A stretch of DNA of 64,000 nt from an uncultured Rhodospirillales bacterium (lineage in GTDB: Bacteria; Pseudomonadota; Alphaproteobacteria; ATCC43930; CGMCC-115725). Shown here piece after piece: positions 1-64,000 of the stretch (position 1 is its first letter; each line of letters starts with the position of its first letter). Location of the stretch: the NCBI GenBank assembly GCA_903822185.1, contig CAIJOA010000028.1, forward strand, positions 186,001 to 250,000, given 5' to 3'. The notes under the pieces were generated by a model. The model saw nothing but the letters and a program-made list of their open reading frames with translations, had not been told where the DNA came from and did no database searches. The translations under genes and the position numbers were made by a program.

Positions 1-2
1 TT

Positions 3-1178
3 TTATTGTGCAGCCTTCGGAAAGGTCAGGTTTGTTGGCAGATCTGGCTTTACCGTGCCGCGCGGATATTCGGGGATGATGCCAAAGATGATCGGCTTCA
101 TCACGCCCTCCACTTCGCGGATTTGCATCGCGTAGCGCGGCGAGATCGGGTTGTTCATCGCGTCATAGCGAAAGCGGCCCTCGGGTGTTGCGATGTCGAT
201 GGCCTTCAAAGCGGCGACCATCGCCTCGCGGTCGTCCGATTTACCGCCGAGTTTCGTCAGCGCGGTGTCGAGCAATTGACCTGAGATGTAACCGGCAGCC
301 GCAGGCCATGACGGCATGTTCTTGGTCTCTTCGAAAAACGCCTTAGCGAAGATTTTGTTCTCAGGCGTATCGATGGTCGAGAAATAAGGCGACGAGCCGA
401 TAAAACCTGCCGCCGCCTTTCCTTCCGCCGGAAGTGAAGCTTCATCGACGGTGGCCGAAGGACCGTGCAGCGGCAGCGGCTTCCCGTAATCGGCATATTG
501 CTTGATGAAGCGCACACCGTCAGCGCCCGGCAGAAAGACGATCGCGACATCGGCGCTGGTATCGAACTGTCCGATCACCGAAGCGAAGTCAGCCATGCCC
601 AAACGCGGGAACAGTTTCTGCACCATGACGCCGCCGGTGGCCTGAAATCCTTTCTCGACATTGGCGACGGAGGTCTGGCCTGCCGAGTAATTCGGCGCGA
701 CCGCGATGGCGCGCTTATGCCCCGCCGTCCCGGCCAGATAGCCGTCGAGATAGCCTTCGCTATCGCCCGAGAAGGTCGTGCGGAAGATATATTTGCCGTC
801 GAGAACATCATCGACCGTCGAGCCCATCAGCACCGGCATATGCTGGTCGATAAGGTAATCACGGATCGCAGCGCCCGATGCCGAGCTGATCGGCCCGACC
901 AGCGCATCGATCTTGTCGGATTCCACGAGCTTCTTGGCTTTTCCGATCGCGGTTGAAGGATCGCCTGCCGTGTCCTCGGTCACGACCGTCACCGGCCGGC
1001 CACCAAGCTTGTTGTCGTGCAGTTTGAGATAAAGCAGGAAGCCCGCGCGCTGGCTGCTGCCGGTCGAGCCCAGCGACCCCGATAGTTCGCCCAGGAAGCC
1101 GATCTTTAACGGCGCCTGAGCATTGGCCGTGCCGATGACAAAAGCCGCCAACGCGATCCCGACGATCCATCCCCGCAT
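3..1178 (-). CDS. Branched-chain amino acid-type ABC transporter substrate-binding protein (Peripla_BP_6/LivK-like)
   Basis: A 391-residue periplasmic binding protein that would capture a small organic solute for an ABC transporter. The N-terminus is a clear signal peptide ending at an alanine-rich NAQA site, followed by the LKIGFLGELSG opening typical of type I periplasmic binding folds. I place the start at the internal ATG because AAGGGG lies just upstream and the signal peptide begins there; a longer reading frame to 1205 adds nine residues. No permease or ATPase gene follows, although the window edge cuts downstream sequence. It diverges from a Rieske oxygenase gene 78 bp away, so the ligand may be that enzyme's substrate; this is inference. 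Confidence 0.85.
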   Translation of the reverse strand: MRGWIVGIALAAFVIGTANAQAPLKIGFLGELSGSLGSTGSSQRAGFLLYLKLHDNKLGGRPVTVVTEDTAGDPSTAIGKAKKLVESDKIDALVGPISSASGAAIRDYLIDQHMPVLMGSTVDDVLDGKYIFRTTFSGDSEGYLDGYLAGTAGHKRAIAVAPNYSAGQTSVANVEKGFQATGGVMVQKLFPRLGMADFASVIGQFDTSADVAIVFLPGADGVRFIKQYADYGKPLPLHGPSATVDEASLPAEGKAAAGFIGSSPYFSTIDTPENKIFAKAFFEETKNMPSWPAAAGYISGQLLDTALTKLGGKSDDREAMVAALKAIDIATPEGRFRYDAMNNPISPRYAMQIREVEGVMKPIIFGIIPEYPRGTVKPDLPTNLTFPKAAQ

Positions 1179-1256
1179 ACTTTTTCCCCTTATCGTTGAC
1201 GGCATAATACCAAGCCATCATCATCGAGCGAACTATTCGTGGGAGGCGGCAAGATC

Positions 1257-2435
1257 ATGGCGGCAGCGAACGATTACACGGACTTTGTCCATATCGGCCC
1301 GGGAACGCTGGCCGGCCGCTACCTCCGCCGCTTTTGGACGCCGGTTCATCCCGGCCGCGAGCTGGAAGCGGGCCAGGCCAAGCGCATTCAGATCCTCGGC
1401 GAGCATTTCACGCTCTATCGCGGCGAAAGCGGCACGCCCTATGTCGTGGCCGATCGTTGTGCCCACCGCTCGACCATGCTGTCGGTCGGTTGGGTTGAAG
1501 GCGAAGACATTCGCTGCTTTTATCACGGCTGGAAATTCGACGGCGCCGGCCAATGCACCGAGATGCCGGCAGAGAAACCCGGCCTCGAGAGCACCGTCAA
1601 GATCGGCGCTTATCCGACCCGCGAGTATCTCGGCATGATCTTCGCCTACCTGGGCGAAGGCGAAGCGCCGGAATTTCCGCGCTATCCCGTATTGGAAGAT
1701 GAAGAGGCCGGCGTGCTATGGGCCGACATGGACCCGGTGCCGATCCCGCATAACTATTTTCAGCGGATCGAGAACGCGACCGACGAAGTCCACATCATGT
1801 TCGCTCATGGCGATTTGTTCAAATCGTTGGGCATCGCCGAGATTCCCGAAGTGCGCGTTACCGAAACCGATTACGGCGTTCTGCAGGAAGGTATCCGCGC
1901 CAACGGAACGGTGAAGACCGCGCATTTCCACATGCCGACGATGAACTTCATCCAAATCCCGCCGGGTCCTGGCGAAGTCGGCTGGGCGCTGTTCATGACC
2001 TGGCGCGTCGCCGTCGATGACCAGAGCTATCGCAGCTACAGCGTCCGACGCGTCAAAGTGAATCACGAGGTGAAAAGCCTTTTGATGAGCGATCCGGATT
2101 TTCGCGCCCGTTGGAGCCCACTGCCGAAGTCGCTGGAACATGCGGTCGAATATGCCCAGAAGATCGTCGCCGGCCAGATGAAGATGACGGACATTGACCC
2201 GAGCGACCGCCGCCTGCTGGTCGCAGTGCAGGACAATGTCGCGATCCTGGCGCAAGGCGCGATCGTCGATCGCAGCGTCGAACGGCTCGGCCGATCCGAT
2301 ATCGGCACGGTTCTGGTGCGGCGAATCTGGGAACGCGAACTGCGCGCCCTCGCCGAAGGAACGCCATTGAAGCAATGGCGGCATCCCGATGGCGTCTTGG
2401 TGCCGAAGACCGGTCTTCCTGAAGCAGCGGAATAG
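1257..2435 (+). CDS. Rieske [2Fe-2S] aromatic ring-hydroxylating oxygenase, alpha subunit-like
   Basis: A 392-residue oxygenase that would use a Rieske cluster and a mononuclear iron to hydroxylate or demethylate a substrate. The Rieske ligands are visible as Cys68-x-His70 and Cys87-x2-His90, and the mononuclear iron site as Asp176-x2-His179-x4-His184. The ATG at 1257 is preceded by GGGAGG at 10 nt; a GTG at 1239 would add six residues but lies upstream of that ribosome site. A possible promoter TTGACG-N17-CATCAT starts at 1196. No ferredoxin or reductase partner is encoded next to it. It leads a same-strand group with a hydrolase and a flavin-dependent oxidoreductase, which suggests a small catabolic operon. 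Confidence 0.85.
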   Translation: MAAANDYTDFVHIGPGTLAGRYLRRFWTPVHPGRELEAGQAKRIQILGEHFTLYRGESGTPYVVADRCAHRSTMLSVGWVEGEDIRCFYHGWKFDGAGQCTEMPAEKPGLESTVKIGAYPTREYLGMIFAYLGEGEAPEFPRYPVLEDEEAGVLWADMDPVPIPHNYFQRIENATDEVHIMFAHGDLFKSLGIAEIPEVRVTETDYGVLQEGIRANGTVKTAHFHMPTMNFIQIPPGPGEVGWALFMTWRVAVDDQSYRSYSVRRVKVNHEVKSLLMSDPDFRARWSPLPKSLEHAVEYAQKIVAGQMKMTDIDPSDRRLLVAVQDNVAILAQGAIVDRSVERLGRSDIGTVLVRRIWERELRALAEGTPLKQWRHPDGVLVPKTGLPEAAE

Positions 2436-2449
2436 AGCGATCACAGAAA

Positions 2450-3238
2450 ATGGCGATGCGGGTTCAAGCCGACGACGTGAAGATCGGCGATGTAACAATC
2501 AAGGTGCGCCGCGCCGGCAAAGGCATGCCGGTGTTATTCCTGCATGGTGCAGGTGGTTACACGCAATGGCTTCCCTTCTTTCACGCTCTGACTGAGCATT
2601 ACGAAGTGATCGTGCCGGAACATCCCGGTTATGGCGGATCGGACGATGCCGATCTCATTCGCACCATCCCCGACATGGCGATGTTCTATCTCGAATTCAT
2701 CGAGACTCTGGGCCTCGACGATATTCATCTGATCGGCCATTCGATGGGCGGATGGATCGCCGCCGAAATTCTTGTGCGCGACCGCTCCCGTGTCCAAAGT
2801 CTGACCTTGATCGCGCCGGCCGGCATCCGCGTCCTCGGCGTTCCCAGCGGCGATGGCTTCATCTGGAACGCGGAAGAATCCACCCGTAACCTGTTTCACG
2901 ATCAGGCTTATGCCGAGATCCTGCTGGCGCTAAAGCCGAGCGAGGAGCAGGTCGATACCATGCTCAAGAACCGTTTCACCTCGGCGAAGCTCGGCTGGAA
3001 GCCGCGCTGGTACAATCCCGATCTCGAGAAGTGGCTGCACCGCATACGGATTCCGTCTCTCGTCGTCTGGGGCGATGACGACAAGGTGATGCCGACTGCC
3101 TATGCCGATCTGTGGCAAAAGCGATTGCCCGACGTGCGACTCTTCATCGCCAAGGAATGCGGGCACCTCCCCCATGTGGAGCAGGACAAGATCGTCACGC
3201 CGCATATTCAGGCTTTCCTAAAGGGGATTGAGCGATGA
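2450..3238 (+). CDS. Alpha/beta hydrolase
   Basis: A 262-residue alpha/beta-fold hydrolase with a complete triad: Ser98 in GHSMGG, an acid at Asp209 or Asp211 in WGDDD, and His239 in CGHLPH. The HGAGG segment near residue 32 supplies the oxyanion hole. Length fits ring-cleavage-product hydrolases (MhpC/BphD group) and related esterases, but the substrate cannot be read from sequence. It starts 14 bp after the Rieske gene and overlaps the next gene by the ATGA of its stop, so the three are probably cotranscribed. A second in-frame ATG six bases downstream is an equally possible start. Confidence 0.85.
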   Translation: MAMRVQADDVKIGDVTIKVRRAGKGMPVLFLHGAGGYTQWLPFFHALTEHYEVIVPEHPGYGGSDDADLIRTIPDMAMFYLEFIETLGLDDIHLIGHSMGGWIAAEILVRDRSRVQSLTLIAPAGIRVLGVPSGDGFIWNAEESTRNLFHDQAYAEILLALKPSEEQVDTMLKNRFTSAKLGWKPRWYNPDLEKWLHRIRIPSLVVWGDDDKVMPTAYADLWQKRLPDVRLFIAKECGHLPHVEQDKIVTPHIQAFLKGIER

Positions 3239-4374
3239 AGTTCGTTTCCTTTCATCTGATGCCCTATCGCCCTCTCGATTTCGAAGAAGCGTCCAAGCAT
3301 CGCTCGGCCTGGGTCGTACTGCCGAACAGCCTCTATGATCCCGTCAAAGGCGCGGACGAGTACGAGGCCTATATCAACTTCCTGGTCGATTGCGAGGCGC
3401 TGGGCTTCGACGCGATCAGCGTCAACGAGCATCATCAGAACGCCTATGGCCTTATGCCGGCGCCGAACCTCATCGCCAGCGCCCTGATCCAGCGCACCAA
3501 GACGATCAAGATCGCGATTATCGGCCGCGCGCTGCCGATCCAAGAGAACCCGATCTCCATCGCCGAAGAATATGCGATGCTCGACAATCTCTCGCGTGGC
3601 CGTTTGATCTGCGGCTTCGTGCGCGGCATCGGCGCCGAATATCATTCGACCGGCGTTAATCCCTATTTTTCGCATGCACGCTTTCATGAAGCGCACGACC
3701 TGATTGTGCAGGCATGGACGAAGCCCGGCCCCTTCCCGTTCGAGGGCGAACATTACAATATCCGCTACGTCAATCTGTGGCCGCGGCCCTATCAGACGCC
3801 GCATCCGCCGATCTGGATTCCGTCACAAGGTTCGACCGAGACGGTCGTCTGGGCTGCAGACCCGAGCCGCAAATATCCGTTCCTCGTCACCTTCTCGGCG
3901 ATGGAACTTGTGATCCGCTATCTCAACACCTATCGCGATCAGGCGCGGCAATTCGGCTACGAAGCTGAGGAAGGGCAGTTCGGTTGGGCCTGCCCCGTTT
4001 ATGTCGCCGACACCGACGAGCGCGCCCGTGCCGAAGCGGGACCGGCAATCGAAGCGCTCTATAACAACTATCTCCGCATGCCGATGGAGATGCTGCTACC
4101 CCCCGGTTACACCTCGCTGCAATCGATGAAGAACTTCTTCAAGATGCGCACGGCGATCGCGTCCGGCACCAAGCCGACCGCCGACAGTCTCATTAGCAGC
4201 GGCACCGCTTTGATCGGCAGTGTCGAGACGGTGCGTTCAAAGATCGCCGAGGTCCGTGACAAGACCGGTCTCGGCATCTTGTTACCGATGTTCCAATTCG
4301 GCACCCTCAGCGATGAATTGGCGAAGCGTAATGTTCAGCTCTTCGCCGACAAAGTCATGCCGACGTTACGCTGA
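3235..4374 (+). CDS. LLM-class flavin-dependent oxidoreductase (bacterial luciferase-like)
   Basis: A 379-residue member of the luciferase-like monooxygenase fold, which uses FMN or F420 for oxidation of organic substrates. The sequence shows the family's early VNEHHQNAYG segment, the LSRGRLICGFVRG segment and the YFSHARFHEAHDLI segment that precedes the WPRPYQTPHPPIWIP strand. It overlaps the hydrolase by 4 bp, implying translational coupling. With the Rieske enzyme upstream this forms a two-oxygenase catabolic set. No flavin reductase is adjacent. Alkanal, sulfonate and heterocycle oxygenases all fall in this class, so the substrate is unknown. Confidence 0.85.
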   Translation: MKFVSFHLMPYRPLDFEEASKHRSAWVVLPNSLYDPVKGADEYEAYINFLVDCEALGFDAISVNEHHQNAYGLMPAPNLIASALIQRTKTIKIAIIGRALPIQENPISIAEEYAMLDNLSRGRLICGFVRGIGAEYHSTGVNPYFSHARFHEAHDLIVQAWTKPGPFPFEGEHYNIRYVNLWPRPYQTPHPPIWIPSQGSTETVVWAADPSRKYPFLVTFSAMELVIRYLNTYRDQARQFGYEAEEGQFGWACPVYVADTDERARAEAGPAIEALYNNYLRMPMEMLLPPGYTSLQSMKNFFKMRTAIASGTKPTADSLISSGTALIGSVETVRSKIAEVRDKTGLGILLPMFQFGTLSDELAKRNVQLFADKVMPTLR

Positions 4375-4404
4375 TACACCCCCGACAATAGTCTGGAGCA
4401 GACG

Positions 4405-5091
4405 ATGTGGTTGGCCTTCTCGCTTGCCGTCGCCGATACCTTTGCGCCGGCGCAACGCCGGACGCTGATCATCACGGTTCTCGGCACGGTCCTGTTGATC
4501 GTGGCGCTCTGGTTCAGCGCGACATTCTTACTTTCGACATTGCATCTGAGCGGCATCGGCTGGCTCGATGTCGTGATCAATATTCTCGGCAGCCTCGCCG
4601 CCCTTTTCGTTGCCTGGGTGATGTTCCCGGCGATGACGGCGCTCATCCTCGGATTTTTCCTCGACAGCGTCATCACCTCGATCGAGCAACGCCGTTACCC
4701 CGATCTCCCGCCGCCGCGGCATGTGGGCTTGCGTGAATCGCTGATCGCGGCGCTTCGCCTCGCGGGCTTGGCTCTACTGCTGAATATCATCGCGTTGCCG
4801 CTCTATCTGCTGCTGCCGCTCGCCAACGTCGTGCTGTTCTGCGGCATCAACGGCTATATCGTCGGGCGCGAATATTTCGCCGCCGTCGCCTATCGCCGGC
4901 TCGACGCCCGAGGCGTCAAAGCAATGTGGCACGCCCACCGGATACGGCTTCTCGCCGCCGGCGTCGTCATGGCGGTGTTGTTGGCAATTCCGTTTGTCAG
5001 CCTGATCGCGCCGCTTATCGGCATCGCCTTCATGTTGCATCTGTTCGAAGGCCTTCGCAACGGCCCGCGATCAAGCAGCCTAATCGGCTGA
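4405..5091 (+). CDS. EI24 domain-containing (CysZ-like) integral membrane protein
   Basis: A 228-residue membrane protein with four to six hydrophobic segments, including strong ones near residues 22-46, 55-80, 120-145 and 187-215. The central GREYFAAVAYRRL segment is typical of the EI24/CysZ family, some of whose members move sulfate. GGAGCAGACG precedes the ATG. It follows the flavin-dependent oxidoreductase by 30 bp and may be part of that operon, but the family is often encoded alone and a link to catabolism is not demonstrated. A 122-bp spacer with no recognisable signal separates it from the next gene. Confidence 0.75.
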   Translation: MWLAFSLAVADTFAPAQRRTLIITVLGTVLLIVALWFSATFLLSTLHLSGIGWLDVVINILGSLAALFVAWVMFPAMTALILGFFLDSVITSIEQRRYPDLPPPRHVGLRESLIAALRLAGLALLLNIIALPLYLLLPLANVVLFCGINGYIVGREYFAAVAYRRLDARGVKAMWHAHRIRLLAAGVVMAVLLAIPFVSLIAPLIGIAFMLHLFEGLRNGPRSSSLIG

Positions 5092-5213
5092 TCGACGTCG
5101 CCGAAGGCCACAGCCGGAAGCATCTTGTTGTCGATAATATCGTCCGATACGCTCACCGACATAACGCGCGACGCAGCGCGAAGCGGTCGCCGACAAAGGG
5201 ATGAAGACGCAAG

Positions 5214-6206
5214 ATGAAAGCCGTTCGTTACCATCAAAAAGGCGCGCCCGAGGTTCTGGTCTATGAGGATGTCGCCGATCCGACGCCGGGACCGGGCCAG
5301 GTACTACTTCGTGTGCTCGCATCGGGCGTCAACTATGCCGATGCAACGCGGCGCAGCGGCCATCATTATCCCCGTCCGACGCCCCTTCCCTTTACCCCCG
5401 GTAGCGAAGTCGTCGGCGTCATCGATAAACTCGGCCCGGGCGTCACGAACATCGCGCTCGGCACGACCGTCATCGCTTGGCTGCCCCAAGGCGGCTATGC
5501 GGAGCTCGCCGTCGCGGATGCGACCGAGCTGCTTCCGGTTCTGGCCGGTGTCGCACCCGCCGAGGCTTTGGCGTTGATCATCCAGGGGCTGAGTGCGGCG
5601 TTGATCGTCAAACGAAGCGCGCGTCTCCAAACCGGCGAAACCGTGCTGATCGAAGGTGCGGCCGGCGGTGTCGGCGTGATCGCGTTACAGCTCGCCAAAA
5701 TCTACGGCGCAGGCAAAATCATCGGCATGGCCAGCACGAAAGAAAAACGCGATCTCGTGCTGAGCCTCGGCGCGGACGTTGCGATAGACTACACCCAGCC
5801 CGAATGGCCGGACCAGGTTCGGGCCGCGAACGGTGGCAAGCCGGTCGATGTGATTTTAGAGATGACCGGCGGCGACGTCTTCGAAAAGGCGCTCGACTGC
5901 CTTGCCCCGTTCGGGCGCATGGTCGCTTACGGCAACGCCAGCCGCCAACCCATGACGCTCAACGTGCAAAGGTTGTTGCCGCTCAATCAGTCGGTGACGG
6001 GCTTCTTCCTAAGCGGCTTCGTTCAGGCGCAGGGCGCTGACGGCAAAGCCTTCACCGAAGCCTTGCTGGCCGAACTCGGCGGCTATGTCCGCGACGGACG
6101 GCTACGCTTGCAGGTCGATCAGCGATTCAAGCTTTCGCAAGCCGCCGATGCACACCGCGCGCTGGAATCGCGTCAGACGACCGGAAAGGTCGTGCTGATC
6201 CCCTAG
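5214..6206 (+). CDS. NADPH:quinone reductase-like MDR-family oxidoreductase
   Basis: A 330-residue medium-chain dehydrogenase/reductase of the quinone oxidoreductase branch. The N-terminal GroES-like domain is followed by the nucleotide-binding segment EGAAGGVGVIALQLAK near residue 146; the early zinc ligands of alcohol dehydrogenases are absent, as expected for QOR and enoyl reductases. Such enzymes reduce quinones or activated double bonds with NADPH. It lies on the same strand as the catabolic group but is separated by 122 bp, and it converges on the korB-like gene with a 4-bp overlap of stops. Confidence 0.8.
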   Translation: MKAVRYHQKGAPEVLVYEDVADPTPGPGQVLLRVLASGVNYADATRRSGHHYPRPTPLPFTPGSEVVGVIDKLGPGVTNIALGTTVIAWLPQGGYAELAVADATELLPVLAGVAPAEALALIIQGLSAALIVKRSARLQTGETVLIEGAAGGVGVIALQLAKIYGAGKIIGMASTKEKRDLVLSLGADVAIDYTQPEWPDQVRAANGGKPVDVILEMTGGDVFEKALDCLAPFGRMVAYGNASRQPMTLNVQRLLPLNQSVTGFFLSGFVQAQGADGKAFTEALLAELGGYVRDGRLRLQVDQRFKLSQAADAHRALESRQTTGKVVLIP

Positions 6207-7258
6207 CGCAAGCTCTCGTTCAGCTTCTTCAGCGCCTCGGAACCGGGCACCAGATCCTCCGTCTGCAATTCGTTCAGCGGCTTATCGACCGTGTTGAGAT
6301 AATCGTGCAGGTCCGTGCCTTCCGGATCGACATAGAGCAGACCGGTGACGATCTCGCCGGCAGCAGCCCGTTCCTGGAGATAGTTCATCGCCTGGATGCG
6401 ATCACTCGGATCGTAGTGCGGTGAGGTCTTGCGCAAGCGCAGGACCGAACCGTCATGCTGGGTTACCATCTCCACCGTGCCGGGCGCATAGTCCGCGACG
6501 ATCGCCTCGTGATCGACCATCATGTCGAGCTTGTTCACTGTCTCGTTATGCTCACGCACATAATCGAGGCTCTTGGTCGAACCGACATGGTTGTTGAAGG
6601 CGACGCAGGGGCTGATGCAATCGATGAAAGCGGCGCCATGATGGCTCATGCCGGCCTTGATCAACGGCACGAGTTGCGACTTGTCGCCCGAGAAGCTGCG
6701 CGCAACATAGGTCGCGCCGAGCTGCATCGCGATGCTGACCATGTCGATGGCGCTGTCGCCGTTGATCGCACCGTATTTGCTTTTTGAGCCTTTATCCGAG
6801 GTCGCCGAGAACTGGCCCTTGGTCAGACCGTACACGCCGTTGTTCTCGACGATATAGAGCATGTTCACGCCGCGGCGGATGCTGTGCGCGAATTGGCCGA
6901 AACCGATCGAAGCGCTGTCGCCGTCACCAGAGACGCCGAGATAGATCAGGTCCTTGTTGGCGACGTTTGCACCGGTCAGCACCGACGGCATACGGCCATG
7001 GACCGAATTGAAGCCGTGCGAATTGCCGAGGAAGTAATCGGGCGTCTTGGACGAGCAACCGATGCCCGACATCTTGGCAATGCGATGCGGCTGGATATCC
7101 AACTCGAAGCAGGCCTGGATCACCGCGGCGCTGATCGAATCATGGCCGCAGCCGGCGCAGAGCGTCGAGATCGAGCCTTCGTAATCGCGATGGGTGAAAC
7201 CGAGCTTGTTGGTCGGAAGCTGCGGGTGATGCAGCTTGGGCTTCGGAATATAGGTCAT
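6203..7258 (-). CDS. korB: 2-oxoacid:acceptor oxidoreductase, beta (thiamine diphosphate-binding) subunit
   Basis: A 351-residue beta subunit that binds thiamine diphosphate and carries out oxidative decarboxylation of a 2-oxoacid together with the alpha subunit. The CAGCGHDSI segment near residue 34 and the ThDP/Mg motif GDGDSASIG followed by NNGVYGLTKGQ are all present. AAGGGG precedes the ATG. It is the last gene of a minus-strand operon after the alpha subunit (12-bp gap) and the FAD/iron-sulfur subunit. The order and sizes resemble the KorABC 2-oxoglutarate:NADP+ oxidoreductase described in Azoarcus evansii; the actual oxoacid (2-oxoglutarate or another) is inference. Confidence 0.85.
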   Translation of the reverse strand: MTYIPKPKLHHPQLPTNKLGFTHRDYEGSISTLCAGCGHDSISAAVIQACFELDIQPHRIAKMSGIGCSSKTPDYFLGNSHGFNSVHGRMPSVLTGANVANKDLIYLGVSGDGDSASIGFGQFAHSIRRGVNMLYIVENNGVYGLTKGQFSATSDKGSKSKYGAINGDSAIDMVSIAMQLGATYVARSFSGDKSQLVPLIKAGMSHHGAAFIDCISPCVAFNNHVGSTKSLDYVREHNETVNKLDMMVDHEAIVADYAPGTVEMVTQHDGSVLRLRKTSPHYDPSDRIQAMNYLQERAAAGEIVTGLLYVDPEGTDLHDYLNTVDKPLNELQTEDLVPGSEALKKLNESLR

Positions 7259-7270
7259 GCCGTGATCCCC

Positions 7271-9109
7271 TTACCGTGCCACTTCACGAAGCGGCGCAAC
7301 GTTGCGCGCCTTCAGAAGAGCGGTGATCTTGTCGATGATGAAGCGCGCGGTGATCGGCGTACCGTCGTAATGCAGGACGGGCACGATCCGCGCAGGGTCG
7401 AGGTTGGTTTCCGTCACCAGCAACGTCCGCAATTGCGCGTCGCGGTTCTGCTCGACGAGGAATACCTGGTCATGTTCAAGGACGAAGGCGGCGACCTCGT
7501 CGGCGAAGGGGAAGCCCCTCACCCGCATCGCGTTGAGATGGAATCCCTCGGTTTCGAACAGCTCCAGGGCCTCATACATTGAGGGCGCGGTCGAACCGTA
7601 ATAGAGGATACCGTATTTGGTCTTCTGTTTCGCGTCGTGGCGGATCGGCGCCGGGATCAGCTTCTTCGCCGTCTCGAACTTGCGCAGCAGGCGCTGCACG
7701 TTCTCGACATAGACAGTTCCATTCTCGCTGTATTTGGCGAGACGGTCATGCGACGACCCGCGGGTGAAATACGAACCCTTGGTCGGGTGTGTACCCGGAT
7801 AGGTGCGATAGCCGATGCCGTCGCCTTCGAGATCGGTATAACGCTGCAGCACCTTGCCGGCTTCTAGTTCTTCGGCGTTCAAGACTTTGCCGCGATCGAG
7901 CTGGCGGCTGTCGTCCCATTCGAAAGGCTTACACAGCCAATCGTTCATGCCGATATCGAGATCGAGCATCAGGAAGATCGGCGTCTGCAGCCGGTCCGCC
8001 AGATCGAAAGACAAAGAGGCCATCTCGAAGCTCTCGGTCGGATCTTCCGGGAACAGCAACGGATGCTTGGTGTCGCCGTGCGAGGCGTAAGCCGCACCGA
8101 TGAGGTCGGCCTGCTGCGTGCGGGTCGGCATGCCGGTCGAGGGACCGCCGCGCTGCACGTCCATGATCACCGCTGGGATTTCGGCGTAGTAGGCAAGGCC
8201 GACGAATTCGGTCATCAGCGACACGCCCGGCCCGGATGTGCAAGTAAAGGACCGCGCGCCGTTCCAGGCCGCGCCGAGCACGATGCCGATCGAGGCGAGT
8301 TCGTCTTCGCCCTGAACGATGCCGTATTTCGCCTTGCCGGTTTCCTTGTCGGTACGGAACTTCTTGCAATATTTCATGAAGGCTTCGGCCACCGAGGTCG
8401 AAGGCGTGATCGGGTACCAGGCGCAAACCGTCGCGCCGCCATAAACGGCGCCCAACGCTGCGGCGCTGTTGCCGTCGATGAAGATGCGGTCGCCGACCTT
8501 GTCCGAGCTGCGCACGCGCAGCGTCAACGGCGCCAGATTTTCCTTCACATAGTCGATGCCCATGTGGAGGGCTTTGACGTTCGGCGCGATCAGCCGGTCT
8601 TTGCCCTGGAACTGTTCCCCGATCAGCTTCTCGATCTGGGCGACATCCATGTTGAGCAACGCGGCGAGCGCGCCGACATAGATGATGTTCTTGAACAACT
8701 GACGCTGGCGCGGGTCGGTGAAGGCGCGATTGCAGATGTCGGTCAGCGGCACGCCGACGACATTAATATCCTCGCGGAACTTCGACGGCGGCATCGGCTT
8801 GGTCGAGTCATAGAACAGATAACCGCCGACCTCGATCTCGGCCACGTCGGCGGCCCAGGTCTGCGGGTTCATCGCCACCATGAGATCGACGCCGCCGCGC
8901 CGGCCCATGTGACCGGCCTCGGAAATGCGTACCTCGTACCAGGTCGGAAGGCCCTGAATGTTCGAGGGGAAGATGTTGCGCGAAGCAACCGGCACGCCCA
9001 TGCGGAGGATCGAGCGGGCGAACAATTCGTTCGCGCTGGCCGATCCCGAGCCGTTGACGTTGGCGAACTTAACGACGAAATCGTTGACGGATTCTATCGG
9101 CTTCGACAT
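7271..9109 (-). CDS. korA: 2-oxoacid:acceptor oxidoreductase, fused gamma-alpha subunit
   Basis: A 612-residue subunit with a gamma-type domain at about residues 10-190 (starting near FANVNGSGSASANELF) fused to the pyrimidine-binding alpha domain, where the TCTSGPGVSLMTEF and PSTGMPTRTQQADL segments are diagnostic of 2-oxoacid:ferredoxin oxidoreductases. I choose the ATG at 9109 (protein MSKPIES...); the frame stays open to 9415 but that part is a shadow of the upstream gene. It overlaps the end of the upstream FAD subunit by 16 bp, indicating translational coupling. It would work with the beta subunit to pass electrons from a 2-oxoacid to ferredoxin or to the adjacent flavoprotein. Confidence 0.85.
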   Translation of the reverse strand: MSKPIESVNDFVVKFANVNGSGSASANELFARSILRMGVPVASRNIFPSNIQGLPTWYEVRISEAGHMGRRGGVDLMVAMNPQTWAADVAEIEVGGYLFYDSTKPMPPSKFREDINVVGVPLTDICNRAFTDPRQRQLFKNIIYVGALAALLNMDVAQIEKLIGEQFQGKDRLIAPNVKALHMGIDYVKENLAPLTLRVRSSDKVGDRIFIDGNSAAALGAVYGGATVCAWYPITPSTSVAEAFMKYCKKFRTDKETGKAKYGIVQGEDELASIGIVLGAAWNGARSFTCTSGPGVSLMTEFVGLAYYAEIPAVIMDVQRGGPSTGMPTRTQQADLIGAAYASHGDTKHPLLFPEDPTESFEMASLSFDLADRLQTPIFLMLDLDIGMNDWLCKPFEWDDSRQLDRGKVLNAEELEAGKVLQRYTDLEGDGIGYRTYPGTHPTKGSYFTRGSSHDRLAKYSENGTVYVENVQRLLRKFETAKKLIPAPIRHDAKQKTKYGILYYGSTAPSMYEALELFETEGFHLNAMRVRGFPFADEVAAFVLEHDQVFLVEQNRDAQLRTLLVTETNLDPARIVPVLHYDGTPITARFIIDKITALLKARNVAPLREVAR

Positions 9110-10905
9110 GCGGGCCCGGCCTGTGTGGTATCGAGGAGGAATTTCTGCATGTCCCACGCGCCGGTGGGGCAGCGTTCGGCGCAGAGACTGCAATGGAGAC
9201 AGACGTCTTCGTCCTTCGCCATAATGCGGCTCGTCTTGAGCTCGGGCGAGACATAGATGTCCTGGGTGCGGTTGTTCGCCGGCGCCTGGAGGTGATGGCG
9301 CAGCTCTTCTTCCGGTTCGTTGGCGGTGAAGGTGATGCAGTCCATCGGGCAGATATCGACGCAGGCGTCGCACTCGATGCAGAGCGACGGGGTGAACACC
9401 GTCTGCACGTCGCAATTGAGGCAGCGTTCGGCCTCGGCATAGCCGAGCTTTTGATCGAAGCCGAGTTCGACCTCGACCCGCACGTCCTTCAAAGAGACTT
9501 CCTTATCCCGCTGCGGCACCCGGTACCGCTGGTCGTTGGAAATGTCGTTGTCGTAACTCCATTCGTGGATGCCCATCTTCTGGCTGATGAGGGCCACGTC
9601 CGGCGCCGGACGGTCTTTCACGTCTTCGCCATGGCAGAACTTGTCGATCGAGACGGCCGCTTCGTGGCCATGCGCGACGGCCCAGATGATGTTCTTGGGC
9701 CCGAACGCGGCGTCTCCGCCGAAGAAGACATTGGGGATCGCCGACTGGAAAGTCACAGCATCGACGGCGGGCATATCCCACTTGTCGAAATCCATGCCGA
9801 TGTCGCGCTCGATCCAGGGGAAGGCGTTCTCCTGGCCGACAGCGAGCAGCACGTCGTCGCACTCGAAGAACGGGTCCGGTTCACCGGTCGGAACGAGGGA
9901 CCGCTTGCCCTTCGCGTCATAGACCGCCTGCACCTTCTCGAAGACAACGCCGGTCAGCTTGCCGTTCTTGTGCCGAAACTCTTTGGGGACCAGCATGTTG
10001 AGGATCGGAATGTCCTCGTGCTGCGCGTCCTCTTTTTCCCACGGACTCGCCTTCATCTCCTCGAAGCCGGACCGGACGATGACCTTTACTTCTTCACCGC
10101 CGAGACGCCGCGAGGTGCGGCAGCAATCCATCGCCGTGTTGCCGCCGCCGAGGACGATCACCCGCTTGCCGATCTTGTCGGTATGGCCGAACGAAACCGA
10201 GGACAGCCAGTCGATGCCGATATGAATATTGGCGGCGGCTTCCTGACGGCCCGGCAGCTCGAGTTCGCGGCCGCGCGGCGCGCCGGAACCGACGAAAATC
10301 GCGTCATAACCTTCGGTCAGGAGCTGTTTGAGGCTGTCGATGCGCTGTCCAAGGCGTAAATCGAGCCCCATCTCGGTAATATAGCCGGTTTCCTCGTCGG
10401 TGACGGCTTCGGGAAGGCGAAAACGCGGGATTTGAGTGCGCATCATGCCGCCGGCCTTCGGATCGCCGTCGAACAGCACGATCTCGTAGCCGAGCGGCGC
10501 AAGATCGCGCGCCACGGTCAGCGAGGCAGGTCCCGCGCCGATCAGGGCGATGCGCTTGCCGTTCTTTTGAACCGGGATGCCCGGCAGGCGATCGCGAATG
10601 TCGTCTTTATTATCGGCGGCGACGCGCTTGAGTCGGCAGATCGCGACCGGTTCTTTCTCGACGCGGCCACGGCGGCAAGCCGGCTCGCACGGACGGTCGC
10701 AGGTACGTCCCAGGATTCCCGGGAACACATTCGAGCGCCAATTGACCATGTAGGCGTCGCTGTAACGCCCGGCAGCGATCAGACGGATATATTCCGGAAC
10801 GGGCGTGTGGGCCGGACAGGCCCACTGACAATCGACGACTTTGTGGAAATACTCCGGGGCCGCGATATTCGTAGGCTCCAACGCCTTTTCTCCCTCACGC
10901 TCCAC
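9094..10905 (-). CDS. korC: GltD-like FAD/NAD(P)-binding iron-sulfur oxidoreductase subunit (KorC-type)
   Basis: A 603-residue flavoprotein that would exchange electrons between NAD(P)H and the KorAB ferredoxin-linked enzyme. An N-terminal Fer4_20 domain carries paired cysteine groups (CQWACPAH and CDRPCEPAC), followed by an FAD motif (LIGAGPASLTVARDL), an NAD(P) motif (VLGGGNTAMDC), and two C-terminal 4Fe-4S motifs (CIECDACVDICP and CLHCSLCAERCP). The listed start is GTG with no good ribosome site; a TTG at 10881, preceded by GGAGAAAAGG, is an equally plausible start. It opens the korCAB-like operon. The third subunit makes direct use or production of NADPH likely, as reported for A. evansii. 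Confidence 0.8.
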   Translation of the reverse strand: MEREGEKALEPTNIAAPEYFHKVVDCQWACPAHTPVPEYIRLIAAGRYSDAYMVNWRSNVFPGILGRTCDRPCEPACRRGRVEKEPVAICRLKRVAADNKDDIRDRLPGIPVQKNGKRIALIGAGPASLTVARDLAPLGYEIVLFDGDPKAGGMMRTQIPRFRLPEAVTDEETGYITEMGLDLRLGQRIDSLKQLLTEGYDAIFVGSGAPRGRELELPGRQEAAANIHIGIDWLSSVSFGHTDKIGKRVIVLGGGNTAMDCCRTSRRLGGEEVKVIVRSGFEEMKASPWEKEDAQHEDIPILNMLVPKEFRHKNGKLTGVVFEKVQAVYDAKGKRSLVPTGEPDPFFECDDVLLAVGQENAFPWIERDIGMDFDKWDMPAVDAVTFQSAIPNVFFGGDAAFGPKNIIWAVAHGHEAAVSIDKFCHGEDVKDRPAPDVALISQKMGIHEWSYDNDISNDQRYRVPQRDKEVSLKDVRVEVELGFDQKLGYAEAERCLNCDVQTVFTPSLCIECDACVDICPMDCITFTANEPEEELRHHLQAPANNRTQDIYVSPELKTSRIMAKDEDVCLHCSLCAERCPTGAWDMQKFLLDTTQAGPACRSR

Positions 10906-11240
10906 CCAAGCGCCGCGCGATGTCCGGCGGCGTGCCCATTATACGGTCGGCGACCTGCGTCTCCTCCCCTTGGTTACTCGGCGATCGACTGAAGAATTTC
11001 AGCCGGAGACGCGCGGTACCGATCGTTAAAGGCCACTCACTCTGCCCCATCGGTGGGACCTTCGCAACCATGACAAGTCCACAGTTACGCTGTGGGTTCT
11101 GCATAAGGGAAATGCAGCATCACGTTGTTTTCCAGCATCTCATCCACAGAAAAAAACACATCGCTGTCCGTGAGCGGGTCGCCGCGCTTAACCACGTATG
11201 TTATTGTTTCCAAGCGACGGCGGCTGGGGCATTTCGAACT
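10906..11240. other. 335-bp intergenic region with two adjacent inverted repeats
   Basis: This stretch separates the minus-strand kor operon from the plus-strand SPOR gene, so it should hold promoters for both. I see two perfect inverted repeats side by side: CCACAG-TTACG-CTGTGG at 11079-11095 and CTGCAT-AAGGGAA-ATGCAG at 11099-11117. Neither is followed by a T-tract, so they look more like protein-binding sites or a structured leader than terminators. An open reading frame runs through the region in frame with the SPOR gene but lacks protein-like character. Confidence 0.5.
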
Positions 11241-12209
11241 TTGTACGAGACGAAAAACAAAACACCGCCTTCTCGCGGTACGTTGGCGGCGGCGCTCCTG
11301 CTGGGCTGTTTGCTCGCCTTGGTTTTGGGCGTTTTCGGCGCGGTCTATCTCGATCAGTTCCGCGCCCATACCGGTCCCGACATCGTCCTACGCAAAACCG
11401 CGCCCGTCGTCGCCAGCGCGACACCGCCGGAAGCCGGCCCATCCGCCACCGTAACGCCGCCCGAAAATCCGCCGGTTGCCCAAGCCGTTACGCCCCCGGA
11501 GTCGCCTGCGCCTGAAGTCGCCCAGGCTCAGCCTACTACCGCCTCGACGGTCACACCGCTCGCCGACATCGCGCCAAAACTCGAACAGATCGCACCCGCC
11601 GCCGCGCCGGCCATGGTCGCCGCAGCCGCGGGGCCGCGCTATTGGGTGGAATTTGGCGTCTATGAGGGCAAGTTCTTCGCCGACAAGCTCACCAAAAGCC
11701 TCGACGATCTCGGCATCAAGGCCACGATCACCACCGCACCCGGCCGGAATGGAACGAGATACCTCCGTGTCCGTACGGCCAATGAAAGCGATCAAGCCAC
11801 CGCCGAAGCTCAGGTTGAAAAGGCCCGCACGGCGTTCAAGATCACGCCGCTCCTGCATCGCACCGCGGCGGCAGCGACCATCGCACCGCCCAAGGCAGCT
11901 GTTGCTCCGGCAGCGACAGCATCGGCACCAAAACCCTCGCCAAAAACAGGTGCTTATTGGGTTCAGTTCGGTGCCTACAGTAGCGAGCAAGGCGCCCGCG
12001 AAATTGCAAATCAACTTGCAAAGAGTGGAATTCAAGCCACTGTAACTAAAAAAACTATTCAGGTTCCTCAGACGCTGTATCTGATCCGGGCCGAGGGCCT
12101 GCCCGATCGCGCGGAAGCAACGTCTGTGGCGCAAAAGGGCAGCGCGGTTCTGCATAGCAGCGACGCCTTCGTCCGGAAGAATTTGCGCGCCCCGCCGCTG
12201 CCGCGCTAA
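11241..12209 (+). CDS. Membrane-anchored protein with two SPOR domains
   Basis: A roughly 322-residue protein with one N-terminal membrane helix (LAAALLLGCLLALVLGVF), a long Ala/Pro-rich linker, and two SPOR domains at about residues 130-205 (starting RYWVEFGVY) and 236-310 (starting AYWVQFGAY). SPOR domains bind denuded glycan strands at division septa, so a role in the cell envelope or division is likely. The start is uncertain: TTG at 11241 is offered because it puts the helix near the N-terminus, but the frame is open from 10920 and no ATG with a ribosome site is seen. The second SPOR domain contains a run of codons (ACT, AAA, ATT, GTT, CCT) unlike its surroundings. Confidence 0.65.
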   Translation: MYETKNKTPPSRGTLAAALLLGCLLALVLGVFGAVYLDQFRAHTGPDIVLRKTAPVVASATPPEAGPSATVTPPENPPVAQAVTPPESPAPEVAQAQPTTASTVTPLADIAPKLEQIAPAAAPAMVAAAAGPRYWVEFGVYEGKFFADKLTKSLDDLGIKATITTAPGRNGTRYLRVRTANESDQATAEAQVEKARTAFKITPLLHRTAAAATIAPPKAAVAPAATASAPKPSPKTGAYWVQFGAYSSEQGAREIANQLAKSGIQATVTKKTIQVPQTLYLIRAEGLPDRAEATSVAQKGSAVLHSSDAFVRKNLRAPPLPR

Positions 12210-12218
12210 CTAGCCGAC

Positions 12219-12854
12219 ATGATTCTCACGCCGATTCCGGCGGAGCGGCTTCCCGATACCATTCGCCGTTTCGCCGAGAGCCTTACCGATTCCGCCCGCG
12301 TGGTTTTCGAGCGTATCGCCGACATCGGAGCCGCCGATCGGGCGCAGGGCGACGAAGCTGTGGCCCATCACCAGGCTGCGATCGCACTCGCCCGGAAATT
12401 CGGGATGGGCATCCTTCCCGGCAGTCCGTCGCTAGATTTTTGCTGGAACGGCCAAGCGCTGCGGTGCGAGACCGAAGCCTATGTCTTGCTGCACGAGATC
12501 GCCCATTTCCAGATCGCCCCGCCAGAGCGCCGGACGATGATCGATTTTGGCTTGGGTACCGGACCGGAAACCGGCAAAGCGGCAGAGGCCGAACAAGCAG
12601 CCACCGTCTTCGGCGTCGAACGCGAAGCCGAGGAAGCGATGTCGTCACTTTTGGGAATTCTGTGGGAAGTCGAATTAGGCCAACCGGGCTTGGCCTCTTT
12701 CCTCGATCAGAACTGGCTCGAGGGCGCCGGACGGGCCAGCGCAGCAGTGCATTTTCAGAAGACGCTTGCCAGCCTACAGCAGATCGGATTGGCCGATTTG
12801 GCAGGCCACCCGCGCCTTAAAGTAGCCGATTATTTTTTAAAATCAGTGCTTTAA
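12219..12854 (+). CDS. EpmC-like (elongation factor P hydroxylase family) HExxH protein
   Basis: A 211-residue protein with the metal-binding motif His92-Glu-Ile-Ala-His96 (LLHEIAHFQIA), followed by ERRTMIDFGLGTGP. That layout, HEIAHxxIA then a basic pair and a (V/I)DFG segment, is what I recall from EpmC/YfcM, which hydroxylates the beta-lysylated lysine of elongation factor P in gammaproteobacteria. The assignment is from memory of the family, not from an alignment. The gene sits 9 bp after the SPOR gene with no ribosome site of its own. No epmA, epmB or efp is nearby. It could instead be an uncharacterised relative with a different substrate. Confidence 0.5.
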   Translation: MILTPIPAERLPDTIRRFAESLTDSARVVFERIADIGAADRAQGDEAVAHHQAAIALARKFGMGILPGSPSLDFCWNGQALRCETEAYVLLHEIAHFQIAPPERRTMIDFGLGTGPETGKAAEAEQAATVFGVEREAEEAMSSLLGILWEVELGQPGLASFLDQNWLEGAGRASAAVHFQKTLASLQQIGLADLAGHPRLKVADYFLKSVL

Positions 12855-13051
12855 GAAGCAAATTTCTCGCGTTGGTTCACATTCATCATGTGAAGCGCGA
12901 GACAACGGTGATAAAGGCTTGGTTTTTCACGCTTAAATAGGCGCGAAATCCATGACGGTTCAGTTTCAACCGCTTCGTCCCGCGGACGTGCAACCGACCA
13001 GGGCACCCAGACGACGCTTCCGGGAACATATCCCGTCACACCTTCGCGCAT
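12851..13051 (-). CDS. Small hypothetical protein behind a CtrA-type site
   Basis: A 66-residue protein of unknown function. It is supported by a strong ribosome site (AGGAG, 9 nt before the ATG) and by an upstream region rich in GTTAAC with a full CtrA-type box about 62-77 bp before the start. The sequence has a hydrophobic start (VTGYVPGSVVWVPWSV) and a basic middle (SRLFKREKPS), with no recognisable domain. Its stop overlaps the stop of the EpmC-like gene by 4 bp, convergently. If real it may be cell-cycle regulated, which is inference. Confidence 0.55.
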   Translation of the reverse strand: MREGVTGYVPGSVVWVPWSVARPRDEAVETEPSWISRLFKREKPSLYHRCLALHMMNVNQREKFAS

Positions 13052-13112
13052 TTCTCGTCACTCCTACCGGCGGAATAGTTAACGCCAGCCATTAGCATTG
13101 CGCTAACTATGG

Positions 13113-13128
13113 TTAACGAATCGTTAAC
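13113..13128. promoter_or_regulatory. CtrA-type binding site with embedded GANTC (CcrM) methylation site
   Basis: TTAACGAATCGTTAAC matches the CtrA consensus TTAA-N7-TTAA exactly, and its seven-base spacer contains GAATC, the CcrM methylation target. Additional GTTAAC half-sites lie at 13078, 13112, 13123 and 13141. In alphaproteobacteria CtrA and CcrM control cell-cycle genes. The site could act on the small gene to its left, the ModA-like gene to its right (about 180 bp away), or both. Confidence 0.65.
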
Positions 13129-13310
13129 GACGACGTCTTCGTTAACGATTACAACTCATTAGCGAGGCGCCGGCCCACCGGACCACAATCACCTGAATGA
13201 CCAAGTGCGGCCCGGGCATAAGGTTGCATCTGCCTCTTTTCGTACTGTTAGCCCCATCGTCACGGCGATCCGGCTGTTCTATCTTCCCTCACAACAAACG
13301 GGAGGAAATC

Positions 13311-14009
13311 ATGAGCGAGATCACCTTGGTGGCGCCGGGCGGCATCCGTACCGCGATCCAGACCCTTATCCCCGCCTTCGAGAAGGCGACCGGCCACAAA
13401 GTCACCCCGACCTTTGGTTCGGGCGGCGCGGCCAAGTCCCGCACCATCGACGGCGAGATGTTCGACGTACCGGTGGTCCAGCCACCGCTCGATACCGTCA
13501 TCGCCTCGGGCAAAGTGATCCCCAGCACCGAAACCCCGATCGCTACGGTCAGCGTCGTGGTGGGCATTCCCGCCGGAACACCCAAACCGGATTTCGCCTC
13601 GGCGGAAGGCATCAAACGATTCCTGCTCGGCGCGAAATCGATCGCCTATCCTGCCGCAGCGCGCGGCGCGGCGTGCGGCGTCAGTTTCGAGGGGACAATG
13701 GCCAAGCTCGGCATCTCCGATGCCATGGCGCCGAAGGTCAAGAATTCTCAGTCCGGCTGGGAAGCCATCACCATGCTGGCCCGGGGCGAGGTCGATATCG
13801 GTGTCACCTTCGCCAGCGAAATGGATGCCGATCCCCGGGTCGAGATGCTGGGCGCGATGCCGCTCGACCTTTCGACCCCGACCGGCTTCGTCGCCTTCGT
13901 GAACGCACAGTCGAAAGAACCAGACGCCGCCCAGGCGCTGATCAAGTTTCTCAGCTCGCCCGAGGCCGCCAAGGTCTTCACCGATTGCGGGATGAAACCC
14001 GGCAAATAA
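13311..14009 (+). CDS. ModA-like type II substrate-binding protein lacking a signal peptide
   Basis: A 232-residue binding protein of the molybdate-type (SBP_bac_11) fold: it opens SEITLVAPGGIRTAIQTLIPAFEK, continues with FGSGGAAKSRTIDGE, and has VDIGVTFASEMDA and SSPEAAKVF near the end. The ATG at 13311 has an excellent ribosome site (GGGAGG, 5 nt upstream), and the mature fold starts immediately, so no export signal is present. The frame extends to 13197 but that extension does not read as a signal peptide. Family members are normally periplasmic, so this version may act in the cytoplasm. No modB or modC is nearby. It converges on the serine hydrolase with no gap. Confidence 0.75.
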   Translation: MSEITLVAPGGIRTAIQTLIPAFEKATGHKVTPTFGSGGAAKSRTIDGEMFDVPVVQPPLDTVIASGKVIPSTETPIATVSVVVGIPAGTPKPDFASAEGIKRFLLGAKSIAYPAAARGAACGVSFEGTMAKLGISDAMAPKVKNSQSGWEAITMLARGEVDIGVTFASEMDADPRVEMLGAMPLDLSTPTGFVAFVNAQSKEPDAAQALIKFLSSPEAAKVFTDCGMKPGK

Positions 14010-15218
14010 TCAGTCGTCGATCGCCTGATAAACCGAGGTCCAGAAGTCACGATAGACCTCGGACATCAGCGGGAATTCGGCGCGCTGGGTCATCAGGATC
14101 GCGGTCAGGTCCTCGCGCGGGTCGCTGTACCACGAGGTGCCGAAGCCGCCGTCCCAGCCGAACCGGCCGGGATTTCCCGAGAGTTCGTCGCGGCCGGTGG
14201 TGACGCTGAGGCCGAAGCCCCAGCCGCGGTGGTCCCAATAGCCGGGTAGAAAGCCGGACGAAGCCTTTTGATCGGCGGTCAGTTGATCAGAGGTCATCAG
14301 TTCGACCGAAGGCCGCGACAAAATCCGCTCGTGCCCGTGCTGCCCCTTATCGAGCAGCATCCGGGCGAAGACCCCATAATCATCGACCGTCGAGACGAGA
14401 CCCGCAGCACCGTCGGGGAAAGCTGGCGGCTGCGCCCAGTCGCTATCGGCGACGCCGTCGTGAAGATCGAGATTGCCGGTCTTTCCGTTCGCCCAATAGC
14501 TGGTCGCGAACCGGTCGAGCTTGGCCGCCGGCACGCTGAAGCCGGTATCCACCATGCCCAAGGGATCGAAGATCCGTTCGCGCAGAAACGTCTCGAGCGG
14601 ACGGCCGGTAACCCGCGCGATCAGCACGCCGAGGACATAGGAGCCGGTGTTGTAGCGCCAGGTCTCCCCCGGTTGGTTCATCAGCGGCAGACTGCCCAGC
14701 CGCTTCAACCATTCGTCGGAGTCGTGGACCATCGATGGACGCGGCGGTCCGAACCCGACGATGCCGAGCGCGTCGATTGCCTGCAAAATCGGATACCGGT
14801 CGGACGGCCCCATGACGATGCCCCAGCCGAGCCGGAAGGTCAGCAGGTCGCGCAACGTGATCGAACGGTGCGCCGGGACGGTTTCATCGAGTGGCCCATC
14901 GAGGCGCTTCAGTACTTTGCGGTTGGTGAGTTCCGGCAGGAACCCATCGATCGGATCGTCGAGCCGCAGCCTGCATTCCTCGACCAGGATCATCGCCGCC
15001 ACCGCCGTAATCGGCTTGGTCATCGAAGTGATCCGAAAGATCGTGTTGCGGCGCATCGCGTCGCCGTCGAAGGATTTGGCGCCGATCGTCTCGACCCGGG
15101 TTTCGCCCTTGCGGCTGATCAGCGTCACCGCGCCCGGCAAAAGGCCGCGCTCGACATGGCCGACGAGAACTCGGCGCACATGTGTGAGGCGGCGCTCGGA
15201 CAATCCACCTGCGGTCAT
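14010..15218 (-). CDS. Serine hydrolase, class C beta-lactamase/esterase family
   Basis: A 402-residue serine hydrolase of the AmpC/EstB/6-aminohexanoate-hydrolase superfamily. The nucleophile motif is Ser65-Met-Thr-Lys68 in FRITSMTKPIT, and Tyr189 in WRYNTGSYVLG is the likely second catalytic residue. GGGGAGGGATCG precedes the ATG at 15218; a longer frame adds ten residues without a ribosome site. No signal peptide is visible, which argues for a cytoplasmic esterase rather than a beta-lactamase. It is transcribed away from a MarR-type gene 57 bp off, and the palindrome between them suggests that MarR controls it. Confidence 0.8.
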   Translation of the reverse strand: MTAGGLSERRLTHVRRVLVGHVERGLLPGAVTLISRKGETRVETIGAKSFDGDAMRRNTIFRITSMTKPITAVAAMILVEECRLRLDDPIDGFLPELTNRKVLKRLDGPLDETVPAHRSITLRDLLTFRLGWGIVMGPSDRYPILQAIDALGIVGFGPPRPSMVHDSDEWLKRLGSLPLMNQPGETWRYNTGSYVLGVLIARVTGRPLETFLRERIFDPLGMVDTGFSVPAAKLDRFATSYWANGKTGNLDLHDGVADSDWAQPPAFPDGAAGLVSTVDDYGVFARMLLDKGQHGHERILSRPSVELMTSDQLTADQKASSGFLPGYWDHRGWGFGLSVTTGRDELSGNPGRFGWDGGFGTSWYSDPREDLTAILMTQRAEFPLMSEVYRDFWTSVYQAIDD

Positions 15219-15241
15219 CGATCCCTCCCCAGCACACTCGC

Positions 15242-15272
15242 TTGACAATTACGTTGATATCAACACTATATC
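15242..15272 (+). promoter_or_regulatory. Promoter of the MarR gene with a palindromic operator in its spacer
   Basis: A -35 element TTGACA at 15242-15247 is followed, about 17-19 nt later, by an AT-rich -10 region (CTATAT). The perfect 12-bp palindrome GTTGATATCAAC at 15253-15264 occupies the spacer. MarR proteins commonly bind such palindromes between divergent genes, so autoregulation and control of the serine hydrolase are plausible. This is inferred from position and symmetry. Confidence 0.55.
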
Positions 15273-15275
15273 GGT

Positions 15276-15722
15276 ATGTCAAAACACGCGCGGGTTTCCT
15301 TCGAGGATACGCTGAATGTCCGCGACAATTGCCTCTGCCTTTATCTGCAGCGGGCGGCGAGGGTCGTGGCGCGGCATTTCGACGAAGCCTTGCGCCCGTT
15401 CGATCTGACCAATGGCCAATTCTCGCTGCTGATGTCGCTCAACCGCCCTGACCCGCCAACCATCGGCATGATCTCAATCACCCTGGGCGTCGATCGCACG
15501 ACCCTCACGGCCGGCCTCAAGCCGCTGGAACGGCGCGGGTTGCTGACCGTCGCCATCGACGAGGCCGACAAGCGCGGCCGCCGCCTCGCCCTTACCCCTG
15601 GCGGCCACGCGCTGCTGATGCGCGCGCTGCCGGTGTGGAAGAGCAATCACGCCCTGATCGAGCAACGGCTGAAGCCGTCGAGCCCCGACACATTCCGCGA
15701 CGAATTGCGCGCACTTTCCTGA
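15276..15722 (+). CDS. MarR-family transcriptional regulator
   Basis: A 148-residue winged helix-turn-helix regulator. The DNA-binding part reads LTNGQFSLLMSLNRPDPPTIGMISITLGVDRTTLTAGLKPL, and the wing contains the family's D-x-R-G/RGRRLALTPGG pattern (DEADKRGRRLALT). These proteins act as dimers and usually release DNA when a phenolic or other small ligand, or an oxidant, binds. It diverges from the serine hydrolase and is followed at 22 bp by a VOC-family gene, so both may be targets. Confidence 0.85.
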   Translation: MSKHARVSFEDTLNVRDNCLCLYLQRAARVVARHFDEALRPFDLTNGQFSLLMSLNRPDPPTIGMISITLGVDRTTLTAGLKPLERRGLLTVAIDEADKRGRRLALTPGGHALLMRALPVWKSNHALIEQRLKPSSPDTFRDELRALS

Positions 15723-15744
15723 TAACCCATCCCTGGAGACGAAG

Positions 15745-16158
15745 ATGAAAGTTCAATCCTATCTGTTTTTCGACGGCCGCTGCGAGGAAGCACTCAACTT
15801 CTATAAGAAGACTCTGGGTGCCGAGATCTCAGGACTTATGCGCTACAAGGAAAGCCCAGAGCCTTGCCCCGAAGGCATGATCCCAGCTGGTTCCGAAGAA
15901 AAGATTATGCACGTCGCCTTCCGCATCGGCGATACAGAACTATTGGCCTCCGATGGGCGCTGTCAGGGCAAGCCGAACTTCCAGGGCATCGGCCAGGCTT
16001 TGACCGTGGCCAATGCCGCCGAAGCGGACAAGGTTTTCGCTGCCCTCGCCGACGGCGGCCAGATTCAAATGCCGATCGCCAAAACCTTTTTCTCGCCGCG
16101 CTTCGGCATGGTTGCCGATAAGTTCGGTGTCTCCTGGATGATCCTTAGCGAAACCTGA
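15745..16158 (+). CDS. VOC-family (PhnB/glyoxalase-like) protein
   Basis: A 137-residue vicinal oxygen chelate protein of the PhnB-like type, beginning KVQSYLFFDGRCEEALNFYKK and containing IMHVAFRIGDTELLASDG and the closing FGMVADKFGVSWMI. Members of this group include small unknown proteins and antibiotic- or demethylase-related enzymes; a catalytic role is not certain because the usual glyoxalase metal ligands are not all present. GGAGACGAAG precedes the ATG. It is likely cotranscribed with the MarR gene. Confidence 0.75.
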   Translation: MKVQSYLFFDGRCEEALNFYKKTLGAEISGLMRYKESPEPCPEGMIPAGSEEKIMHVAFRIGDTELLASDGRCQGKPNFQGIGQALTVANAAEADKVFAALADGGQIQMPIAKTFFSPRFGMVADKFGVSWMILSET

Positions 16159-16183
16159 CGCTACACCCCGCGTCCGGACCGCG

Positions 16184-17917
16184 TTAATGCGCCGGACGCG
16201 GCACTTTCGCCCCACTGCCCCCGACGAGGAAATCGAGATCGCAGCCGAGATGTGCTTGTGTGACATGCTCGACATAGAGTTTCACCCAGCCGCGATCGGA
16301 CGGCGGCGGTGACGGCTTCCAGGCGGCGCGGCGGCGTGCAAGTTCCTCGTCGCTGATCTCGAGTTCGAGTTTCCGCTGCTCGACATCGAGGGTGATCATG
16401 TCGCCGTCCTGCACCAGTGCGAGTGCGCCGCCCACGGCGGATTCCGGCGAGATATGCAGCACAACAGCGCCATAAGCGGTGCCACTCATGCGCGCGTCGG
16501 AAATTCGCACCATGTCGGTGATGCCTTTTTGGAGGACCTTCTTCGGCAGCGGCAGATTGCCGAGTTCGGGGAAGCCGGGATAGCCCTTCGGCCCCGCCCC
16601 TTTCAGCACCATTACGCAGGTCTCGTCGATATCGAGCGCGGGGTCGTCGATGCGGGCTTTGAAGTCTTCGATGGTTTCGAACACCACAGCGCGGCCACGA
16701 TGCTTTAATAAAGAGGCCGTTGCCGCCGACGGCTTGATCACGGCGCCGTCGGGGCAGAGATTGCCGCGCAGCACGGCGATGCCGGCACGTTCTTTCAGCG
16801 GTTTCTCGGGCGAACGAATGACCTCTTCGTTCCAGTTCGGCGCTTCGGCGGTGTTCTCGCCGATGGTCATTCCGTTCACCGTCGGCGCATCGCGATGAAT
16901 CAAATCGCCCAGCGCCTTGATCACTGTCGCGAGCCCGCCGGCATAATAAAAGTCTTCCATCAGGAAGCGGCCATGCGGCATCAGATCGACCAGCAGCGGC
17001 ATCTCGTGACCCAGCTTGTCGAAATCGTCGAGCGTCAGCTTCACGCCGATCCGTCCGGCGATGGCGAGAAGATGCGGGATCGCATTGGTCGAACCGCCAA
17101 TGGCGGCATTGACCCGGATCGCATTCTCGAACGCTTCGCGCGTCAGAATTTTCGACATGCGCAGATCTTCATGCACCATCTCGACGATGCGGCGGCCCGC
17201 CATATGCGCCAATACGGAGCGGCGTGAATCGACCGCCGGGATCGCGGCGTTCTGCGGTAAGCCCATACCTAGCGCTTCGACCATGCTCGCCATCGTCGAG
17301 GCGGTTCCCATCGTCATGCAATGGCCGGCCGACCGCGAGAGACATGATTCCGCTTCCATGAAAGCGGACAGCGGCATCTTGCCGGCGCGCACGTCTTCGC
17401 TCATCGACCATACGGCCGTGCCCGATCCGATCGTTTTGCCCTGGAAATAGCCGTTGAGCATCGGCCCGCCGGAAACGACGATCGCCGGCAGATCACAACT
17501 CGCCGCGCCCATCATCAAGGCGGGCGTGGTCTTGTCGCAGCCAACCAGCAGTATCAACCCATCAAGCGGATTAGCGCGGATCGATTCTTCCACATCCATG
17601 CTGGCGAGATTGCGATAGAGCATCGTCGTCGGGCGCATCAACGTTTCGCCCAAACTCATCACCGGAAATTCCAGCGGAAACCCGCCCATCTCCCAGACGC
17701 CGCGTTTCACATGCTCGGCGAGCTGGCGAAAATGCGCATTGCACGGTGTCAGTTCCGACCAAGTGTTGCAAATACCGATGACGGGGCGGCCATCGAACAC
17801 GTGGCTCGGCAGTCCCTGATTGCGCATCCAGGCACGATGATTGAAACCGTCGCGATCCTGATTGCCGAACCAGGCGGCGCTGCGTAACGCTGGTTTCTTC
17901 TTGTCGTCGTCCGCCAT
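16184..17917 (-). CDS. IlvD/Edd-family sugar-acid dehydratase (L-arabinonate/D-xylonate dehydratase type)
   Basis: A 577-residue iron-sulfur dehydratase. Three cluster ligands stand at Cys59 (NTWSELTPCN), Cys127 (LVGCDKTTPA) and Cys200 (RSAGHCMTMG), the spacing known for structurally studied L-arabinonate and D-xylonate dehydratases. The SDARMSGTAYG segment near the C-terminus carries the catalytic serine. The opening AAWFGNQDRDGFNHRAWMRNQG is typical of the sugar-acid branch rather than of true IlvD. It would make a 2-keto-3-deoxy sugar acid. GGGGAGA precedes the ATG. No other pentose pathway gene is adjacent, so the exact substrate is open. Confidence 0.8.
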   Translation of the reverse strand: MADDDKKKPALRSAAWFGNQDRDGFNHRAWMRNQGLPSHVFDGRPVIGICNTWSELTPCNAHFRQLAEHVKRGVWEMGGFPLEFPVMSLGETLMRPTTMLYRNLASMDVEESIRANPLDGLILLVGCDKTTPALMMGAASCDLPAIVVSGGPMLNGYFQGKTIGSGTAVWSMSEDVRAGKMPLSAFMEAESCLSRSAGHCMTMGTASTMASMVEALGMGLPQNAAIPAVDSRRSVLAHMAGRRIVEMVHEDLRMSKILTREAFENAIRVNAAIGGSTNAIPHLLAIAGRIGVKLTLDDFDKLGHEMPLLVDLMPHGRFLMEDFYYAGGLATVIKALGDLIHRDAPTVNGMTIGENTAEAPNWNEEVIRSPEKPLKERAGIAVLRGNLCPDGAVIKPSAATASLLKHRGRAVVFETIEDFKARIDDPALDIDETCVMVLKGAGPKGYPGFPELGNLPLPKKVLQKGITDMVRISDARMSGTAYGAVVLHISPESAVGGALALVQDGDMITLDVEQRKLELEISDEELARRRAAWKPSPPPSDRGWVKLYVEHVTQAHLGCDLDFLVGGSGAKVPRPAH

Positions 17918-18093
17918 CGCGTATCTCCCCGTTTTTCGGATGATAGAGTGAATTAAAACATCAGGGAATTACCCGTCGCACGCAAGAAAATGCCCGTGTG
18001 CAAAAACAACGTAGTCGCAACGATGGGTTGCTTTCATCTCGCGTCATGGTCGGGCAATATGGACTGAGCATGGGCAATTGAGGCAGCGCGTTT

Positions 18094-19479
18094 ATGACAG
18101 ACCGATGTCGGCGCATCGCCATCATTGGCGCCGGATTTTCCGGCACGACACTCGCGATCCAGCTTTTGCGTCGCGTCACGACACCGACGGAAATTCTGCT
18201 CATCGATCGATCCGGCGTTTTTGGCCTCGGTCTCGCTTATTCGACGACAAATCGGGATCATCTTCTGAACGTTCATGCCGGCCGCATGAGCTTGTTTCCC
18301 GACGAGCCAGATCATTTCCTATCTTGGCTAAAGCTGACGAATCATCCTGCGGCCAACGACGCAGACCTGGCCCACGCCTTCCTGCCGCGCGCCGATTACG
18401 GAAAATATCTTCAGGACAGTCTCGCCGCCGCCGTCAAAGCCGCACCGTTGAATGTGCGGATCGAATTGATTACCGGCGAAGTCGCGACGCTTGATAGCGG
18501 GGAACATCACACCGCCATTGGATTGTCGGACGGACGCACCCTCATCGCCGATCAAGCGGTACTGTGCCTCGGCAATCCCATTCCTTATCTACCGGCGCGG
18601 TATGACGACACGGCATCGCTTGCGGGCCGGGTGGTTGACGACCCTTGGACGACGGACGCGTTACAGAGGATTAGGCCGGACGATCAAGTCGCCTTGATCG
18701 GCAGCGGACTGACGATGATCGACATCGTCATCGATCTTGCCGGACGAGGCCATCGCGGTACCCTGCACGCGGTATCTCGCCACGGCTTACTGCCCAACGC
18801 CCATGCCGCCTCACACGCCTACACGATCGACGCTTTCGACATTCCCGGCACAATACGCGGTCAGCTTCGTTGGATGAGGGCGCATGTCGCGAAAGCCGCC
18901 GGCGCTGGTATCGATTGGCGCGCCGTCATCGATGCGGTACGGCCGCACATTCAGTTATTCTGGCGCGCGCTATCGAAGTCGGAGCGAAAGCGCTTCTTGC
19001 GCCATTGCCGCGCCTATTGGGACGTTCATCGCCATCGCACCGCGCCGGCGGTTGCCGCACGCATCGACGCATTGCGAACAAGCGGGCAACTAACCGTCAC
19101 CGCTGGACGGATCGCAAAGATCGAATGTACGGCCGACAAAATCGCGCTTTCCATCGCGCCGCGTGGCGAGGCTTCCGAACGCACGCTTGATGTCGATTGG
19201 ATTCTCAACTGCACAGGACCGACCAGCCATTACGCCAAAGGCCCGGATCGTCTCGTGCGCGACCTTCTCGATAGCGGCACGATCCGATTAGACGGTTTGG
19301 GACTTGGTTTCGATATCGCGCCTGATGGAAAGGCGATTACGAAAGAGGGGCCGCCGTCATCACGGCTCTATGCGCTCGGCCCTCCGACGCGCGGCGTCTT
19401 GTGGGAGATCACTGCCGTTCCGGACATTCGTATCCAGTGCGCGGCACTGGCAGAGAACTTGGCGACCGACTTCGGTTAG
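18094..19479 (+). CDS. FAD/NAD(P)-binding protein (NAD_binding_9 family)
   Basis: A 461-residue flavoprotein of uncertain reaction. The N-terminal dinucleotide motif IAIIGAGFSGTTLAIQLL is followed by FGLGLAYSTTNRDHLLNVHAGRMSLFPDEPDHFLSWL, a signature of the HcaD/YdhS-like NAD_binding_9 family, and a second nucleotide motif ALIGSGLTMIDIVIDLAGRG near residue 207. Related proteins include putative hydroxyacylglutathione and siderophore-linked oxidoreductases, but most are uncharacterised. It stands alone, 176 bp from the divergent dehydratase, and converges on the AsmA gene with 3 bp between the stops. Confidence 0.75.
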   Translation: MTDRCRRIAIIGAGFSGTTLAIQLLRRVTTPTEILLIDRSGVFGLGLAYSTTNRDHLLNVHAGRMSLFPDEPDHFLSWLKLTNHPAANDADLAHAFLPRADYGKYLQDSLAAAVKAAPLNVRIELITGEVATLDSGEHHTAIGLSDGRTLIADQAVLCLGNPIPYLPARYDDTASLAGRVVDDPWTTDALQRIRPDDQVALIGSGLTMIDIVIDLAGRGHRGTLHAVSRHGLLPNAHAASHAYTIDAFDIPGTIRGQLRWMRAHVAKAAGAGIDWRAVIDAVRPHIQLFWRALSKSERKRFLRHCRAYWDVHRHRTAPAVAARIDALRTSGQLTVTAGRIAKIECTADKIALSIAPRGEASERTLDVDWILNCTGPTSHYAKGPDRLVRDLLDSGTIRLDGLGLGFDIAPDGKAITKEGPPSSRLYALGPPTRGVLWEITAVPDIRIQCAALAENLATDFG

Positions 19480-19482
19480 CAA

Positions 19483-21519
19483 TTAGCCGCGGCGCTTGGT
19501 CGGTTTCTGCTGCGTCGCCGGTACGGCGTGATCAGGAATATGCTGCTCGCCTTGGGTTGCAGCATACGCATTCTGCAACAGGTCGTGGCAGTTATTGTCT
19601 TCGCCGGTGCCAAGTTGGATCGTCGGTAACAACGCTGCCGGCGGAAAGATCACGCCCAACGCCGCCGCAACGCCAAGCCGCGCACCGACGGCAACGAGGT
19701 CCGGTTTAACGCTGGGGCTCTTCAGCGGTCCGGTCACATCGATCGGTGCATGCAACGCGCCGATGCTGGGATGTTTCGGTTCCTGGTTGATCTGATAATC
19801 GATCCATTCCTTGCGCAGATTGACCGTGCCGGTACCGACGATATTCGCCTGATCCGTGTCAAGCACCAGTGCCCGCGTATAGAGAACGCCGGTCTTCATT
19901 TGGAAATCGCTCAGTAGGCAGCGGATTTTTGCCTGCTCGGGAAGACCGATCGCCGACGCCAATGTGCTGCCGAAGTCGAGCCCAGCGAGATTGACGAGGA
20001 TGGCGCTCAACTCGCCATCGGCCATATAGAGTTTGAGATCGCCGTTACCGTCACCGAGAATCTTCGCCAGCGAATTGCCGCGGCCATCGATGATCGCCCG
20101 CCCACCGATATTGCCAAATCCGTGGAAAGTCTTGGTCGCCTGCATCACGCGGCCCAGATCGACATTTTGAAATTCGATATCGGCATCCGCTTTGATCGGA
20201 TTGACACGCCCGTCCAATTCGATCTTGGTTTTGATCTTGCCTTTACCGACCGTGAAATTGAGCGGATCAAGCGTGATGCGCCCATTATCGATACTGAGAT
20301 TGGTATCGAGATCATCGACCGGAACCCAGTCGCTGACGATATGCGCGCCTTTGTAATGGACACGAAAATCGGTCGAGCGAATTTTTGCCAGATCGATTTC
20401 GGTGTTCGGCAGTAGGGTTGATTCCTGCTCTTGCTTCTTATGTTCTTGTTTTTGTTTCTGGCCGAGATTGGCGCTGTCCGCTTTGCCGGGAGCCGCACCG
20501 ATGAAGCCACCCAAATCCGCCAACGCCACATTCTTCGATTTGATGTCGGCGGTGATTAGCGGCCGTTCATAACCGCGATCGACGTCGAGGAACCCTTCGA
20601 GATCGCTGTCGCCGACCTGCCCGACGAAATTGCTGAATTTGATGTGATGGTGATCGCCGCTGTATTCGAGATGGCCCCTAAGATTGTAGAGCGGCGTCGG
20701 CGCCAACGGGATGTGCAGAAGCGGATAGAGATCTGCGAGATCTTCACCCGATAGTTCGAGTTGCAGATCGGCGCCCGTCAGCTTCTGTGGGTCCTGCAAC
20801 GTTCCCTTGAGATGAATTTTGGTCTTACCCGCCGATGCCTGAAGATCGAGCGGATAAGGCTTCGCTGAATCGCCCAGCGACAATAGAGAGCCGCCGGTAA
20901 AACTCGCTGTCATCGCGACGCCGCCGTATGTGCCCGTGGCCGTGGCAACCAGTTTCGCTTCACTGCCGTCCGTCGGCGCCGTGGTATGAGTCTTGATCAC
21001 CACGTCGGCCTTCAGAGTCGGATCGATGATATGGAAGCTGCCGTCCTTGATGACGACGGAACCGATACGTGGCGGATGGGAATCTTCATTCGGGGCATTA
21101 TTGAAATCGAATGCCCAATTCGGCTTGCCGTCCGGACCCGGGCGTAGATCGCCTTGCGGATGATCGAGAGCAACTTCCTCGACAACCAGGTTGCGACCGA
21201 AGCTTGCAATTATCGCATGCAGATCGATTCGGGCTGTCAATTCATCGACCGTGCCGAGATGGCTGCCGTCCGGAAATCCAGGCGGATTGCCGACCACGAT
21301 TCCATCGGCGACCAATGTCGGTTCACGCGAGAAAAAATCGCGGACACTGAGATTCTGAATCGTCACAGGCCGGCCCAAACCGCTTGATGCAGTTCGCTCG
21401 GCAAAGGGGCGAAGCCAATTCCAATCAAAGAAAACAACGACAAGAACGAGACCAGCAACAACCACGCCGACTGCGGTCAGATAGGGATGGCGCGCAATAC
21501 CGGCAAAAGGCCGAGCCAT
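19483..21519 (-). CDS. AsmA-family envelope protein
   Basis: A 678-residue inner-membrane-anchored periplasmic protein. One N-terminal helix (LTAVGVVVAGLVLVVVFF, about residues 14-32) is followed by the AsmA signature WNWLRPFAERTASSGLGRPV, and the C-terminal half carries the AsmA_2-type region with LDGRVNPIKADADIEF and GRGNSLAKILGDGNGD. AsmA-like proteins are thought to help lipid traffic or outer-membrane assembly. The segment near residues 360-372 is a Lys/Glu/Gln-rich low-complexity linker. AGGAG precedes the ATG. Confidence 0.85.
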   Translation of the reverse strand: MARPFAGIARHPYLTAVGVVVAGLVLVVVFFDWNWLRPFAERTASSGLGRPVTIQNLSVRDFFSREPTLVADGIVVGNPPGFPDGSHLGTVDELTARIDLHAIIASFGRNLVVEEVALDHPQGDLRPGPDGKPNWAFDFNNAPNEDSHPPRIGSVVIKDGSFHIIDPTLKADVVIKTHTTAPTDGSEAKLVATATGTYGGVAMTASFTGGSLLSLGDSAKPYPLDLQASAGKTKIHLKGTLQDPQKLTGADLQLELSGEDLADLYPLLHIPLAPTPLYNLRGHLEYSGDHHHIKFSNFVGQVGDSDLEGFLDVDRGYERPLITADIKSKNVALADLGGFIGAAPGKADSANLGQKQKQEHKKQEQESTLLPNTEIDLAKIRSTDFRVHYKGAHIVSDWVPVDDLDTNLSIDNGRITLDPLNFTVGKGKIKTKIELDGRVNPIKADADIEFQNVDLGRVMQATKTFHGFGNIGGRAIIDGRGNSLAKILGDGNGDLKLYMADGELSAILVNLAGLDFGSTLASAIGLPEQAKIRCLLSDFQMKTGVLYTRALVLDTDQANIVGTGTVNLRKEWIDYQINQEPKHPSIGALHAPIDVTGPLKSPSVKPDLVAVGARLGVAAALGVIFPPAALLPTIQLGTGEDNNCHDLLQNAYAATQGEQHIPDHAVPATQQKPTKRRG

Positions 21520-21613
21520 ACTCTCACTCCTGGTGATGCGGACAGGGAAACCCTTGCTATAAAACGAGCGAAAGCCGAGGAGGTTGCCTTGGCATAAGAA
21601 TCAGGAGCACTGC

Positions 21614-22534
21614 ATGGTTGAGCGGGTGGCGTTTTTGGGAATGGGGCTGATGGGCGCCCCGATGGCGGAACGCCTTATCGCGGCCGGCGAATCTATGACC
21701 TTATGGAACCGGACAAGCAGCAAGGCCGAAGCGTTGGCGAAAGCGGGAACGCGCGTCGCGGCGACGCCCGCTGAGGCGGCTGCCGATGCCGACATCCTGA
21801 TTACGATGCTGGAGACAGGACCGATCGTCGATGCGGTGATGTTCGGCCCCGACGGCGCGGCAGCCGCGTTGAAGCCGGGCGCACTGGTGATCGATATGAG
21901 TTCCAGCCCCCCGCCCCAGGCGCGCGAACACGCCAAGCGTTTTGCCGAACGGAAGATCGGCTATCTCGATGCGCCGGTTTCGGGTGGTGTGGTCGGGGCC
22001 GCTGCTGGGACTTTGGCGATCATGGCCGGCGGCACCGCCACCGACTTCGCTCGTGCCAAGCCGATCTTCGACAAGCTGGGCCGCGCGACTCTGGTTGGTC
22101 CGGCCGGTAGCGGCCAACTCGCCAAATGCTGCAACCAAGCGATCGTCGCCATCACCATCGGCGCGGTTTCCGAGGCGTTGCTGTTGGCGGCAGCCAGTGG
22201 TGCCGATCCGGCGGCGGTGCGCGAGGCACTGATGGGCGGCTTTGCCGATAGCCGCATCCTGACCCTGCATGGCAAGCGCATGATCGAGCGCGATTTCATC
22301 CCCGGCGGCCGCGCCCGGGTTCAGTTGAAGGACCAGAACACCATCCTCGCCGCAGCTAAGGATGCCGATCTGCACCTGCCTCTGACGGAAGCGGTGACCG
22401 CGCTCTATCGCGACCTCGTCGATCACGGCGGCAGCGAGTTGGATCAGAATGCGGTGCTATTGGAACTGGAGCGCATGAACGCGCCGGCGCGACTAGGTGA
22501 CGCACCGGACAAAAAACCGCCTATCAATGGGTGA
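21614..22534 (+). CDS. NAD(P)-dependent beta-hydroxyacid dehydrogenase (3-hydroxyisobutyrate dehydrogenase family)
   Basis: A 306-residue beta-hydroxyacid dehydrogenase. The Rossmann motif VAFLGMGLMGAPMAERLI opens the protein, the substrate-binding DAPVSGGVVGAAAGTLAIMAGG segment is at about residue 117, and the catalytic lysine lies in GSGQLAKCCNQ. I choose the ATG at 21614 because CAGGAG precedes it and the fold starts at once; a frame to 21584 would add ten residues. The family includes 3-hydroxyisobutyrate dehydrogenase, tartronate semialdehyde reductase and succinic semialdehyde reductases; which applies here is unknown. Confidence 0.85.
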   Translation: MVERVAFLGMGLMGAPMAERLIAAGESMTLWNRTSSKAEALAKAGTRVAATPAEAAADADILITMLETGPIVDAVMFGPDGAAAALKPGALVIDMSSSPPPQAREHAKRFAERKIGYLDAPVSGGVVGAAAGTLAIMAGGTATDFARAKPIFDKLGRATLVGPAGSGQLAKCCNQAIVAITIGAVSEALLLAAASGADPAAVREALMGGFADSRILTLHGKRMIERDFIPGGRARVQLKDQNTILAAAKDADLHLPLTEAVTALYRDLVDHGGSELDQNAVLLELERMNAPARLGDAPDKKPPING

Positions 22535-22603
22535 TTAGGAACCGTCATCCATAATTCTGCCATCGCTGCCGCGTAACCTGGCGGAACGGTGATGGAGAAG
22601 AAC

Positions 22604-22795
22604 GTGACGCGGTATCGCTGTTATTTCTTGGCGGGAAACGGACGCCTCGTCGGCGCCGAAACGATCGAATGCGGCAATGACGAAACTGCCATTGCCGAAT
22701 CCTATCAACGCTTTGCCGGCCGAAGCACCGCCAGCGGCTTCGAGTTGTGGCAAGGCAACCGCCAAGTCACCGCTCAACAGACCCGCGCTTCCTAA
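22604..22795 (+). CDS. Small hypothetical protein
   Basis: A 63-residue protein beginning MTRYRCYFLAGNGRLVGAE, with a GNDETAIAESYQRF helix and a closing ELWQGNRQV strand. This short beta-alpha-beta pattern recurs, as I recall, in many small alphaproteobacterial proteins of unknown function. The GTG at 22604 is preceded by GGAGAAGAAC; an ATG at 22592 is an alternative with a weaker site. It lies between a beta-hydroxyacid and an alpha-hydroxyacid dehydrogenase gene and converges on the latter with 3 bp between stops. Confidence 0.6.
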   Translation: MTRYRCYFLAGNGRLVGAETIECGNDETAIAESYQRFAGRSTASGFELWQGNRQVTAQQTRAS

Positions 22796-22798
22796 TTT

Positions 22799-23737
22799 TT
22801 AGCCGACCGGCGTGATCAGCTTCTCGCCGGCAAAGTGCGCCTTGAGATTATCGATCATCAACTGCCCCATCTGGGCACGCGTCGCATGGGTCGCGCTGGC
22901 GATGTGCGGTAATAGCACGACATTATCGAGCGCCATCAAAGCCTCGGGTACGCGCGGTTCGTCTTCATAGACATCGAGCCCCGCCCCGCCCAATTTCCCT
23001 GACACCAACGCCGCAACCAGCGCCGTCTCGTCAACGACAGAGCCGCGAGCGATATTGATCAGCATGCCCTCCGGCCCCAACGCCGCGATAACCTTGGCAT
23101 CGACCAGATGCCGCGTCGCCGCACCACCCGGACAGGTCAGCATCAGGTAATCGCTGTCCCGCGCCAAGGCTTCGAGATCGTCGAAAAATTGATAGGCAAC
23201 GTCGTCCTGCCGCCGCCGCCCGAAATAGGCGATCTTCATGCCGAAACCCTCGGCCCGACGAGCAACCGCCTTGCCGATACGGCCGAGCCCGACGATGCCC
23301 ATCGTCGCCCCGCCGACCTTCGTCGCGAGGGGAAAGACACCCTTGAGCCAGCCGCCGGCGCGCACGAACCGGTCGGCAACGACCATGTTACGCGCCACCG
23401 CCAGAACCAGCCCCATGCCGAGATCGGCGACGCAGTCGGTCAGCACATCAGGGGCATTTGTCACAACAATGCCGCGCTGTTTTGCGGCTGCAAGATCAAT
23501 GTGATCGACCCCGACGCTCATTGTCGAAATGATCTCCAGTTTCGGCAAGGCATCCATCATCGCCGCGGAGATCGGATAGGACGTGAAACTGGCGAAGGCC
23601 CGCACCCGATCCTTCAACGGCGCGAGGAAAGCCATTGGCTCTTTCGCCTGCCAAAGCGGATGAACCTTAAACCCTGCTTCGAGCCCTTTGGTGACGGGGT
23701 CGTAAAGCTTAGGCGCGACGACGACTTCGATGCTCAT
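22799..23737 (-). CDS. D-isomer-specific 2-hydroxyacid dehydrogenase (glyoxylate/hydroxypyruvate reductase type)
   Basis: A 312-residue dehydrogenase of the D-2-hydroxyacid family, reducing 2-keto acids such as glyoxylate or hydroxypyruvate. The NAD(P)-binding motif GIVGLGRIGKAVARRAEG lies near residue 149, the catalytic arginine in NIARGSVVDE, the glutamate in YEDEPRVPEAL and the histidine in LLPHIASAT. GCGGGGGAAT precedes the ATG. The basic patch FGRRRQDD after the second Rossmann strand suggests NADP(H) preference. It is a single-gene unit. Confidence 0.85.
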   Translation of the reverse strand: MSIEVVVAPKLYDPVTKGLEAGFKVHPLWQAKEPMAFLAPLKDRVRAFASFTSYPISAAMMDALPKLEIISTMSVGVDHIDLAAAKQRGIVVTNAPDVLTDCVADLGMGLVLAVARNMVVADRFVRAGGWLKGVFPLATKVGGATMGIVGLGRIGKAVARRAEGFGMKIAYFGRRRQDDVAYQFFDDLEALARDSDYLMLTCPGGAATRHLVDAKVIAALGPEGMLINIARGSVVDETALVAALVSGKLGGAGLDVYEDEPRVPEALMALDNVVLLPHIASATHATRAQMGQLMIDNLKAHFAGEKLITPVG

Positions 23738-24040
23738 ATTCCCCCGCAGATGACAGCTTCAAGCATTTGAATCTTATGCATTATTAGCCAGTTCAGGTGC
23801 AACAACTTCGACGCACGCGCCGCAGCCCAATTGTACAAGCTCGCAAGCGCATCTCAATGACCAGACGATGGGAGCAGGCCAACCGCCCAGCCTCTCAATT
23901 TAGTCCTCATATTTGTTAAGACACTTAATGTTTTATTAGCCATGCCTCCCTAACGTGCGGAAGGTCGCAGAAAGTCGTTTGCGGGGAGCCGCTGTGTCGT
24001 TATCGAACAACCCCACGATCATGGTCATAGGCCGACGATA
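23738..24040. other. 303-bp intergenic region upstream of the multi-PAS kinase
   Basis: This divergent region lies between the hydroxyacid dehydrogenase and the sensor kinase. The only structured element I see is the short perfect inverted repeat TTAAG-ACA-CTTAA at 23916-23928 in an AT-rich stretch running to about 23940, which is likely to hold the kinase promoter. A six-codon frame (ATG at 24021, stop at 24039-24041) ends at the kinase's GTG start, but it has no convincing ribosome site. Confidence 0.4.
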
Positions 24041-27805
<3,765 letters not shown>

Positions 27806-27836
27806 CCCCGGGATTTTTGATAGAAAGATTCGAGTG

Positions 27837-28208
27837 ATGGCGACAATTCTGGTGATCGAAGACAACACGGCGGTACGCAACACCGTCTGCCGGATACTGC
27901 AATCCGGCGGTTATGACGTCACCATCGCCGAGGATGGCCGCAAGGGCATGGCCATGTTTCGCCGCCAACGGCCCGACCTCGTCATCACGGACATCATCAT
28001 GCCGGAACAAGAGGGTATCGAGACCATCCGGCAAATTCTTGGCGATCAGCCCGATGCGAAAATCATCGCCATCTCCGGCGGTGGCCGCATGGGCCATATC
28101 GATTTCCTCGATGCGGCGCGCAAGCTCGGCGCACGCGATATTTTGCCGAAACCCTTCGATCCCGACGACCTATTGAGCCGGGTGGAAAATTGCCTCGCGG
28201 CCGCCTGA
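27837..28208 (+). CDS. Single-domain response regulator (receiver only)
   Basis: A 123-residue CheY-like receiver domain with no output domain. The acidic pocket is in VIEDN, the phosphoacceptor is Asp52 in LVITDIIMPEQEG, the switch Ser is in IIAISGGGRMG and the lysine is in ILPKPFDPDDLL. I use the ATG at 27837, where the receiver fold begins; a longer frame overlaps the kinase. As the next gene after a kinase without its own receiver it is probably the kinase's target. It may act by protein-protein interaction or as a phosphorelay intermediate. Confidence 0.85.
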   Translation: MATILVIEDNTAVRNTVCRILQSGGYDVTIAEDGRKGMAMFRRQRPDLVITDIIMPEQEGIETIRQILGDQPDAKIIAISGGGRMGHIDFLDAARKLGARDILPKPFDPDDLLSRVENCLAAA

Positions 28209-28251
28209 ACAGCGGTTTTCGGTTCAGCCTGCACGGCAGCGGCGAGAGTGC

Positions 28252-28257
28252 TATAAT
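28252..28257 (+). promoter_or_regulatory. Candidate -10 element of the DsbA-family gene, leaderless arrangement
   Basis: A perfect TATAAT ends six bases before the ATG at 28264, so transcription would begin at or next to the start codon. No ribosome site precedes the ATG, which fits a leaderless mRNA. The -35 region (about CTGCAC at 28229) is weak. Confidence 0.45.
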
Positions 28258-28263
28258 GCCGCC

Positions 28264-28905
28264 ATGCGAATCGACATCATTTCCGACGTCGTCTGCCCCT
28301 GGTGCTTCATCGGCAAGCGCCGCCTCGAAAAGGCACTCTCCCTTCGGCCGGAAATCCAGCCCGAGATCACCTGGCGGCCTTTTCAACTGAATCCGGATAT
28401 GCCCGAAGGCGGCATGTCTCGGGCGGATTACATCGCCTCGAAATTCGGCGATAGCAGCCAGTCGCACCGTATTCACAAAACCATCGGAGACGCCGGCAAG
28501 TCTGTCGGCATCGATTTCGCCTTCGACCGTATCCAGCGCAGTCCCAACACCCGCAACGCGCATCGCCTCATACGCTGGGCAACTCGGCAGGGATTGAGCG
28601 GCAATGTCGTGGATCGGTTATTTCGCGGCTATTTCCTTGAAGGCCATGATATCGGCGACCTCGACACGCTTGCTCTTATTGCAGGTCAAGCCGGACTCGA
28701 TCGTGCCGAAGCAAAGAGCTTTCTCGCCGGCCCCGCCGAACGCGAGGAGATCATCGCGGAAGACCGTAACGCCCGCCGCCTCGGCGTCAGCGCGGTCCCC
28801 TGTTTTATCTTCGCCGGTCAATACGCGATTTCCGGTGCGCAGGAGCCGGAGTTTTTCTTCCCGGTCTTCGACCTGGCACAGAACGATGCCGCGGCGGGTA
28901 AGTAG
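28264..28905 (+). CDS. DsbA-family thiol oxidoreductase (FrnE/2-hydroxychromene-2-carboxylate isomerase-like)
   Basis: A 213-residue thioredoxin-fold protein of the FrnE branch. The active-site motif Cys11-Pro-Trp-Cys14 is at the end of the first strand (IISDVVCPWCFIGKRRL), and the helical insertion and GVSAVPCFIFAGQYAISGAQ segment with the cis-proline follow. No signal peptide is present, so it works in the cytoplasm, where relatives act as disulfide oxidoreductases or isomerases. The gene converges on mfd with 20 bp between stops. Its promoter overlaps the translation start region. Confidence 0.85.
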   Translation: MRIDIISDVVCPWCFIGKRRLEKALSLRPEIQPEITWRPFQLNPDMPEGGMSRADYIASKFGDSSQSHRIHKTIGDAGKSVGIDFAFDRIQRSPNTRNAHRLIRWATRQGLSGNVVDRLFRGYFLEGHDIGDLDTLALIAGQAGLDRAEAKSFLAGPAEREEIIAEDRNARRLGVSAVPCFIFAGQYAISGAQEPEFFFPVFDLAQNDAAAGK

Positions 28906-28925
28906 AACGGCTGCCCACCGATCGT

Positions 28926-31900
28926 TTATTTCGCTTTCGCCGGTGCTATCGCGATTTTGGCCAACTGCTGCAAGATGGCGCTTAAGCCGCGCAGCCTTTC
29001 GTTGGCATCTTCCCAACTCCGCATGACGAGCAAGCGCTGATCCGGGCGAAGTTTCGCCGTACCTTTTTGATCCTGCAGAAAGACGACCAAGCCGCCCGGA
29101 TTGTCGAAGCGGTTATGGCGGAACGCGATCGAAGCGCCCTTATCGCCGGCATCGACCTTCTCGATCCCCGCCTCTCGGCACAGCCGCTTGATGGCGATGA
29201 TTTCGAGAAGATTATTCACCTCTTGCGGTAATGGGCCAAACCGATCGACCAATTCGGCCGCAAAAGAATCGATCTCGCGGCGATCGACCAGTTGCGAAAT
29301 CCGACGATAAAGGCCAAGCCGCACGGGCAAATCGGCAACGTAGCCTTCCGGGATGAGTACCGGCGTGCCGATGGTGATCTGCGGCGTCCATTCGTCCTTG
29401 GCTTCGCTGATACCTTCGCTTCCGCTGCGCGCGGCGGCAACGGCCTCTTCCAACATATGCTGGTAAAGCTCAATACCGACTTCGCGGACATGACCCGATT
29501 GCTCGTCGCCCAACAGATTGCCGGCGCCGCGGATATCGAGATCATGGCTCGCCAGTTGGAAGCCGGCGCCTAACGTGTCGAGTGTCTGCATGACCTCGAG
29601 ACGTCGCTGCGCAAGCTCGCTGAGCGCCTTGTTCGGCGGTAGTGTCAAATAAGCATAGGCGCGAAGCTTGCCACGACCAATACGGCCGCGAAGCTGATAA
29701 AGCTGTGCCAGCCCAAACATATCGGCGCGATGGATGATCATCGTGTTCGCGCTGGGAATATCGAGGCCGGATTCGACGATATGCGTCGAGAGCAACACGT
29801 CGAAGGCATGTTCGTCGAACGCGGTCATAACGTCTTCGAGTTGCGACGGCGCCATCTGGCCATGAGCGACGACGATCTTCACCTCGGGCACGAGCGCACG
29901 CAACTGCGCCGTTATTTCGTCGAGATCGGTGATACGCGGCACGACATAAAAACACTGTCCGCCGCGGTGCAGTTCACGCAGTACCGCCTCGCGAATGACG
30001 ACCGGATCGTAAGGCATCACGAAGGTCCGCACGGCCAGGCGATCGACCGGCGGCGTCGCGATGATGCTCATCTCGCGCACACCGGATAGCGCCAGTTGCA
30101 AGGTACGCGGAATCGGCGTCGCCGTCAGCGTGAGGACATGGACGTTGGACTTGAGCTGTTTCAGCCGTTCTTTTTGCGTAACGCCGAAATGCTGTTCTTC
30201 ATCGACGATCAGCAGCGCCAGATTCTTGAAGGCGATGCTTTTGCTGAGGATCGCGTGGGTGCCGATGACGATATCGACCCGGCCATCAGCCAAATCCTTT
30301 TTGGTCTGGGTCGCTTGCTTGGCGGGGACCAGACGCGACAATTGCTCGACGCGCAGCGGCAGTCCGGCGAAACGTTGCTGAAAGGTGCGGAAATGCTGCC
30401 GCGCCAAAAGGGTTGTCGGCACGACCACCGCGACTTGACTGCCCGTCATTGCCGCGACGAAGGCGACACGCAACGCCACCTCGGTCTTGCCGAAACCAAC
30501 ATCGCCGCAGATAAGCCGATCCATCGGCCGACCCGAGGCCAGATCGCCAAAGGCGTCGAGAATGGCTTTATCTTGATCTTCGGTTTCGGGATAAGGGAAA
30601 CGTGCTGCGAATTCTTCGTAAGCGCCCTCGGGCGGGCTCATCGCCTCGCCCTCCTGAAGCTGGCGCTGCGCCGCGACGGCGATCAACTCGTCGGCGATGT
30701 CCTTGATGCGTTTCTTGACGCGCGACTTGCGCGATTGCCACGAAACGGAGCCCAGCCGATCGAGCTGCCCGCCCGCATCTTCGGAACCATACCGCGTCAG
30801 GATTTCGATATTTTCGACAGGGACGAACAGTTTGTCGTCGTTCGCGTACAGCACGCGCAGGCAATCATGTGGCGCGCCGCCGACCGCGAGCGTTATCAAT
30901 CCGTCATAACGGCCGACGCCGTGTTCAGCATGAACGACGAGATCGCCAACCTGTAGGGTTGAAACCTCGGCGATGAATTGGTCGTAATTATTGCGCCGCC
31001 GCTGCGGCCGGGACATCCGATCGCCCAGGATATCTTGTTCGGTAATCAGCAGCGTATCCTCAAACGCATAACCGCGTTCGATCGCCAGTACAGAGAGGCC
31101 CAGCACCGAGGGCGGCAAGTCTCGGAATTCCTGCCAGAACTCGATAGCACGGGTCTCGCCGCCGCCATGCTCGCGCAACAACGAGCCGATGCGTTCGGCC
31201 GAACCCGTGCTGTAGGCGACGATCAGCGCACGCTTGCCGCGGGCGATTTCGGCGGCGATCTGTTCATGAACCGCGTCGAAAAGATTGCGGTCGGGATTGG
31301 ATCGCGCCGTCGCAAAATCCAGCCCGGGACGTCCGCCACCATCCACCGACTCAGCGCCGGCAAAGGTAGAAAGCTGGGCCACATGGCGGGGGTAAAGACG
31401 TTGCGTCCATTCCTTCTCGTCAAGGAATAGCAGTTCGGGTGCGATCGGACGATAGACCGCGCCACCTTTGACGCCGCCCGCCTCGCGCCGCGCGGTATAG
31501 AAATCGGTGACGGCATCGAACCGTTCGGCACGGATTGATTCCGATTGGTGATCCAGCGCGATGGCCGCATCCGGCAGATAATCGAAAATGGTTTCGAGGT
31601 TTTCGTAGAACAGCGGTAGCCAATGCTCGATACCGATATAGCGATGGCCGGCGCTGATCGCCTCGTAGAGCGGATCATCGTCCGAAATCACGCCGAACAG
31701 TTCACGATAGCGGGTGCGAAAACGCTGAATGACTTGGTCGTCGAGCAAGACTTCGCTGACCGGCTTCAACACCAGCTTATCGAGCGGCCCGATCGTACGC
31801 TGCGACAAGGCGTCGAAACTGCGCATGCCGTCGATCGTATCACCGAAGAAATCGAGCCGGATCGGTGCGGCCGCGCCGGACGGAAAAAGATCGACGATGC

Positions 31901-32405
31901 CGCCGCGCACCGCGAACTCGCCCGCCTCACGCACGGTATCGTTTCGCGTATAGCCGTTGCGGCTCAGAAACGAGATCAGCCGATCAACCGGCATCGTGCC
32001 GTTGACGCCGAGGCGCAGCACGCGATCGGCGAACGCTTTGCGCGGCGGCACCCTCTGCACGGCGGCATTCATCGTGGTCAGGACGATGCGACGCCCCTCG
32101 CCCGTTTCGGCTAATTGCGTCAGCACGTCGATACGCCGGCTGATGATGCCGCCGTTCGGCGACACGCGGTCATAGGGCAGACAATCCCAGGCCGGGAATG
32201 TCAGCACCTCGATATCGGGGTAGAAGAATTGCAGCGCCTGTTGCGTGCGCGCCATCCGTCCGTCGTCGCGGCAGATATGCAGCAGCGTCTTGACGCTGCC
32301 CCGCGCAACCAAGCCGCCCAGAACGAAAGCGTCGTGACCTTCGGGCGTCGCCGCGATATCGATCTTGCCGCGCGGGCCGGTAAAGAAATCGTCGAGCGTG
32401 GTCAT
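28926..32405 (-). CDS. mfd: Transcription-repair coupling factor
   Basis: A 1159-residue Mfd, the ATP-dependent translocase that removes stalled RNA polymerase and recruits UvrA. The N-terminal UvrB-homology region is followed by the RNA polymerase-interacting domain (VGDLVVHAEHGVGRYDGL), the helicase Walker A motif CGDVGFGKTEVALR, a DEEQ box (VDEEQHFGV), the TRG segment and the C-terminal TRCF domain. Length is normal. Its ATG overlaps the sdhE stop by ATGA, so the two are translationally coupled, as is common in alphaproteobacteria. Confidence 0.97.
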   Translation of the reverse strand: MTTLDDFFTGPRGKIDIAATPEGHDAFVLGGLVARGSVKTLLHICRDDGRMARTQQALQFFYPDIEVLTFPAWDCLPYDRVSPNGGIISRRIDVLTQLAETGEGRRIVLTTMNAAVQRVPPRKAFADRVLRLGVNGTMPVDRLISFLSRNGYTRNDTVREAGEFAVRGGIVDLFPSGAAAPIRLDFFGDTIDGMRSFDALSQRTIGPLDKLVLKPVSEVLLDDQVIQRFRTRYRELFGVISDDDPLYEAISAGHRYIGIEHWLPLFYENLETIFDYLPDAAIALDHQSESIRAERFDAVTDFYTARREAGGVKGGAVYRPIAPELLFLDEKEWTQRLYPRHVAQLSTFAGAESVDGGGRPGLDFATARSNPDRNLFDAVHEQIAAEIARGKRALIVAYSTGSAERIGSLLREHGGGETRAIEFWQEFRDLPPSVLGLSVLAIERGYAFEDTLLITEQDILGDRMSRPQRRRNNYDQFIAEVSTLQVGDLVVHAEHGVGRYDGLITLAVGGAPHDCLRVLYANDDKLFVPVENIEILTRYGSEDAGGQLDRLGSVSWQSRKSRVKKRIKDIADELIAVAAQRQLQEGEAMSPPEGAYEEFAARFPYPETEDQDKAILDAFGDLASGRPMDRLICGDVGFGKTEVALRVAFVAAMTGSQVAVVVPTTLLARQHFRTFQQRFAGLPLRVEQLSRLVPAKQATQTKKDLADGRVDIVIGTHAILSKSIAFKNLALLIVDEEQHFGVTQKERLKQLKSNVHVLTLTATPIPRTLQLALSGVREMSIIATPPVDRLAVRTFVMPYDPVVIREAVLRELHRGGQCFYVVPRITDLDEITAQLRALVPEVKIVVAHGQMAPSQLEDVMTAFDEHAFDVLLSTHIVESGLDIPSANTMIIHRADMFGLAQLYQLRGRIGRGKLRAYAYLTLPPNKALSELAQRRLEVMQTLDTLGAGFQLASHDLDIRGAGNLLGDEQSGHVREVGIELYQHMLEEAVAAARSGSEGISEAKDEWTPQITIGTPVLIPEGYVADLPVRLGLYRRISQLVDRREIDSFAAELVDRFGPLPQEVNNLLEIIAIKRLCREAGIEKVDAGDKGASIAFRHNRFDNPGGLVVFLQDQKGTAKLRPDQRLLVMRSWEDANERLRGLSAILQQLAKIAIAPAKAK

Positions 32406-32671
32406 GAGGCTCCCGGGAATTGGAAGCTCAGCAGCATTTTCAGCACGCCGCTCAGCTTCTCCGCCGGCGGCGAGGCGCGGCGAGTCATCCAGTTGAAGAT
32501 GTCGCCGTCGTCTTCATTGAGCAGCGCCTCATATTGATCGAGTTGCGTGTCATCGAACCCGCCCAAATGTGCGGCCGCGAAGGCGCCCAGAAGAAGGTCG
32601 CTCTCCTTGGTGCCGCGATGATGGCTTTGATAGATCAGCCGCTTGCGGCGGTTTTCCGATGCATCGGACAT
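32402..32671 (-). CDS. sdhE: Succinate dehydrogenase flavinylation factor SdhE
   Basis: An 89-residue SdhE/Sdh5 family protein that promotes covalent attachment of FAD to succinate dehydrogenase. The conserved RRKRLIYQSHHRGTKESD stretch includes the family RGxxE-type motif (HRGTKE), and DDGDIFNWMTRR is the second conserved block. The ATG at 32671 is preceded by GGGAG; a frame to 32755 extends without support. It forms an overlapping pair with mfd. In many alphaproteobacteria recG lies directly upstream in the opposite direction; here about 3.2 kb of other genes intervene. Confidence 0.9.
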   Translation of the reverse strand: MSDASENRRKRLIYQSHHRGTKESDLLLGAFAAAHLGGFDDTQLDQYEALLNEDDGDIFNWMTRRASPPAEKLSGVLKMLLSFQFPGAS

Positions 32672-32827
32672 GAATCGACTCCCACCCGGCAGGATTCTGA
32701 CGGGCGTTTCAAAGGCTTGGGGGCTGAATGTGGCATCGCCGCCGTGGTCCGGCAAGAGCCCTCGCCAAGATGACAGCCATGCCGACGCCTGTTAAAAAGG
32801 ATGAAAGCTTAAATCACGGAGGAATTC

Positions 32828-33799
32828 ATGGCTCAAAAGCCGCGCGTCATCGCCCTGGAAGAGCATTATCTCGATAACGAAGTGAAAGCGCAGTTCTCAC
32901 CGGACGACGCGCGGGCGGGTTCCTCCAAATTCATGAGCGAGCGGCTGGCCGATTTCGGCGCGCTTCGGATCAAGGAAATGGACGAGGCCGGCATCGACAT
33001 GCAGGTCCTATCGCACGGGGCGCCCTCCGTGCAGAAGATGGATGCTGAGACGTCGGTTGCCCTCGCGCGCCGCGCCAACGACCGGCTCTATGAGGCCTGC
33101 AAAGCAAATCCCGACAGGCTCGCCGCCTTTGCCGTTTGCCCGACGCCGGACCCGAAAGCCGCCGCCGACGAACTGGAACGCACGGTCACGAAATACGGCT
33201 TCAAGGGCGCGATGATCCACGGCCTGACTAACGGCGTCTTCCACGACGATAAGCGCTTCTGGCCGCTCTATGAGCGAGCGCAGCAACTCGATGTGCCGAT
33301 CTATATTCACCCCGCCTATCCGCATCCGGCGGTGGTCGAGGCCTATTACAAAGACTACATCGCCGATTACCCGAACTTGGCCAGTTCCGCCTGGGGCTTC
33401 GGTGTCGAAACCGCGACCCAAGGCATCCGCTTCTGCTTGAGCGGCGTATTCGATGCTTATCCGAAACTGCAGATCGTTCTAGGCCATCTCGGCGAGGGCC
33501 TGCCGTTCTATCTGTGGCGCATCAACCAATCGCTCGCCCGCCCCGGCAATAAGGGCGACGCCAAGTCCTTCCGCGAAATTTTCAGCAATCATTTTTACAT
33601 TACCACCAGCGGCTTCTTCTCCGACCCGGCGCTGCAATGCTGCATCACCGAACTCGGCATCGACCGGGTGATGTTCTCGGTCGATTATCCCTTCGTCGCC
33701 AACAAACCCGGCGCGGATTGGATTCATGCCGTGTCGATGAATGCGGCCGACAAGGCAAAGATCCTCAGCGGCAATGCCGAGCGGCTGTTGAAACTGTAA
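32828..33799 (+). CDS. Amidohydrolase 2-family (ACMSD-like) metal-dependent hydrolase/decarboxylase
   Basis: A 323-residue TIM-barrel protein of the amidohydrolase_2 family, which includes aminocarboxymuconate-semialdehyde decarboxylase and gamma-resorcylate decarboxylase. Visible metal and active-site segments are ALEEHYLD near the N-terminus (ExH rather than HxH), IYIHPAYPHP, VLGHLGEG and MFSVDYPFV. The Glu-x-His form of the first motif is that of resorcylate decarboxylase-type members. GGAGGAATTC precedes the ATG. It sits in the accessory block between sdhE-mfd and recG and converges with the MetE-type gene. A decarboxylase of an aromatic acid is the best guess. Confidence 0.8.
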   Translation: MAQKPRVIALEEHYLDNEVKAQFSPDDARAGSSKFMSERLADFGALRIKEMDEAGIDMQVLSHGAPSVQKMDAETSVALARRANDRLYEACKANPDRLAAFAVCPTPDPKAAADELERTVTKYGFKGAMIHGLTNGVFHDDKRFWPLYERAQQLDVPIYIHPAYPHPAVVEAYYKDYIADYPNLASSAWGFGVETATQGIRFCLSGVFDAYPKLQIVLGHLGEGLPFYLWRINQSLARPGNKGDAKSFREIFSNHFYITTSGFFSDPALQCCITELGIDRVMFSVDYPFVANKPGADWIHAVSMNAADKAKILSGNAERLLKL

Positions 33800-33805
33800 G
33801 GCCTA

Positions 33806-34948
33806 TCAGTGGTAGCCGAGCGCCTTAGTTGCGCGCTCGGCACCATCGGCCAGCGCCTGTAACTTCGCCCAGGCGATTTGCGGATGCGACCGACCGCCGA
33901 AACCGCAATCGGCGCCGGCGATGATGTTTTCTTTTCCGACCAGATTGGCGAACCGCTGAATCCGCTGCGACACCAGCTCGGGATGCTCAATCACATCGGT
34001 TGAATGGGTGATCACGCCCGGGATGATGATCTTGCCCGGCGGCAGCTTTACTTTCTCCCAAACGTCGTATTCATGCTCGTGCCGGGCGTTGGCGCCTTCG
34101 AACGAATAAGCACCTGCTTTCACCCGCAGCATCACATCGACGAAATCGATCATCTCGATGTCGTAAGCATGTGGACCGTGCCAGCTCCCCCAGCAGAGAT
34201 GATAACGAATTTTTTCTTCCGGGATGCCGGACAACGCATGATTGAGCGCCTCGACGCGCAACAGGCATCGCTTCTTGAAAGCATCGATTCCCATCGCCAT
34301 ACCGATTCGATCCCATAAGGCCGGCAGCCACGCATCATCGACTTGGACCAAAAATCCCGCCTTAGTGATGGTCTCGTATTCGACCTTCATCGCATCGGCG
34401 ATCGCATAGAGGAATTCTTCCTCGCTGCGATAGAATTCGTTGTCGCGGTAAGGCTCGAGGCTGGCGGGCGCGGTCGTCGTCAGGAACGCTTCGGCGCCGG
34501 GTCCGATCGCCGAACGGAAGATATCGATTTCCCGCTGCAACAGCTCAATGCCGGTATAGGCAACCGGCTGGGTGCAGACGAAACTCGGACGGGCGCGGTT
34601 GATCTGGTTGCCGGGATTGAAGAACAGCGTCCCTTGCGTCGTTGCGTAATGATAGAAATCGGCGAATTCTTCGCGGTCCTTACCGCGCGCCAGCAGATGA
34701 ACGCCTTCCTTGGGCGGACGTTCCTCGAAACCGCCGAAACGATCCTCGAGATAACCGAGCCAATCGCCGCCTTTGGTATATTCGCCTTCATTGATCACAT
34801 CGAGGCCGATATCGCGCTGTTTTTGCACGACAGCGGCGACCGCGCTTTTGAGTGCCGTCTCGTAATCCGGCGCCTCTTTATCGAGGGGTGTCAGATAAGG
34901 AAGACTGCCGACATGAGTCGTCAGGATTTTGCCGGTGCTGCGTTGCAC
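33806..34948 (-). CDS. Short cobalamin-independent methionine synthase-type (MetE C-terminal) methyltransferase
   Basis: A 380-residue protein equal to the catalytic half of MetE. Zinc-ligand segments are visible: HLC around residues 250-252 (YHLCWGSWHG) and Cys349 (GADCGFGG), with a candidate glutamate in DIEMIDF between. It opens TTHVGSLPYL, a family hallmark. Full-length MetE has about 750 residues; these short forms transfer methyl groups from folate or corrinoid donors or from other methylated compounds to thiols, and many are not true methionine synthases. The FkbM-type methyltransferase gene ends 11 bp upstream of this start, suggesting cotranscription. Confidence 0.8.
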   Translation of the reverse strand: MQRSTGKILTTHVGSLPYLTPLDKEAPDYETALKSAVAAVVQKQRDIGLDVINEGEYTKGGDWLGYLEDRFGGFEERPPKEGVHLLARGKDREEFADFYHYATTQGTLFFNPGNQINRARPSFVCTQPVAYTGIELLQREIDIFRSAIGPGAEAFLTTTAPASLEPYRDNEFYRSEEEFLYAIADAMKVEYETITKAGFLVQVDDAWLPALWDRIGMAMGIDAFKKRCLLRVEALNHALSGIPEEKIRYHLCWGSWHGPHAYDIEMIDFVDVMLRVKAGAYSFEGANARHEHEYDVWEKVKLPPGKIIIPGVITHSTDVIEHPELVSQRIQRFANLVGKENIIAGADCGFGGRSHPQIAWAKLQALADGAERATKALGYH

Positions 34949-34959
34949 GAGAATCCTCC

Positions 34960-35745
34960 TTAGGCTTTTGGTTTGCGCGACGCCTTGATCTGCGGCATCA
35001 CTTCGGCGAGCCGTGCCAGCAACATATTCCGCCGATTGACCTGCGCCTTGATCAGCCCCTCGTTCTCGGATTCATTCCAGAATTGACGCAAGCGAATCTT
35101 GTCGAAGCTCTTATGCAAATAGACCGGATAGAACCAGCCGAGCGATTGATCGCGCAATCGCGCGATCGTCGTTATGTCGAACAAATCGAACCCGGCGTCG
35201 GTGATCTCGGCGTTGATATCGTGAAAATCCATCACGTCGGCTTCGCATATGATGACGCTGGTTTCGCTCAACACTTTTTTTGCGCCACGCAACGCCTGCA
35301 CCTCGGCGCCCTGCACGTCGAGCTTTATCAGATAGGGTGGCTTGAGCCCCAGTTCGGCGACGACATCGTCGAGCCGGACGGCGGGTACGAAGTCGAACCC
35401 CGTCGATAACTTGTTGAGACGATCCCAATAAAGATCGTTGGTCGGCCGAACCGAGTTCCAATAGGGGTGAACCGAGGTGGTGATTTGCAGTTCGCCCGGC
35501 TGGTCGGAAACGGCGGCAATCCGATAGGCGCCGCCAAAGACATCTTCAATCGATTTGAGCGACGGCTCGTAGAGCTTGTTCGCGTCGAGGTTGAGAGGCA
35601 CGCTATCCGGGAATAGTCCTTGCAGGTAATGCTCGACGAAGAAATGGCCGTCGGCGCAGCCCATGTCGATCACCGTCGAATAGCGCAGCCCTTTGCCGAA
35701 AAGCACCTTGAGCGTATCGAAAAATGTCCAGCTTTCTTCGGCCAT
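34960..35745 (-). CDS. FkbM-family methyltransferase
   Basis: A 261-residue S-adenosylmethionine-dependent methyltransferase. Motif I is VIDMGCADGHFF, and the FkbM segment PPYLIKLDVQGAEVQALRGAKKVL with ICEADVMDF is clear. FkbM-type enzymes often O-methylate sugars or polyketides. I use the ATG at 35745; the preceding TTG would add one residue. A minus-strand TATAAT lies at 35771-35776, within the palindrome CGCTAT-T-ATAGCG. It heads a two-gene unit with the MetE-type gene and diverges from recG. Confidence 0.8.
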   Translation of the reverse strand: MAEESWTFFDTLKVLFGKGLRYSTVIDMGCADGHFFVEHYLQGLFPDSVPLNLDANKLYEPSLKSIEDVFGGAYRIAAVSDQPGELQITTSVHPYWNSVRPTNDLYWDRLNKLSTGFDFVPAVRLDDVVAELGLKPPYLIKLDVQGAEVQALRGAKKVLSETSVIICEADVMDFHDINAEITDAGFDLFDITTIARLRDQSLGWFYPVYLHKSFDKIRLRQFWNESENEGLIKAQVNRRNMLLARLAEVMPQIKASRKPKA

Positions 35746-35766
35746 CAACCCATTCCCGTTTGCTTG

Positions 35767-35779
35767 CGCTATTATAGCG
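35767..35779 (-). promoter_or_regulatory. -10 element of the FkbM gene within a 13-bp palindrome
   Basis: On the minus strand a perfect TATAAT (35776 down to 35771) would start transcription about 15-20 nt before the FkbM ATG. The element is embedded in the palindrome CGCTAT-T-ATAGCG, which could be a repressor site. The -35 region is weak. Confidence 0.4.
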
Positions 35780-35839
35780 GAACGGCGGCCCGCGAAACCA
35801 TGCGGTTCGGTGATCGATCTTTACCCAGGAAGACTGCGC

Positions 35840-37921
35840 TTGCGTCCCGAAATCCTCTTTCCGCTGTCCGCCCCTGTCACGTCCCTGAAAGGCGTGGGAC
35901 CGCGGTTCGGTAAGCTGTTCGAGAAACTCGGCATCGAAAAGGCCGTCGATCTCCTATGGCATCGCCCGACGGGGATCATCGACCGGCGCTTTCAACCTAA
36001 GATCGCCGAGGCGCCCGACGGCATGATCGCGACCCTGACCGTCACGGTCGAGGCGCATCAGAAGCCGAGCAATCCGCGCCAGCCGTATCGTATTCGCTGC
36101 CACGACGAAACCGGCGTTATGTTTTTGGTCTTCTTTCGGGTGCAGGGCGATTACCTGGAAAAGCTGCTACCCGTCGGCACGCTGCGCATCGTCAGCGGCA
36201 AGGTCGAACATTACAACGATGTCGTCCAGATCACCCATCCCGACCACATCTTCGCGGCCGAGGCCGGCGAGACCATGCGGCTGATCGAGCCGGTCTATGG
36301 TCTGACGGCAGGCCTCGGCTTGCGCATCGTTCAGCGCGCGGTTGAGGCGGCTCTGTCGCGCGCCCCGGTTCTCCCGGAATGGCTCGACCCGGCCTATTGC
36401 GCACGCGAGAAATTCCCGACCTGGCGCGAAGCCATCGCGACCGTCCATGCGCCCGAGAGCGCCGACGATCTATCGCCGATGACGCTGGCGCGGCAACGGC
36501 TCGCCTTCGACGAACTGCTGGCCAATCAGTTGGCGCTCAGCCTGATGCGCGAGCATGTCAAACGGATCGCCGGCCGCGTCATCACCGCGCCGGGTGCGTT
36601 ACGTCGCAAAGTGATCCAATCCCTGCCCTTCAGCCTCACCCTCTCTCAAAGCGCCGCTATCGAAGAAATCCTTGCCGACATGGCGAAGCCGGCGCGCATG
36701 ATGCGGTTGCTGCAAGGCGATGTCGGTAGCGGCAAAACGGTCGTCGCGCTGGCTGCGATGCTCGACGTGGTCGAAAGCGGCGCGCAAGCGGCTCTGATGG
36801 CGCCGACAGAATTGCTTGCCCGTCAGCATTATAAGACGCTGAGCAATCTGGCAGCGAACGCTGGGGTCGAAGTCGCGCTTCTGACCGGACGCGAGAAAGG
36901 CCGCGCACGGACGGCGATCCTCGAACGGCTGGCGAGCGGTGACATCGGCATCGTCGTCGGCACGCATGCGCTGTTTTCGGAAGACGTAATTTATCAAGAC
37001 CTGGCGCTTGCGGTGATCGACGAGCAGCATCGCTTTGGCGTCGAGCAGCGTATGGCCCTCGCCGAGAAAGGTCGCGGCGTCGATATCCTGGTGATGACGG
37101 CGACGCCGATCCCGCGAACCCTAATGCTAACCGCCTACGGCGATCTCGATTCATCGCGCCTGACCGAAAAGCCCGCCGGACGGCAGCCGATCGCAACACG
37201 CACACTGCCCGCCGAACGCGTGGCCGATGTCATCGCGGCGGTCAAACGCGCCCTCGAAAGCGGCGCGAAGATTTACTGGATCTGCCCGCTGGTCGATGAA
37301 TCAGAACTGATCGACCTTAAAGCCGCGACCGAACGTTTCGAAGAATTGCAGAAAATTTTTGGTCCGCGCGTCGGTCTTGTCCATGGCAAGATGAAAGGAC
37401 CGGAGCGCGACGCGGCAATGGAGCAATTCGCCGGCAGCGGCATCGATCTTCTCGTCGCGACCACCGTGGTCGAAGTCGGCGTCGATGTGCCCGAGGCGAC
37501 GGTGATGGTCATCGAACATGCCGAACGTTTCGGCCTCGCCCAGCTTCATCAGCTGCGTGGCCGCATTGGCCGAAGCGACAAGCCGTCCGCGTGCCTGTTG
37601 CTTTACACCTCGCCCCTGAGCGCCACCGCCAAATCGCGTCTTTCAATCCTGCGCGATACTGACGATGGATTTCGCATCGCCGAGGAGGATTTGCGGTTGC
37701 GCGGCGCCGGTGAAGTTCTCGGCACACGGCAGAGCGGGATGCCCGAATTGCGGCTGGCCGATCTGGCAGTCCATGGCGAATTGCTGGCCACGGCACGCGA
37801 CGACGCGCAGCTTGTTTTGACTCGTGATCCTGAGCTTGCCACGCCACGGGGGCAGGCGCTGCGGACCCTGCTTTATCTGTTTGGCCGCGACGAAGCTGTG
37901 CGCTACATCAGATCGGGATAA
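35840..37921 (+). CDS. recG: ATP-dependent DNA helicase RecG
   Basis: A 693-residue RecG, which remodels stalled replication forks and branched DNA. The N-terminal wedge domain begins PEILFPLSAPVTSLKGVGPRFG in outline, followed by Walker A (QGDVGSGKTVVA), the DEQH box (VIDEQHRFGVEQR), the TATPIPRT motif III and the C-terminal helicase half with RGRIGRSDKP. I choose the TTG at 35840 because AGGA lies 9 nt before it and the encoded protein then has normal length; the open frame continues upstream to 35693 without a better start. The first of four binding-protein genes begins 25 bp after its stop. Confidence 0.93.
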   Translation: MRPEILFPLSAPVTSLKGVGPRFGKLFEKLGIEKAVDLLWHRPTGIIDRRFQPKIAEAPDGMIATLTVTVEAHQKPSNPRQPYRIRCHDETGVMFLVFFRVQGDYLEKLLPVGTLRIVSGKVEHYNDVVQITHPDHIFAAEAGETMRLIEPVYGLTAGLGLRIVQRAVEAALSRAPVLPEWLDPAYCAREKFPTWREAIATVHAPESADDLSPMTLARQRLAFDELLANQLALSLMREHVKRIAGRVITAPGALRRKVIQSLPFSLTLSQSAAIEEILADMAKPARMMRLLQGDVGSGKTVVALAAMLDVVESGAQAALMAPTELLARQHYKTLSNLAANAGVEVALLTGREKGRARTAILERLASGDIGIVVGTHALFSEDVIYQDLALAVIDEQHRFGVEQRMALAEKGRGVDILVMTATPIPRTLMLTAYGDLDSSRLTEKPAGRQPIATRTLPAERVADVIAAVKRALESGAKIYWICPLVDESELIDLKAATERFEELQKIFGPRVGLVHGKMKGPERDAAMEQFAGSGIDLLVATTVVEVGVDVPEATVMVIEHAERFGLAQLHQLRGRIGRSDKPSACLLLYTSPLSATAKSRLSILRDTDDGFRIAEEDLRLRGAGEVLGTRQSGMPELRLADLAVHGELLATARDDAQLVLTRDPELATPRGQALRTLLYLFGRDEAVRYIRSG

Positions 37922-37946
37922 GACTTATCGTCCGGGAGGAAAATCG

Positions 37947-38957
37947 ATGAATGCCCGTTTTGCGTGCGCCCTCTTCGCCGGCGCCATGCTGCTGTCCGCT
38001 CCCGCTATCCCGGCACAGGCCGAGACCATCAAAGTCGGGCTGTCGAAACTCGTCTCCTATCCTGCGATGCCGATCGGCATCGCCCACGGATACTTCAAGG
38101 AGCAAGGAATCGACGCCGAAATGGTGTTCTTCGATTCCGCGCAGCCGATCGCTATCGCGGTCGCTTCCGGCGCGGTCGATTTCGGTGTCTCCGGTCTGTC
38201 CGCTGGCTTCTACACGCTCGCTGCGCAAGGCCAGCTTCGCCTTCTCGCCTCATCTGCCGGCGAAGAGCCCGGTTTTTATAACCTCGTCATTCTCGCTTCG
38301 AACAAAGCATATGACGATGGCCTTAAGACGGTAAAAGATTTGCCGGGACGCGATATCGGTGTCACGCAACTCGGCACCAGCCTTCATTACGTCGTGGGCC
38401 TCGTCGCCGAGAAGTATGGCTTCCCCCTCAGTGCCGTCACGATCAAGCCGGTGCAGTCGAACAGCAACGTCATGTCGGCGCTGATCGGCGGAACCCTCGC
38501 CGCAGGGGTCATGCCGGGAACGCCGACCTTGTCGGTTGTTCAAAAAGGCGACGTCAAACGCCTCGCCTGGGCCGGTGACATCGTCCCCGGCTGGATGGGC
38601 AGCGCGCTCTTCACCGGCACAAAAACGACGAACGAGCGCGGCGACATGATCAAACGTTTCTTGGTCGCGTACCGCAAAGCGACCAAGGATTATCACGACG
38701 CCTTTGCGACACCCGACGACAAGCGCAAGGACAGCTCGGCCGCACCCGAGATTCTCAAAATCCTGTCCGATTTCAGCGGCGCACCGGGCGAAGAAATAGA
38801 CAAAGCACCGCCTTTTCTCGACGCGCAAGCGCGTGTGAATGTCGATGACGTCGGACGGCAGATTGCCTGGTATCGCGGCCAGAACCTGATGAAAGGCGAC
38901 ATCAAGGCTGAGGAATTGGTCGATACGCGTTACGCCATCCCGGTCAATCGGAAGTAA
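37947..38957 (+). CDS. NitT/TauT-type ABC substrate-binding protein, tandem copy 1
   Basis: A 336-residue NMT1/SsuA-like periplasmic binding protein with a signal peptide (ALFAGAMLLSAPAIPAQA). The mature part shows the family core GYFKEQGIDAEMVFFDSAQP, ASGAVDFGVSG, LGTSLHYVVG and QIAWYRGQNLMKG. GGGAGG precedes the ATG. It is the first of four adjacent paralogs that share these blocks. The gap to the recG stop is 25 bp and I see no obvious promoter there, so it may be read from the recG transcript. No permease or ATPase gene accompanies it. The ligand is unknown. Confidence 0.85.
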   Translation: MNARFACALFAGAMLLSAPAIPAQAETIKVGLSKLVSYPAMPIGIAHGYFKEQGIDAEMVFFDSAQPIAIAVASGAVDFGVSGLSAGFYTLAAQGQLRLLASSAGEEPGFYNLVILASNKAYDDGLKTVKDLPGRDIGVTQLGTSLHYVVGLVAEKYGFPLSAVTIKPVQSNSNVMSALIGGTLAAGVMPGTPTLSVVQKGDVKRLAWAGDIVPGWMGSALFTGTKTTNERGDMIKRFLVAYRKATKDYHDAFATPDDKRKDSSAAPEILKILSDFSGAPGEEIDKAPPFLDAQARVNVDDVGRQIAWYRGQNLMKGDIKAEELVDTRYAIPVNRK

Positions 38958-38959
38958 AA

Positions 38960-39958
38960 ATGCGCATCTTTTCAAAGTTGATGTTGGCCGGCGCGATGAC
39001 GCTTGCCGTATCGCAAGCCGCCGAAGCCGAAACCGTCAAAATCGGCATCTCGAAATTATTCTCCCAAGCAGCCGTACCGCTGGCCATCGAACGCGGCTAC
39101 TTCAAGGAACAGGGTCTCGATGTCGAGATGGTGTTCTTCGACGCCGCGCAGCCGATCGCCGTAGCCGTTGCCTCGGGTGATGTCGATTTCGGCGTCGCGG
39201 GCATGTCGGCCGGATTCTTCTCGCTCGCCTCGCAAGGGCAACTCAAACTGATCGGGTCATCGACACGCGAGACCAAAGGCTTCTACAGCCTGATCTTCCT
39301 GCTTTCGAACAAGGCGGCTGCCGCGGGATTGAAGACGGCGAAGGACCTACCTGGCCACGACATCGCCATCACCCAGGTCGGCACCAGTCTTCATTACAGC
39401 ATCGGTCAAGTGGCGGAACGTAACGGCTTCACCATGAGCCAGGTATCGGTAAAACCCCTGCAATCGAACAGCAACGTCATATCGGCACTGACCGGCGGCA
39501 CGGTCGATGCCGCCGTCATGCCCGGCAGCTCGGTGCTGCCGATGTTGAGCAAGGGCGATATCAAGCTGCTGGGCTGGATCGGCGATCTGGCGCCAGGTTC
39601 ATCGGGCAGCTCCCTCTTCACCTCAACCAAGATCGCGAACACCAAGGGTGAGGTCGTCACGCGTTTCATGGCCGGCTATCGCAAGGGCATGCGCGATTTC
39701 CACGACGCCTTCGCGACACCCGACGATCAGCGGCGCAACGGCCCCGGCGCAGACGCCGTGCTGAAATCGGTATCGGCCTTTACCGGGGTCACTGTCGCAG
39801 AACTCGACAAAGCCGTACCTTATGTCGATCCGGACGCACGGCTCGATCCGGGCGATGTGGCGCGCCAGATCGCCTGGTACAAGTCGCAGAACCTGCTCAA
39901 AGGCGATATCAAGGCGGATACCCTCATCGACAACCGCTACGCAATGACCAAGCCGTAA
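38960..39958 (+). CDS. NitT/TauT-type ABC substrate-binding protein, tandem copy 2
   Basis: A 332-residue paralog of the preceding protein, beginning two bases after its stop. The signal peptide (SKLMLAGAMTLAVSQAAEA) leads into ETVKIGISKLFSQAAVPLAIE, then GYFKEQGLDVEMVFFDAAQP, VGTSLHYSIGQ and QIAWYKSQNLLKG. The ligand-facing segments differ from copy 1 (SQAAVP where copies 1, 3 and 4 have SYP or GYP), which suggests a changed ligand preference. GGAAG in the end of copy 1 serves as ribosome site, so expression is coupled. Confidence 0.85.
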   Translation: MRIFSKLMLAGAMTLAVSQAAEAETVKIGISKLFSQAAVPLAIERGYFKEQGLDVEMVFFDAAQPIAVAVASGDVDFGVAGMSAGFFSLASQGQLKLIGSSTRETKGFYSLIFLLSNKAAAAGLKTAKDLPGHDIAITQVGTSLHYSIGQVAERNGFTMSQVSVKPLQSNSNVISALTGGTVDAAVMPGSSVLPMLSKGDIKLLGWIGDLAPGSSGSSLFTSTKIANTKGEVVTRFMAGYRKGMRDFHDAFATPDDQRRNGPGADAVLKSVSAFTGVTVAELDKAVPYVDPDARLDPGDVARQIAWYKSQNLLKGDIKADTLIDNRYAMTKP

Positions 39959-39993
39959 AAATAAACAAGACGACGCGAACAGGGAGAAACGCG

Positions 39994-41007
39994 ATGAAGC
40001 TTCACGTCCCCCAATTATTGGTAGGCACGCTGGCGTTGCTTGCCGCCGCCGTCGCGCCGGCTCACGCTGAAACGGTCAAGATCGCGATCTCGAAGCTGAT
40101 CGGTTATCCCGCGGTACCGGTCGCGATCGAGCACGGCTATTTCAAGGAACAGGGCATCGAGCCCGAAATGGTGTTCTTTGACTCCGCTCAACCGGTCGCG
40201 ATTGCGGTCGCATCGGGCGATACGCCGTTCGGCATCGCCGGCATGTCGGCAAGCTTTTATACCCTCGCCGCTGGTGGTCAGCTTCGCCTCATCGCCTCCT
40301 CTGCCGGCGACGCACCGGAATTTTACAATCTGGCCTTCGTCGTCTCGAACAAAGCCTATGACGGCGGCCTCACCTCGATCAAAGATCTTGCCGGTCATTC
40401 CGTCGCGATCACACAGGCCGGCACCAGCCTCCATTACGCCGTAGGGCAAGCAGCCGAGAAGCTCGGCTTTCCCCTGTCGAGCGTCACGGTAAAGGCACTG
40501 CAATCCAATACGAATGTCGTCGCCGCGCTTATCGGTGGCACCATCGACGCGGGCGTTCTGCCCGGCGCGCCGATCCTGGGGCCGTTGCAGAAGAAAGAAA
40601 TCCGACTGCTGAATTGGGCCGCCGACGTTGCGCCGAATCTCGTCGGCAGTGCAGCCTTCGCCTCGGCCAAGGAACTCAACGAGCATGGCGATACCGTGAA
40701 GCGGTTCCTCGTCGCTTATCAAAAGGGCATGCGCGACTTTCACAACGCCTTCGCCTCGCCCGACGGGAAACGCGCAGATCAACCGACGGCACCGGATATC
40801 CTGGCCATCATGTCGAAGTTCACCGGCGTCGCACCGCAAGAAATTCTCAAAGCCATCCCCTATATCGACCCGGAAGGCCGCCTCGATGTCGATAGCGTCG
40901 CGGCACAGATCGCTTGGTACAAATCGCAGAATCTGTTGAAGGGCGATCCGAATGTCCACGATCTGATCGATAGCCGCTACGCGTTGAAGACCGAGTCAAA
41001 GAAATAG
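39994..41007 (+). CDS. NitT/TauT-type ABC substrate-binding protein, tandem copy 3
   Basis: A 337-residue paralog with signal peptide LLVGTLALLAAAVAPAHA. The mature protein retains ETVKIAISKLIGYPAVPVAIE, GYFKEQGIEPEMVFFDSAQP, AGTSLHYAVGQ, LQSNTNVVAALIGGTIDAG and QIAWYKSQNLLKG. CAGGGAGAAACGCG precedes the ATG. The 35-bp gap after copy 2 is the largest within the array and shows no terminator. By eye copies 1, 2 and 3 are closer to each other than to copy 4. Confidence 0.85.
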   Translation: MKLHVPQLLVGTLALLAAAVAPAHAETVKIAISKLIGYPAVPVAIEHGYFKEQGIEPEMVFFDSAQPVAIAVASGDTPFGIAGMSASFYTLAAGGQLRLIASSAGDAPEFYNLAFVVSNKAYDGGLTSIKDLAGHSVAITQAGTSLHYAVGQAAEKLGFPLSSVTVKALQSNTNVVAALIGGTIDAGVLPGAPILGPLQKKEIRLLNWAADVAPNLVGSAAFASAKELNEHGDTVKRFLVAYQKGMRDFHNAFASPDGKRADQPTAPDILAIMSKFTGVAPQEILKAIPYIDPEGRLDVDSVAAQIAWYKSQNLLKGDPNVHDLIDSRYALKTESKK

Positions 41008-41014
41008 GATCGGC

Positions 41015-42028
41015 ATGATGAAACTCCGATCAATCTGCGCCGTCACGTTCGGCCTCCCGCTCATCCTGACGAGCGTGCCGACGCACGCGGAAGCCGTCAA
41101 AGTCGCCATTACCCGACTGCTGTCTTACCCGTCGGTGCCGATCGCTATCGAGCGCAGCTACTTCAAAGAGCAAGGCATCGAAGCCGAGATGGTCTATTTC
41201 GATTCCGCCGAGCCGATGGCCGTTGCTCTCGCTTCGGGCGGTGTCGATTTTGGGGTCTCCGGCCTTGGCGCGGCGTTCTATACGCTCGCCTCGCAAGGAC
41301 AGATACGATTGCTCGCATCATCGGCGATGGAGCATGGCGACGGATTTTCTAATCTCGTCTTTATCGGCTCCCCAAAAGCCTATGAGAGCGGCATGACCAC
41401 CGCGCACGATTTGCCGGGCCATACGTTCGGCGTGACGCAGATCGGCACCAGCCTCCAATACAGCCTCGGCCTGATCGCCGAAAAAGACGGCTGGCCGGTC
41501 AGCAGCGTTCCGATCCGGCCGTTACAATCGATCCCGAATGTCATTACCGCGCTGGTCGGCAGCCAAGTCGATGCGGCGGTATTGCCGGCGACACCGCTTC
41601 TGCCGTTGCTCGACAGCGGCAAGGTCAAACTGCTCGGCTGGGCTAGTCAGCTCATTCCCAACTGGATGGGTGCGGTCGCCTTCACCTCGAAGAAACACGC
41701 CGACCAGGATGGCTACATGGTGAAACGCTTCCTCACCGCTTACCGAAAAGGGTCGCACGATTATCACGCTGCCTTCGCCGGCCCTGACAATAAGCGCGCG
41801 GACAACGCATCGACACCGGCGATGCTCGAATTACTGTCTAAGTTCACCAGCATCGCACCGGGCCTGATCGACCGTGCGACGCCTTATATCGATCCCGAAG
41901 GCCGCGTGGTTATGGCCGACCTGGCGCATCAGATCGCCTGGTACCGCTCGCAGAATATGATGAAGGCGAATGTGAAACCCGAAGATTTCGTCGATACGCG
42001 TTACGCCATCCTGGCAGAGGCAAAATAA
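41015..42028 (+). CDS. NitT/TauT-type ABC substrate-binding protein, tandem copy 4
   Basis: A 337-residue paralog, 7 bp after copy 3, with signal peptide TFGLPLILTSVPTHA. It keeps RSYFKEQGIEAEMVYFDSAEP, ASGGVDFGVSG, IGTSLQYSLG and QIAWYRSQNMMKA, but has LQSIPNV where copies 1-3 have QSN(S/T)NV, a change it shares with the distant family member at 61.3 kb. This places it between the tandem group and the distant copy. It converges on the DUF502 gene, with 4 bp between stops. Confidence 0.85.
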   Translation: MMKLRSICAVTFGLPLILTSVPTHAEAVKVAITRLLSYPSVPIAIERSYFKEQGIEAEMVYFDSAEPMAVALASGGVDFGVSGLGAAFYTLASQGQIRLLASSAMEHGDGFSNLVFIGSPKAYESGMTTAHDLPGHTFGVTQIGTSLQYSLGLIAEKDGWPVSSVPIRPLQSIPNVITALVGSQVDAAVLPATPLLPLLDSGKVKLLGWASQLIPNWMGAVAFTSKKHADQDGYMVKRFLTAYRKGSHDYHAAFAGPDNKRADNASTPAMLELLSKFTSIAPGLIDRATPYIDPEGRVVMADLAHQIAWYRSQNMMKANVKPEDFVDTRYAILAEAK

Positions 42029-42032
42029 CGGC

Positions 42033-42704
42033 TTAGTTTCCGTTCGGGCGTTCCGGCGCGACGATACCCGTCGAGATGACGTATTTGATCGCGTCCTCGA
42101 CCGACATATCGAGCGTGATCGCGTCCTTCCGCGGCACGAACATCAAGTAGCCCGAGGTCGGATTCGGCGTCGTCGGGATATAAACCGCGATCGAATCGGA
42201 GCCTGAATGAAGCGCCATTTCGCCTTCGACCGGTGCGGTGACGAAGCCGATAGTCCACATTTCCTTACGCGGCCATTCGATCATCACCACTTCGCGGAAG
42301 CTTTTTGACTGCTTGGCGAGAACCGTTTCGAAGATCTGCTTCACGGCGCTATAGACGCCGCGCACGATCGGCATACGCACCAGGATGCGCTCGTTGATCC
42401 GCATCAGGATGCGACCGAGATACCCCGCCGTCGCCGCCCCGATCAGCGTTAGCCCGATCACCGCGACGATCAGACCGATGCCGGGGATATAAAACGGCAG
42501 ATACGTCTCGGGGTTATATTCCTTGGGTAGGATGTAGCCGACCGACACGTCGATGAAATTGACGAAGACCAAGGTCAGATAAAGCGTCAGCGCGGTCGGA
42601 CCGGTGACGAGGATGCCCGCTAGAAAATACCCGCGCAGCCTTTCCCGAATAAGGAAACGGCGTCGGCGGCGGACGGGAAACGGCGTCAGATCGTTATCGG
42701 GCAT
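42033..42704 (-). CDS. DUF502-family membrane protein
   Basis: A 223-residue membrane protein of unknown role. Two hydrophobic helices (YFLAGILVTGPTALTLYLTL, and a second near residue 75-95) are followed by the DUF502 block RILMRINERILVRMPIVRGVYSAVKQI, EVVMIEWPRKEMWTIGFVT and VYIPTTPNPTSGYLMFVPR. DUF502 genes are often found near recG in alphaproteobacteria, so the four binding-protein genes appear to have been inserted into that neighbourhood. Confidence 0.85.
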   Translation of the reverse strand: MPDNDLTPFPVRRRRRFLIRERLRGYFLAGILVTGPTALTLYLTLVFVNFIDVSVGYILPKEYNPETYLPFYIPGIGLIVAVIGLTLIGAATAGYLGRILMRINERILVRMPIVRGVYSAVKQIFETVLAKQSKSFREVVMIEWPRKEMWTIGFVTAPVEGEMALHSGSDSIAVYIPTTPNPTSGYLMFVPRKDAITLDMSVEDAIKYVISTGIVAPERPNGN

Positions 42705-42755
42705 ATACCGACTGTAACCGCGCCGCGACGAACCCGCCAGCGAAGAGCACGCGCC

Positions 42756-43802
42756 TCATGCCTCGATCAGTTGAAAGCCGGCAGTGAAACCCGGACCAAG
42801 CGCCGTCATCAAGATACGCCCCGTCGCTTCTGCTTGCAGGGTCCGCTCCAACACGAACAACACCGTAGCGGCGGACATATTGCCAAAATCGCGCAGGACG
42901 CTGCGTGCCTCGGTCAATCTGCCTGGGTCGAGACCGAAGGCCCCTTCCAGCGCCTCGATCACCTTGGCACCGCCCGGATGACAGACGAAATGGGCGACCT
43001 GCTGGATATTCAACCCGTGCCGTTCGAGGAAATTAGACGCCGTGCGATGGAGGTCGCGGCGCACCAAGGCAGGGATATGACGCGAAAAGATCGCCTTGAG
43101 CCCGTTCTCGGCGACATCCCATCCCATCACGCCGAGAGAATTGGGCCACGTCCATTCCCCGCTTTCACGCAGAACCGGTCCCTCGCCATCGCATGACAGG
43201 ATAGCGGCAGCTGCGCCGTCGCCGAACAGAGCGGTCGCGACAATGTTGCTCTTGGTGAATTCGCCCCCTTGAAACGAGAGCCCGCAAAGTTCGACGACGA
43301 GAAACAGGATTTTCGATCGCGGCGCCGCACGCGCGAGTTCCGCTGCGCGGCTGAGGCCGAGGACGCCACCCGCGCACCCAAGGCCGAAGATCGGGAGCCG
43401 GCGTAAATCAGCCCGCAGCTTCAACCGGCTCATCAGCATCGCATCGAGGCTTGGCGTGGCGATGCCCGTCGTCGAGACCGTCACGACGGCATCGATATCG
43501 CCGGCATCGAGATGAGCAGCCTCGAGCGCCTTGACGGCGGCTTGCTCGATCAGCGCCAGCGCATTTTCAAGATAAAGGGAGTTACGCTCACCCCAACCAT
43601 GCGGGACGTCGTACCAATCAAGCGGCACCGTGGAATAACGCGTGTCGATCCCGGCGTTATCAAAAACACCCAGTATGCTCTCGAGTTCAAAGCTGTCGGC
43701 GCCGGCAAACCATCGCTTCGCGCGCGAAGCGATGTCGCCCTGGGAAAGCTTATACGGTGGAACAGCCGTGGCGAGCGCCATGAGACGCGGTAATTCCGTC
43801 AC
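42756..43802 (-). CDS. Type III polyketide synthase (chalcone/stilbene synthase family)
   Basis: A 348-residue type III polyketide synthase with the complete catalytic triad: Cys143 (FGLGCAGGVLG), His275 (FVCHPGGAK) and Asn308 (DFGNMSAATV). Such enzymes condense malonyl-CoA units onto an acyl-CoA or acyl-ACP starter to give alkylpyrones, alkylresorcinols or phloroglucinols. The GLGCAGG form of the nucleophile elbow is common in bacterial alkylpyrone and alkylresorcinol synthases. It diverges from an isoprenylcysteine-methyltransferase-family gene, the usual partner in such clusters. Product chain length cannot be read from the sequence. Confidence 0.85.
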   Translation of the reverse strand: MTELPRLMALATAVPPYKLSQGDIASRAKRWFAGADSFELESILGVFDNAGIDTRYSTVPLDWYDVPHGWGERNSLYLENALALIEQAAVKALEAAHLDAGDIDAVVTVSTTGIATPSLDAMLMSRLKLRADLRRLPIFGLGCAGGVLGLSRAAELARAAPRSKILFLVVELCGLSFQGGEFTKSNIVATALFGDGAAAAILSCDGEGPVLRESGEWTWPNSLGVMGWDVAENGLKAIFSRHIPALVRRDLHRTASNFLERHGLNIQQVAHFVCHPGGAKVIEALEGAFGLDPGRLTEARSVLRDFGNMSAATVLFVLERTLQAEATGRILMTALGPGFTAGFQLIEA

Positions 43803-44091
43803 GGCTCAGCTCCTGCCAGCGTTAACCTCATATCTCAATGTTAATACATGCGCAGCGTTCCATGACCGGAACAATCAACTAAAAGAGAGCGGTACCCGGT
43901 CCGGCAACACTTCCACACCCATCACGAATATTTTCGTGGTTAATATGATCCCTGAGCGGCATTTCGCGCGTATTTTAATTGCCATCCCGACGGCGCAAAA
44001 GTTATTACAACCGCTTGGGGATGTTACGCTTTGAGGAAGAACTTTTGTTAACGACTCGTGGTTTTCTACACGCAGGAGATATTGGAAAGCA
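43803..44091. promoter_or_regulatory. 289-bp divergent promoter region of the polyketide synthase/methyltransferase pair
   Basis: This AT-rich divergent region must drive both genes. It contains several TTAA-bearing motifs (near 43821, 43840, 43938) and at 44048 TTAACGACTCG, a CtrA half-site joined to a GANTC methylation site, about 35-45 bp before the methyltransferase start. The spacer and GANTC placement resemble the full CtrA-type site at 13113, but the second TTAA half is missing (TGGT). Confidence 0.4.
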
Positions 44092-44625
44092 GTGCTCCCC
44101 AGAGGCTGGGTTGAGCTGCTGGGGTACGCCATGAACTGGCCGGCGCTAATTATCGGACTCGTGACCGCCGAGCGGCTCGTCGAGTTGATTATCTCCAATC
44201 GCAATGCCGAAAAGCTGTACAAACGCGGCGGCCATGAGGCCGGCCGTAACCATTACCCGCTGATCGTCATATTGCATATTTGCTGGCTGATCACGGTTTA
44301 CGCCGCGGCGCCCCATCGTGCGGCTCCGAACATTCCTCTGATTTTGATTTATCTCGTGCTTCAGGCTGGCCGCGTGTGGGTCATCCAGTCGCTTGGCTCG
44401 TATTGGACAACACGCATTATCAACGTGCCAAAAGCGCCGCTGGTGCATCGCGGTCCCTACCGCTTCATGAAACATCCGAATTACGCGATCGTCATCGCCG
44501 AAATCGCCATCCTGCCGCTCGCTTTTGGCGAGATCAACGCTGCGGTGATATTCTCAGTGCTCAATCTTCTGATATTGAGTTGGCGTGTCTTCGTCGAGAA
44601 TCGCGCGCTCGATTCACGCAATTAA
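44092..44625 (+). CDS. Isoprenylcysteine carboxyl methyltransferase-family membrane methyltransferase
   Basis: A 177-residue integral membrane methyltransferase of the ICMT family with four hydrophobic segments and the S-adenosylmethionine-binding motif GPYRFMKHPNYAIVIAEI near residue 122, followed by the closing W-R-x-x-x-E-x-x-L segment (WRVFVENRAL). Next to type III polyketide synthases these enzymes usually O-methylate alkylpyrones or alkylresorcinols. The GTG at 44092 has AGGAG somewhat far upstream; ATG at 44131 (164 residues) is an alternative. Its stop overlaps that of gloA by 4 bp, convergently. Confidence 0.8.
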   Translation: MLPRGWVELLGYAMNWPALIIGLVTAERLVELIISNRNAEKLYKRGGHEAGRNHYPLIVILHICWLITVYAAAPHRAAPNIPLILIYLVLQAGRVWVIQSLGSYWTTRIINVPKAPLVHRGPYRFMKHPNYAIVIAEIAILPLAFGEINAAVIFSVLNLLILSWRVFVENRALDSRN

Positions 44626-45023
44626 TTGCGGTTGATCAGCTCGATCTTGTAGCCGTCCGGATCTTCGACAAACGCGATGACGGCCGTACCGAATTTCAGC
44701 GGTCCGGGCGGACGCGGAATTTTCACGCCTTCCTTTTCCAGAACCTCGCAAGTGCCGTAGATATCCGAGACACCGATGGCCAGATGGCCAAAACCGGCAC
44801 CCAGCACGTAAGGCTCTTTCTGATCCCAATTGTAGGTGAGCTCGATCACCGTGTCCGTCGCATCGTCGCCATAGCCGACGAAAGCGAGGGTATAACGCCC
44901 CTGCTCCGACTCACGCTTGCGCAACAGCTTCATGCCCATTAGCCGGCAATAGAAGTCGATCGACTTATCGAGATCGAAAACCCGGATCATCGTGTGCAGC
45001 AGACGAAACTTGCTGGTGTCCAT
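44622..45023 (-). CDS. gloA: Lactoylglutathione lyase (glyoxalase I)
   Basis: A 133-residue glyoxalase I, converting the methylglyoxal-glutathione hemithioacetal to S-lactoylglutathione. Metal ligands are placed at His in RLLHTMIRV, Glu in TVIELTYNW, His in GFGHLAIGV and Glu in IAFVEDPDGYKIELI, and the YCRLMGMKLLRKRESE stretch is diagnostic. GGAGGAAAGA precedes the ATG at 45023; the longer frame to 45107 is unsupported. It begins 10 bp after the lpxB stop, so it may be the last gene of the long envelope operon. Confidence 0.92.
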   Translation of the reverse strand: MDTSKFRLLHTMIRVFDLDKSIDFYCRLMGMKLLRKRESEQGRYTLAFVGYGDDATDTVIELTYNWDQKEPYVLGAGFGHLAIGVSDIYGTCEVLEKEGVKIPRPPGPLKFGTAVIAFVEDPDGYKIELINRN

Positions 45024-45033
45024 TCTTTCCTCC

Positions 45034-46212
45034 TCAAGCTGCCGATTTGCGTGCAATGGCGGCAAGAACCGCATCGGCAGCGCGAAGACTCGGCGCGATG
45101 CTGCCATAGCCCAGCACCTGCAAGGCTTCCTGACAAGCGGCGATTTGCGCCTGCGTGGCGTCCTTATTACTCAACAAACGGTCGATCTCATTCGCCAGCC
45201 GTTCCGGCGTACAATGATGCTGCAGTAGCTCAGGTATCGCTTCGCGGTTCAGTATGACGTTGATCAGGTTCACATAGGGCACTTTGATCACGCGGCTGAC
45301 ATAAGCATAGGTCAGCGGATTTATCTTGTAGGCAATCGCCGACGGCAACCTAGCCATCGCGAGTTCCAGCGCCACTGTCCCCGATGCTGCGAGCGCCGCA
45401 TTGCTGGCAGCGAAGGCGTCGTATTTTTCCGCCGGGCCTTGCAGCACAATGGTCGGCACCGGCCAGGGATTGACCACTGACGCGACATGCGCAGCAACAT
45501 TCTCGGTCGTTGGTACGACAATGCGCAGACTGGGGTGACGCTTCGCAAGAAGCAAGATCGCCTCGCCGAAGATCGGCAGAAGGCTGCCGACTTCGCCGCG
45601 CCGGCTGCCCGGCAGTAACGTCAGCAACGGCGCATCGGCGGGGATTGCGTGGCGACGGCGAAAGGCCGGGCCGTCGCCCCGATCCGCGCCGCTATCGATC
45701 ACGGGATGACCGACATAGGAACAGGCCAGACCTACGGCGGTAAAGAATGGCGGTTCGAACGGCAGCAGTGCCATCAACTCATCGAACCAGCGCGCCATCC
45801 TTTTGGCGCGACCGCCACGCCAGGCCCAGACCATCGGCGCGACGTAATGGATCAGAGGCAAAGCATTTTCGCCCTGGCCGCGCAAGCGTTCGGCAATGCG
45901 CCAGGTAAAGCCGGAACTGTCGATCGTCACGACGGCGATCGGACGTTGTGTGCGAATGTCGGCGACAGTTTCATTGACGCGGCGAAAGATGCGCCGCGCC
46001 GCCGGCAGCACTTCGGCGACGCCCATGATCGCCAGTTCCGACAACGGCACTCGGCTTTCGAGACCACGCAGCGCCATCGTCTCGCCGCCGATGCCGGCAA
46101 AGCGCACCTTGCCAGCGAGACGCTCCCGCAATGCGTCCATCAACTTGCCGCCCAGAAGGTCACCCGAAGGTTCGCCGGCGACGATATAGATCAGCGGGAC
46201 ATGATCCGTCAT
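45034..46212 (-). CDS. lpxB: Lipid-A-disaccharide synthase
   Basis: A 392-residue LpxB, the glycosyltransferase that joins UDP-2,3-diacylglucosamine and lipid X to form the lipid A disaccharide at the inner membrane. The N-terminal IVAGEPSGDLLGGKLM motif, LIHYVAPMVWAWRGGRAKRM, LTLLPGSRRGEV and YKINPLTYAYVSRVIKVPYVNLINVI are all conserved. Length is normal. It overlaps lpxI by an ATGA. The cluster lpxD-fabZ-lpxA-lpxI-lpxB is intact. Confidence 0.97.
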   Translation of the reverse strand: MTDHVPLIYIVAGEPSGDLLGGKLMDALRERLAGKVRFAGIGGETMALRGLESRVPLSELAIMGVAEVLPAARRIFRRVNETVADIRTQRPIAVVTIDSSGFTWRIAERLRGQGENALPLIHYVAPMVWAWRGGRAKRMARWFDELMALLPFEPPFFTAVGLACSYVGHPVIDSGADRGDGPAFRRRHAIPADAPLLTLLPGSRRGEVGSLLPIFGEAILLLAKRHPSLRIVVPTTENVAAHVASVVNPWPVPTIVLQGPAEKYDAFAASNAALAASGTVALELAMARLPSAIAYKINPLTYAYVSRVIKVPYVNLINVILNREAIPELLQHHCTPERLANEIDRLLSNKDATQAQIAACQEALQVLGYGSIAPSLRAADAVLAAIARKSAA

Positions 46213-47021
46213 GGCGCGACCAAACCGATCACGAAGAGCCCGGCGCGATCCGCCTCGGCAACAAGGATATCGCGATTGAGGACGAGGGTTGCACCAGCTT
46301 CGACGGCAATACCGCGCAGCCCCCGCTCCGCCGCCGTCTCGATCGTTCGGGGACCGATGGTCGGAAGATCGACCCGGCGCTCCTGATGCGGCTTTGCCAT
46401 CTTCACGAGCACGGCACCCTCGGCGCCGTGACGAAGGATCAGCGCATCCGTGCCCTGGCTGCCTTCTGTCCCCAGGAGAATACCTTTCCGGATGACAACC
46501 GCTTGGCCCAAATCGCGCTCGCCATGGGCCTTCGCCGCACGCAGCCCGGCTTCGATGTCGGCCATCGCATCGGCATCGGGACGATGAAGGCCGAACGGCC
46601 CCAACGGCGCCAGCAGTGATGTCAGAATTTCGTGCACGCCGACGACACGAAACCCGTCCGACTCGATTTCGCCGATCACGGCGCGGAGCAGCATATCGTC
46701 GCCGAAATCGCTCAAGGCGCGCACGCCGATCCGGAAATAGAACCGCGCCGTGCGCCAGTCGGGTTTCAGCGACGTCCAGGTCGGACGGCGAACCCCGCCG
46801 ACCATGACGATCTCTTCAACGTCGTTTACGTGAAGCACCCGCAGCCCGGTCCCGGATGCACCGAGCCGCAGCCAAGCATGCGGTACATCGACCACTGTTT
46901 TTGGATCGCAACAATCTTGGATGGCAAGGACGAAGAAAGGCCGCCCCTCAGCGCGGCAGGAATCGATCAGGCGTTGCGGCAGTTCGCCGGACCCGGCGAC
47001 GATGCCGAGCTTACCCGCCAT
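46209..47021 (-). CDS. lpxI: UDP-2,3-diacylglucosamine pyrophosphatase LpxI
   Basis: A 270-residue LpxI, which hydrolyses UDP-2,3-diacylglucosamine to lipid X in alphaproteobacteria in place of the unrelated LpxH. It opens KLGIVAGSGELPQRLIDSCR and carries the DUF1009 core with VGVHEILTSLLAPLGPFG and KMAKPHQERRVDLPTIGPRTIE. I use the ATG at 47021, which overlaps the end of lpxA by 11 bp; the open frame to 47213 is a shadow of lpxA. Its presence is a taxonomic hint. Confidence 0.93.
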   Translation of the reverse strand: MAGKLGIVAGSGELPQRLIDSCRAEGRPFFVLAIQDCCDPKTVVDVPHAWLRLGASGTGLRVLHVNDVEEIVMVGGVRRPTWTSLKPDWRTARFYFRIGVRALSDFGDDMLLRAVIGEIESDGFRVVGVHEILTSLLAPLGPFGLHRPDADAMADIEAGLRAAKAHGERDLGQAVVIRKGILLGTEGSQGTDALILRHGAEGAVLVKMAKPHQERRVDLPTIGPRTIETAAERGLRGIAVEAGATLVLNRDILVAEADRAGLFVIGLVAP

Positions 47022-47814
47022 TTCCTGTCTTCGGCTGACACAAGCCACGCGATGAATCCTGGCGGATGAAGGCCAGCACATCATCGACGGGACGTACGCC
47101 GGCAAACTTTCCCGCGACGCTCTCCACCCGCTCGGCGAAGGTACCGTTCTCGACCTCGAACAGCATCTGATAGGCGTTGCGCAGACCCTGCATTTCCTCG
47201 CGCGAGAACCCACGGCGCTGCATGCCGACGATATTGAGCCCGGCTAGCGCCGCACGATTGCCCATGACCGAGCCGTAAGGGATCACGTCGCGCTCGACGC
47301 CGGTGACGCCGCCGACCATCGCATAAGCGCCGACGCGCACGAACTGATGCACAGCCGACAATCCGCCGAAGACGGCAAAATCGCCGACACGAACATGACC
47401 AGCCAGCGTCGCGTTGTTCGCCATGATCACGTCGTTACCGATGATGCAATCATGCGCGACATGGACCGCGACCATGAAAAGGCAGTTATCGCCGACCTGG
47501 GTCAGCAAGCCACCGCCTTCGGTACCGGGATTCATCGTAACATGTTCGCGGATGACGTTGTTGCGGCCGATGACGAGCCGCGATTGCTCGCCCTTATATT
47601 TAAGGTCTTGCGGCTCGTGACCGATCGACGCGAACGGAAAAATCCGCGTCCCGTCACCGATCGATGTATGACCGGATACCGCGATATGCGACAGCAACTC
47701 GACATTCTCGCCGAGGGTCACGAATTTGCCGATATGACAGAATGGGCCGATCTTTGCCGAGGCGGCAATCGTCGCGCCCGGTTCGACGACGGCCGTCGGA
47801 TGAATATCACTCAT
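47011..47814 (-). CDS. lpxA: UDP-N-acetylglucosamine acyltransferase
   Basis: A 267-residue LpxA, catalysing the first step of lipid A synthesis. It is a left-handed beta helix of hexapeptide repeats (ending around residue 190) with the catalytic His in AVHVAHDCIIG, and a helical C-terminal domain. ATG overlaps the fabZ stop by 8 bp. The order lpxD-fabZ-lpxA is the usual proteobacterial one. Confidence 0.97.
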   Translation of the reverse strand: MSDIHPTAVVEPGATIAASAKIGPFCHIGKFVTLGENVELLSHIAVSGHTSIGDGTRIFPFASIGHEPQDLKYKGEQSRLVIGRNNVIREHVTMNPGTEGGGLLTQVGDNCLFMVAVHVAHDCIIGNDVIMANNATLAGHVRVGDFAVFGGLSAVHQFVRVGAYAMVGGVTGVERDVIPYGSVMGNRAALAGLNIVGMQRRGFSREEMQGLRNAYQMLFEVENGTFAERVESVAGKFAGVRPVDDVLAFIRQDSSRGLCQPKTGNGG

Positions 47815-48292
47815 CGGCGTTAATAGCGTTGTCCATGATCATTGCAGCAAAGGTCGCTTCGGCCATCAGCTTGTCGTTGACCATAGCGCGCCCACTGAAC
47901 TTCCACACCATGCCGCGGCTATGCACCCGTTCGACATGGATATGCAGCGTGTCGCCCGGCGTCACCGGACGACGGAACTTGGCGCCGTCGATATTGGTAA
48001 AATAGACCAGCTTGCCCTCGGCCTGCTCGCCGATCGAATGAACGACCAGCACCGCTGCCGTCTGGGCCATCGCCTCGACGATCAAGACGCCCGGCATCAC
48101 CGGCCAGCGCGGAAAATGGCCCTGGAAGAAGTTCTCGTTGATCGTGACGTTCTTGACGCCGGTCGCGCTCTGGCCATGCGCGACGTTGATTACCTTGTCG
48201 ATCATCAACATCGGATAGCGATGCGGGATCATTTTCATGATCTGCTTCAAACCGATCTCAGGCGTCACTTGAGGTTGATCGGGCGTATCCAT
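47807..48292 (-). CDS. fabZ: 3-hydroxyacyl-ACP dehydratase FabZ
   Basis: A 161-residue hot-dog-fold dehydratase of fatty acid synthesis. The catalytic His is in IPHRYPMLMIDKV and the Glu in MPGVLIVEAMAQTAAVL, with NENFFQGHFPRWPVMPG between. It balances 3-hydroxyacyl-ACP use between lipid A and phospholipids, which explains its place between lpxD and lpxA. It begins one base after the lpxD stop region. Confidence 0.97.
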   Translation of the reverse strand: MDTPDQPQVTPEIGLKQIMKMIPHRYPMLMIDKVINVAHGQSATGVKNVTINENFFQGHFPRWPVMPGVLIVEAMAQTAAVLVVHSIGEQAEGKLVYFTNIDGAKFRRPVTPGDTLHIHVERVHSRGMVWKFSGRAMVNDKLMAEATFAAMIMDNAINADE

Positions 48293-48293
48293 G

Positions 48294-49319
48294 TCAGTCG
48301 TTTTTCCTCTTATTGGCGAGGCGCCGCAGGTTGATATTCATCCGGTGAAATTCAAGTCTTGGGACGGCTGGCGAACCCATCACGGTTTCGCCGGGGTTCA
48401 CGTCGCGCATCAAGCCCGCCTGGGCAGCGATCCGTGCACCGTCGCCAATGGTCAAATGACCTGCCATCGCCGACTGGCCGCCGACCATCACATAATTGCC
48501 AAGTCGCGTGCTGCCAGAAATTCCGCTTTGCGCCACGAGCACGCAGCACCGACCTATTTGGACGTTGTGGCCGATCTGGACCAGATTATCAATCATCGTG
48601 CCCGACCCGATCACCGTGTCCGGCCCGGCGCCGCGATCGACGGTGGTGTTCGCACCGACCTCGACATCATCGCCGATCAGAACACGGCCCAACTGAGGCA
48701 CTTTCACCGGTGCGACCGGATCCGGCGCGAAGCCGAAGCCATCCTGACCGATGCGTGAACCGGGATAGAGCCGTACGCGCGAGCCGATCATCGCATAAGC
48801 GACACTGGCATTGGCGCCGACGCGGACATCGTCACCCATCACCACCGAGGCACCGATGACGGCATTCGGGCCGATCAGGCATCGTTTCCCGATCGTGGCG
48901 CCGGGACCGATCACTGCGTTGGCTTCGACAGCACAGCCTTCACCCAGGGTCGCCGTCGGATCGACGACCGCACTGGGGGCAATGCCCGGGGTCGGCGGCG
49001 GCTCGGGATAGAACATCTGCGCGGCCAGCGCATAGCCGCGATAAGGCTGCGGCGTCACCAGCAACGTCGCGCCGGCTGGCGCTTGGGGCGCAAGCTTCGG
49101 GTTGACGATGACCACGCCAGCTTTGGTGTTCCGAAACGTCTCAACGTAATGCGGGTTGTCGAGAAACGAGACATCGTCAGCGGTGGCGCTTTCCAGCGGC
49201 GCGACGCTTGTCAGTATCCGGTCAGCCTTGCCTGCGCCGGCGATCTCGGCGCCGATGCGCGCGGCAATCTCGGCGACGCTGAACGGGCCGGCAACAGTGA
49301 AAAAGCGCGGATCGGCCAT
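48294..49319 (-). CDS. lpxD: UDP-3-O-(3-hydroxyacyl)glucosamine N-acyltransferase
   Basis: A 341-residue LpxD, the third acyltransferase step of lipid A synthesis. The N-terminal domain has FLDNPHYVETFRNTKAGVVIV, followed by the hexapeptide-repeat beta helix with the catalytic His in DNLVQIGHNVQIG and a short helical tail. Its ATG is 3 bp after the ompH stop, in the same tightly packed operon. Confidence 0.96.
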   Translation of the reverse strand: MADPRFFTVAGPFSVAEIAARIGAEIAGAGKADRILTSVAPLESATADDVSFLDNPHYVETFRNTKAGVVIVNPKLAPQAPAGATLLVTPQPYRGYALAAQMFYPEPPPTPGIAPSAVVDPTATLGEGCAVEANAVIGPGATIGKRCLIGPNAVIGASVVMGDDVRVGANASVAYAMIGSRVRLYPGSRIGQDGFGFAPDPVAPVKVPQLGRVLIGDDVEVGANTTVDRGAGPDTVIGSGTMIDNLVQIGHNVQIGRCCVLVAQSGISGSTRLGNYVMVGGQSAMAGHLTIGDGARIAAQAGLMRDVNPGETVMGSPAVPRLEFHRMNINLRRLANKRKND

Positions 49320-49322
49320 CGG

Positions 49323-49943
49323 CTATTTCTTTGCCGGCGGCGCCGGGAGCGGCAATGGCATGCGCGGTCCAGGCGCGGGCATGGCGCCGGGGGCCGGTTC
49401 AGCCGGCGTGGCCAGCACGACCATCGGCAATTTGGCGTCGAGCCGGGTAATGACCTCTTGCGTGATGTCGAGGCTCTTCTCCTCGAACAACACGGCAGCC
49501 TTCGCGACGACAAGATTTACTTTCCGCTCGGCCGCCATATCCGAAATGATCTGCAAGGCCGTGTTCTCGACCTTCGTCATGGCCTCGTTATAGGCCTGCT
49601 GAAGCGCCTGGCGGGTTACCTGCACCCGATTGTCCAACGCGTCGTATCGCTGCTGGAAGTCACGCATCTTGCTGTTGAAGGCATCCGGCGCCAAGACGGT
49701 GCGCTGGCGTTCCAACTCGTCCTGGGTCTTTTGGAGATCGCCTTCCTGCGCCGTCACCTCTTTGGTGTAACGCTCGGTCCGTTGATCCATTTGCGACTGG
49801 ATGTTCCGGGCAACCAAAGACTCGCGCAGAATCTGCTGCACATCGACCGTGACAATAACGGGAGCCTGTACCACTTGGGCTTCGGCCGCGCCGGCCGCCA
49901 GCAGCATCAATCCGGCGAAGCCGAAACGGGCCGCCAACCGCAT
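49323..49943 (-). CDS. ompH: OmpH/Skp-family periplasmic chaperone
   Basis: A 206-residue Skp-like chaperone for outer-membrane proteins. A signal peptide (FGFAGLMLLAAGAAEA) is followed by the OmpH core with the long coiled-coil arms (about residues 50-130, rich in Gln, Glu and Arg) and a Pro/Ala-rich C-terminal tail that is longer than usual. It begins directly after the bamA stop codon, so translation is coupled to its assembly partner. Confidence 0.88.
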   Translation of the reverse strand: MRLAARFGFAGLMLLAAGAAEAQVVQAPVIVTVDVQQILRESLVARNIQSQMDQRTERYTKEVTAQEGDLQKTQDELERQRTVLAPDAFNSKMRDFQQRYDALDNRVQVTRQALQQAYNEAMTKVENTALQIISDMAAERKVNLVVAKAAVLFEEKSLDITQEVITRLDAKLPMVVLATPAEPAPGAMPAPGPRMPLPLPAPPAKK

Positions 49944-52235
49944 CTAGAAATTCGATCCGAAGCCGATGCGGAAGAATTCTTTCTTGTCGTAGGCTTGCTT
50001 CAGCACCGGGAGAGCGAAGTCGATACGGAGCGGTCCCATCGGCGAAGCCCATGCAAAGCCATAGCCGACGGAAGCCCGGAGCTTGCGGGAATCGACGATG
50101 GTCGGGCCTGAGCTATCAACTTTGAAAGCGCTGCCGAAATCGGTGAAGGCATGACCGGCGAGACCGAACTCTTTCGGCAAGCCGAGCGGCATGCTGACTT
50201 GGAACGACCCGATCCAATAGGCGTTGGCGCCCAAGGCGTCATTCGTCGAAATATCGCGCGGACCGATACCACCGCTGGCGAAGCCGCGCAGATTGTCACC
50301 GCCGATGAAGTAGCGATCTTCAATCCGAACCTGCTCGCCGAGGCCTTTGATAAAGCCGGCTTCACCCGTGACCTGAGCGACCCAGGCCGGCGCGATCGGA
50401 TAGTAGAAGCCACCATTCAGGCCGTTGCGAAGAAAGTGGACCTGACCGCCCGCGCCGGCGATATCGGTGCTGAACGAACCGTAGTAACCCGAGGTCGGCT
50501 GCAAGCGGTTGTCACGCTTATCGTACAACAGCACCTGGCCGATGATCGACGCCAAGCGTGAGCCGGCTTGTTGCTGAATATAGACCGAAGCGCCTGGGAT
50601 GATGTTGGTGATCTGGTCCTGGCGCAGTGTGTAGCTGACGGTCTGGCGCAGAGATTCGGTGAACTGATAGCCCATGCGGGTCGAGCCGCCATAGGACAGT
50701 TCCTGATAGCCCGCGATCGTCGTGTTATCACGCTGCAAAGCGAAGAGATCGAAGCCGGCGGCCAAATCGCGATTGAGGAAGTAAGGCTCGGTGAAGCTCA
50801 AATCGACCTGCCGCGTGCGGTAGGCGATCGTCGTATCGATACGAAGATCCTGCCCGCGGCCCATGAGATTACGCTCGTGGATACCGATATTCGCGAGCGG
50901 GCCGTCCGTGGTCGAGTAACCGACGCCGACCTGGAATTCGCCGGTCGATTGCTCCTGCACATCGACGCGAATAACGGTCTTGTCGGGGGCGCTGCCCGGC
51001 GAGTTGGTGACATCGGCTTTCTTGAAGAAGCCGAGATTGTTGATGCGTTGCTCCGACCGTTTCAGCTTGGTCGAGTTGAAGGCGTCGCCTTCGACCAGGC
51101 GGAACTCGCGGCGGACAACGCGATCCTGAGTACGCAGGTTGCCGGTAATGTCGATGCGTTCGACATAGACTTCCGGGCCTTCCTTGATGTCAAAGGAGAC
51201 ATCGATCGTCTTGCTGTCGGTGTTGCGCTTGACGTTCGGGGTCGCCTGGACGAAGGCGTAACCGCGATTGCCCAAAGAATCGGTGATGCCCGAGATCGAC
51301 TTATCGACTTGGTCGGCGTTGTACCAATCGCCTTCCTTCATCGTCAGCATCGCGCGCAGCGTTGCCGGATCGACGTCCTTCAGTTCGTTCGTGACTTCGA
51401 CCTTACCGAAGTGATAGCGCGCGCCTTCTTCAACCGTGAAGGTGACAAGGAAGCCGGAGCGGTCCGGCGCCAATTCGGCGACCGCCGAGACGACGCGGAA
51501 ATCGGCATAGCCCTGCGCCAGATAGAACTTGCGCAACAGCTCGCGGTCATAGGTCAGACGATCGGGATCATAGTTGTCGTCGTTGCTGAGAAAACGGTAC
51601 CAGCGCGATTCCTTGGTGGAGACGACCTCGCGCAGCGCCTTCTCGCCGAAGATATGGTTGCCGAGGAAAGTGATGCCGCGGATGCCGGTTGACGGACCCT
51701 CATCGATTTCGAAGACGAGATCGACTCGGTTCTGCGGCAGTTCGATGACTTTGGGCTGTACCGTCGCGGCAAAACGGCCGCTGCGTCGATAGATTTCCAA
51801 GAGACGCATGACGTCGCCTTGGACTTTTTCGCGCGTAAAAACCAAACGCGGACGCAATTGGATTTCGCCGTTGAGGTTTTCGTCGGTGAGCTTGCTGTTG
51901 CCTTCAAACGCGATGCGGTTGATGACCGGATTTTCGACCACATGGACGACGAGCGCGCTGCCGTCGCGGCGCATGGTGACGTCGGAAAACAAGCCGGTGG
52001 CGAAAAGCGCCTTCAGGGAAGCATCGAGTTTGGTGGAGTCGTAAGGCTCGCCCGGTTGTACTTGGAGGTAGGACCGAACCGTATCGGCCTCGACGCGCTG
52101 TGCGCCTTCGACCCGAACTTCCTGAACGACGCCGCCCTCAAGCGATTGCGCGAAGACCGGCGCCGATGACAGCGCCAGACCGATCAAAGCAATCGCTAGA
52201 ATGAAACGCCGGACGGTACCGACCACGATCCGCAC
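49944..52235 (-). CDS. bamA: Outer membrane protein assembly factor BamA
   Basis: A 763-residue BamA with a signal peptide (FILAIALIGLALSSAPVFA), five POTRA domains (about residues 30-420) and a C-terminal 16-stranded barrel with the VRGF-type LRGFASGGIG loop. I use the GTG at 52235, preceded by AGGGGG at 5 nt; the frame to 52286 adds 17 residues without a ribosome site and would bury the signal peptide. The protein ends in an aromatic Phe, as outer-membrane barrels do. Confidence 0.95.
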   Translation of the reverse strand: MRIVVGTVRRFILAIALIGLALSSAPVFAQSLEGGVVQEVRVEGAQRVEADTVRSYLQVQPGEPYDSTKLDASLKALFATGLFSDVTMRRDGSALVVHVVENPVINRIAFEGNSKLTDENLNGEIQLRPRLVFTREKVQGDVMRLLEIYRRSGRFAATVQPKVIELPQNRVDLVFEIDEGPSTGIRGITFLGNHIFGEKALREVVSTKESRWYRFLSNDDNYDPDRLTYDRELLRKFYLAQGYADFRVVSAVAELAPDRSGFLVTFTVEEGARYHFGKVEVTNELKDVDPATLRAMLTMKEGDWYNADQVDKSISGITDSLGNRGYAFVQATPNVKRNTDSKTIDVSFDIKEGPEVYVERIDITGNLRTQDRVVRREFRLVEGDAFNSTKLKRSEQRINNLGFFKKADVTNSPGSAPDKTVIRVDVQEQSTGEFQVGVGYSTTDGPLANIGIHERNLMGRGQDLRIDTTIAYRTRQVDLSFTEPYFLNRDLAAGFDLFALQRDNTTIAGYQELSYGGSTRMGYQFTESLRQTVSYTLRQDQITNIIPGASVYIQQQAGSRLASIIGQVLLYDKRDNRLQPTSGYYGSFSTDIAGAGGQVHFLRNGLNGGFYYPIAPAWVAQVTGEAGFIKGLGEQVRIEDRYFIGGDNLRGFASGGIGPRDISTNDALGANAYWIGSFQVSMPLGLPKEFGLAGHAFTDFGSAFKVDSSGPTIVDSRKLRASVGYGFAWASPMGPLRIDFALPVLKQAYDKKEFFRIGFGSNF

Positions 52236-52294
52236 TAATTCCCCCTGTCTCGAACCACTACCCTTTGCCGACATTGCCATCGCCAACGGGGCCT

Positions 52295-53446
52295 TCAGGT
52301 CACCAAACCCTTCAAGAATTCAACGACCCGGAGGTGAACGAGATCGTTCCACGTCGCAAAAACCATCAGCGTCAGCACGAGGGCAAGGCCAAAACGGAAG
52401 CCATATTCCTGCGCGCGGAGCCCCAACGGCCTGCCACGAACGGCTTCAGCGGCATAAAACAGAAGATGTCCCCCGTCAAGAACAGGAATCGGGAAAAGGT
52501 TTATAAGTCCGAGGTTTATGGACAATACGGCCATGAAAGGAAGCACCGCGGCGAGACCATATTGAGCGACCTCACCCGACATTTGTGCAATGCGGAGTGG
52601 GCCTCCCAGCTCGTCGGTGCTGCGGGCGCCGATGATCATTTGCCACACCGCCTGCAGCGTGCCGACGACGATGTTCAGCGTCTCGCCACCCGCGCGCCCA
52701 ACGGCGCTGATCGGGTTGTAACGGAGATATTGGACGCCCTGCCCCTCGATTCCCAACAAGCCGTATTCGTGCTTATTGCCGAACCGGTCGGTGACGGTGG
52801 TGAGTTTGGGCGTCACGGAAAGCTTGGTTTCAGCCCCGCCTCGCTTCACCGTAAGGTCCATGGCACGGCCCGGATTCAACCGGACCACCCGCTGCACGTC
52901 TTCGAAACGCTCGATCGACTGACCATCGATGCCGGTGATGACGTCGCCCGGCTTCACCCCGCCGGCTTCCGCCGCACTCTCTGGTTGGATGGTGCCGACT
53001 TCAGGCGGCGTGAAAGGTTGACCTATTGTGGCAAAGACGCCCGCCAAGACCAAGATTGCAAAGATAAAATTGGCAATCGGTCCAGCCGAAACAACGGCCG
53101 CGCGTTGGGCCAGGGTCTTGTGATGGAAGGCGACCGCCCGCTCCTCCGCGGTCATCTCCGCGACATCGGCCGAGGGCATCGAAGCCGGGTCGGCATCGCC
53201 GAACATCTTCACGTAGCCGCCCAGCGGGATCGCGCTGAGCTTCCAGCGGGTGCCGGTGCGATCGTTCCAGCCGAAAATCTCAGGTCCGAAACCGATCGAG
53301 AAAACCTCGACGCGAACGCCATTCCACCGGGCCACGATGTAGTGGCCGAACTCATGCACGAAGACCAGCACCGTCAGGACGATGATGAACCAAAAAAGGA
53401 AGTACCCAAAACCGCCGGTTAGTGCCGCCATCGACTCCATGCCCAT
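52295..53446 (-). CDS. rseP: Site-2 protease RseP (M50 zinc metalloprotease)
   Basis: A 383-residue membrane metalloprotease that cuts anti-sigma factors and signal-peptide remnants. The zinc motif HEFGH is in the first helix (LVFVHEFGHYIVAR), a PDZ domain lies around residues 125-205 (SAAEAGGVKPGDVITGID), and the second zinc ligand is in INLFPIPVLDGGHLLF. Several nearby ATG codons (53446, 53440, 53431) could start it. The usual neighbour dxr, between cdsA and rseP, is absent: only about 75 bp separate the two genes. Confidence 0.93.
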   Translation of the reverse strand: MGMESMAALTGGFGYFLFWFIIVLTVLVFVHEFGHYIVARWNGVRVEVFSIGFGPEIFGWNDRTGTRWKLSAIPLGGYVKMFGDADPASMPSADVAEMTAEERAVAFHHKTLAQRAAVVSAGPIANFIFAILVLAGVFATIGQPFTPPEVGTIQPESAAEAGGVKPGDVITGIDGQSIERFEDVQRVVRLNPGRAMDLTVKRGGAETKLSVTPKLTTVTDRFGNKHEYGLLGIEGQGVQYLRYNPISAVGRAGGETLNIVVGTLQAVWQMIIGARSTDELGGPLRIAQMSGEVAQYGLAAVLPFMAVLSINLGLINLFPIPVLDGGHLLFYAAEAVRGRPLGLRAQEYGFRFGLALVLTLMVFATWNDLVHLRVVEFLKGLVT

Positions 53447-53521
53447 GCCCTCAACTTCGCCGATAGAATAGCAAAGTTTCAGCCTAAAGATGATGAAATA
53501 AAGCTTAGGTTTGCCAGGCCC

Positions 53522-54370
53522 TTAGAGGCGCCAATCCAGGGGGCTGCCGCCAGCCAGCCAGATCACAATCGCTTGTACGAGTGCCGCCGTCAAAAGCGAA
53601 TCCAGACGATCGAGCAAACCGCCATGTCCGGGGATCAACGCACCCGAGTCTTTGACCCCAAAACGGCGTTTCAGCGCCGATTCGGCAAGATCGCCCAATT
53701 CGGCCACGACCGCCAAGCCGATGCTCAGCCCGACCACCGTCGCAATGGAGGCATGACCGGGCCATGCCGCGGCGACGCCGATCAGCCCGGCACAGAACAA
53801 TCCGCCCAAGGCACCAGCCCAAGTCTTGTTAGGCGACAATGAGGGGGCGAGTTTGGGTCCGCCGATGGTTCTGCCAAAGGCATAGGCACCGATGTCGCTG
53901 GCCCACACCAAGCCGAGCAGCCAGAAAATAGTCGTCCGTCCGCCGCCTTCGCGGTCGAGCCAGACCAAAGCGACACATGGCAAAGCGACCCATAGCGTGC
54001 CCGCGGCGCTCGATAACGGCGCAGACGCTTTAACCGCTTCGCACGCACGCCAGACCAAAACGGCCCCTGCGATCGCGATCGAGATCGCCCATGATGCCGG
54101 AAGCAACGTCGCGATGATAACGGTCGCCGCCGCCGTGCCGATGATCGTCGTCGAGGCAAGCGATCTTGCCGCGCCGGACATGCACGCCCATTCCCAGGCC
54201 ATGCCGACGGCCGCGAGCAGCACCAAAAGCGTGAACCACGGCGGACCGAACCAGACCGCGGCGAGCGCCAACGGACCCATCACCGACGCAGAAATGATTC
54301 GAAGTTTGAGGCTGCTCGAACGCGGCGGAACGAGGCTGGGACCGGCTGAAGGCGACGGCGTTAAATCCAA
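53522..54370 (-). CDS. cdsA: Phosphatidate cytidylyltransferase
   Basis: A 282-residue membrane CDP-diacylglycerol synthase, the step that feeds phosphatidylethanolamine and phosphatidylglycerol synthesis. Multiple hydrophobic helices are present, with the CTP-transferase signature at SDIGAYAFGRTIGGPKLAPSLSPNKTW in outline and KDSGALIPGHGGLLDRLDSL near the C-terminus. It starts one base after the uppS stop. Confidence 0.95.
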   Translation of the reverse strand: MDLTPSPSAGPSLVPPRSSSLKLRIISASVMGPLALAAVWFGPPWFTLLVLLAAVGMAWEWACMSGAARSLASTTIIGTAAATVIIATLLPASWAISIAIAGAVLVWRACEAVKASAPLSSAAGTLWVALPCVALVWLDREGGGRTTIFWLLGLVWASDIGAYAFGRTIGGPKLAPSLSPNKTWAGALGGLFCAGLIGVAAAWPGHASIATVVGLSIGLAVVAELGDLAESALKRRFGVKDSGALIPGHGGLLDRLDSLLTAALVQAIVIWLAGGSPLDWRL

Positions 54371-54371
54371 A

Positions 54372-55103
54372 TCAGCCCGAACCGGCCGACGCGCCGAAAC
54401 GGCGTTCGCGGCCGTGGAAATCGCTGACGGCCTTTTCGAGATCGGGCTTGCCGAAATCAGGCCACAGCGTATCGATGAAAACGAGTTCGGTATAAGCGCA
54501 CTGCCACAACAGGAAGTTGCTGATGCGCAGTTCGCCGCTGGTACGGATCAGTAAATCCGGATCGGGAATATCGGCGGTGAAAAGCGAATCCGAGAAACGC
54601 GTTTCATCGATGTCTTCGGGCTTCAGTTTCCCGGCGATCGCATCGGTCGCCAGTTTACGTGCGGCGCCAACGATGTCGTCGCGGCCGCCATAGGACAGCG
54701 CGACGATCAAGGTAAGCTTCGTGTTGTCACCGGTGAGCTTCTCGGCATTGTCGATCAGCGTGACGATGTCCGCCGCGAGCCGCGCGCGGTCGCCGATGAT
54801 TTTGACGCGCACGCCTTGTTTATGCAGCTCTGCAATTTCGCCGCGCAAATAATGCCGAAGCAGCCCCATGAGATCGTCGATCTCGCCGGTCGGGCGCTTC
54901 CAATTTTCAGATGAGAAGCCGAAGAGCGTGAGATAGGAGATGCCGAGTTCGACGCAGGAAACCACGGCGCGACGCACGGAATCGGCACCGCGGCGATGGC
55001 CGGCAATACGCGGCAGACCGCGCGCCTTGGCCCAGCGCCCGTTGCCATCCATGATGATCGCGACATGTGCCGGCGGCGCCGGCATCGAAGCCTCTTCCGC
55101 CAT
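54372..55103 (-). CDS. uppS: Undecaprenyl diphosphate synthase
   Basis: A 243-residue cis-prenyltransferase making the C55 lipid carrier for peptidoglycan. The substrate loop [20 protein letters not shown], the FSSENWKRP segment and the C-terminal [15 protein letters not shown] and [12 protein letters not shown] blocks are conserved. Its ATG overlaps the frr stop by one base. It supplies peptidoglycan carrier synthesis within the frr-uppS-cdsA unit. Confidence 0.96.
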
Positions 55104-55663
55104 CAGACTTGAAGTATCTCCTTGTCCTTGGCGGCCAGCAACTCATCGACCCGCTTGATCAAGCCGTCGGTTAGGGTCTGGACATCCTTCTCGATCTTGC
55201 GCAATTCGTCCTGCGAAATGACGCTGTCTTTTTCCTGCTTTTTCAGCACGTCCATGCCGTCGCGCCGCACGTTGCGGATCGCGATGCGCGTCTGCTCGCT
55301 GTATTTCGCGGCGACCTTCGTCAATTCCTTGCGGCGTTCCTCGGAGAGATCCGGCACCGGGACGCGCAACATCTGACCATCAACCTGCGGATTGAGCCCA
55401 AGGCCGGCATCGCGAATAGCCTTTTCAGCGGCTTTGACGTTAGCCTTGTCCCAAATTTGAACCATCAACAATCGCGGCTCCGGCACGCTGACCGTGCCGA
55501 CTTGCAGCAACGGCACGCGATTGCCGTAAGCCTCGACTTGAACCGGATCGAGCATGTTTGCCGCGGCTCGGCCGGTTCGCAGCGCGGCAAACTCCTTGCG
55601 CAACGCATCAATCGCGCCGTCCATGCGCTTACGTAGATCAACGACGACTTTATCTTCGCTCAT
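55103..55663 (-). CDS. frr: Ribosome recycling factor
   Basis: A 186-residue RRF that splits post-termination ribosomes with EF-G. Conserved blocks are [56 protein letters not shown] and [19 protein letters not shown] take the ATG at 55663, with GGGA 9 nt upstream; a GTG at 55669 adds two residues. It follows pyrH by 11 bp. Confidence 0.96.
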
Positions 55664-55674
55664 CGCCACATCCC

Positions 55675-56394
55675 TTAATCGCTGATGATGGTGAAGCGTC
55701 CCTTTCCTGCCACGACATCGGCAAAGCCGCCTTTCTCGTGGATGGAAAAGACCAAAATAGGAATTCGATTTTCGCGCGCCAGCGAGATGGCGGCAGCGTC
55801 CATCACCTGCAGATCGCGAGTCAGCACTTCGAGATAGCCGAGCTTGTCGTAGCGCGTCGCCGTCGGGTCTTTCTTCGGATCGGCGCTATAGACGCCATCG
55901 ACCTTCGTCGCCTTCAACAGCGCCGTACATTCCGTCTCGGACGCGCGCAACGCAGCAGCCGTGTCGGTGGTGAAGAACGGATTGCCAGTGCCCGCCGCGA
56001 GAATGACAGCACGGCCTTTTTCCATATGGCCGATGGCCCGGCGGCGAATGTACGGCTCGCACACCGCCTGCATCGAGATCGCGCTTTGCACGCGTGTCGG
56101 CACGCCCAGCTTTTCCAGCGCGCTTTGCAGCGCCAGCGAATTGATGATCGTCGCCAGCATGCCCATGTAGTCGCCGGTCGCGCGCTCCATGCCGGCAGCA
56201 GCGCCCGCCACGCCGCGGAAGATGTTCCCGCCCCCGACAACCATCGCCACCTCGACGCCGAGGTCGTGAACGCTTTTCACTTCTTCGGCGACATGCGTGA
56301 TCGTCTGAGGATCGATTCCATAGCCCTGCTCGCCCATCAGCGCTTCGCCGCTGAGCTTCAGGAGAACGCGTTTGTATTTTGGGTCAGAAGGCAT
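55675..56394 (-). CDS. pyrH: UMP kinase
   Basis: A 239-residue bacterial UMP kinase of the amino acid kinase fold, phosphorylating UMP to [31 protein letters not shown] and [21 protein letters not shown] are diagnostic. No ribosome site precedes the ATG. A -10 element TATAGT ends eight bases before it, so the mRNA may be leaderless. It opens the pyrH-frr-uppS-cdsA unit after the tsf terminator. Confidence 0.96.
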
Positions 56395-56402
56395 GGCGCG
56401 GG

Positions 56403-56431
56403 ACTATACAGCAGTCGATCCGCGCCGTCAT
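56403..56431 (-). promoter_or_regulatory. pyrH promoter with almost no leader
   Basis: Read on the minus strand, ATGACG (a TTGACA-like -35) is followed after 17 nt by TATAGT, whose last base is nine positions before the A of the pyrH ATG. Transcription would start within zero to three bases of the start codon, and no Shine-Dalgarno sequence exists in between. The site sits between the tsf terminator and pyrH. Confidence 0.5.
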
Positions 56432-56463
56432 GGCCGAGCTTCGTTGGTTAACGATGCGACTCG

Positions 56464-56505
56464 AAAAAAGAACCACCGAGGCGCCCGAAGACGCCTGGGT
56501 GGTTC
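56464..56505 (-). terminator. Rho-independent terminator of rpsB-tsf
   Basis: On the minus strand the 8-bp arms GAACCACC and GGTGGTTC enclose an inner GGCG/CGCC stem and are followed directly by six T residues. It lies 26 bp past the tsf stop and separates rpsB-tsf from pyrH-frr-uppS. On the plus strand the same hairpin is followed by only four T residues after a short gap, so minus-strand use is preferred. Confidence 0.85.
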
Positions 56506-56530
56506 GGTCTTTTCGACGAAAGCGAAAGTC

Positions 56531-57457
56531 TCAGTTCGGCTTCAGCGTCGCGGCGACTTCGGCGGCGAAATCGCTTTCCGCCTTTTCGATGCCTTCGCCC
56601 AACGTCAACCGCTCGAAACCGGCGGCCTTCACCGGCGTACCGGTTTCCTTGGCAGCGGCGTCGATGACCTTCGAGACCTTGGTCTCGTTGTCCATGACGA
56701 ATATCTGCTCGACCAGCACGGTCTCTTCGTAGAATTTACGCAGACGGCCTTCGACCATCTTGTCGATGACCGCGTCCGGCTTGCCCGAGGCTTTCGCCTG
56801 TTCGCGCAGCACGTCGCGTTCACGGTCGAGGTCCGACTTGTTGACGCCGGCGATCTCGAGATATTGCGGCTTGGCGGCAGCGATATGCATCGCGAGCTGA
56901 CGGCCAACACCCGCGAGGCTTTCCGCCGACGCGGTTGATTCGAGCGCGACCAGCACGCCGATCTTGCCGAGATTCGGCGCGATGGCGTTATGGACGTAGG
57001 ACGACACAACGCCGTGCGGCACCTGCAGCCGGGCCATCCGGCGCAGCGACATGTTCTCGCCGACCGTCGCAATGAGATGCGTCAGTTCTTCCTCGACCTT
57101 ACGGCCGGTGCCCGGATAGGGCGCGGCTTTCAGCTTGTCGAGATCGGTATGCGTGAGCGCCAGTTCCGCCGCCGTGGCGACGAATTTCTGGAACGTCTCA
57201 TTGCGGCCGACGAAGTCGGTTTCGGCATTCACTTCGAGGACGGCGCCGACATTGCCTTTGACGGCAACGCCAACGAGACCCTCGGCAGCGACGCGGCCGG
57301 ACTTCTTGGCGGCAGCCGACAGACCCTTTTTACGGAGCCAATCGACGGCGCCTTCAATGTCGCCAACGGTCTCGATCAGAGCCCGCTTGCAATCCATCAT
57401 GCCTGCGCCGGTTTTCTCGCGCAGGTCTTTGACCAGCGCTGCGGTAATTTCAGCCAT
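56531..57457 (-). CDS. tsf: Elongation factor Ts
   Basis: A 308-residue EF-Ts, the nucleotide exchange factor of EF-Tu. The N-terminal UBA-like domain ([20 protein letters not shown]) and the TDFVGRNE contact motif in [11 protein letters not shown] are clear, and the coiled-coil region follows. GGAGGACGAT precedes the ATG. It follows rpsB by 26 bp, the standard pair. Confidence 0.97.
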
Positions 57458-57483
57458 ATCGTCCTCCGATCAGGTGATGGCGA

Positions 57484-58269
57484 TCAGGGCGCCGGATGTG
57501 CGTCAGCCGCGGCAGCAGCCGGGGGCACCAGCTCTTCACCAGGGGCATCCTGAGCACCGATATCGACGCCCGAAGCAACCGCCTCAGCCTGAAGACCATC
57601 GAGCACCGCGTTTGAAACGAGCTCGCAATAGAGATGAACGGCGCGCATGGCGTCGTCATTGCCCGGGACCGGATAGGTGATGCCGGCCGGGTCGGAATTG
57701 CTGTCGAGGATCGCGACAACCGGGATCTTCAGCTTGTTGGCTTCGAGCACGGCGATGGCTTCTTTGTTCGTGTCGATGACGAACAGGATATCGGGCAGGC
57801 CGCCCATTTCCTTGATGCCGCCGAGCGCACGCTCGAGTTTATCGCGATCGCGCGTCAGTTCGAGAAGTTCGCGCTTGGTGATGCCGGCTTCCGGGTTGTT
57901 CACGCGTTCATCGAGTTCGCGCAGGCGCTTGATCGAGCCCGAGATCGTCTTGAAGTTCGTCAGCATGCCGCCGAGCCAGCGGTGATCGACGTAGTACTGG
58001 CCGCAACGTTTGGCTGCGCCGGACACGGCTTCCTGCGCCTGGCGCTTGGTGCCGACGAACAGAATGCGGCCGCCGCCGGCGGCTACGTCACGAATGGCTT
58101 GGAGCGCGCGCGCAAGCTGCGGCACGGTCTGTTCGAGATCGATGATATGAACGCCGTTGCGAACGCCAAAGATGTACTCTTTCATCTTCGGATTCCAGCG
58201 ACGGGTATGATGACCGAAATGGACGCCGGCTTCCAAAAGCTGGCGCATCGTGAAACTGGGAATCGGCAT
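57484..58269 (-). CDS. rpsB: Small ribosomal subunit protein uS2
   Basis: A 261-residue S2 protein with [22 protein letters not shown] at its start in outline, [22 protein letters not shown] and [16 protein letters not shown]. The C-terminal 30 residues are an Ala/Pro-rich tail. I use the ATG at 58269 ([10 protein letters not shown]) with AAGGA upstream; the frame to 58344 is leader. Its promoter lies about 130 bp upstream, leaving a leader long enough for S2 autoregulation. Confidence 0.97.
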
Positions 58270-58401
58270 GGAGTTTATTCCTTCTCCGGTTGAGCCGCCG
58301 CGGGGGACATATCGGCCCGGACCTTTGGAAGTCCAAGACGACACCGGAGCGGCCCCTAAAGAAGCCGCATCCCCGCGTGAGGGTTAAAGATAAGCGGTGG
58401 G

Positions 58402-58430
58402 TAGATAGGCGGAATTCAGCCGATTTGCAA
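58402..58430 (-). promoter_or_regulatory. rpsB promoter
   Basis: On the minus strand TTGCAA and TATCTA are separated by exactly 17 nt, a good sigma-70 promoter. Transcription would start near 58395 and give a leader of about 125 nt before rpsB. Confidence 0.6.
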
Positions 58431-58528
58431 GTATTTCCAGTCCTTTTGGGCGGCCCGCAGATTTCCACTGTGCGACGCCTTGAACTATCCGGAAAGCTGC
58501 TTACGTAATAATTGTCGCTAACAGAAAC

Positions 58529-58557
58529 GGAGGATGCCTAAACACCATGACTCCACC
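58529..58557 (+). repeat. Duplicated element, copy 1, with an 11-codon reading frame
   Basis: This 29-bp unit has the form GGAGG, ATG/GTG-like TG, then CATGACTCCACC, and matches copy 2 at 24 of 29 positions. From the ATG at 58547 a frame of 11 codons follows (ending at 58582), with GGAGG 13 nt upstream. A short leader peptide is possible but unproven. Confidence 0.5.
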
Positions 58558-58627
58558 TGAGAAGTTCGACATTGCCGGCTGAAGAACGGCCTGCAACGAT
58601 CTGAAAAATAAGTCCTATTGTCCAGAA

Positions 58628-58656
58628 GGAGGGTGTCCAACCAACATGACTCCACC
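58628..58656 (+). repeat. Duplicated element, copy 2, with a 19-codon reading frame
   Basis: The second unit is 99 nt downstream of the first and shares GGAGG and the 12-base block CATGACTCCACC. From the ATG at 58646 a frame of 19 codons runs to 58705. The first four codons of both frames are the same (Met-Thr-Pro-Pro), which might be conservation of RNA sequence rather than of protein. Confidence 0.5.
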
Positions 58657-58774
58657 GGCTTTATGTGACGTCACCGAACTGCTTGGCAACGGTGATCAGG
58701 TCTAGTTAGCCCAAGATATGCCTGACGGTTTAACCGCGCAGGCGCGAAGACAAGATTTCGATCTTCGCAAATCC

Positions 58775-58808
58775 GACCCCCGTTGATGCCTGAGCGCACA
58801 CGGGGGTC
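58775..58808 (+). other. Strong GC-rich hairpin upstream of a binding-protein gene
   Basis: GACCCCCGT and ACGGGGGTC form a perfect 9-bp stem around a 16-nt loop. It is followed by ATTTGC rather than a T-run, so a simple terminator is not certain. It lies 83 bp before the binding-protein start and just after a smaller stem at 58744-58768, so a terminator-attenuator or the end of a small RNA is possible. Confidence 0.5.
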
Positions 58809-58891
58809 ATTTGCTGTCTGGACGTTGACCCGCCCGGCGGCCTGACATAGCGTTCCTCGACCTTCCGGAGTGAAGGCATAGGGGGAACGCG

Positions 58892-59905
58892 ATGATGAAG
58901 ACTTGGCTGGCTCTTGCCGGCACCATGCTGGCGACCGCGGCAACCACCGCCCAGGCCGAACCGCTGAAAATCCGCGCCGACTGGAATATCGTCCCCGGCC
59001 AGTTTGCCCCGCTGATCCCCACCCTGCCGCAATACGCGCCGGACGTTTATCGCCACTACGGCAAATCCTACATCGTCGAGCCGCTCAAGATGCAGGGCGG
59101 CGGTGCGACCCTGACCGCGCTCGCCGTCGGCGAAACCGATCTCAGCACCCTCAGCCCGCAGACCCTCGTCCTCGGCGTCACCAACGCCAAGCTCGATCTG
59201 CATGTCATCGGCCAGCAGATCACCACCGAGGTGCCGGGCTATCTACAAACCTATTTCTGGGCGCGTTCCGCCGAAGTGAAGAGCGTTGCCGATCTCAAAG
59301 GCAAGGTCATCGGCATCAGCGTACGCGGCTCGAACGTCGATGCTGCCGCCCATATGGTGATGGCGAAAGCCGGCTTCACCGAGCCGCGCGATTATCAGGT
59401 CGTGGAGATTTCCTTCCCTGCCCTGCTGCCCTCGCTCGACGCCAAAAAGATCGATGCAGCCGTGCTCGTGCCGCCATTCCATCTGCGCGTCGCCGACAAT
59501 CCCGCTTATACGAAAGTCTTCAGCGTCGGCGACGCCTTCGGCCCGGTTGAAACGCTGATGTGGATGGCGAAAGCGGATTTCATCGCCAAGAACCGCGCGG
59601 CGCTGGTCGATTTCCTCGAAGACAATATGCGCATGCGGCGCTGGATGTTTGATCCGAAAACACATGCGGATGCCATCAAACAAGTTTCGGATCAGACGAA
59701 GGTCCCCGTCGAAGGCCTTGCGAGCTGGGTCTATTCAACGGGCGATTATTATTACGATCCGCATGCCAAAGTCGATGTTGCCCGGTTGCAAAAGAACGTC
59801 AACGACATGAAGGGCGCGGGGGTTATCCCGACGGCGATCGACGTCAAACCCTATGTCGATATGTCTTTGGTCGAGGAAGCGGCAGCGCGGCTCGATAAGC
59901 CCTGA
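58892..59905 (+). CDS. NitT/TauT-type (NMT1-like) ABC substrate-binding protein, separate branch
   Basis: A 337-residue periplasmic binding protein with signal peptide TWLALAGTMLATAATTAQA. The mature protein reads EPLKIRADWNIVPGQFAPLI and later VADLKGKVIGISVRGSNVDAAA and KIDAAVLVPPFHLRVADNP, typical of nitrate/sulfonate/taurine-type binders, but lacks the GYFKEQG and IAWYxSQN blocks of the tandem family. GGGGGAA precedes two adjacent ATG codons (58892, 58895). It is preceded by the structured region described above. No permease or ATPase gene follows. Confidence 0.85.
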   Translation: MMKTWLALAGTMLATAATTAQAEPLKIRADWNIVPGQFAPLIPTLPQYAPDVYRHYGKSYIVEPLKMQGGGATLTALAVGETDLSTLSPQTLVLGVTNAKLDLHVIGQQITTEVPGYLQTYFWARSAEVKSVADLKGKVIGISVRGSNVDAAAHMVMAKAGFTEPRDYQVVEISFPALLPSLDAKKIDAAVLVPPFHLRVADNPAYTKVFSVGDAFGPVETLMWMAKADFIAKNRAALVDFLEDNMRMRRWMFDPKTHADAIKQVSDQTKVPVEGLASWVYSTGDYYYDPHAKVDVARLQKNVNDMKGAGVIPTAIDVKPYVDMSLVEEAAARLDKP

Positions 59906-60057
59906 GTCGTATGCCTTGATGAGGCTGGTTATCTTGTAAGCAGCCCGCTCAATCGCCATACTACCGGTATCAGAGACGAGATTCGGTCTGTTCCAGCCGC
60001 CCGCTTCGGCGTGCAGGCGCGCATTCCGTGTTCTCCTATGGAACCGAAAGACACGCG

Positions 60058-60285
60058 ATGAGCCGCAAGAAACCACCTGTCGCCAGCGAATTCCAGTTCT
60101 TCAATGTCGTTTATGACGATGGGCAACAGACGTCGAATCGCAAAGTCGCGACATCCGATATCGTGGACTGGGATTTCGATAATTCCGTGAAAACGGCAAT
60201 CGAAGAACAAGACCGCAAAATCCGCGAACAGTCAGGCCGCGCGCGCGGCGAGATAACGGCCATCACGAAAGTGGCCGCGCGCTGA
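60058..60285 (+). CDS. Small hypothetical protein
   Basis: A 75-residue protein, MSRKKPPVASEFQFFNVVYDD at its start in outline, with a C-terminal basic region (KIREQSGRARGEITAI). I recognise no domain. The ATG at 60058 has only weak upstream purines; a frame to 60028 would add ten residues. It lies between binding-protein genes and converges on a small membrane protein gene. Confidence 0.5.
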   Translation: MSRKKPPVASEFQFFNVVYDDGQQTSNRKVATSDIVDWDFDNSVKTAIEEQDRKIREQSGRARGEITAITKVAAR

Positions 60286-60302
60286 GATAACGCAGCGATC
60301 GG

Positions 60303-60467
60303 CTATTTATGGCCGGCGTTGTTTTGCTTCACCATATCGGTGAGCAAGACCACGAGGGTAAATGCGACCGCAGTGAAAATCGCCCAAATCGCGGTCTGGA
60401 TGTGAGCATCCATCAGCAATGTGGTCGTGGCCTGCGGTATTTGTGACGGGTCCATCGGCTGCTCCAT
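60303..60467 (-). CDS. Small single-helix membrane protein
   Basis: A 54-residue protein with one membrane helix (IWAIFTAVAFTLVVLLTDM) and a short basic, polar tail. GGGGAAGG lies about 8 nt before the ATG at 60467; a frame to 60500 would add eleven residues. Function is unknown. Convergent with the small gene on its left and divergent from the DUF5666-like gene on its right. Confidence 0.5.
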   Translation of the reverse strand: MEQPMDPSQIPQATTTLLMDAHIQTAIWAIFTAVAFTLVVLLTDMVKQNNAGHK

Positions 60468-60579
60468 ACTTATGCCTTCCCCGATAGGCGCCTTCTTCAC
60501 AACACCTGAACGTCAAACTGGTTTCAGACGCGTTCGATTCATGATTAGGTTGTCCGACCTGCAGCTTCGGTGGATAACG

Positions 60580-61197
60580 ATGAAGATCATGAAAATTCGG
60601 CTGACCGCACTCGCACTGGCGCTCGTCGCCTTTGCCGCCGGCGGCACGGCGCAAGCGCAGACGATGCGCGTTCGCGGCCAGATCACGCATGTCGATGGCG
60701 ACAGCATTCAAGTGAAGACAGTCGATGGCAAGCGCCTCACCATCGCTTTGTCGCCCGACGCCACCGTCACGTCCGTCGTCCCGGCGAAACTCGCCGAGAT
60801 CAAACCGGGCCGCTTTGTCGGCACTGCCGCGCGGCCGGAAGCGAATCATCCCGACCGTTTGCAGGCGATCGAAGTTCATATCTTCCCGCCCGGATCGCGT
60901 CTCGGCGAAGGCCATCGCCCCTGGGACCCGGAACCAGGCGCGACCATGACCAATGCAGACGTGACCGCCGCCGTGGCTCATGCACGCCGTGGCGCGCTGA
61001 CCCTGACCACCGGCGGCAAGAGTTTCGATATCGACGTACCACCCGGCACGCCGATCGTCGCGATGAACCCCGGCTCGCGCAGCCTCGTCAAAAAAGGCGC
61101 GCGCATCACGATCAATCAGGTCGCGACGGGCAGCGACGGCACCTTGTCGGCGAAAGCCATCACGGTGACGACCGCACGGAACTGGCCGCCGAAATAG
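60580..61197 (+). CDS. Exported DUF5666-like protein
   Basis: A 205-residue secreted protein with signal peptide LTALALALVAFAAGGTAQA. Two similar OB-like segments follow, RVRGQITHVDGDSIQVKTVDGKRLTIALSP and ALTLTTGGKSFDIDVPPGTPIVAMNPGSR in outline, typical of DUF5666-type proteins whose role is unknown. The ATG at 60580 has TGGA upstream; a second ATG at 60589 is possible. The upstream frame to 60421 is not supported. Confidence 0.7.
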   Translation: MKIMKIRLTALALALVAFAAGGTAQAQTMRVRGQITHVDGDSIQVKTVDGKRLTIALSPDATVTSVVPAKLAEIKPGRFVGTAARPEANHPDRLQAIEVHIFPPGSRLGEGHRPWDPEPGATMTNADVTAAVAHARRGALTLTTGGKSFDIDVPPGTPIVAMNPGSRSLVKKGARITINQVATGSDGTLSAKAITVTTARNWPPK

Positions 61198-61267
61198 ACG
61201 TCTCCTGCTTGCCCTGATCCATCGTCTCCGCGATGATGGCGGCAACAATTTCACGGGGAGATGGCGG

Positions 61268-62278
61268 ATGACATCGGGAAAGATTCTGGCTGGCGGACTC
61301 GCAGCCTTGACGTTGCTGGTCGTGCCGCCAATGGCGCGTGCGGCCGACCACATCAAGATCGGCACGCTGAAAGCGACCAATGTCGGCCCGGTCTATATCG
61401 CCATCGATAAAGGCTACTTCGCCGAAGAAGGGCTTGATCCCGAACTCGTCTCGTTCGAATCAGCACAGCCTATCGCCGTCGCCAACGCCGCGGGCTCGAT
61501 CGATTTCGGCGCCACCTCGACCTCGGCGGGCCTTTACAGTCTCGCGGCACAGGGCACGATCAAGATCATCGGCGGCATGTATAGCGAAGCGCCGGGCTTC
61601 CATAACTTCGCCCTCGCTGCATCAGGAAAGGCCTATGAAGGCGGACTCAAAAGTTACAAGGATCTGCCCAGCCATAGCGTCGCGGTAACGCAAGTCGGCT
61701 CGCCGGTGCATTACAGCCTCGCCTTGATCGTCGAGAAATACAAACTCGACCTCGCCAGTATCAAAGTGCTGCCGCTGCAAAGCATTCCGAACATGGCCTC
61801 CGCCCTGATCGGCAACACCGCGGATTCGAGCGTGATCAATTCCACCTCGATCAATCCGCTGCTGCAGGCCGGACAAGCAAAGCTGATCGGTTGGATCGGC
61901 GACGAAACGCCGTGGCAGACCGCCCTCACCTTCACGCAACCGAAGACGATCGCCGACCGCAAGAAGATCGTCGAAGCCTTCCTGCGCGCCTTCAAGAAGG
62001 GCGCACGTTACTACCACGACGCCTATACCGGCGCGGGCGAGAAGCCGGTGGACGGTGCGACCGAACCGGAAGTCACCGGCATCCTCGCGAAATATACCGG
62101 CCTCAGTGCGCAGCAGGTTAAGAACAGCATCGCCTATGTCGATCCCGAGGCGCGCGTCGATATGAAAGACGTCGTCCATCAGGTCGAATGGTTCAAGTCG
62201 CAAAAGATGCTGAAGGACGACGCCAATGGCGACGCGATGATGGATAAGAGCCTCATCGTTCAAATTCCGGCGCGCTGA
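61268..62278 (+). CDS. NitT/TauT-type ABC substrate-binding protein, distant member of the tandem family
   Basis: A 336-residue paralog of the four tandem proteins at 37.9-42.0 kb, with signal peptide ILAGGLAALTLLVVPPMARA. It keeps GYFAEEGLDPELVSFESAQP, IDFGATSTSAGLYSLAAQG, VGSPVHYSLA, LQSIPNMASAL and VEWFKSQKMLKD, so common ancestry is clear, but many ligand-facing positions differ. GGGGAGATGGCGG precedes the ATG. It sits alone, without transporter genes, 140 bp before a sensor kinase. Confidence 0.85.
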   Translation: MTSGKILAGGLAALTLLVVPPMARAADHIKIGTLKATNVGPVYIAIDKGYFAEEGLDPELVSFESAQPIAVANAAGSIDFGATSTSAGLYSLAAQGTIKIIGGMYSEAPGFHNFALAASGKAYEGGLKSYKDLPSHSVAVTQVGSPVHYSLALIVEKYKLDLASIKVLPLQSIPNMASALIGNTADSSVINSTSINPLLQAGQAKLIGWIGDETPWQTALTFTQPKTIADRKKIVEAFLRAFKKGARYYHDAYTGAGEKPVDGATEPEVTGILAKYTGLSAQQVKNSIAYVDPEARVDMKDVVHQVEWFKSQKMLKDDANGDAMMDKSLIVQIPAR

Positions 62279-62418
62279 CTTCGGGGGCGTGGACCATTCC
62301 GGCGTCTTGGGCGCCAGTCGAGGGATGGGACACATTTCCGCCACAAAACCCTGCCATTGAGCGGCCTGGATCTTGAACGACGGCGCTGGAGCCGGGGCAA
62401 AGAGTTTGGTTTTCGCGC

Positions 62419-64000
62419 ATGACAGTGCCTGAGCTTGGCGGTGAGATGGTCCGGCGGCTCGGCGAGATCGATTGGTCCCGCACGACGCTTGGGCCTCGCG
62501 AACGCTGGCCGAGCAGCCTTACCCTGATGGTCGATGTCATCATGGCTGCGGGGTTCCCCATGGCGATCCGTTGGGGCCACGACGCGGTGATGATCTACAA
62601 CGACGGCTATCGCCCGATCCTCGGCGACAAACATCCCAGCGCCATGGGTTTGACCACGCGCGAGATATGGCCCGAGGTCTATGACGAAGTCGGTCCGCTC
62701 AACGAATCCATTCTGACAGGCGCGCGGCCGGCCTTTTTCCACGAAGATTATCTCTATACCATTCGCCGTCACGGCAACCGGCGCGAAGACGCTCGTTTCA
62801 CGATCAGCTACAGCCCGATTCCCGACGAGACCGCGCCGAACGGCATCGGCGGCGTGCTCGTTACCTGTGTCGAAACAACCAGTCGCGTTCGCGCCGAGCA
62901 AGCTTTACGCACGCTCAACGACACACTCGAGAGTCAGGTTGCCGAGCGCACGCTGGAACGCGATCAGATTTGGAAGGTGTCGGAGGATCTCCTCGGCGTA
63001 TCGAACTTCGCCGGCTATTTCATCAGCATCAATCCTGCCTGGACCGCCCTGCTCGGCTGGTCCGAGGATGAGATTAGAGCAACCCATATCGACGACCTTC
63101 GTCATCCCGATGATTCCGAAGTTTCGTGGGCCGGCCGCGCCAAACTCGCTCAGGGTGTGCAAACGGTACGGGTCGAGAACCGCTTGCGGCACAAGGACGG
63201 ATCTTACCACTGGCTCAGCTGGACCCTCACCGCGGCACAAGGCGTGATCTATGCCAATGGCCGGAACATCACGGCCGAGCGTGAAGCCGCCGAGAAATTA
63301 CGCGATAGCGAACGTCAGTTTCGTCTGCTGGTGGCGGGCGTCACCGATTACTCGATGTTCATGCTCGATACAAAAGGCATCATCACGAGTTGGAACGCGG
63401 GCGCGCAGCGCATCAAGGGCTACGACGCGCATGAAATCATCGGCGAGAGCTTCTCGCGCTTTTATACCGTCGATGATCGCGCCGCGGGTCTTCCTGAAAA
63501 AGCGCTGAAAGCAGCGGTTACCAAAGGCACCTACGAAGCCGAAGGCTGGCGCGTCCGTAAAGACGGATCGCTGTTCTGGGCGAGCGTCGTCATCGACTCG
63601 ATTTACGACGAGCAAGGCGCGCTGATCGGCTTCGCCAAGATCACCCGCGACGCCACCGAACGGCGCGAAGCGCAAGAAACATTGCAACGCGCCCAGCTTC
63701 AACTGTCACAATCGCAAAAGATGGAAGCGCTGGGACAATTGACCGGCGGCATCGCGCACGACTTCAACAATATGTTGATGGTGGTAAGCGGCCATGCGCA
63801 ATCGCTGAAGCGCCGCTTGGATGCGCCGCGCGATATCCGCGCAATCGAGGCGATCGAGTTGGCGTCCAACCGCGGTGAACGGCTGACACGTCAGCTTCTC
63901 GCCTTCTCGCGCCGCCAGTCCCTTACACCGACCGTCGTGCGCCTCGATCAACGGCTCCACGCGATCCGCGATGTGCTGAGCAGCTCGGCGCGCGGCAACA
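62419..64000 (+). CDS. PAS-domain sensor histidine kinase (partial, cut by window end)
   Basis: The first 527 codons of a cytoplasmic sensor kinase, open to the window edge. An N-terminal PAS-like domain begins with the DWSRTTLGPRERWPSSLT motif common to a family of soluble PAS kinases. A coiled-coil linker (about residues 155-180), a second PAS (about 185-290) and a third PAS (about 295-415, WNAGAQRIKGYDAHEIIGES) follow, then HisKA with His447 (GGIAHDFNNML). The catalytic domain and any receiver lie beyond the window. No membrane segment is present, so it senses an internal signal. The ATG at 62419 and an ATG at 62446 are both possible starts. Confidence 0.8.
   Translation, partial: MTVPELGGEMVRRLGEIDWSRTTLGPRERWPSSLTLMVDVIMAAGFPMAIRWGHDAVMIYNDGYRPILGDKHPSAMGLTTREIWPEVYDEVGPLNESILTGARPAFFHEDYLYTIRRHGNRREDARFTISYSPIPDETAPNGIGGVLVTCVETTSRVRAEQALRTLNDTLESQVAERTLERDQIWKVSEDLLGVSNFAGYFISINPAWTALLGWSEDEIRATHIDDLRHPDDSEVSWAGRAKLAQGVQTVRVENRLRHKDGSYHWLSWTLTAAQGVIYANGRNITAEREAAEKLRDSERQFRLLVAGVTDYSMFMLDTKGIITSWNAGAQRIKGYDAHEIIGESFSRFYTVDDRAAGLPEKALKAAVTKGTYEAEGWRVRKDGSLFWASVVIDSIYDEQGALIGFAKITRDATERREAQETLQRAQLQLSQSQKMEALGQLTGGIAHDFNNMLMVVSGHAQSLKRRLDAPRDIRAIEAIELASNRGERLTRQLLAFSRRQSLTPTVVRLDQRLHAIRDVLSSSARGN

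Follow-up and report, generated by a model that had tools for sequence, protein, structure and literature searches.

The four binding-protein genes located directly behind recG account for only a minor share of the NMT1/SsuA-fold binding proteins (SBPs) that have expanded in the genus, and the comparison of orthologous and paralogous sequences supports well that the members of their clade have distinct, conserved specificities. It is rather probable that these SBPs of different specificity share a single ABC importer, to which they bring their ligands in trans, the candidate being the ATPase-permease pair on contig C46 of the genome analysed (G000).

The array behind recG and the expansion around it

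The window, that is, the whole stretch of 64,000 nucleotides analysed here (C28:186001-250000), contains on its plus strand the SBP genes 1 (37947-38957, 336 aa), 2 (38960-39958, 332 aa), 3 (39994-41007, 337 aa) and 4 (41015-42028, 337 aa). The original prediction described four tandem paralogs of 332-337 codons with gaps of 2, 35 and 7 bp, beginning 25 bp after recG (stop at 37921). Four intact genes were confirmed by the open reading frames, by PF09084 (NMT1-type), which in a profile search exceeded its curated cut-off in all four products (49-68 bits against 20.5), and by NCBIfam NF008164, which matched recG (35693-37921, plus strand; frame as listed, the true start being probably further in) with 1082 bits over 35846-37918 (cut-off 785). 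Genes 2, 3 and 4 encode proteins 58, 57 and 53% identical to that of gene 1. By eye, all four proteins have a hydrophobic N-terminus with an AxA-like end, as in a putative signal peptide. Among the core motifs attributed to the whole array, IAWYxxQN is common to the four proteins, while GYFKEQG, FFDxAQP and TSLHY are present only in genes 1-3 and take the variant forms SYFKEQG, YFDSAEP and TSLQY in gene 4. The AlphaFold model of gene 2 (pLDDT 93.3) has a class II periplasmic binding-protein fold with SsuA and TauA as best PDB matches, other fold matches including AioX, Thi5 and DszB. All four proteins are nevertheless below the NCBIfam equivalog cut-offs for SsuA (TIGR01728, SsuA_fam, 54-75 bits against 163.5) and TauA (TIGR01729, 26-36 bits against 304), and the TctC family profile (PF03401) matched two of them, at 20.8 and 16.7 bits, under its cut-off of 27.

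Pairwise DNA identity among the four genes is 60-65%, so the copies are neither collapsed nor a recent assembly duplicate, and the sister species (G001, sequence L021) carries recG followed by three SBPs of the array type, which excludes an assembly error. The gene recG is the syntenic anchor in both species, and the two RecG proteins are 77% identical. The orthologs of genes 3 and 4 are L021 11010-12020 (tree support 100/99) and L021 12017-13027 (100/100). By position and identity (64% overall) gene 1 would correspond to L021 9959-10990, a pairing that we infer because the tree placement of L021_9959 is weak (94/43), and gene 2 is by elimination the copy without counterpart in the three-gene array.

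In G000 the array is flanked by recG and a DUF502 gene, with no kinase or chemoreceptor gene as neighbour. Upstream of recG lie a cobalamin-independent methionine-synthase-like gene (33806-34948, minus strand, PF01717 38 bits) and an amidohydrolase-family gene (32828-33799, plus strand, PF04909 151 bits); in the sister species the gene list places before recG a gene (L021 6711-7850) whose N-terminus is similar to that of the former. Two more SBP genes are on the plus strand of the window, one outside the clade of the array (58892-59905, PF09084 48 bits) and a solitary clade member (61268-62278, 336 aa) followed after 141 bp by a PAS/HisKA kinase gene. The sole promoter-like match in a scan of the array is on the minus strand; chance alone predicts 1.4 matches. 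As had been noticed, neither a permease nor an ATPase lies among the array genes. A private transporter nearby was also rejected, as a profile search found no PF00528 permease in the whole window and located matches on C28 only at 21625-22912 and 120313-121770. Thus, the array is not a self-contained NitT/TauT operon, and in the assembled G000 sequence, from which about 5% of the genome is missing, a permease and ATPase of its cognate type occur only at C46.

In 4.27 Mb the genome analysed has at least 203 NMT1-type SBP places (at least 47.6 per Mb), a lower bound because the merge rule fuses genes overlapping by a few bases, scoring covered 150 of the 252 first-look candidates, and a further search contributed its best 27 matches; 20 of these 203 places depend solely on profile A4 (59-118 bits). 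The longest array comprises 17 genes. First-look candidates numbered 252 (about 250) and 281 in the two members of the genus and did not exceed 121 in any of 35 further members of the family, and in an alphaproteobacterial draw of 386 genomes the count elsewhere was at most 56 among the matches listed. With scores above 200 bits, the clade of the array occupies 34 places in G000 and 35 in G001, the scores then dropping to 98 and 79, and it forms in a midpoint-rooted tree a group of 64 sequences (support 91/98), the tree covering 30 of the 35 G001 places and leaving out the broken frames of outside genome L039. With a count far above that of relatives and a clade mostly private to the lineage, the expansion is lineage-specific. 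Three Rhizobiales bins bearing the 'Umea' label of the sister species show partial expansions (56, 25 and 34 window-profile matches), and the modular pattern tentatively proposed below would recur in them on a smaller scale. An expansion of the TTT/Bug (TctC) type was rejected, PF03401 passing its cut-off only 3 times in G000.

Ligand pockets and gene neighbours

The proposal that the copies differ in their ligand pockets was examined in 17 ortholog pairs between the two species, leaving out the weakly supported L098/L112 (91/87) and L104/L112 (93/57), at ten published TauA-contact positions; Asn55, Asp84, Ser109 and Ser10 were left out, the first three having mismatching letters at the numbering used. 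These contact positions are kept at 86% within ortholog pairs, while paralogs agree at 27%. Columns of equal paralog variability gave 59% with cleft columns excluded and 62% with all other columns (0 of 5000 draws in each case). In loops assigned by hand from the secondary structure of the model, before counting, the variable cleft set (43 columns) was kept at 80% against 61% expected (0 of 5000 draws), and the variable opposite-face set (31 columns) was conserved within pairs below expectation. A second, independent SBP clade with 20 reciprocal-best pairs gave 89.5% against 65.9% (0 of 5000 draws). At 29 pocket positions the orthologs of genes 3 and 4 each agree at 97%, against 69% overall, but these positions were hand-picked after the pocket strings had been seen, so that such figures of 90-97% are illustrative and the ten published positions are the clean test. 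By the same 29 positions, array genes 1-3 agree at 66-76% and gene 4 is the most different (41-59%). The pocket test argues that the array copies are non-redundant.

Judging from sequence context, the ligands are probably aromatic or other organic acids. Two outside operons (L031, L034) run into gentisate-dioxygenase-like, FAA-hydrolase-family and 3-hydroxybenzoate 6-monooxygenase genes, and a clade member of G000 (L088) abuts a 4-hydroxybenzoate-3-monooxygenase-family gene. The outside operon of L030 has a non-aromatic context, with a xanthine permease on one side and a ureidoglycolate lyase on the other. Metabolic-enzyme families were matched by 14 of 20 scanned neighbours, which were selected, partly by sequence look, and are not a random sample. 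In 8 of 16 ortholog comparisons between G000 and G001 no non-SBP neighbour within five genes was common to both. Neighbourhood genes were called with a simple codon-usage script that misses some genes.

The candidate transporter and alternative roles

A genome search for a distant permease-ATPase pair, suggested when the array was first noticed, returned a single permease of the clade's type in each species, at C46 in G000 and at C3 in G001 (81% identical), the next best being at most 39% identical. The ATPase and permease stand beside two SBPs in G000 and beside three in G001. No transporter operon encodes an equivalent binder for each copy, as the C46 transporter carries binders for 2 of the 34 clade members. 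The C46 permease scores against the SsuC and TauC models under the respective cut-offs. An SBP of the clade type precedes an ATPase gene (product 55-57% identical to that of C46) and a permease gene (50-56%) in nine outside genomes (L028, L030-L032, L034-L038); the frames are broken in a tenth, L039. The window profile has a single match in eight of the nine, and Breoghania has a second, weak one (43 bits). The C46-linked SBP L090_13611 has as its tree sister the orphan L123_6748 of G001 (support 100/100); the two are only 60% identical and their pocket strings differ at many positions, which indicates a shared line and not a shared ligand.

According to these data, we infer that the SBPs of the clade dock to the C46 importer and have transport as their role. 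The array SBPs would have descended, through duplications specific to the lineage, from the SBP of an ordinary NitT/TauT-type ABC importer. Each would now have its own ligand pocket maintained by selection, and the four, lacking membrane subunits of their own, would deliver ligands in trans to the single C46 ATPase-permease pair, so that one transporter would gain a broader range of substrates through 34 binders. One permease would then need to pass every ligand, which speaks against a shared pump, in contrast to the selectivity that the TauA authors expect the membrane domains to add (PMC6906117).

It is unlikely that SBPs of distinct specificity instead dock promiscuously with several of about 47 NitT-like permeases. 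The C46 permease has 47 matches in G000, itself included, and some orphan SBPs may thus use other permeases; clade members lie near ABC genes of other types at C20 (L098), C32 (L085) and, judged by gene order, L114 of G001, and the Rhodoplanes report places TTT SBPs beside transporters of other families (PMC5994714). However, the SBP clade and the permease type travel together in the nine outside genomes, the other permeases of G000 are no closer to the C46 type than the 39% given above, and C48 carries a transporter locus for another SBP clade, a same-strand run of five SBPs, an ATPase, two permeases and four SBPs, in which many binders likewise surround one transporter. Presentation of ligands to histidine kinases or chemoreceptors, with import not being the role of the SBPs, appears quite unlikely for the clade. 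The solitary member 61268-62278 is followed by its kinase gene, and AioX, a periplasmic sensor component, is among the fold matches of gene 2; sensory roles are also discussed for TTT SBPs in PMC5994714. Against this, the array of G000 adjoins recG and a DUF502 gene, none of five neighbours tested for the kinase-linked member recurs beside its ortholog in G001 (L114), and metabolic enzymes prevail in the chosen set of scanned neighbours.

There is very little chance that the SBPs catalyse reactions in the periplasm, in the way that Thi5 and DszB are enzymes built on this fold. Both are among the fold matches and many of the selected neighbours are catabolic, but the outside relatives adjoin an ABC ATPase and permease, and variation between lines, as opposed to within them, falls on the TauA ligand-contact positions. 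Equally improbable are redundant duplicates without functional difference: the pockets of genes 1-3 are fairly similar, but the contact positions are far better kept between orthologs than between paralogs, and no internal stop codon was reported in the clade places listed. Delivery to a distant shared transporter is therefore the favoured one of the two roles originally offered, on account of the pockets, the one cognate permease with its ATPase and the orphan sister of a transporter-linked SBP, with sensing or scavenging a possible role of single members such as 61268-62278.

Known systems and biological meaning

Several binders served by one ABC membrane complex are known from HisJ/LAO and LivJ/LivK, with two binders in those cases as opposed to tens, scattered over the chromosome, in G000. 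The alkanesulfonate and taurine importers SsuABC and TauABC have the SBP fold of the array, and the C46 permease matches their permease models under the cut-offs, but the array SBPs score far below their family cut-offs and are not encoded with a transporter. The Breoghania/Rhizobiaceae-type operons have the C46 type of transporter and SBPs 36-40% identical to gene 2, with one close SBP per genome in the searched sequences, whose completeness is not given, against 34 per transporter in G000. The nearest known case is the TTT-SBP (Bug/TctC) expansion of Rhodoplanes sp. Z2-YC6860, with 434 members (Rosa et al. 2018, PMC5994714, abstract and section 4), of which the G000 case is an ABC-type variant. 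Both are lineage-specific expansions in an alphaproteobacterium, with tandem arrays and most SBPs without membrane partners, at 57.3 per Mb outside genomic islands in Rhodoplanes and at least 47.6 in G000. They differ in family (TctC against NMT1/SsuA of ABC importers) and in the longest array (9 against 17), and that abstract and section give no pocket-divergence test. In open-licence PubMed Central, titles and abstract starts pointed to no described NMT1-type SBP expansion, which is no proof of absence.

Orphan SBPs occur frequently, and most often no role is assigned to them. The G000 series gives concrete predictions and a named candidate pump, in a natural series from one-SBP operons outside to 34 SBPs for one pump within the genus, with sister genes that are transporter-linked or orphan, and the pocket test turns copies of 'function unknown' into a testable ligand repertoire. 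Should the shared-pump reading hold, transporter counts made from permeases would badly underestimate the uptake capacity of such bacteria. More tentatively, with a chance somewhat short of even, the genus may have rebuilt ABC import as a system of modular receptors, in which about 200 SBPs, each with a pocket of its own maintained by selection, would plug in trans into a few dozen permease-ATPase cores, docking by clade and one core serving about 34. If true, such a system would resemble, on the bacterial side, the receptor repertoires of chemosensation.

The array behind recG and its clade

The four genes at 37947-42028 (plus strand) are intact, and both the gaps between them and the start of the first, 25 bp past the recG stop codon, were exactly as in the original prediction. 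All four proteins passed the PF09084 cut-off in a profile search as substrate-binding proteins (SBPs) of the NMT1/SsuA fold; at the protein level genes 2-4 share 53-58% identity with gene 1, and DNA identity among the four is 60-65%. That these binders come without a permease was borne out, since a PF00528 search of the whole window gave no match. Two more NMT1-type SBPs are encoded at 58892-59905 and 61268-62278, of which the latter belongs to the window clade, as we call the SBPs found by a profile of the four array genes. A type III polyketide synthase-like gene (PF00195/PF02797) is found near the array at 42756-43802, and its counterpart in the recG locus (L021) of the sister species is 70% identical.

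In this sister species of the same genus (G001), recG is followed by three window-clade members, so the search for the array in a related genome was positive. For array genes 3 and 4 the tree shows clear G001 orthologs (support 100/99 and 100/100), and of the 7 non-SBP neighbours tested, up to five genes from array gene 4, 6 have a counterpart there; the array itself is therefore old. A profile search located the window gene's relative at C2:796630-797607 of G001, and the same coordinates hold on CAIKMD010000002.1, so that G001 agrees with contigs of uncultured Rhodospirillales bacterium Umea3_bin-2224.

The four-gene profile found 34 places over 200 bits in the window genome (G000) and 35 such places in G001, below which the scores dropped to 98 and 79, respectively; no stop codons inside these places were reported among those listed. 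In a midpoint-rooted tree of 82 sequences, the 34 from G000 and 30 from G001 all fell into one clade (support 91/98). Its sister (90/89) consists of four SBPs, from three Rhizobiales bins and a Rhizobium bin, and the next branch outward of nine SBPs of Breoghania, Rhizobiaceae and others. A one-to-one G001 partner was strongly supported for 17 of the 34 G000 members, and therefore much of the duplication is older than the split between the two species.

SBP expansion in the genome

The G000 assembly (4.27 Mb, 95% complete, 50 contigs) yielded 252 first-look PF09084 candidates, and all of the 150 scored were over the cut-off; merging the candidate list with three profile searches gave at least 203 NMT1-type SBP places, 42 of them with a PF00528 permease of any kind 3 kb or less away. 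First-look candidates numbered 281 in G001 and 4 to 45 in 34 of 35 other family members; the remaining one had 121 (G014, the top of the family outside the genus). When 386 alphaproteobacterial genomes (completeness >=80%) were drawn, the largest remaining count among the matches listed was 56, unlisted genomes having no match. A survey of 49 model strains gives a mean of 60 SBPs for all families together and a maximum of 189 (PMC9602780).

The longest tandem array comprises 17 NMT1-type SBP genes without a transporter (contig C48:85208-103208; 1209-19209 of locus L065). G001 has a collinear 11-gene counterpart (L126), and 11 of 20 reciprocal-best pairs connect the two arrays in unbroken order. 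Another SBP clade, with 27 places over 350 bits in G000, forms a ten-gene tandem array at 2155-12349 of L071 (C39:68000-84000). A few SBP places on C21 and C44 were flagged with in-frame stops, which may be alignments overrunning the gene end. Only three PF03401 (TctC) members were over the cut-off in G000, and therefore the known TTT expansion was rejected as the identity of this one. Three Rhizobiales bins labelled 'Umea', as is the sister species (G432, G433 and G435, behind L027, L029 and L047), have 56, 25 and 34 window-profile matches, partial expansions in another order.

The C46 importer and neighbouring genes

In nine outside genomes the SBP of this type precedes an ATPase and a permease, in that order; eight have one window-profile match, and Breoghania has a second of 43 bits only. 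These ATPases and permeases are 55-57% and 50-56% identical, respectively, to one G000 pair, on C46, where the order is mutS (divergent, Pfam-confirmed), two clade SBPs, ATPase and permease. The G001 order is a mutS-like gene (by N-terminus reading only), one other gene, three clade SBPs, ATPase and permease. Whole-genome searches with the C46 permease found one gene of this type in each of the two genomes, the next best being at most 39% identical, and therefore a transporter of matching type is lacking beside 32 of the 34 G000 clade members, among them the four array genes. The genome search for a distant permease-ATPase pair thus gave a single C46-type pair, beside the other two members. 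Other permeases near a few clade members are of different kinds, for example a 578-aa two-domain permease (C20) and an SBP_bac_3-binder locus (C32). No C46-like permease was found in the fetched flanks, some of them short, of the four sister-clade SBPs. The hub-linked G000 SBP L090_13611 has as its tree sister a G001 orphan, L123_6748 (100/100; 60% identical), a natural indication that transporter-linked and orphan status are interchangeable.

Several binders around one pump are visible elsewhere on C48 and in G001. A minus-strand run on C48 comprises a hydantoinase-B-type gene, five SBPs, ATPase, two permeases, four SBPs and a MmgE/PrpD-type gene, its nine SBPs lying on one strand around the pump (6014-17472 of L066, C48:104000-123999); in G001, three SBPs, an ATPase and two permeases are consecutive.

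The canonical operons at L031 and L034, two of the nine (89-94% identity), extend on the same strand into a gentisate-1,2-dioxygenase-like gene (under the cut-off), an FAA-hydrolase-family gene and a 3-hydroxybenzoate 6-monooxygenase (577 bits, cut-off 459). A gap of 4 bp separates one G000 clade member from a 4-hydroxybenzoate 3-monooxygenase subfamily match (over the subfamily cut-off, under the equivalog cut-off), a neighbour kept in G001 (76%). Among 20 neighbours picked by choice, 14 matched metabolic-enzyme families, including Rieske oxygenase, amidohydrolase, FAA hydrolase, glyoxalase/dioxygenase, luciferase-like monooxygenase and class II aldolase. At L030 the upstream neighbour is a xanthine permease and the downstream one a ureidoglycolate lyase; at L032 a NagA-type gene lies upstream and a 4-hydroxybenzoate 3-monooxygenase is also present. 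The putative ligand class is therefore broad.

Binding pockets and the proposed role of the repertoire

Ten positions lining the published site of taurine-bound TauA (PMC6906117) were placed on the window-clade alignment. With a TauA fold match at about 19% identity and pairs from two species only, they were 86% identical within 17 G000/G001 ortholog pairs and 27% between paralogs; columns of equal paralog variability were 59% identical within pairs with cleft columns excluded and 62% with them included, and 86% was reached in 0 of 5000 draws from either pool. Nine of the ten are among the 40 top-scoring alignment columns. Variable cleft-facing loop columns (n=43) gave 80% vs 61% (0/5000 draws) and opposite-face columns (n=31) 60% vs 67% (4982/5000 draws as high), the faces being taken from the secondary structure of an AlphaFold model (pLDDT 93.3) and the cleft set drawn by hand. 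At 29 positions hand-picked after the column scores were seen, the array pockets agree at only 41-76% among the four genes (gene 4 most different, genes 1-3 fairly alike) and at 90-97% with their G001 counterparts, the whole proteins being 64-69% identical. The ten-position test repeated on the C48 clade, an independent expansion, gave 89.5% vs 65.9% (20 reciprocal-best pairs, 0/5000). On this sequence evidence, it is very probable that these are binding proteins with different specificities whose pockets have been selectively kept.

The original prediction offered binders of differing specificity with a distant shared transporter or, alternatively, a non-transport role such as sensing or scavenging. 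Pocket divergence and the single C46 pair agree with the former, docking being the part that we infer. A sensing role is possible for single clade members, as the gene at 61268-62278 is followed after 141 bp by a PAS/HisKA kinase gene; however, its G001 ortholog (L114 5570-6679) has other neighbours. This ortholog is preceded, by gene order, by an apparent two-permease, two-ATPase ABC operon.

The TTT SBPs of Rhodoplanes, a phenomenon of the same kind, number 434 genes with a longest array of 9, and the paper on them considers either shared membrane components or sensing (PMC5994714). No described NMT1-type SBP expansion was found in the literature searched by titles and abstract openings. In contrast to the Rhodoplanes case as described there, the G000 family is of the ABC-type NMT1 kind, its longest array is longer (17 vs 9), a single cognate pump can be identified, and there is evidence for pockets that diverged and were afterwards conserved. 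Taken as a shared system, each window-clade SBP, with its own kept pocket, would deliver its ligand to the single C46-type importer, and we consider it reasonably probable that a repertoire of binders with different, selectively kept pockets feeds this one importer.
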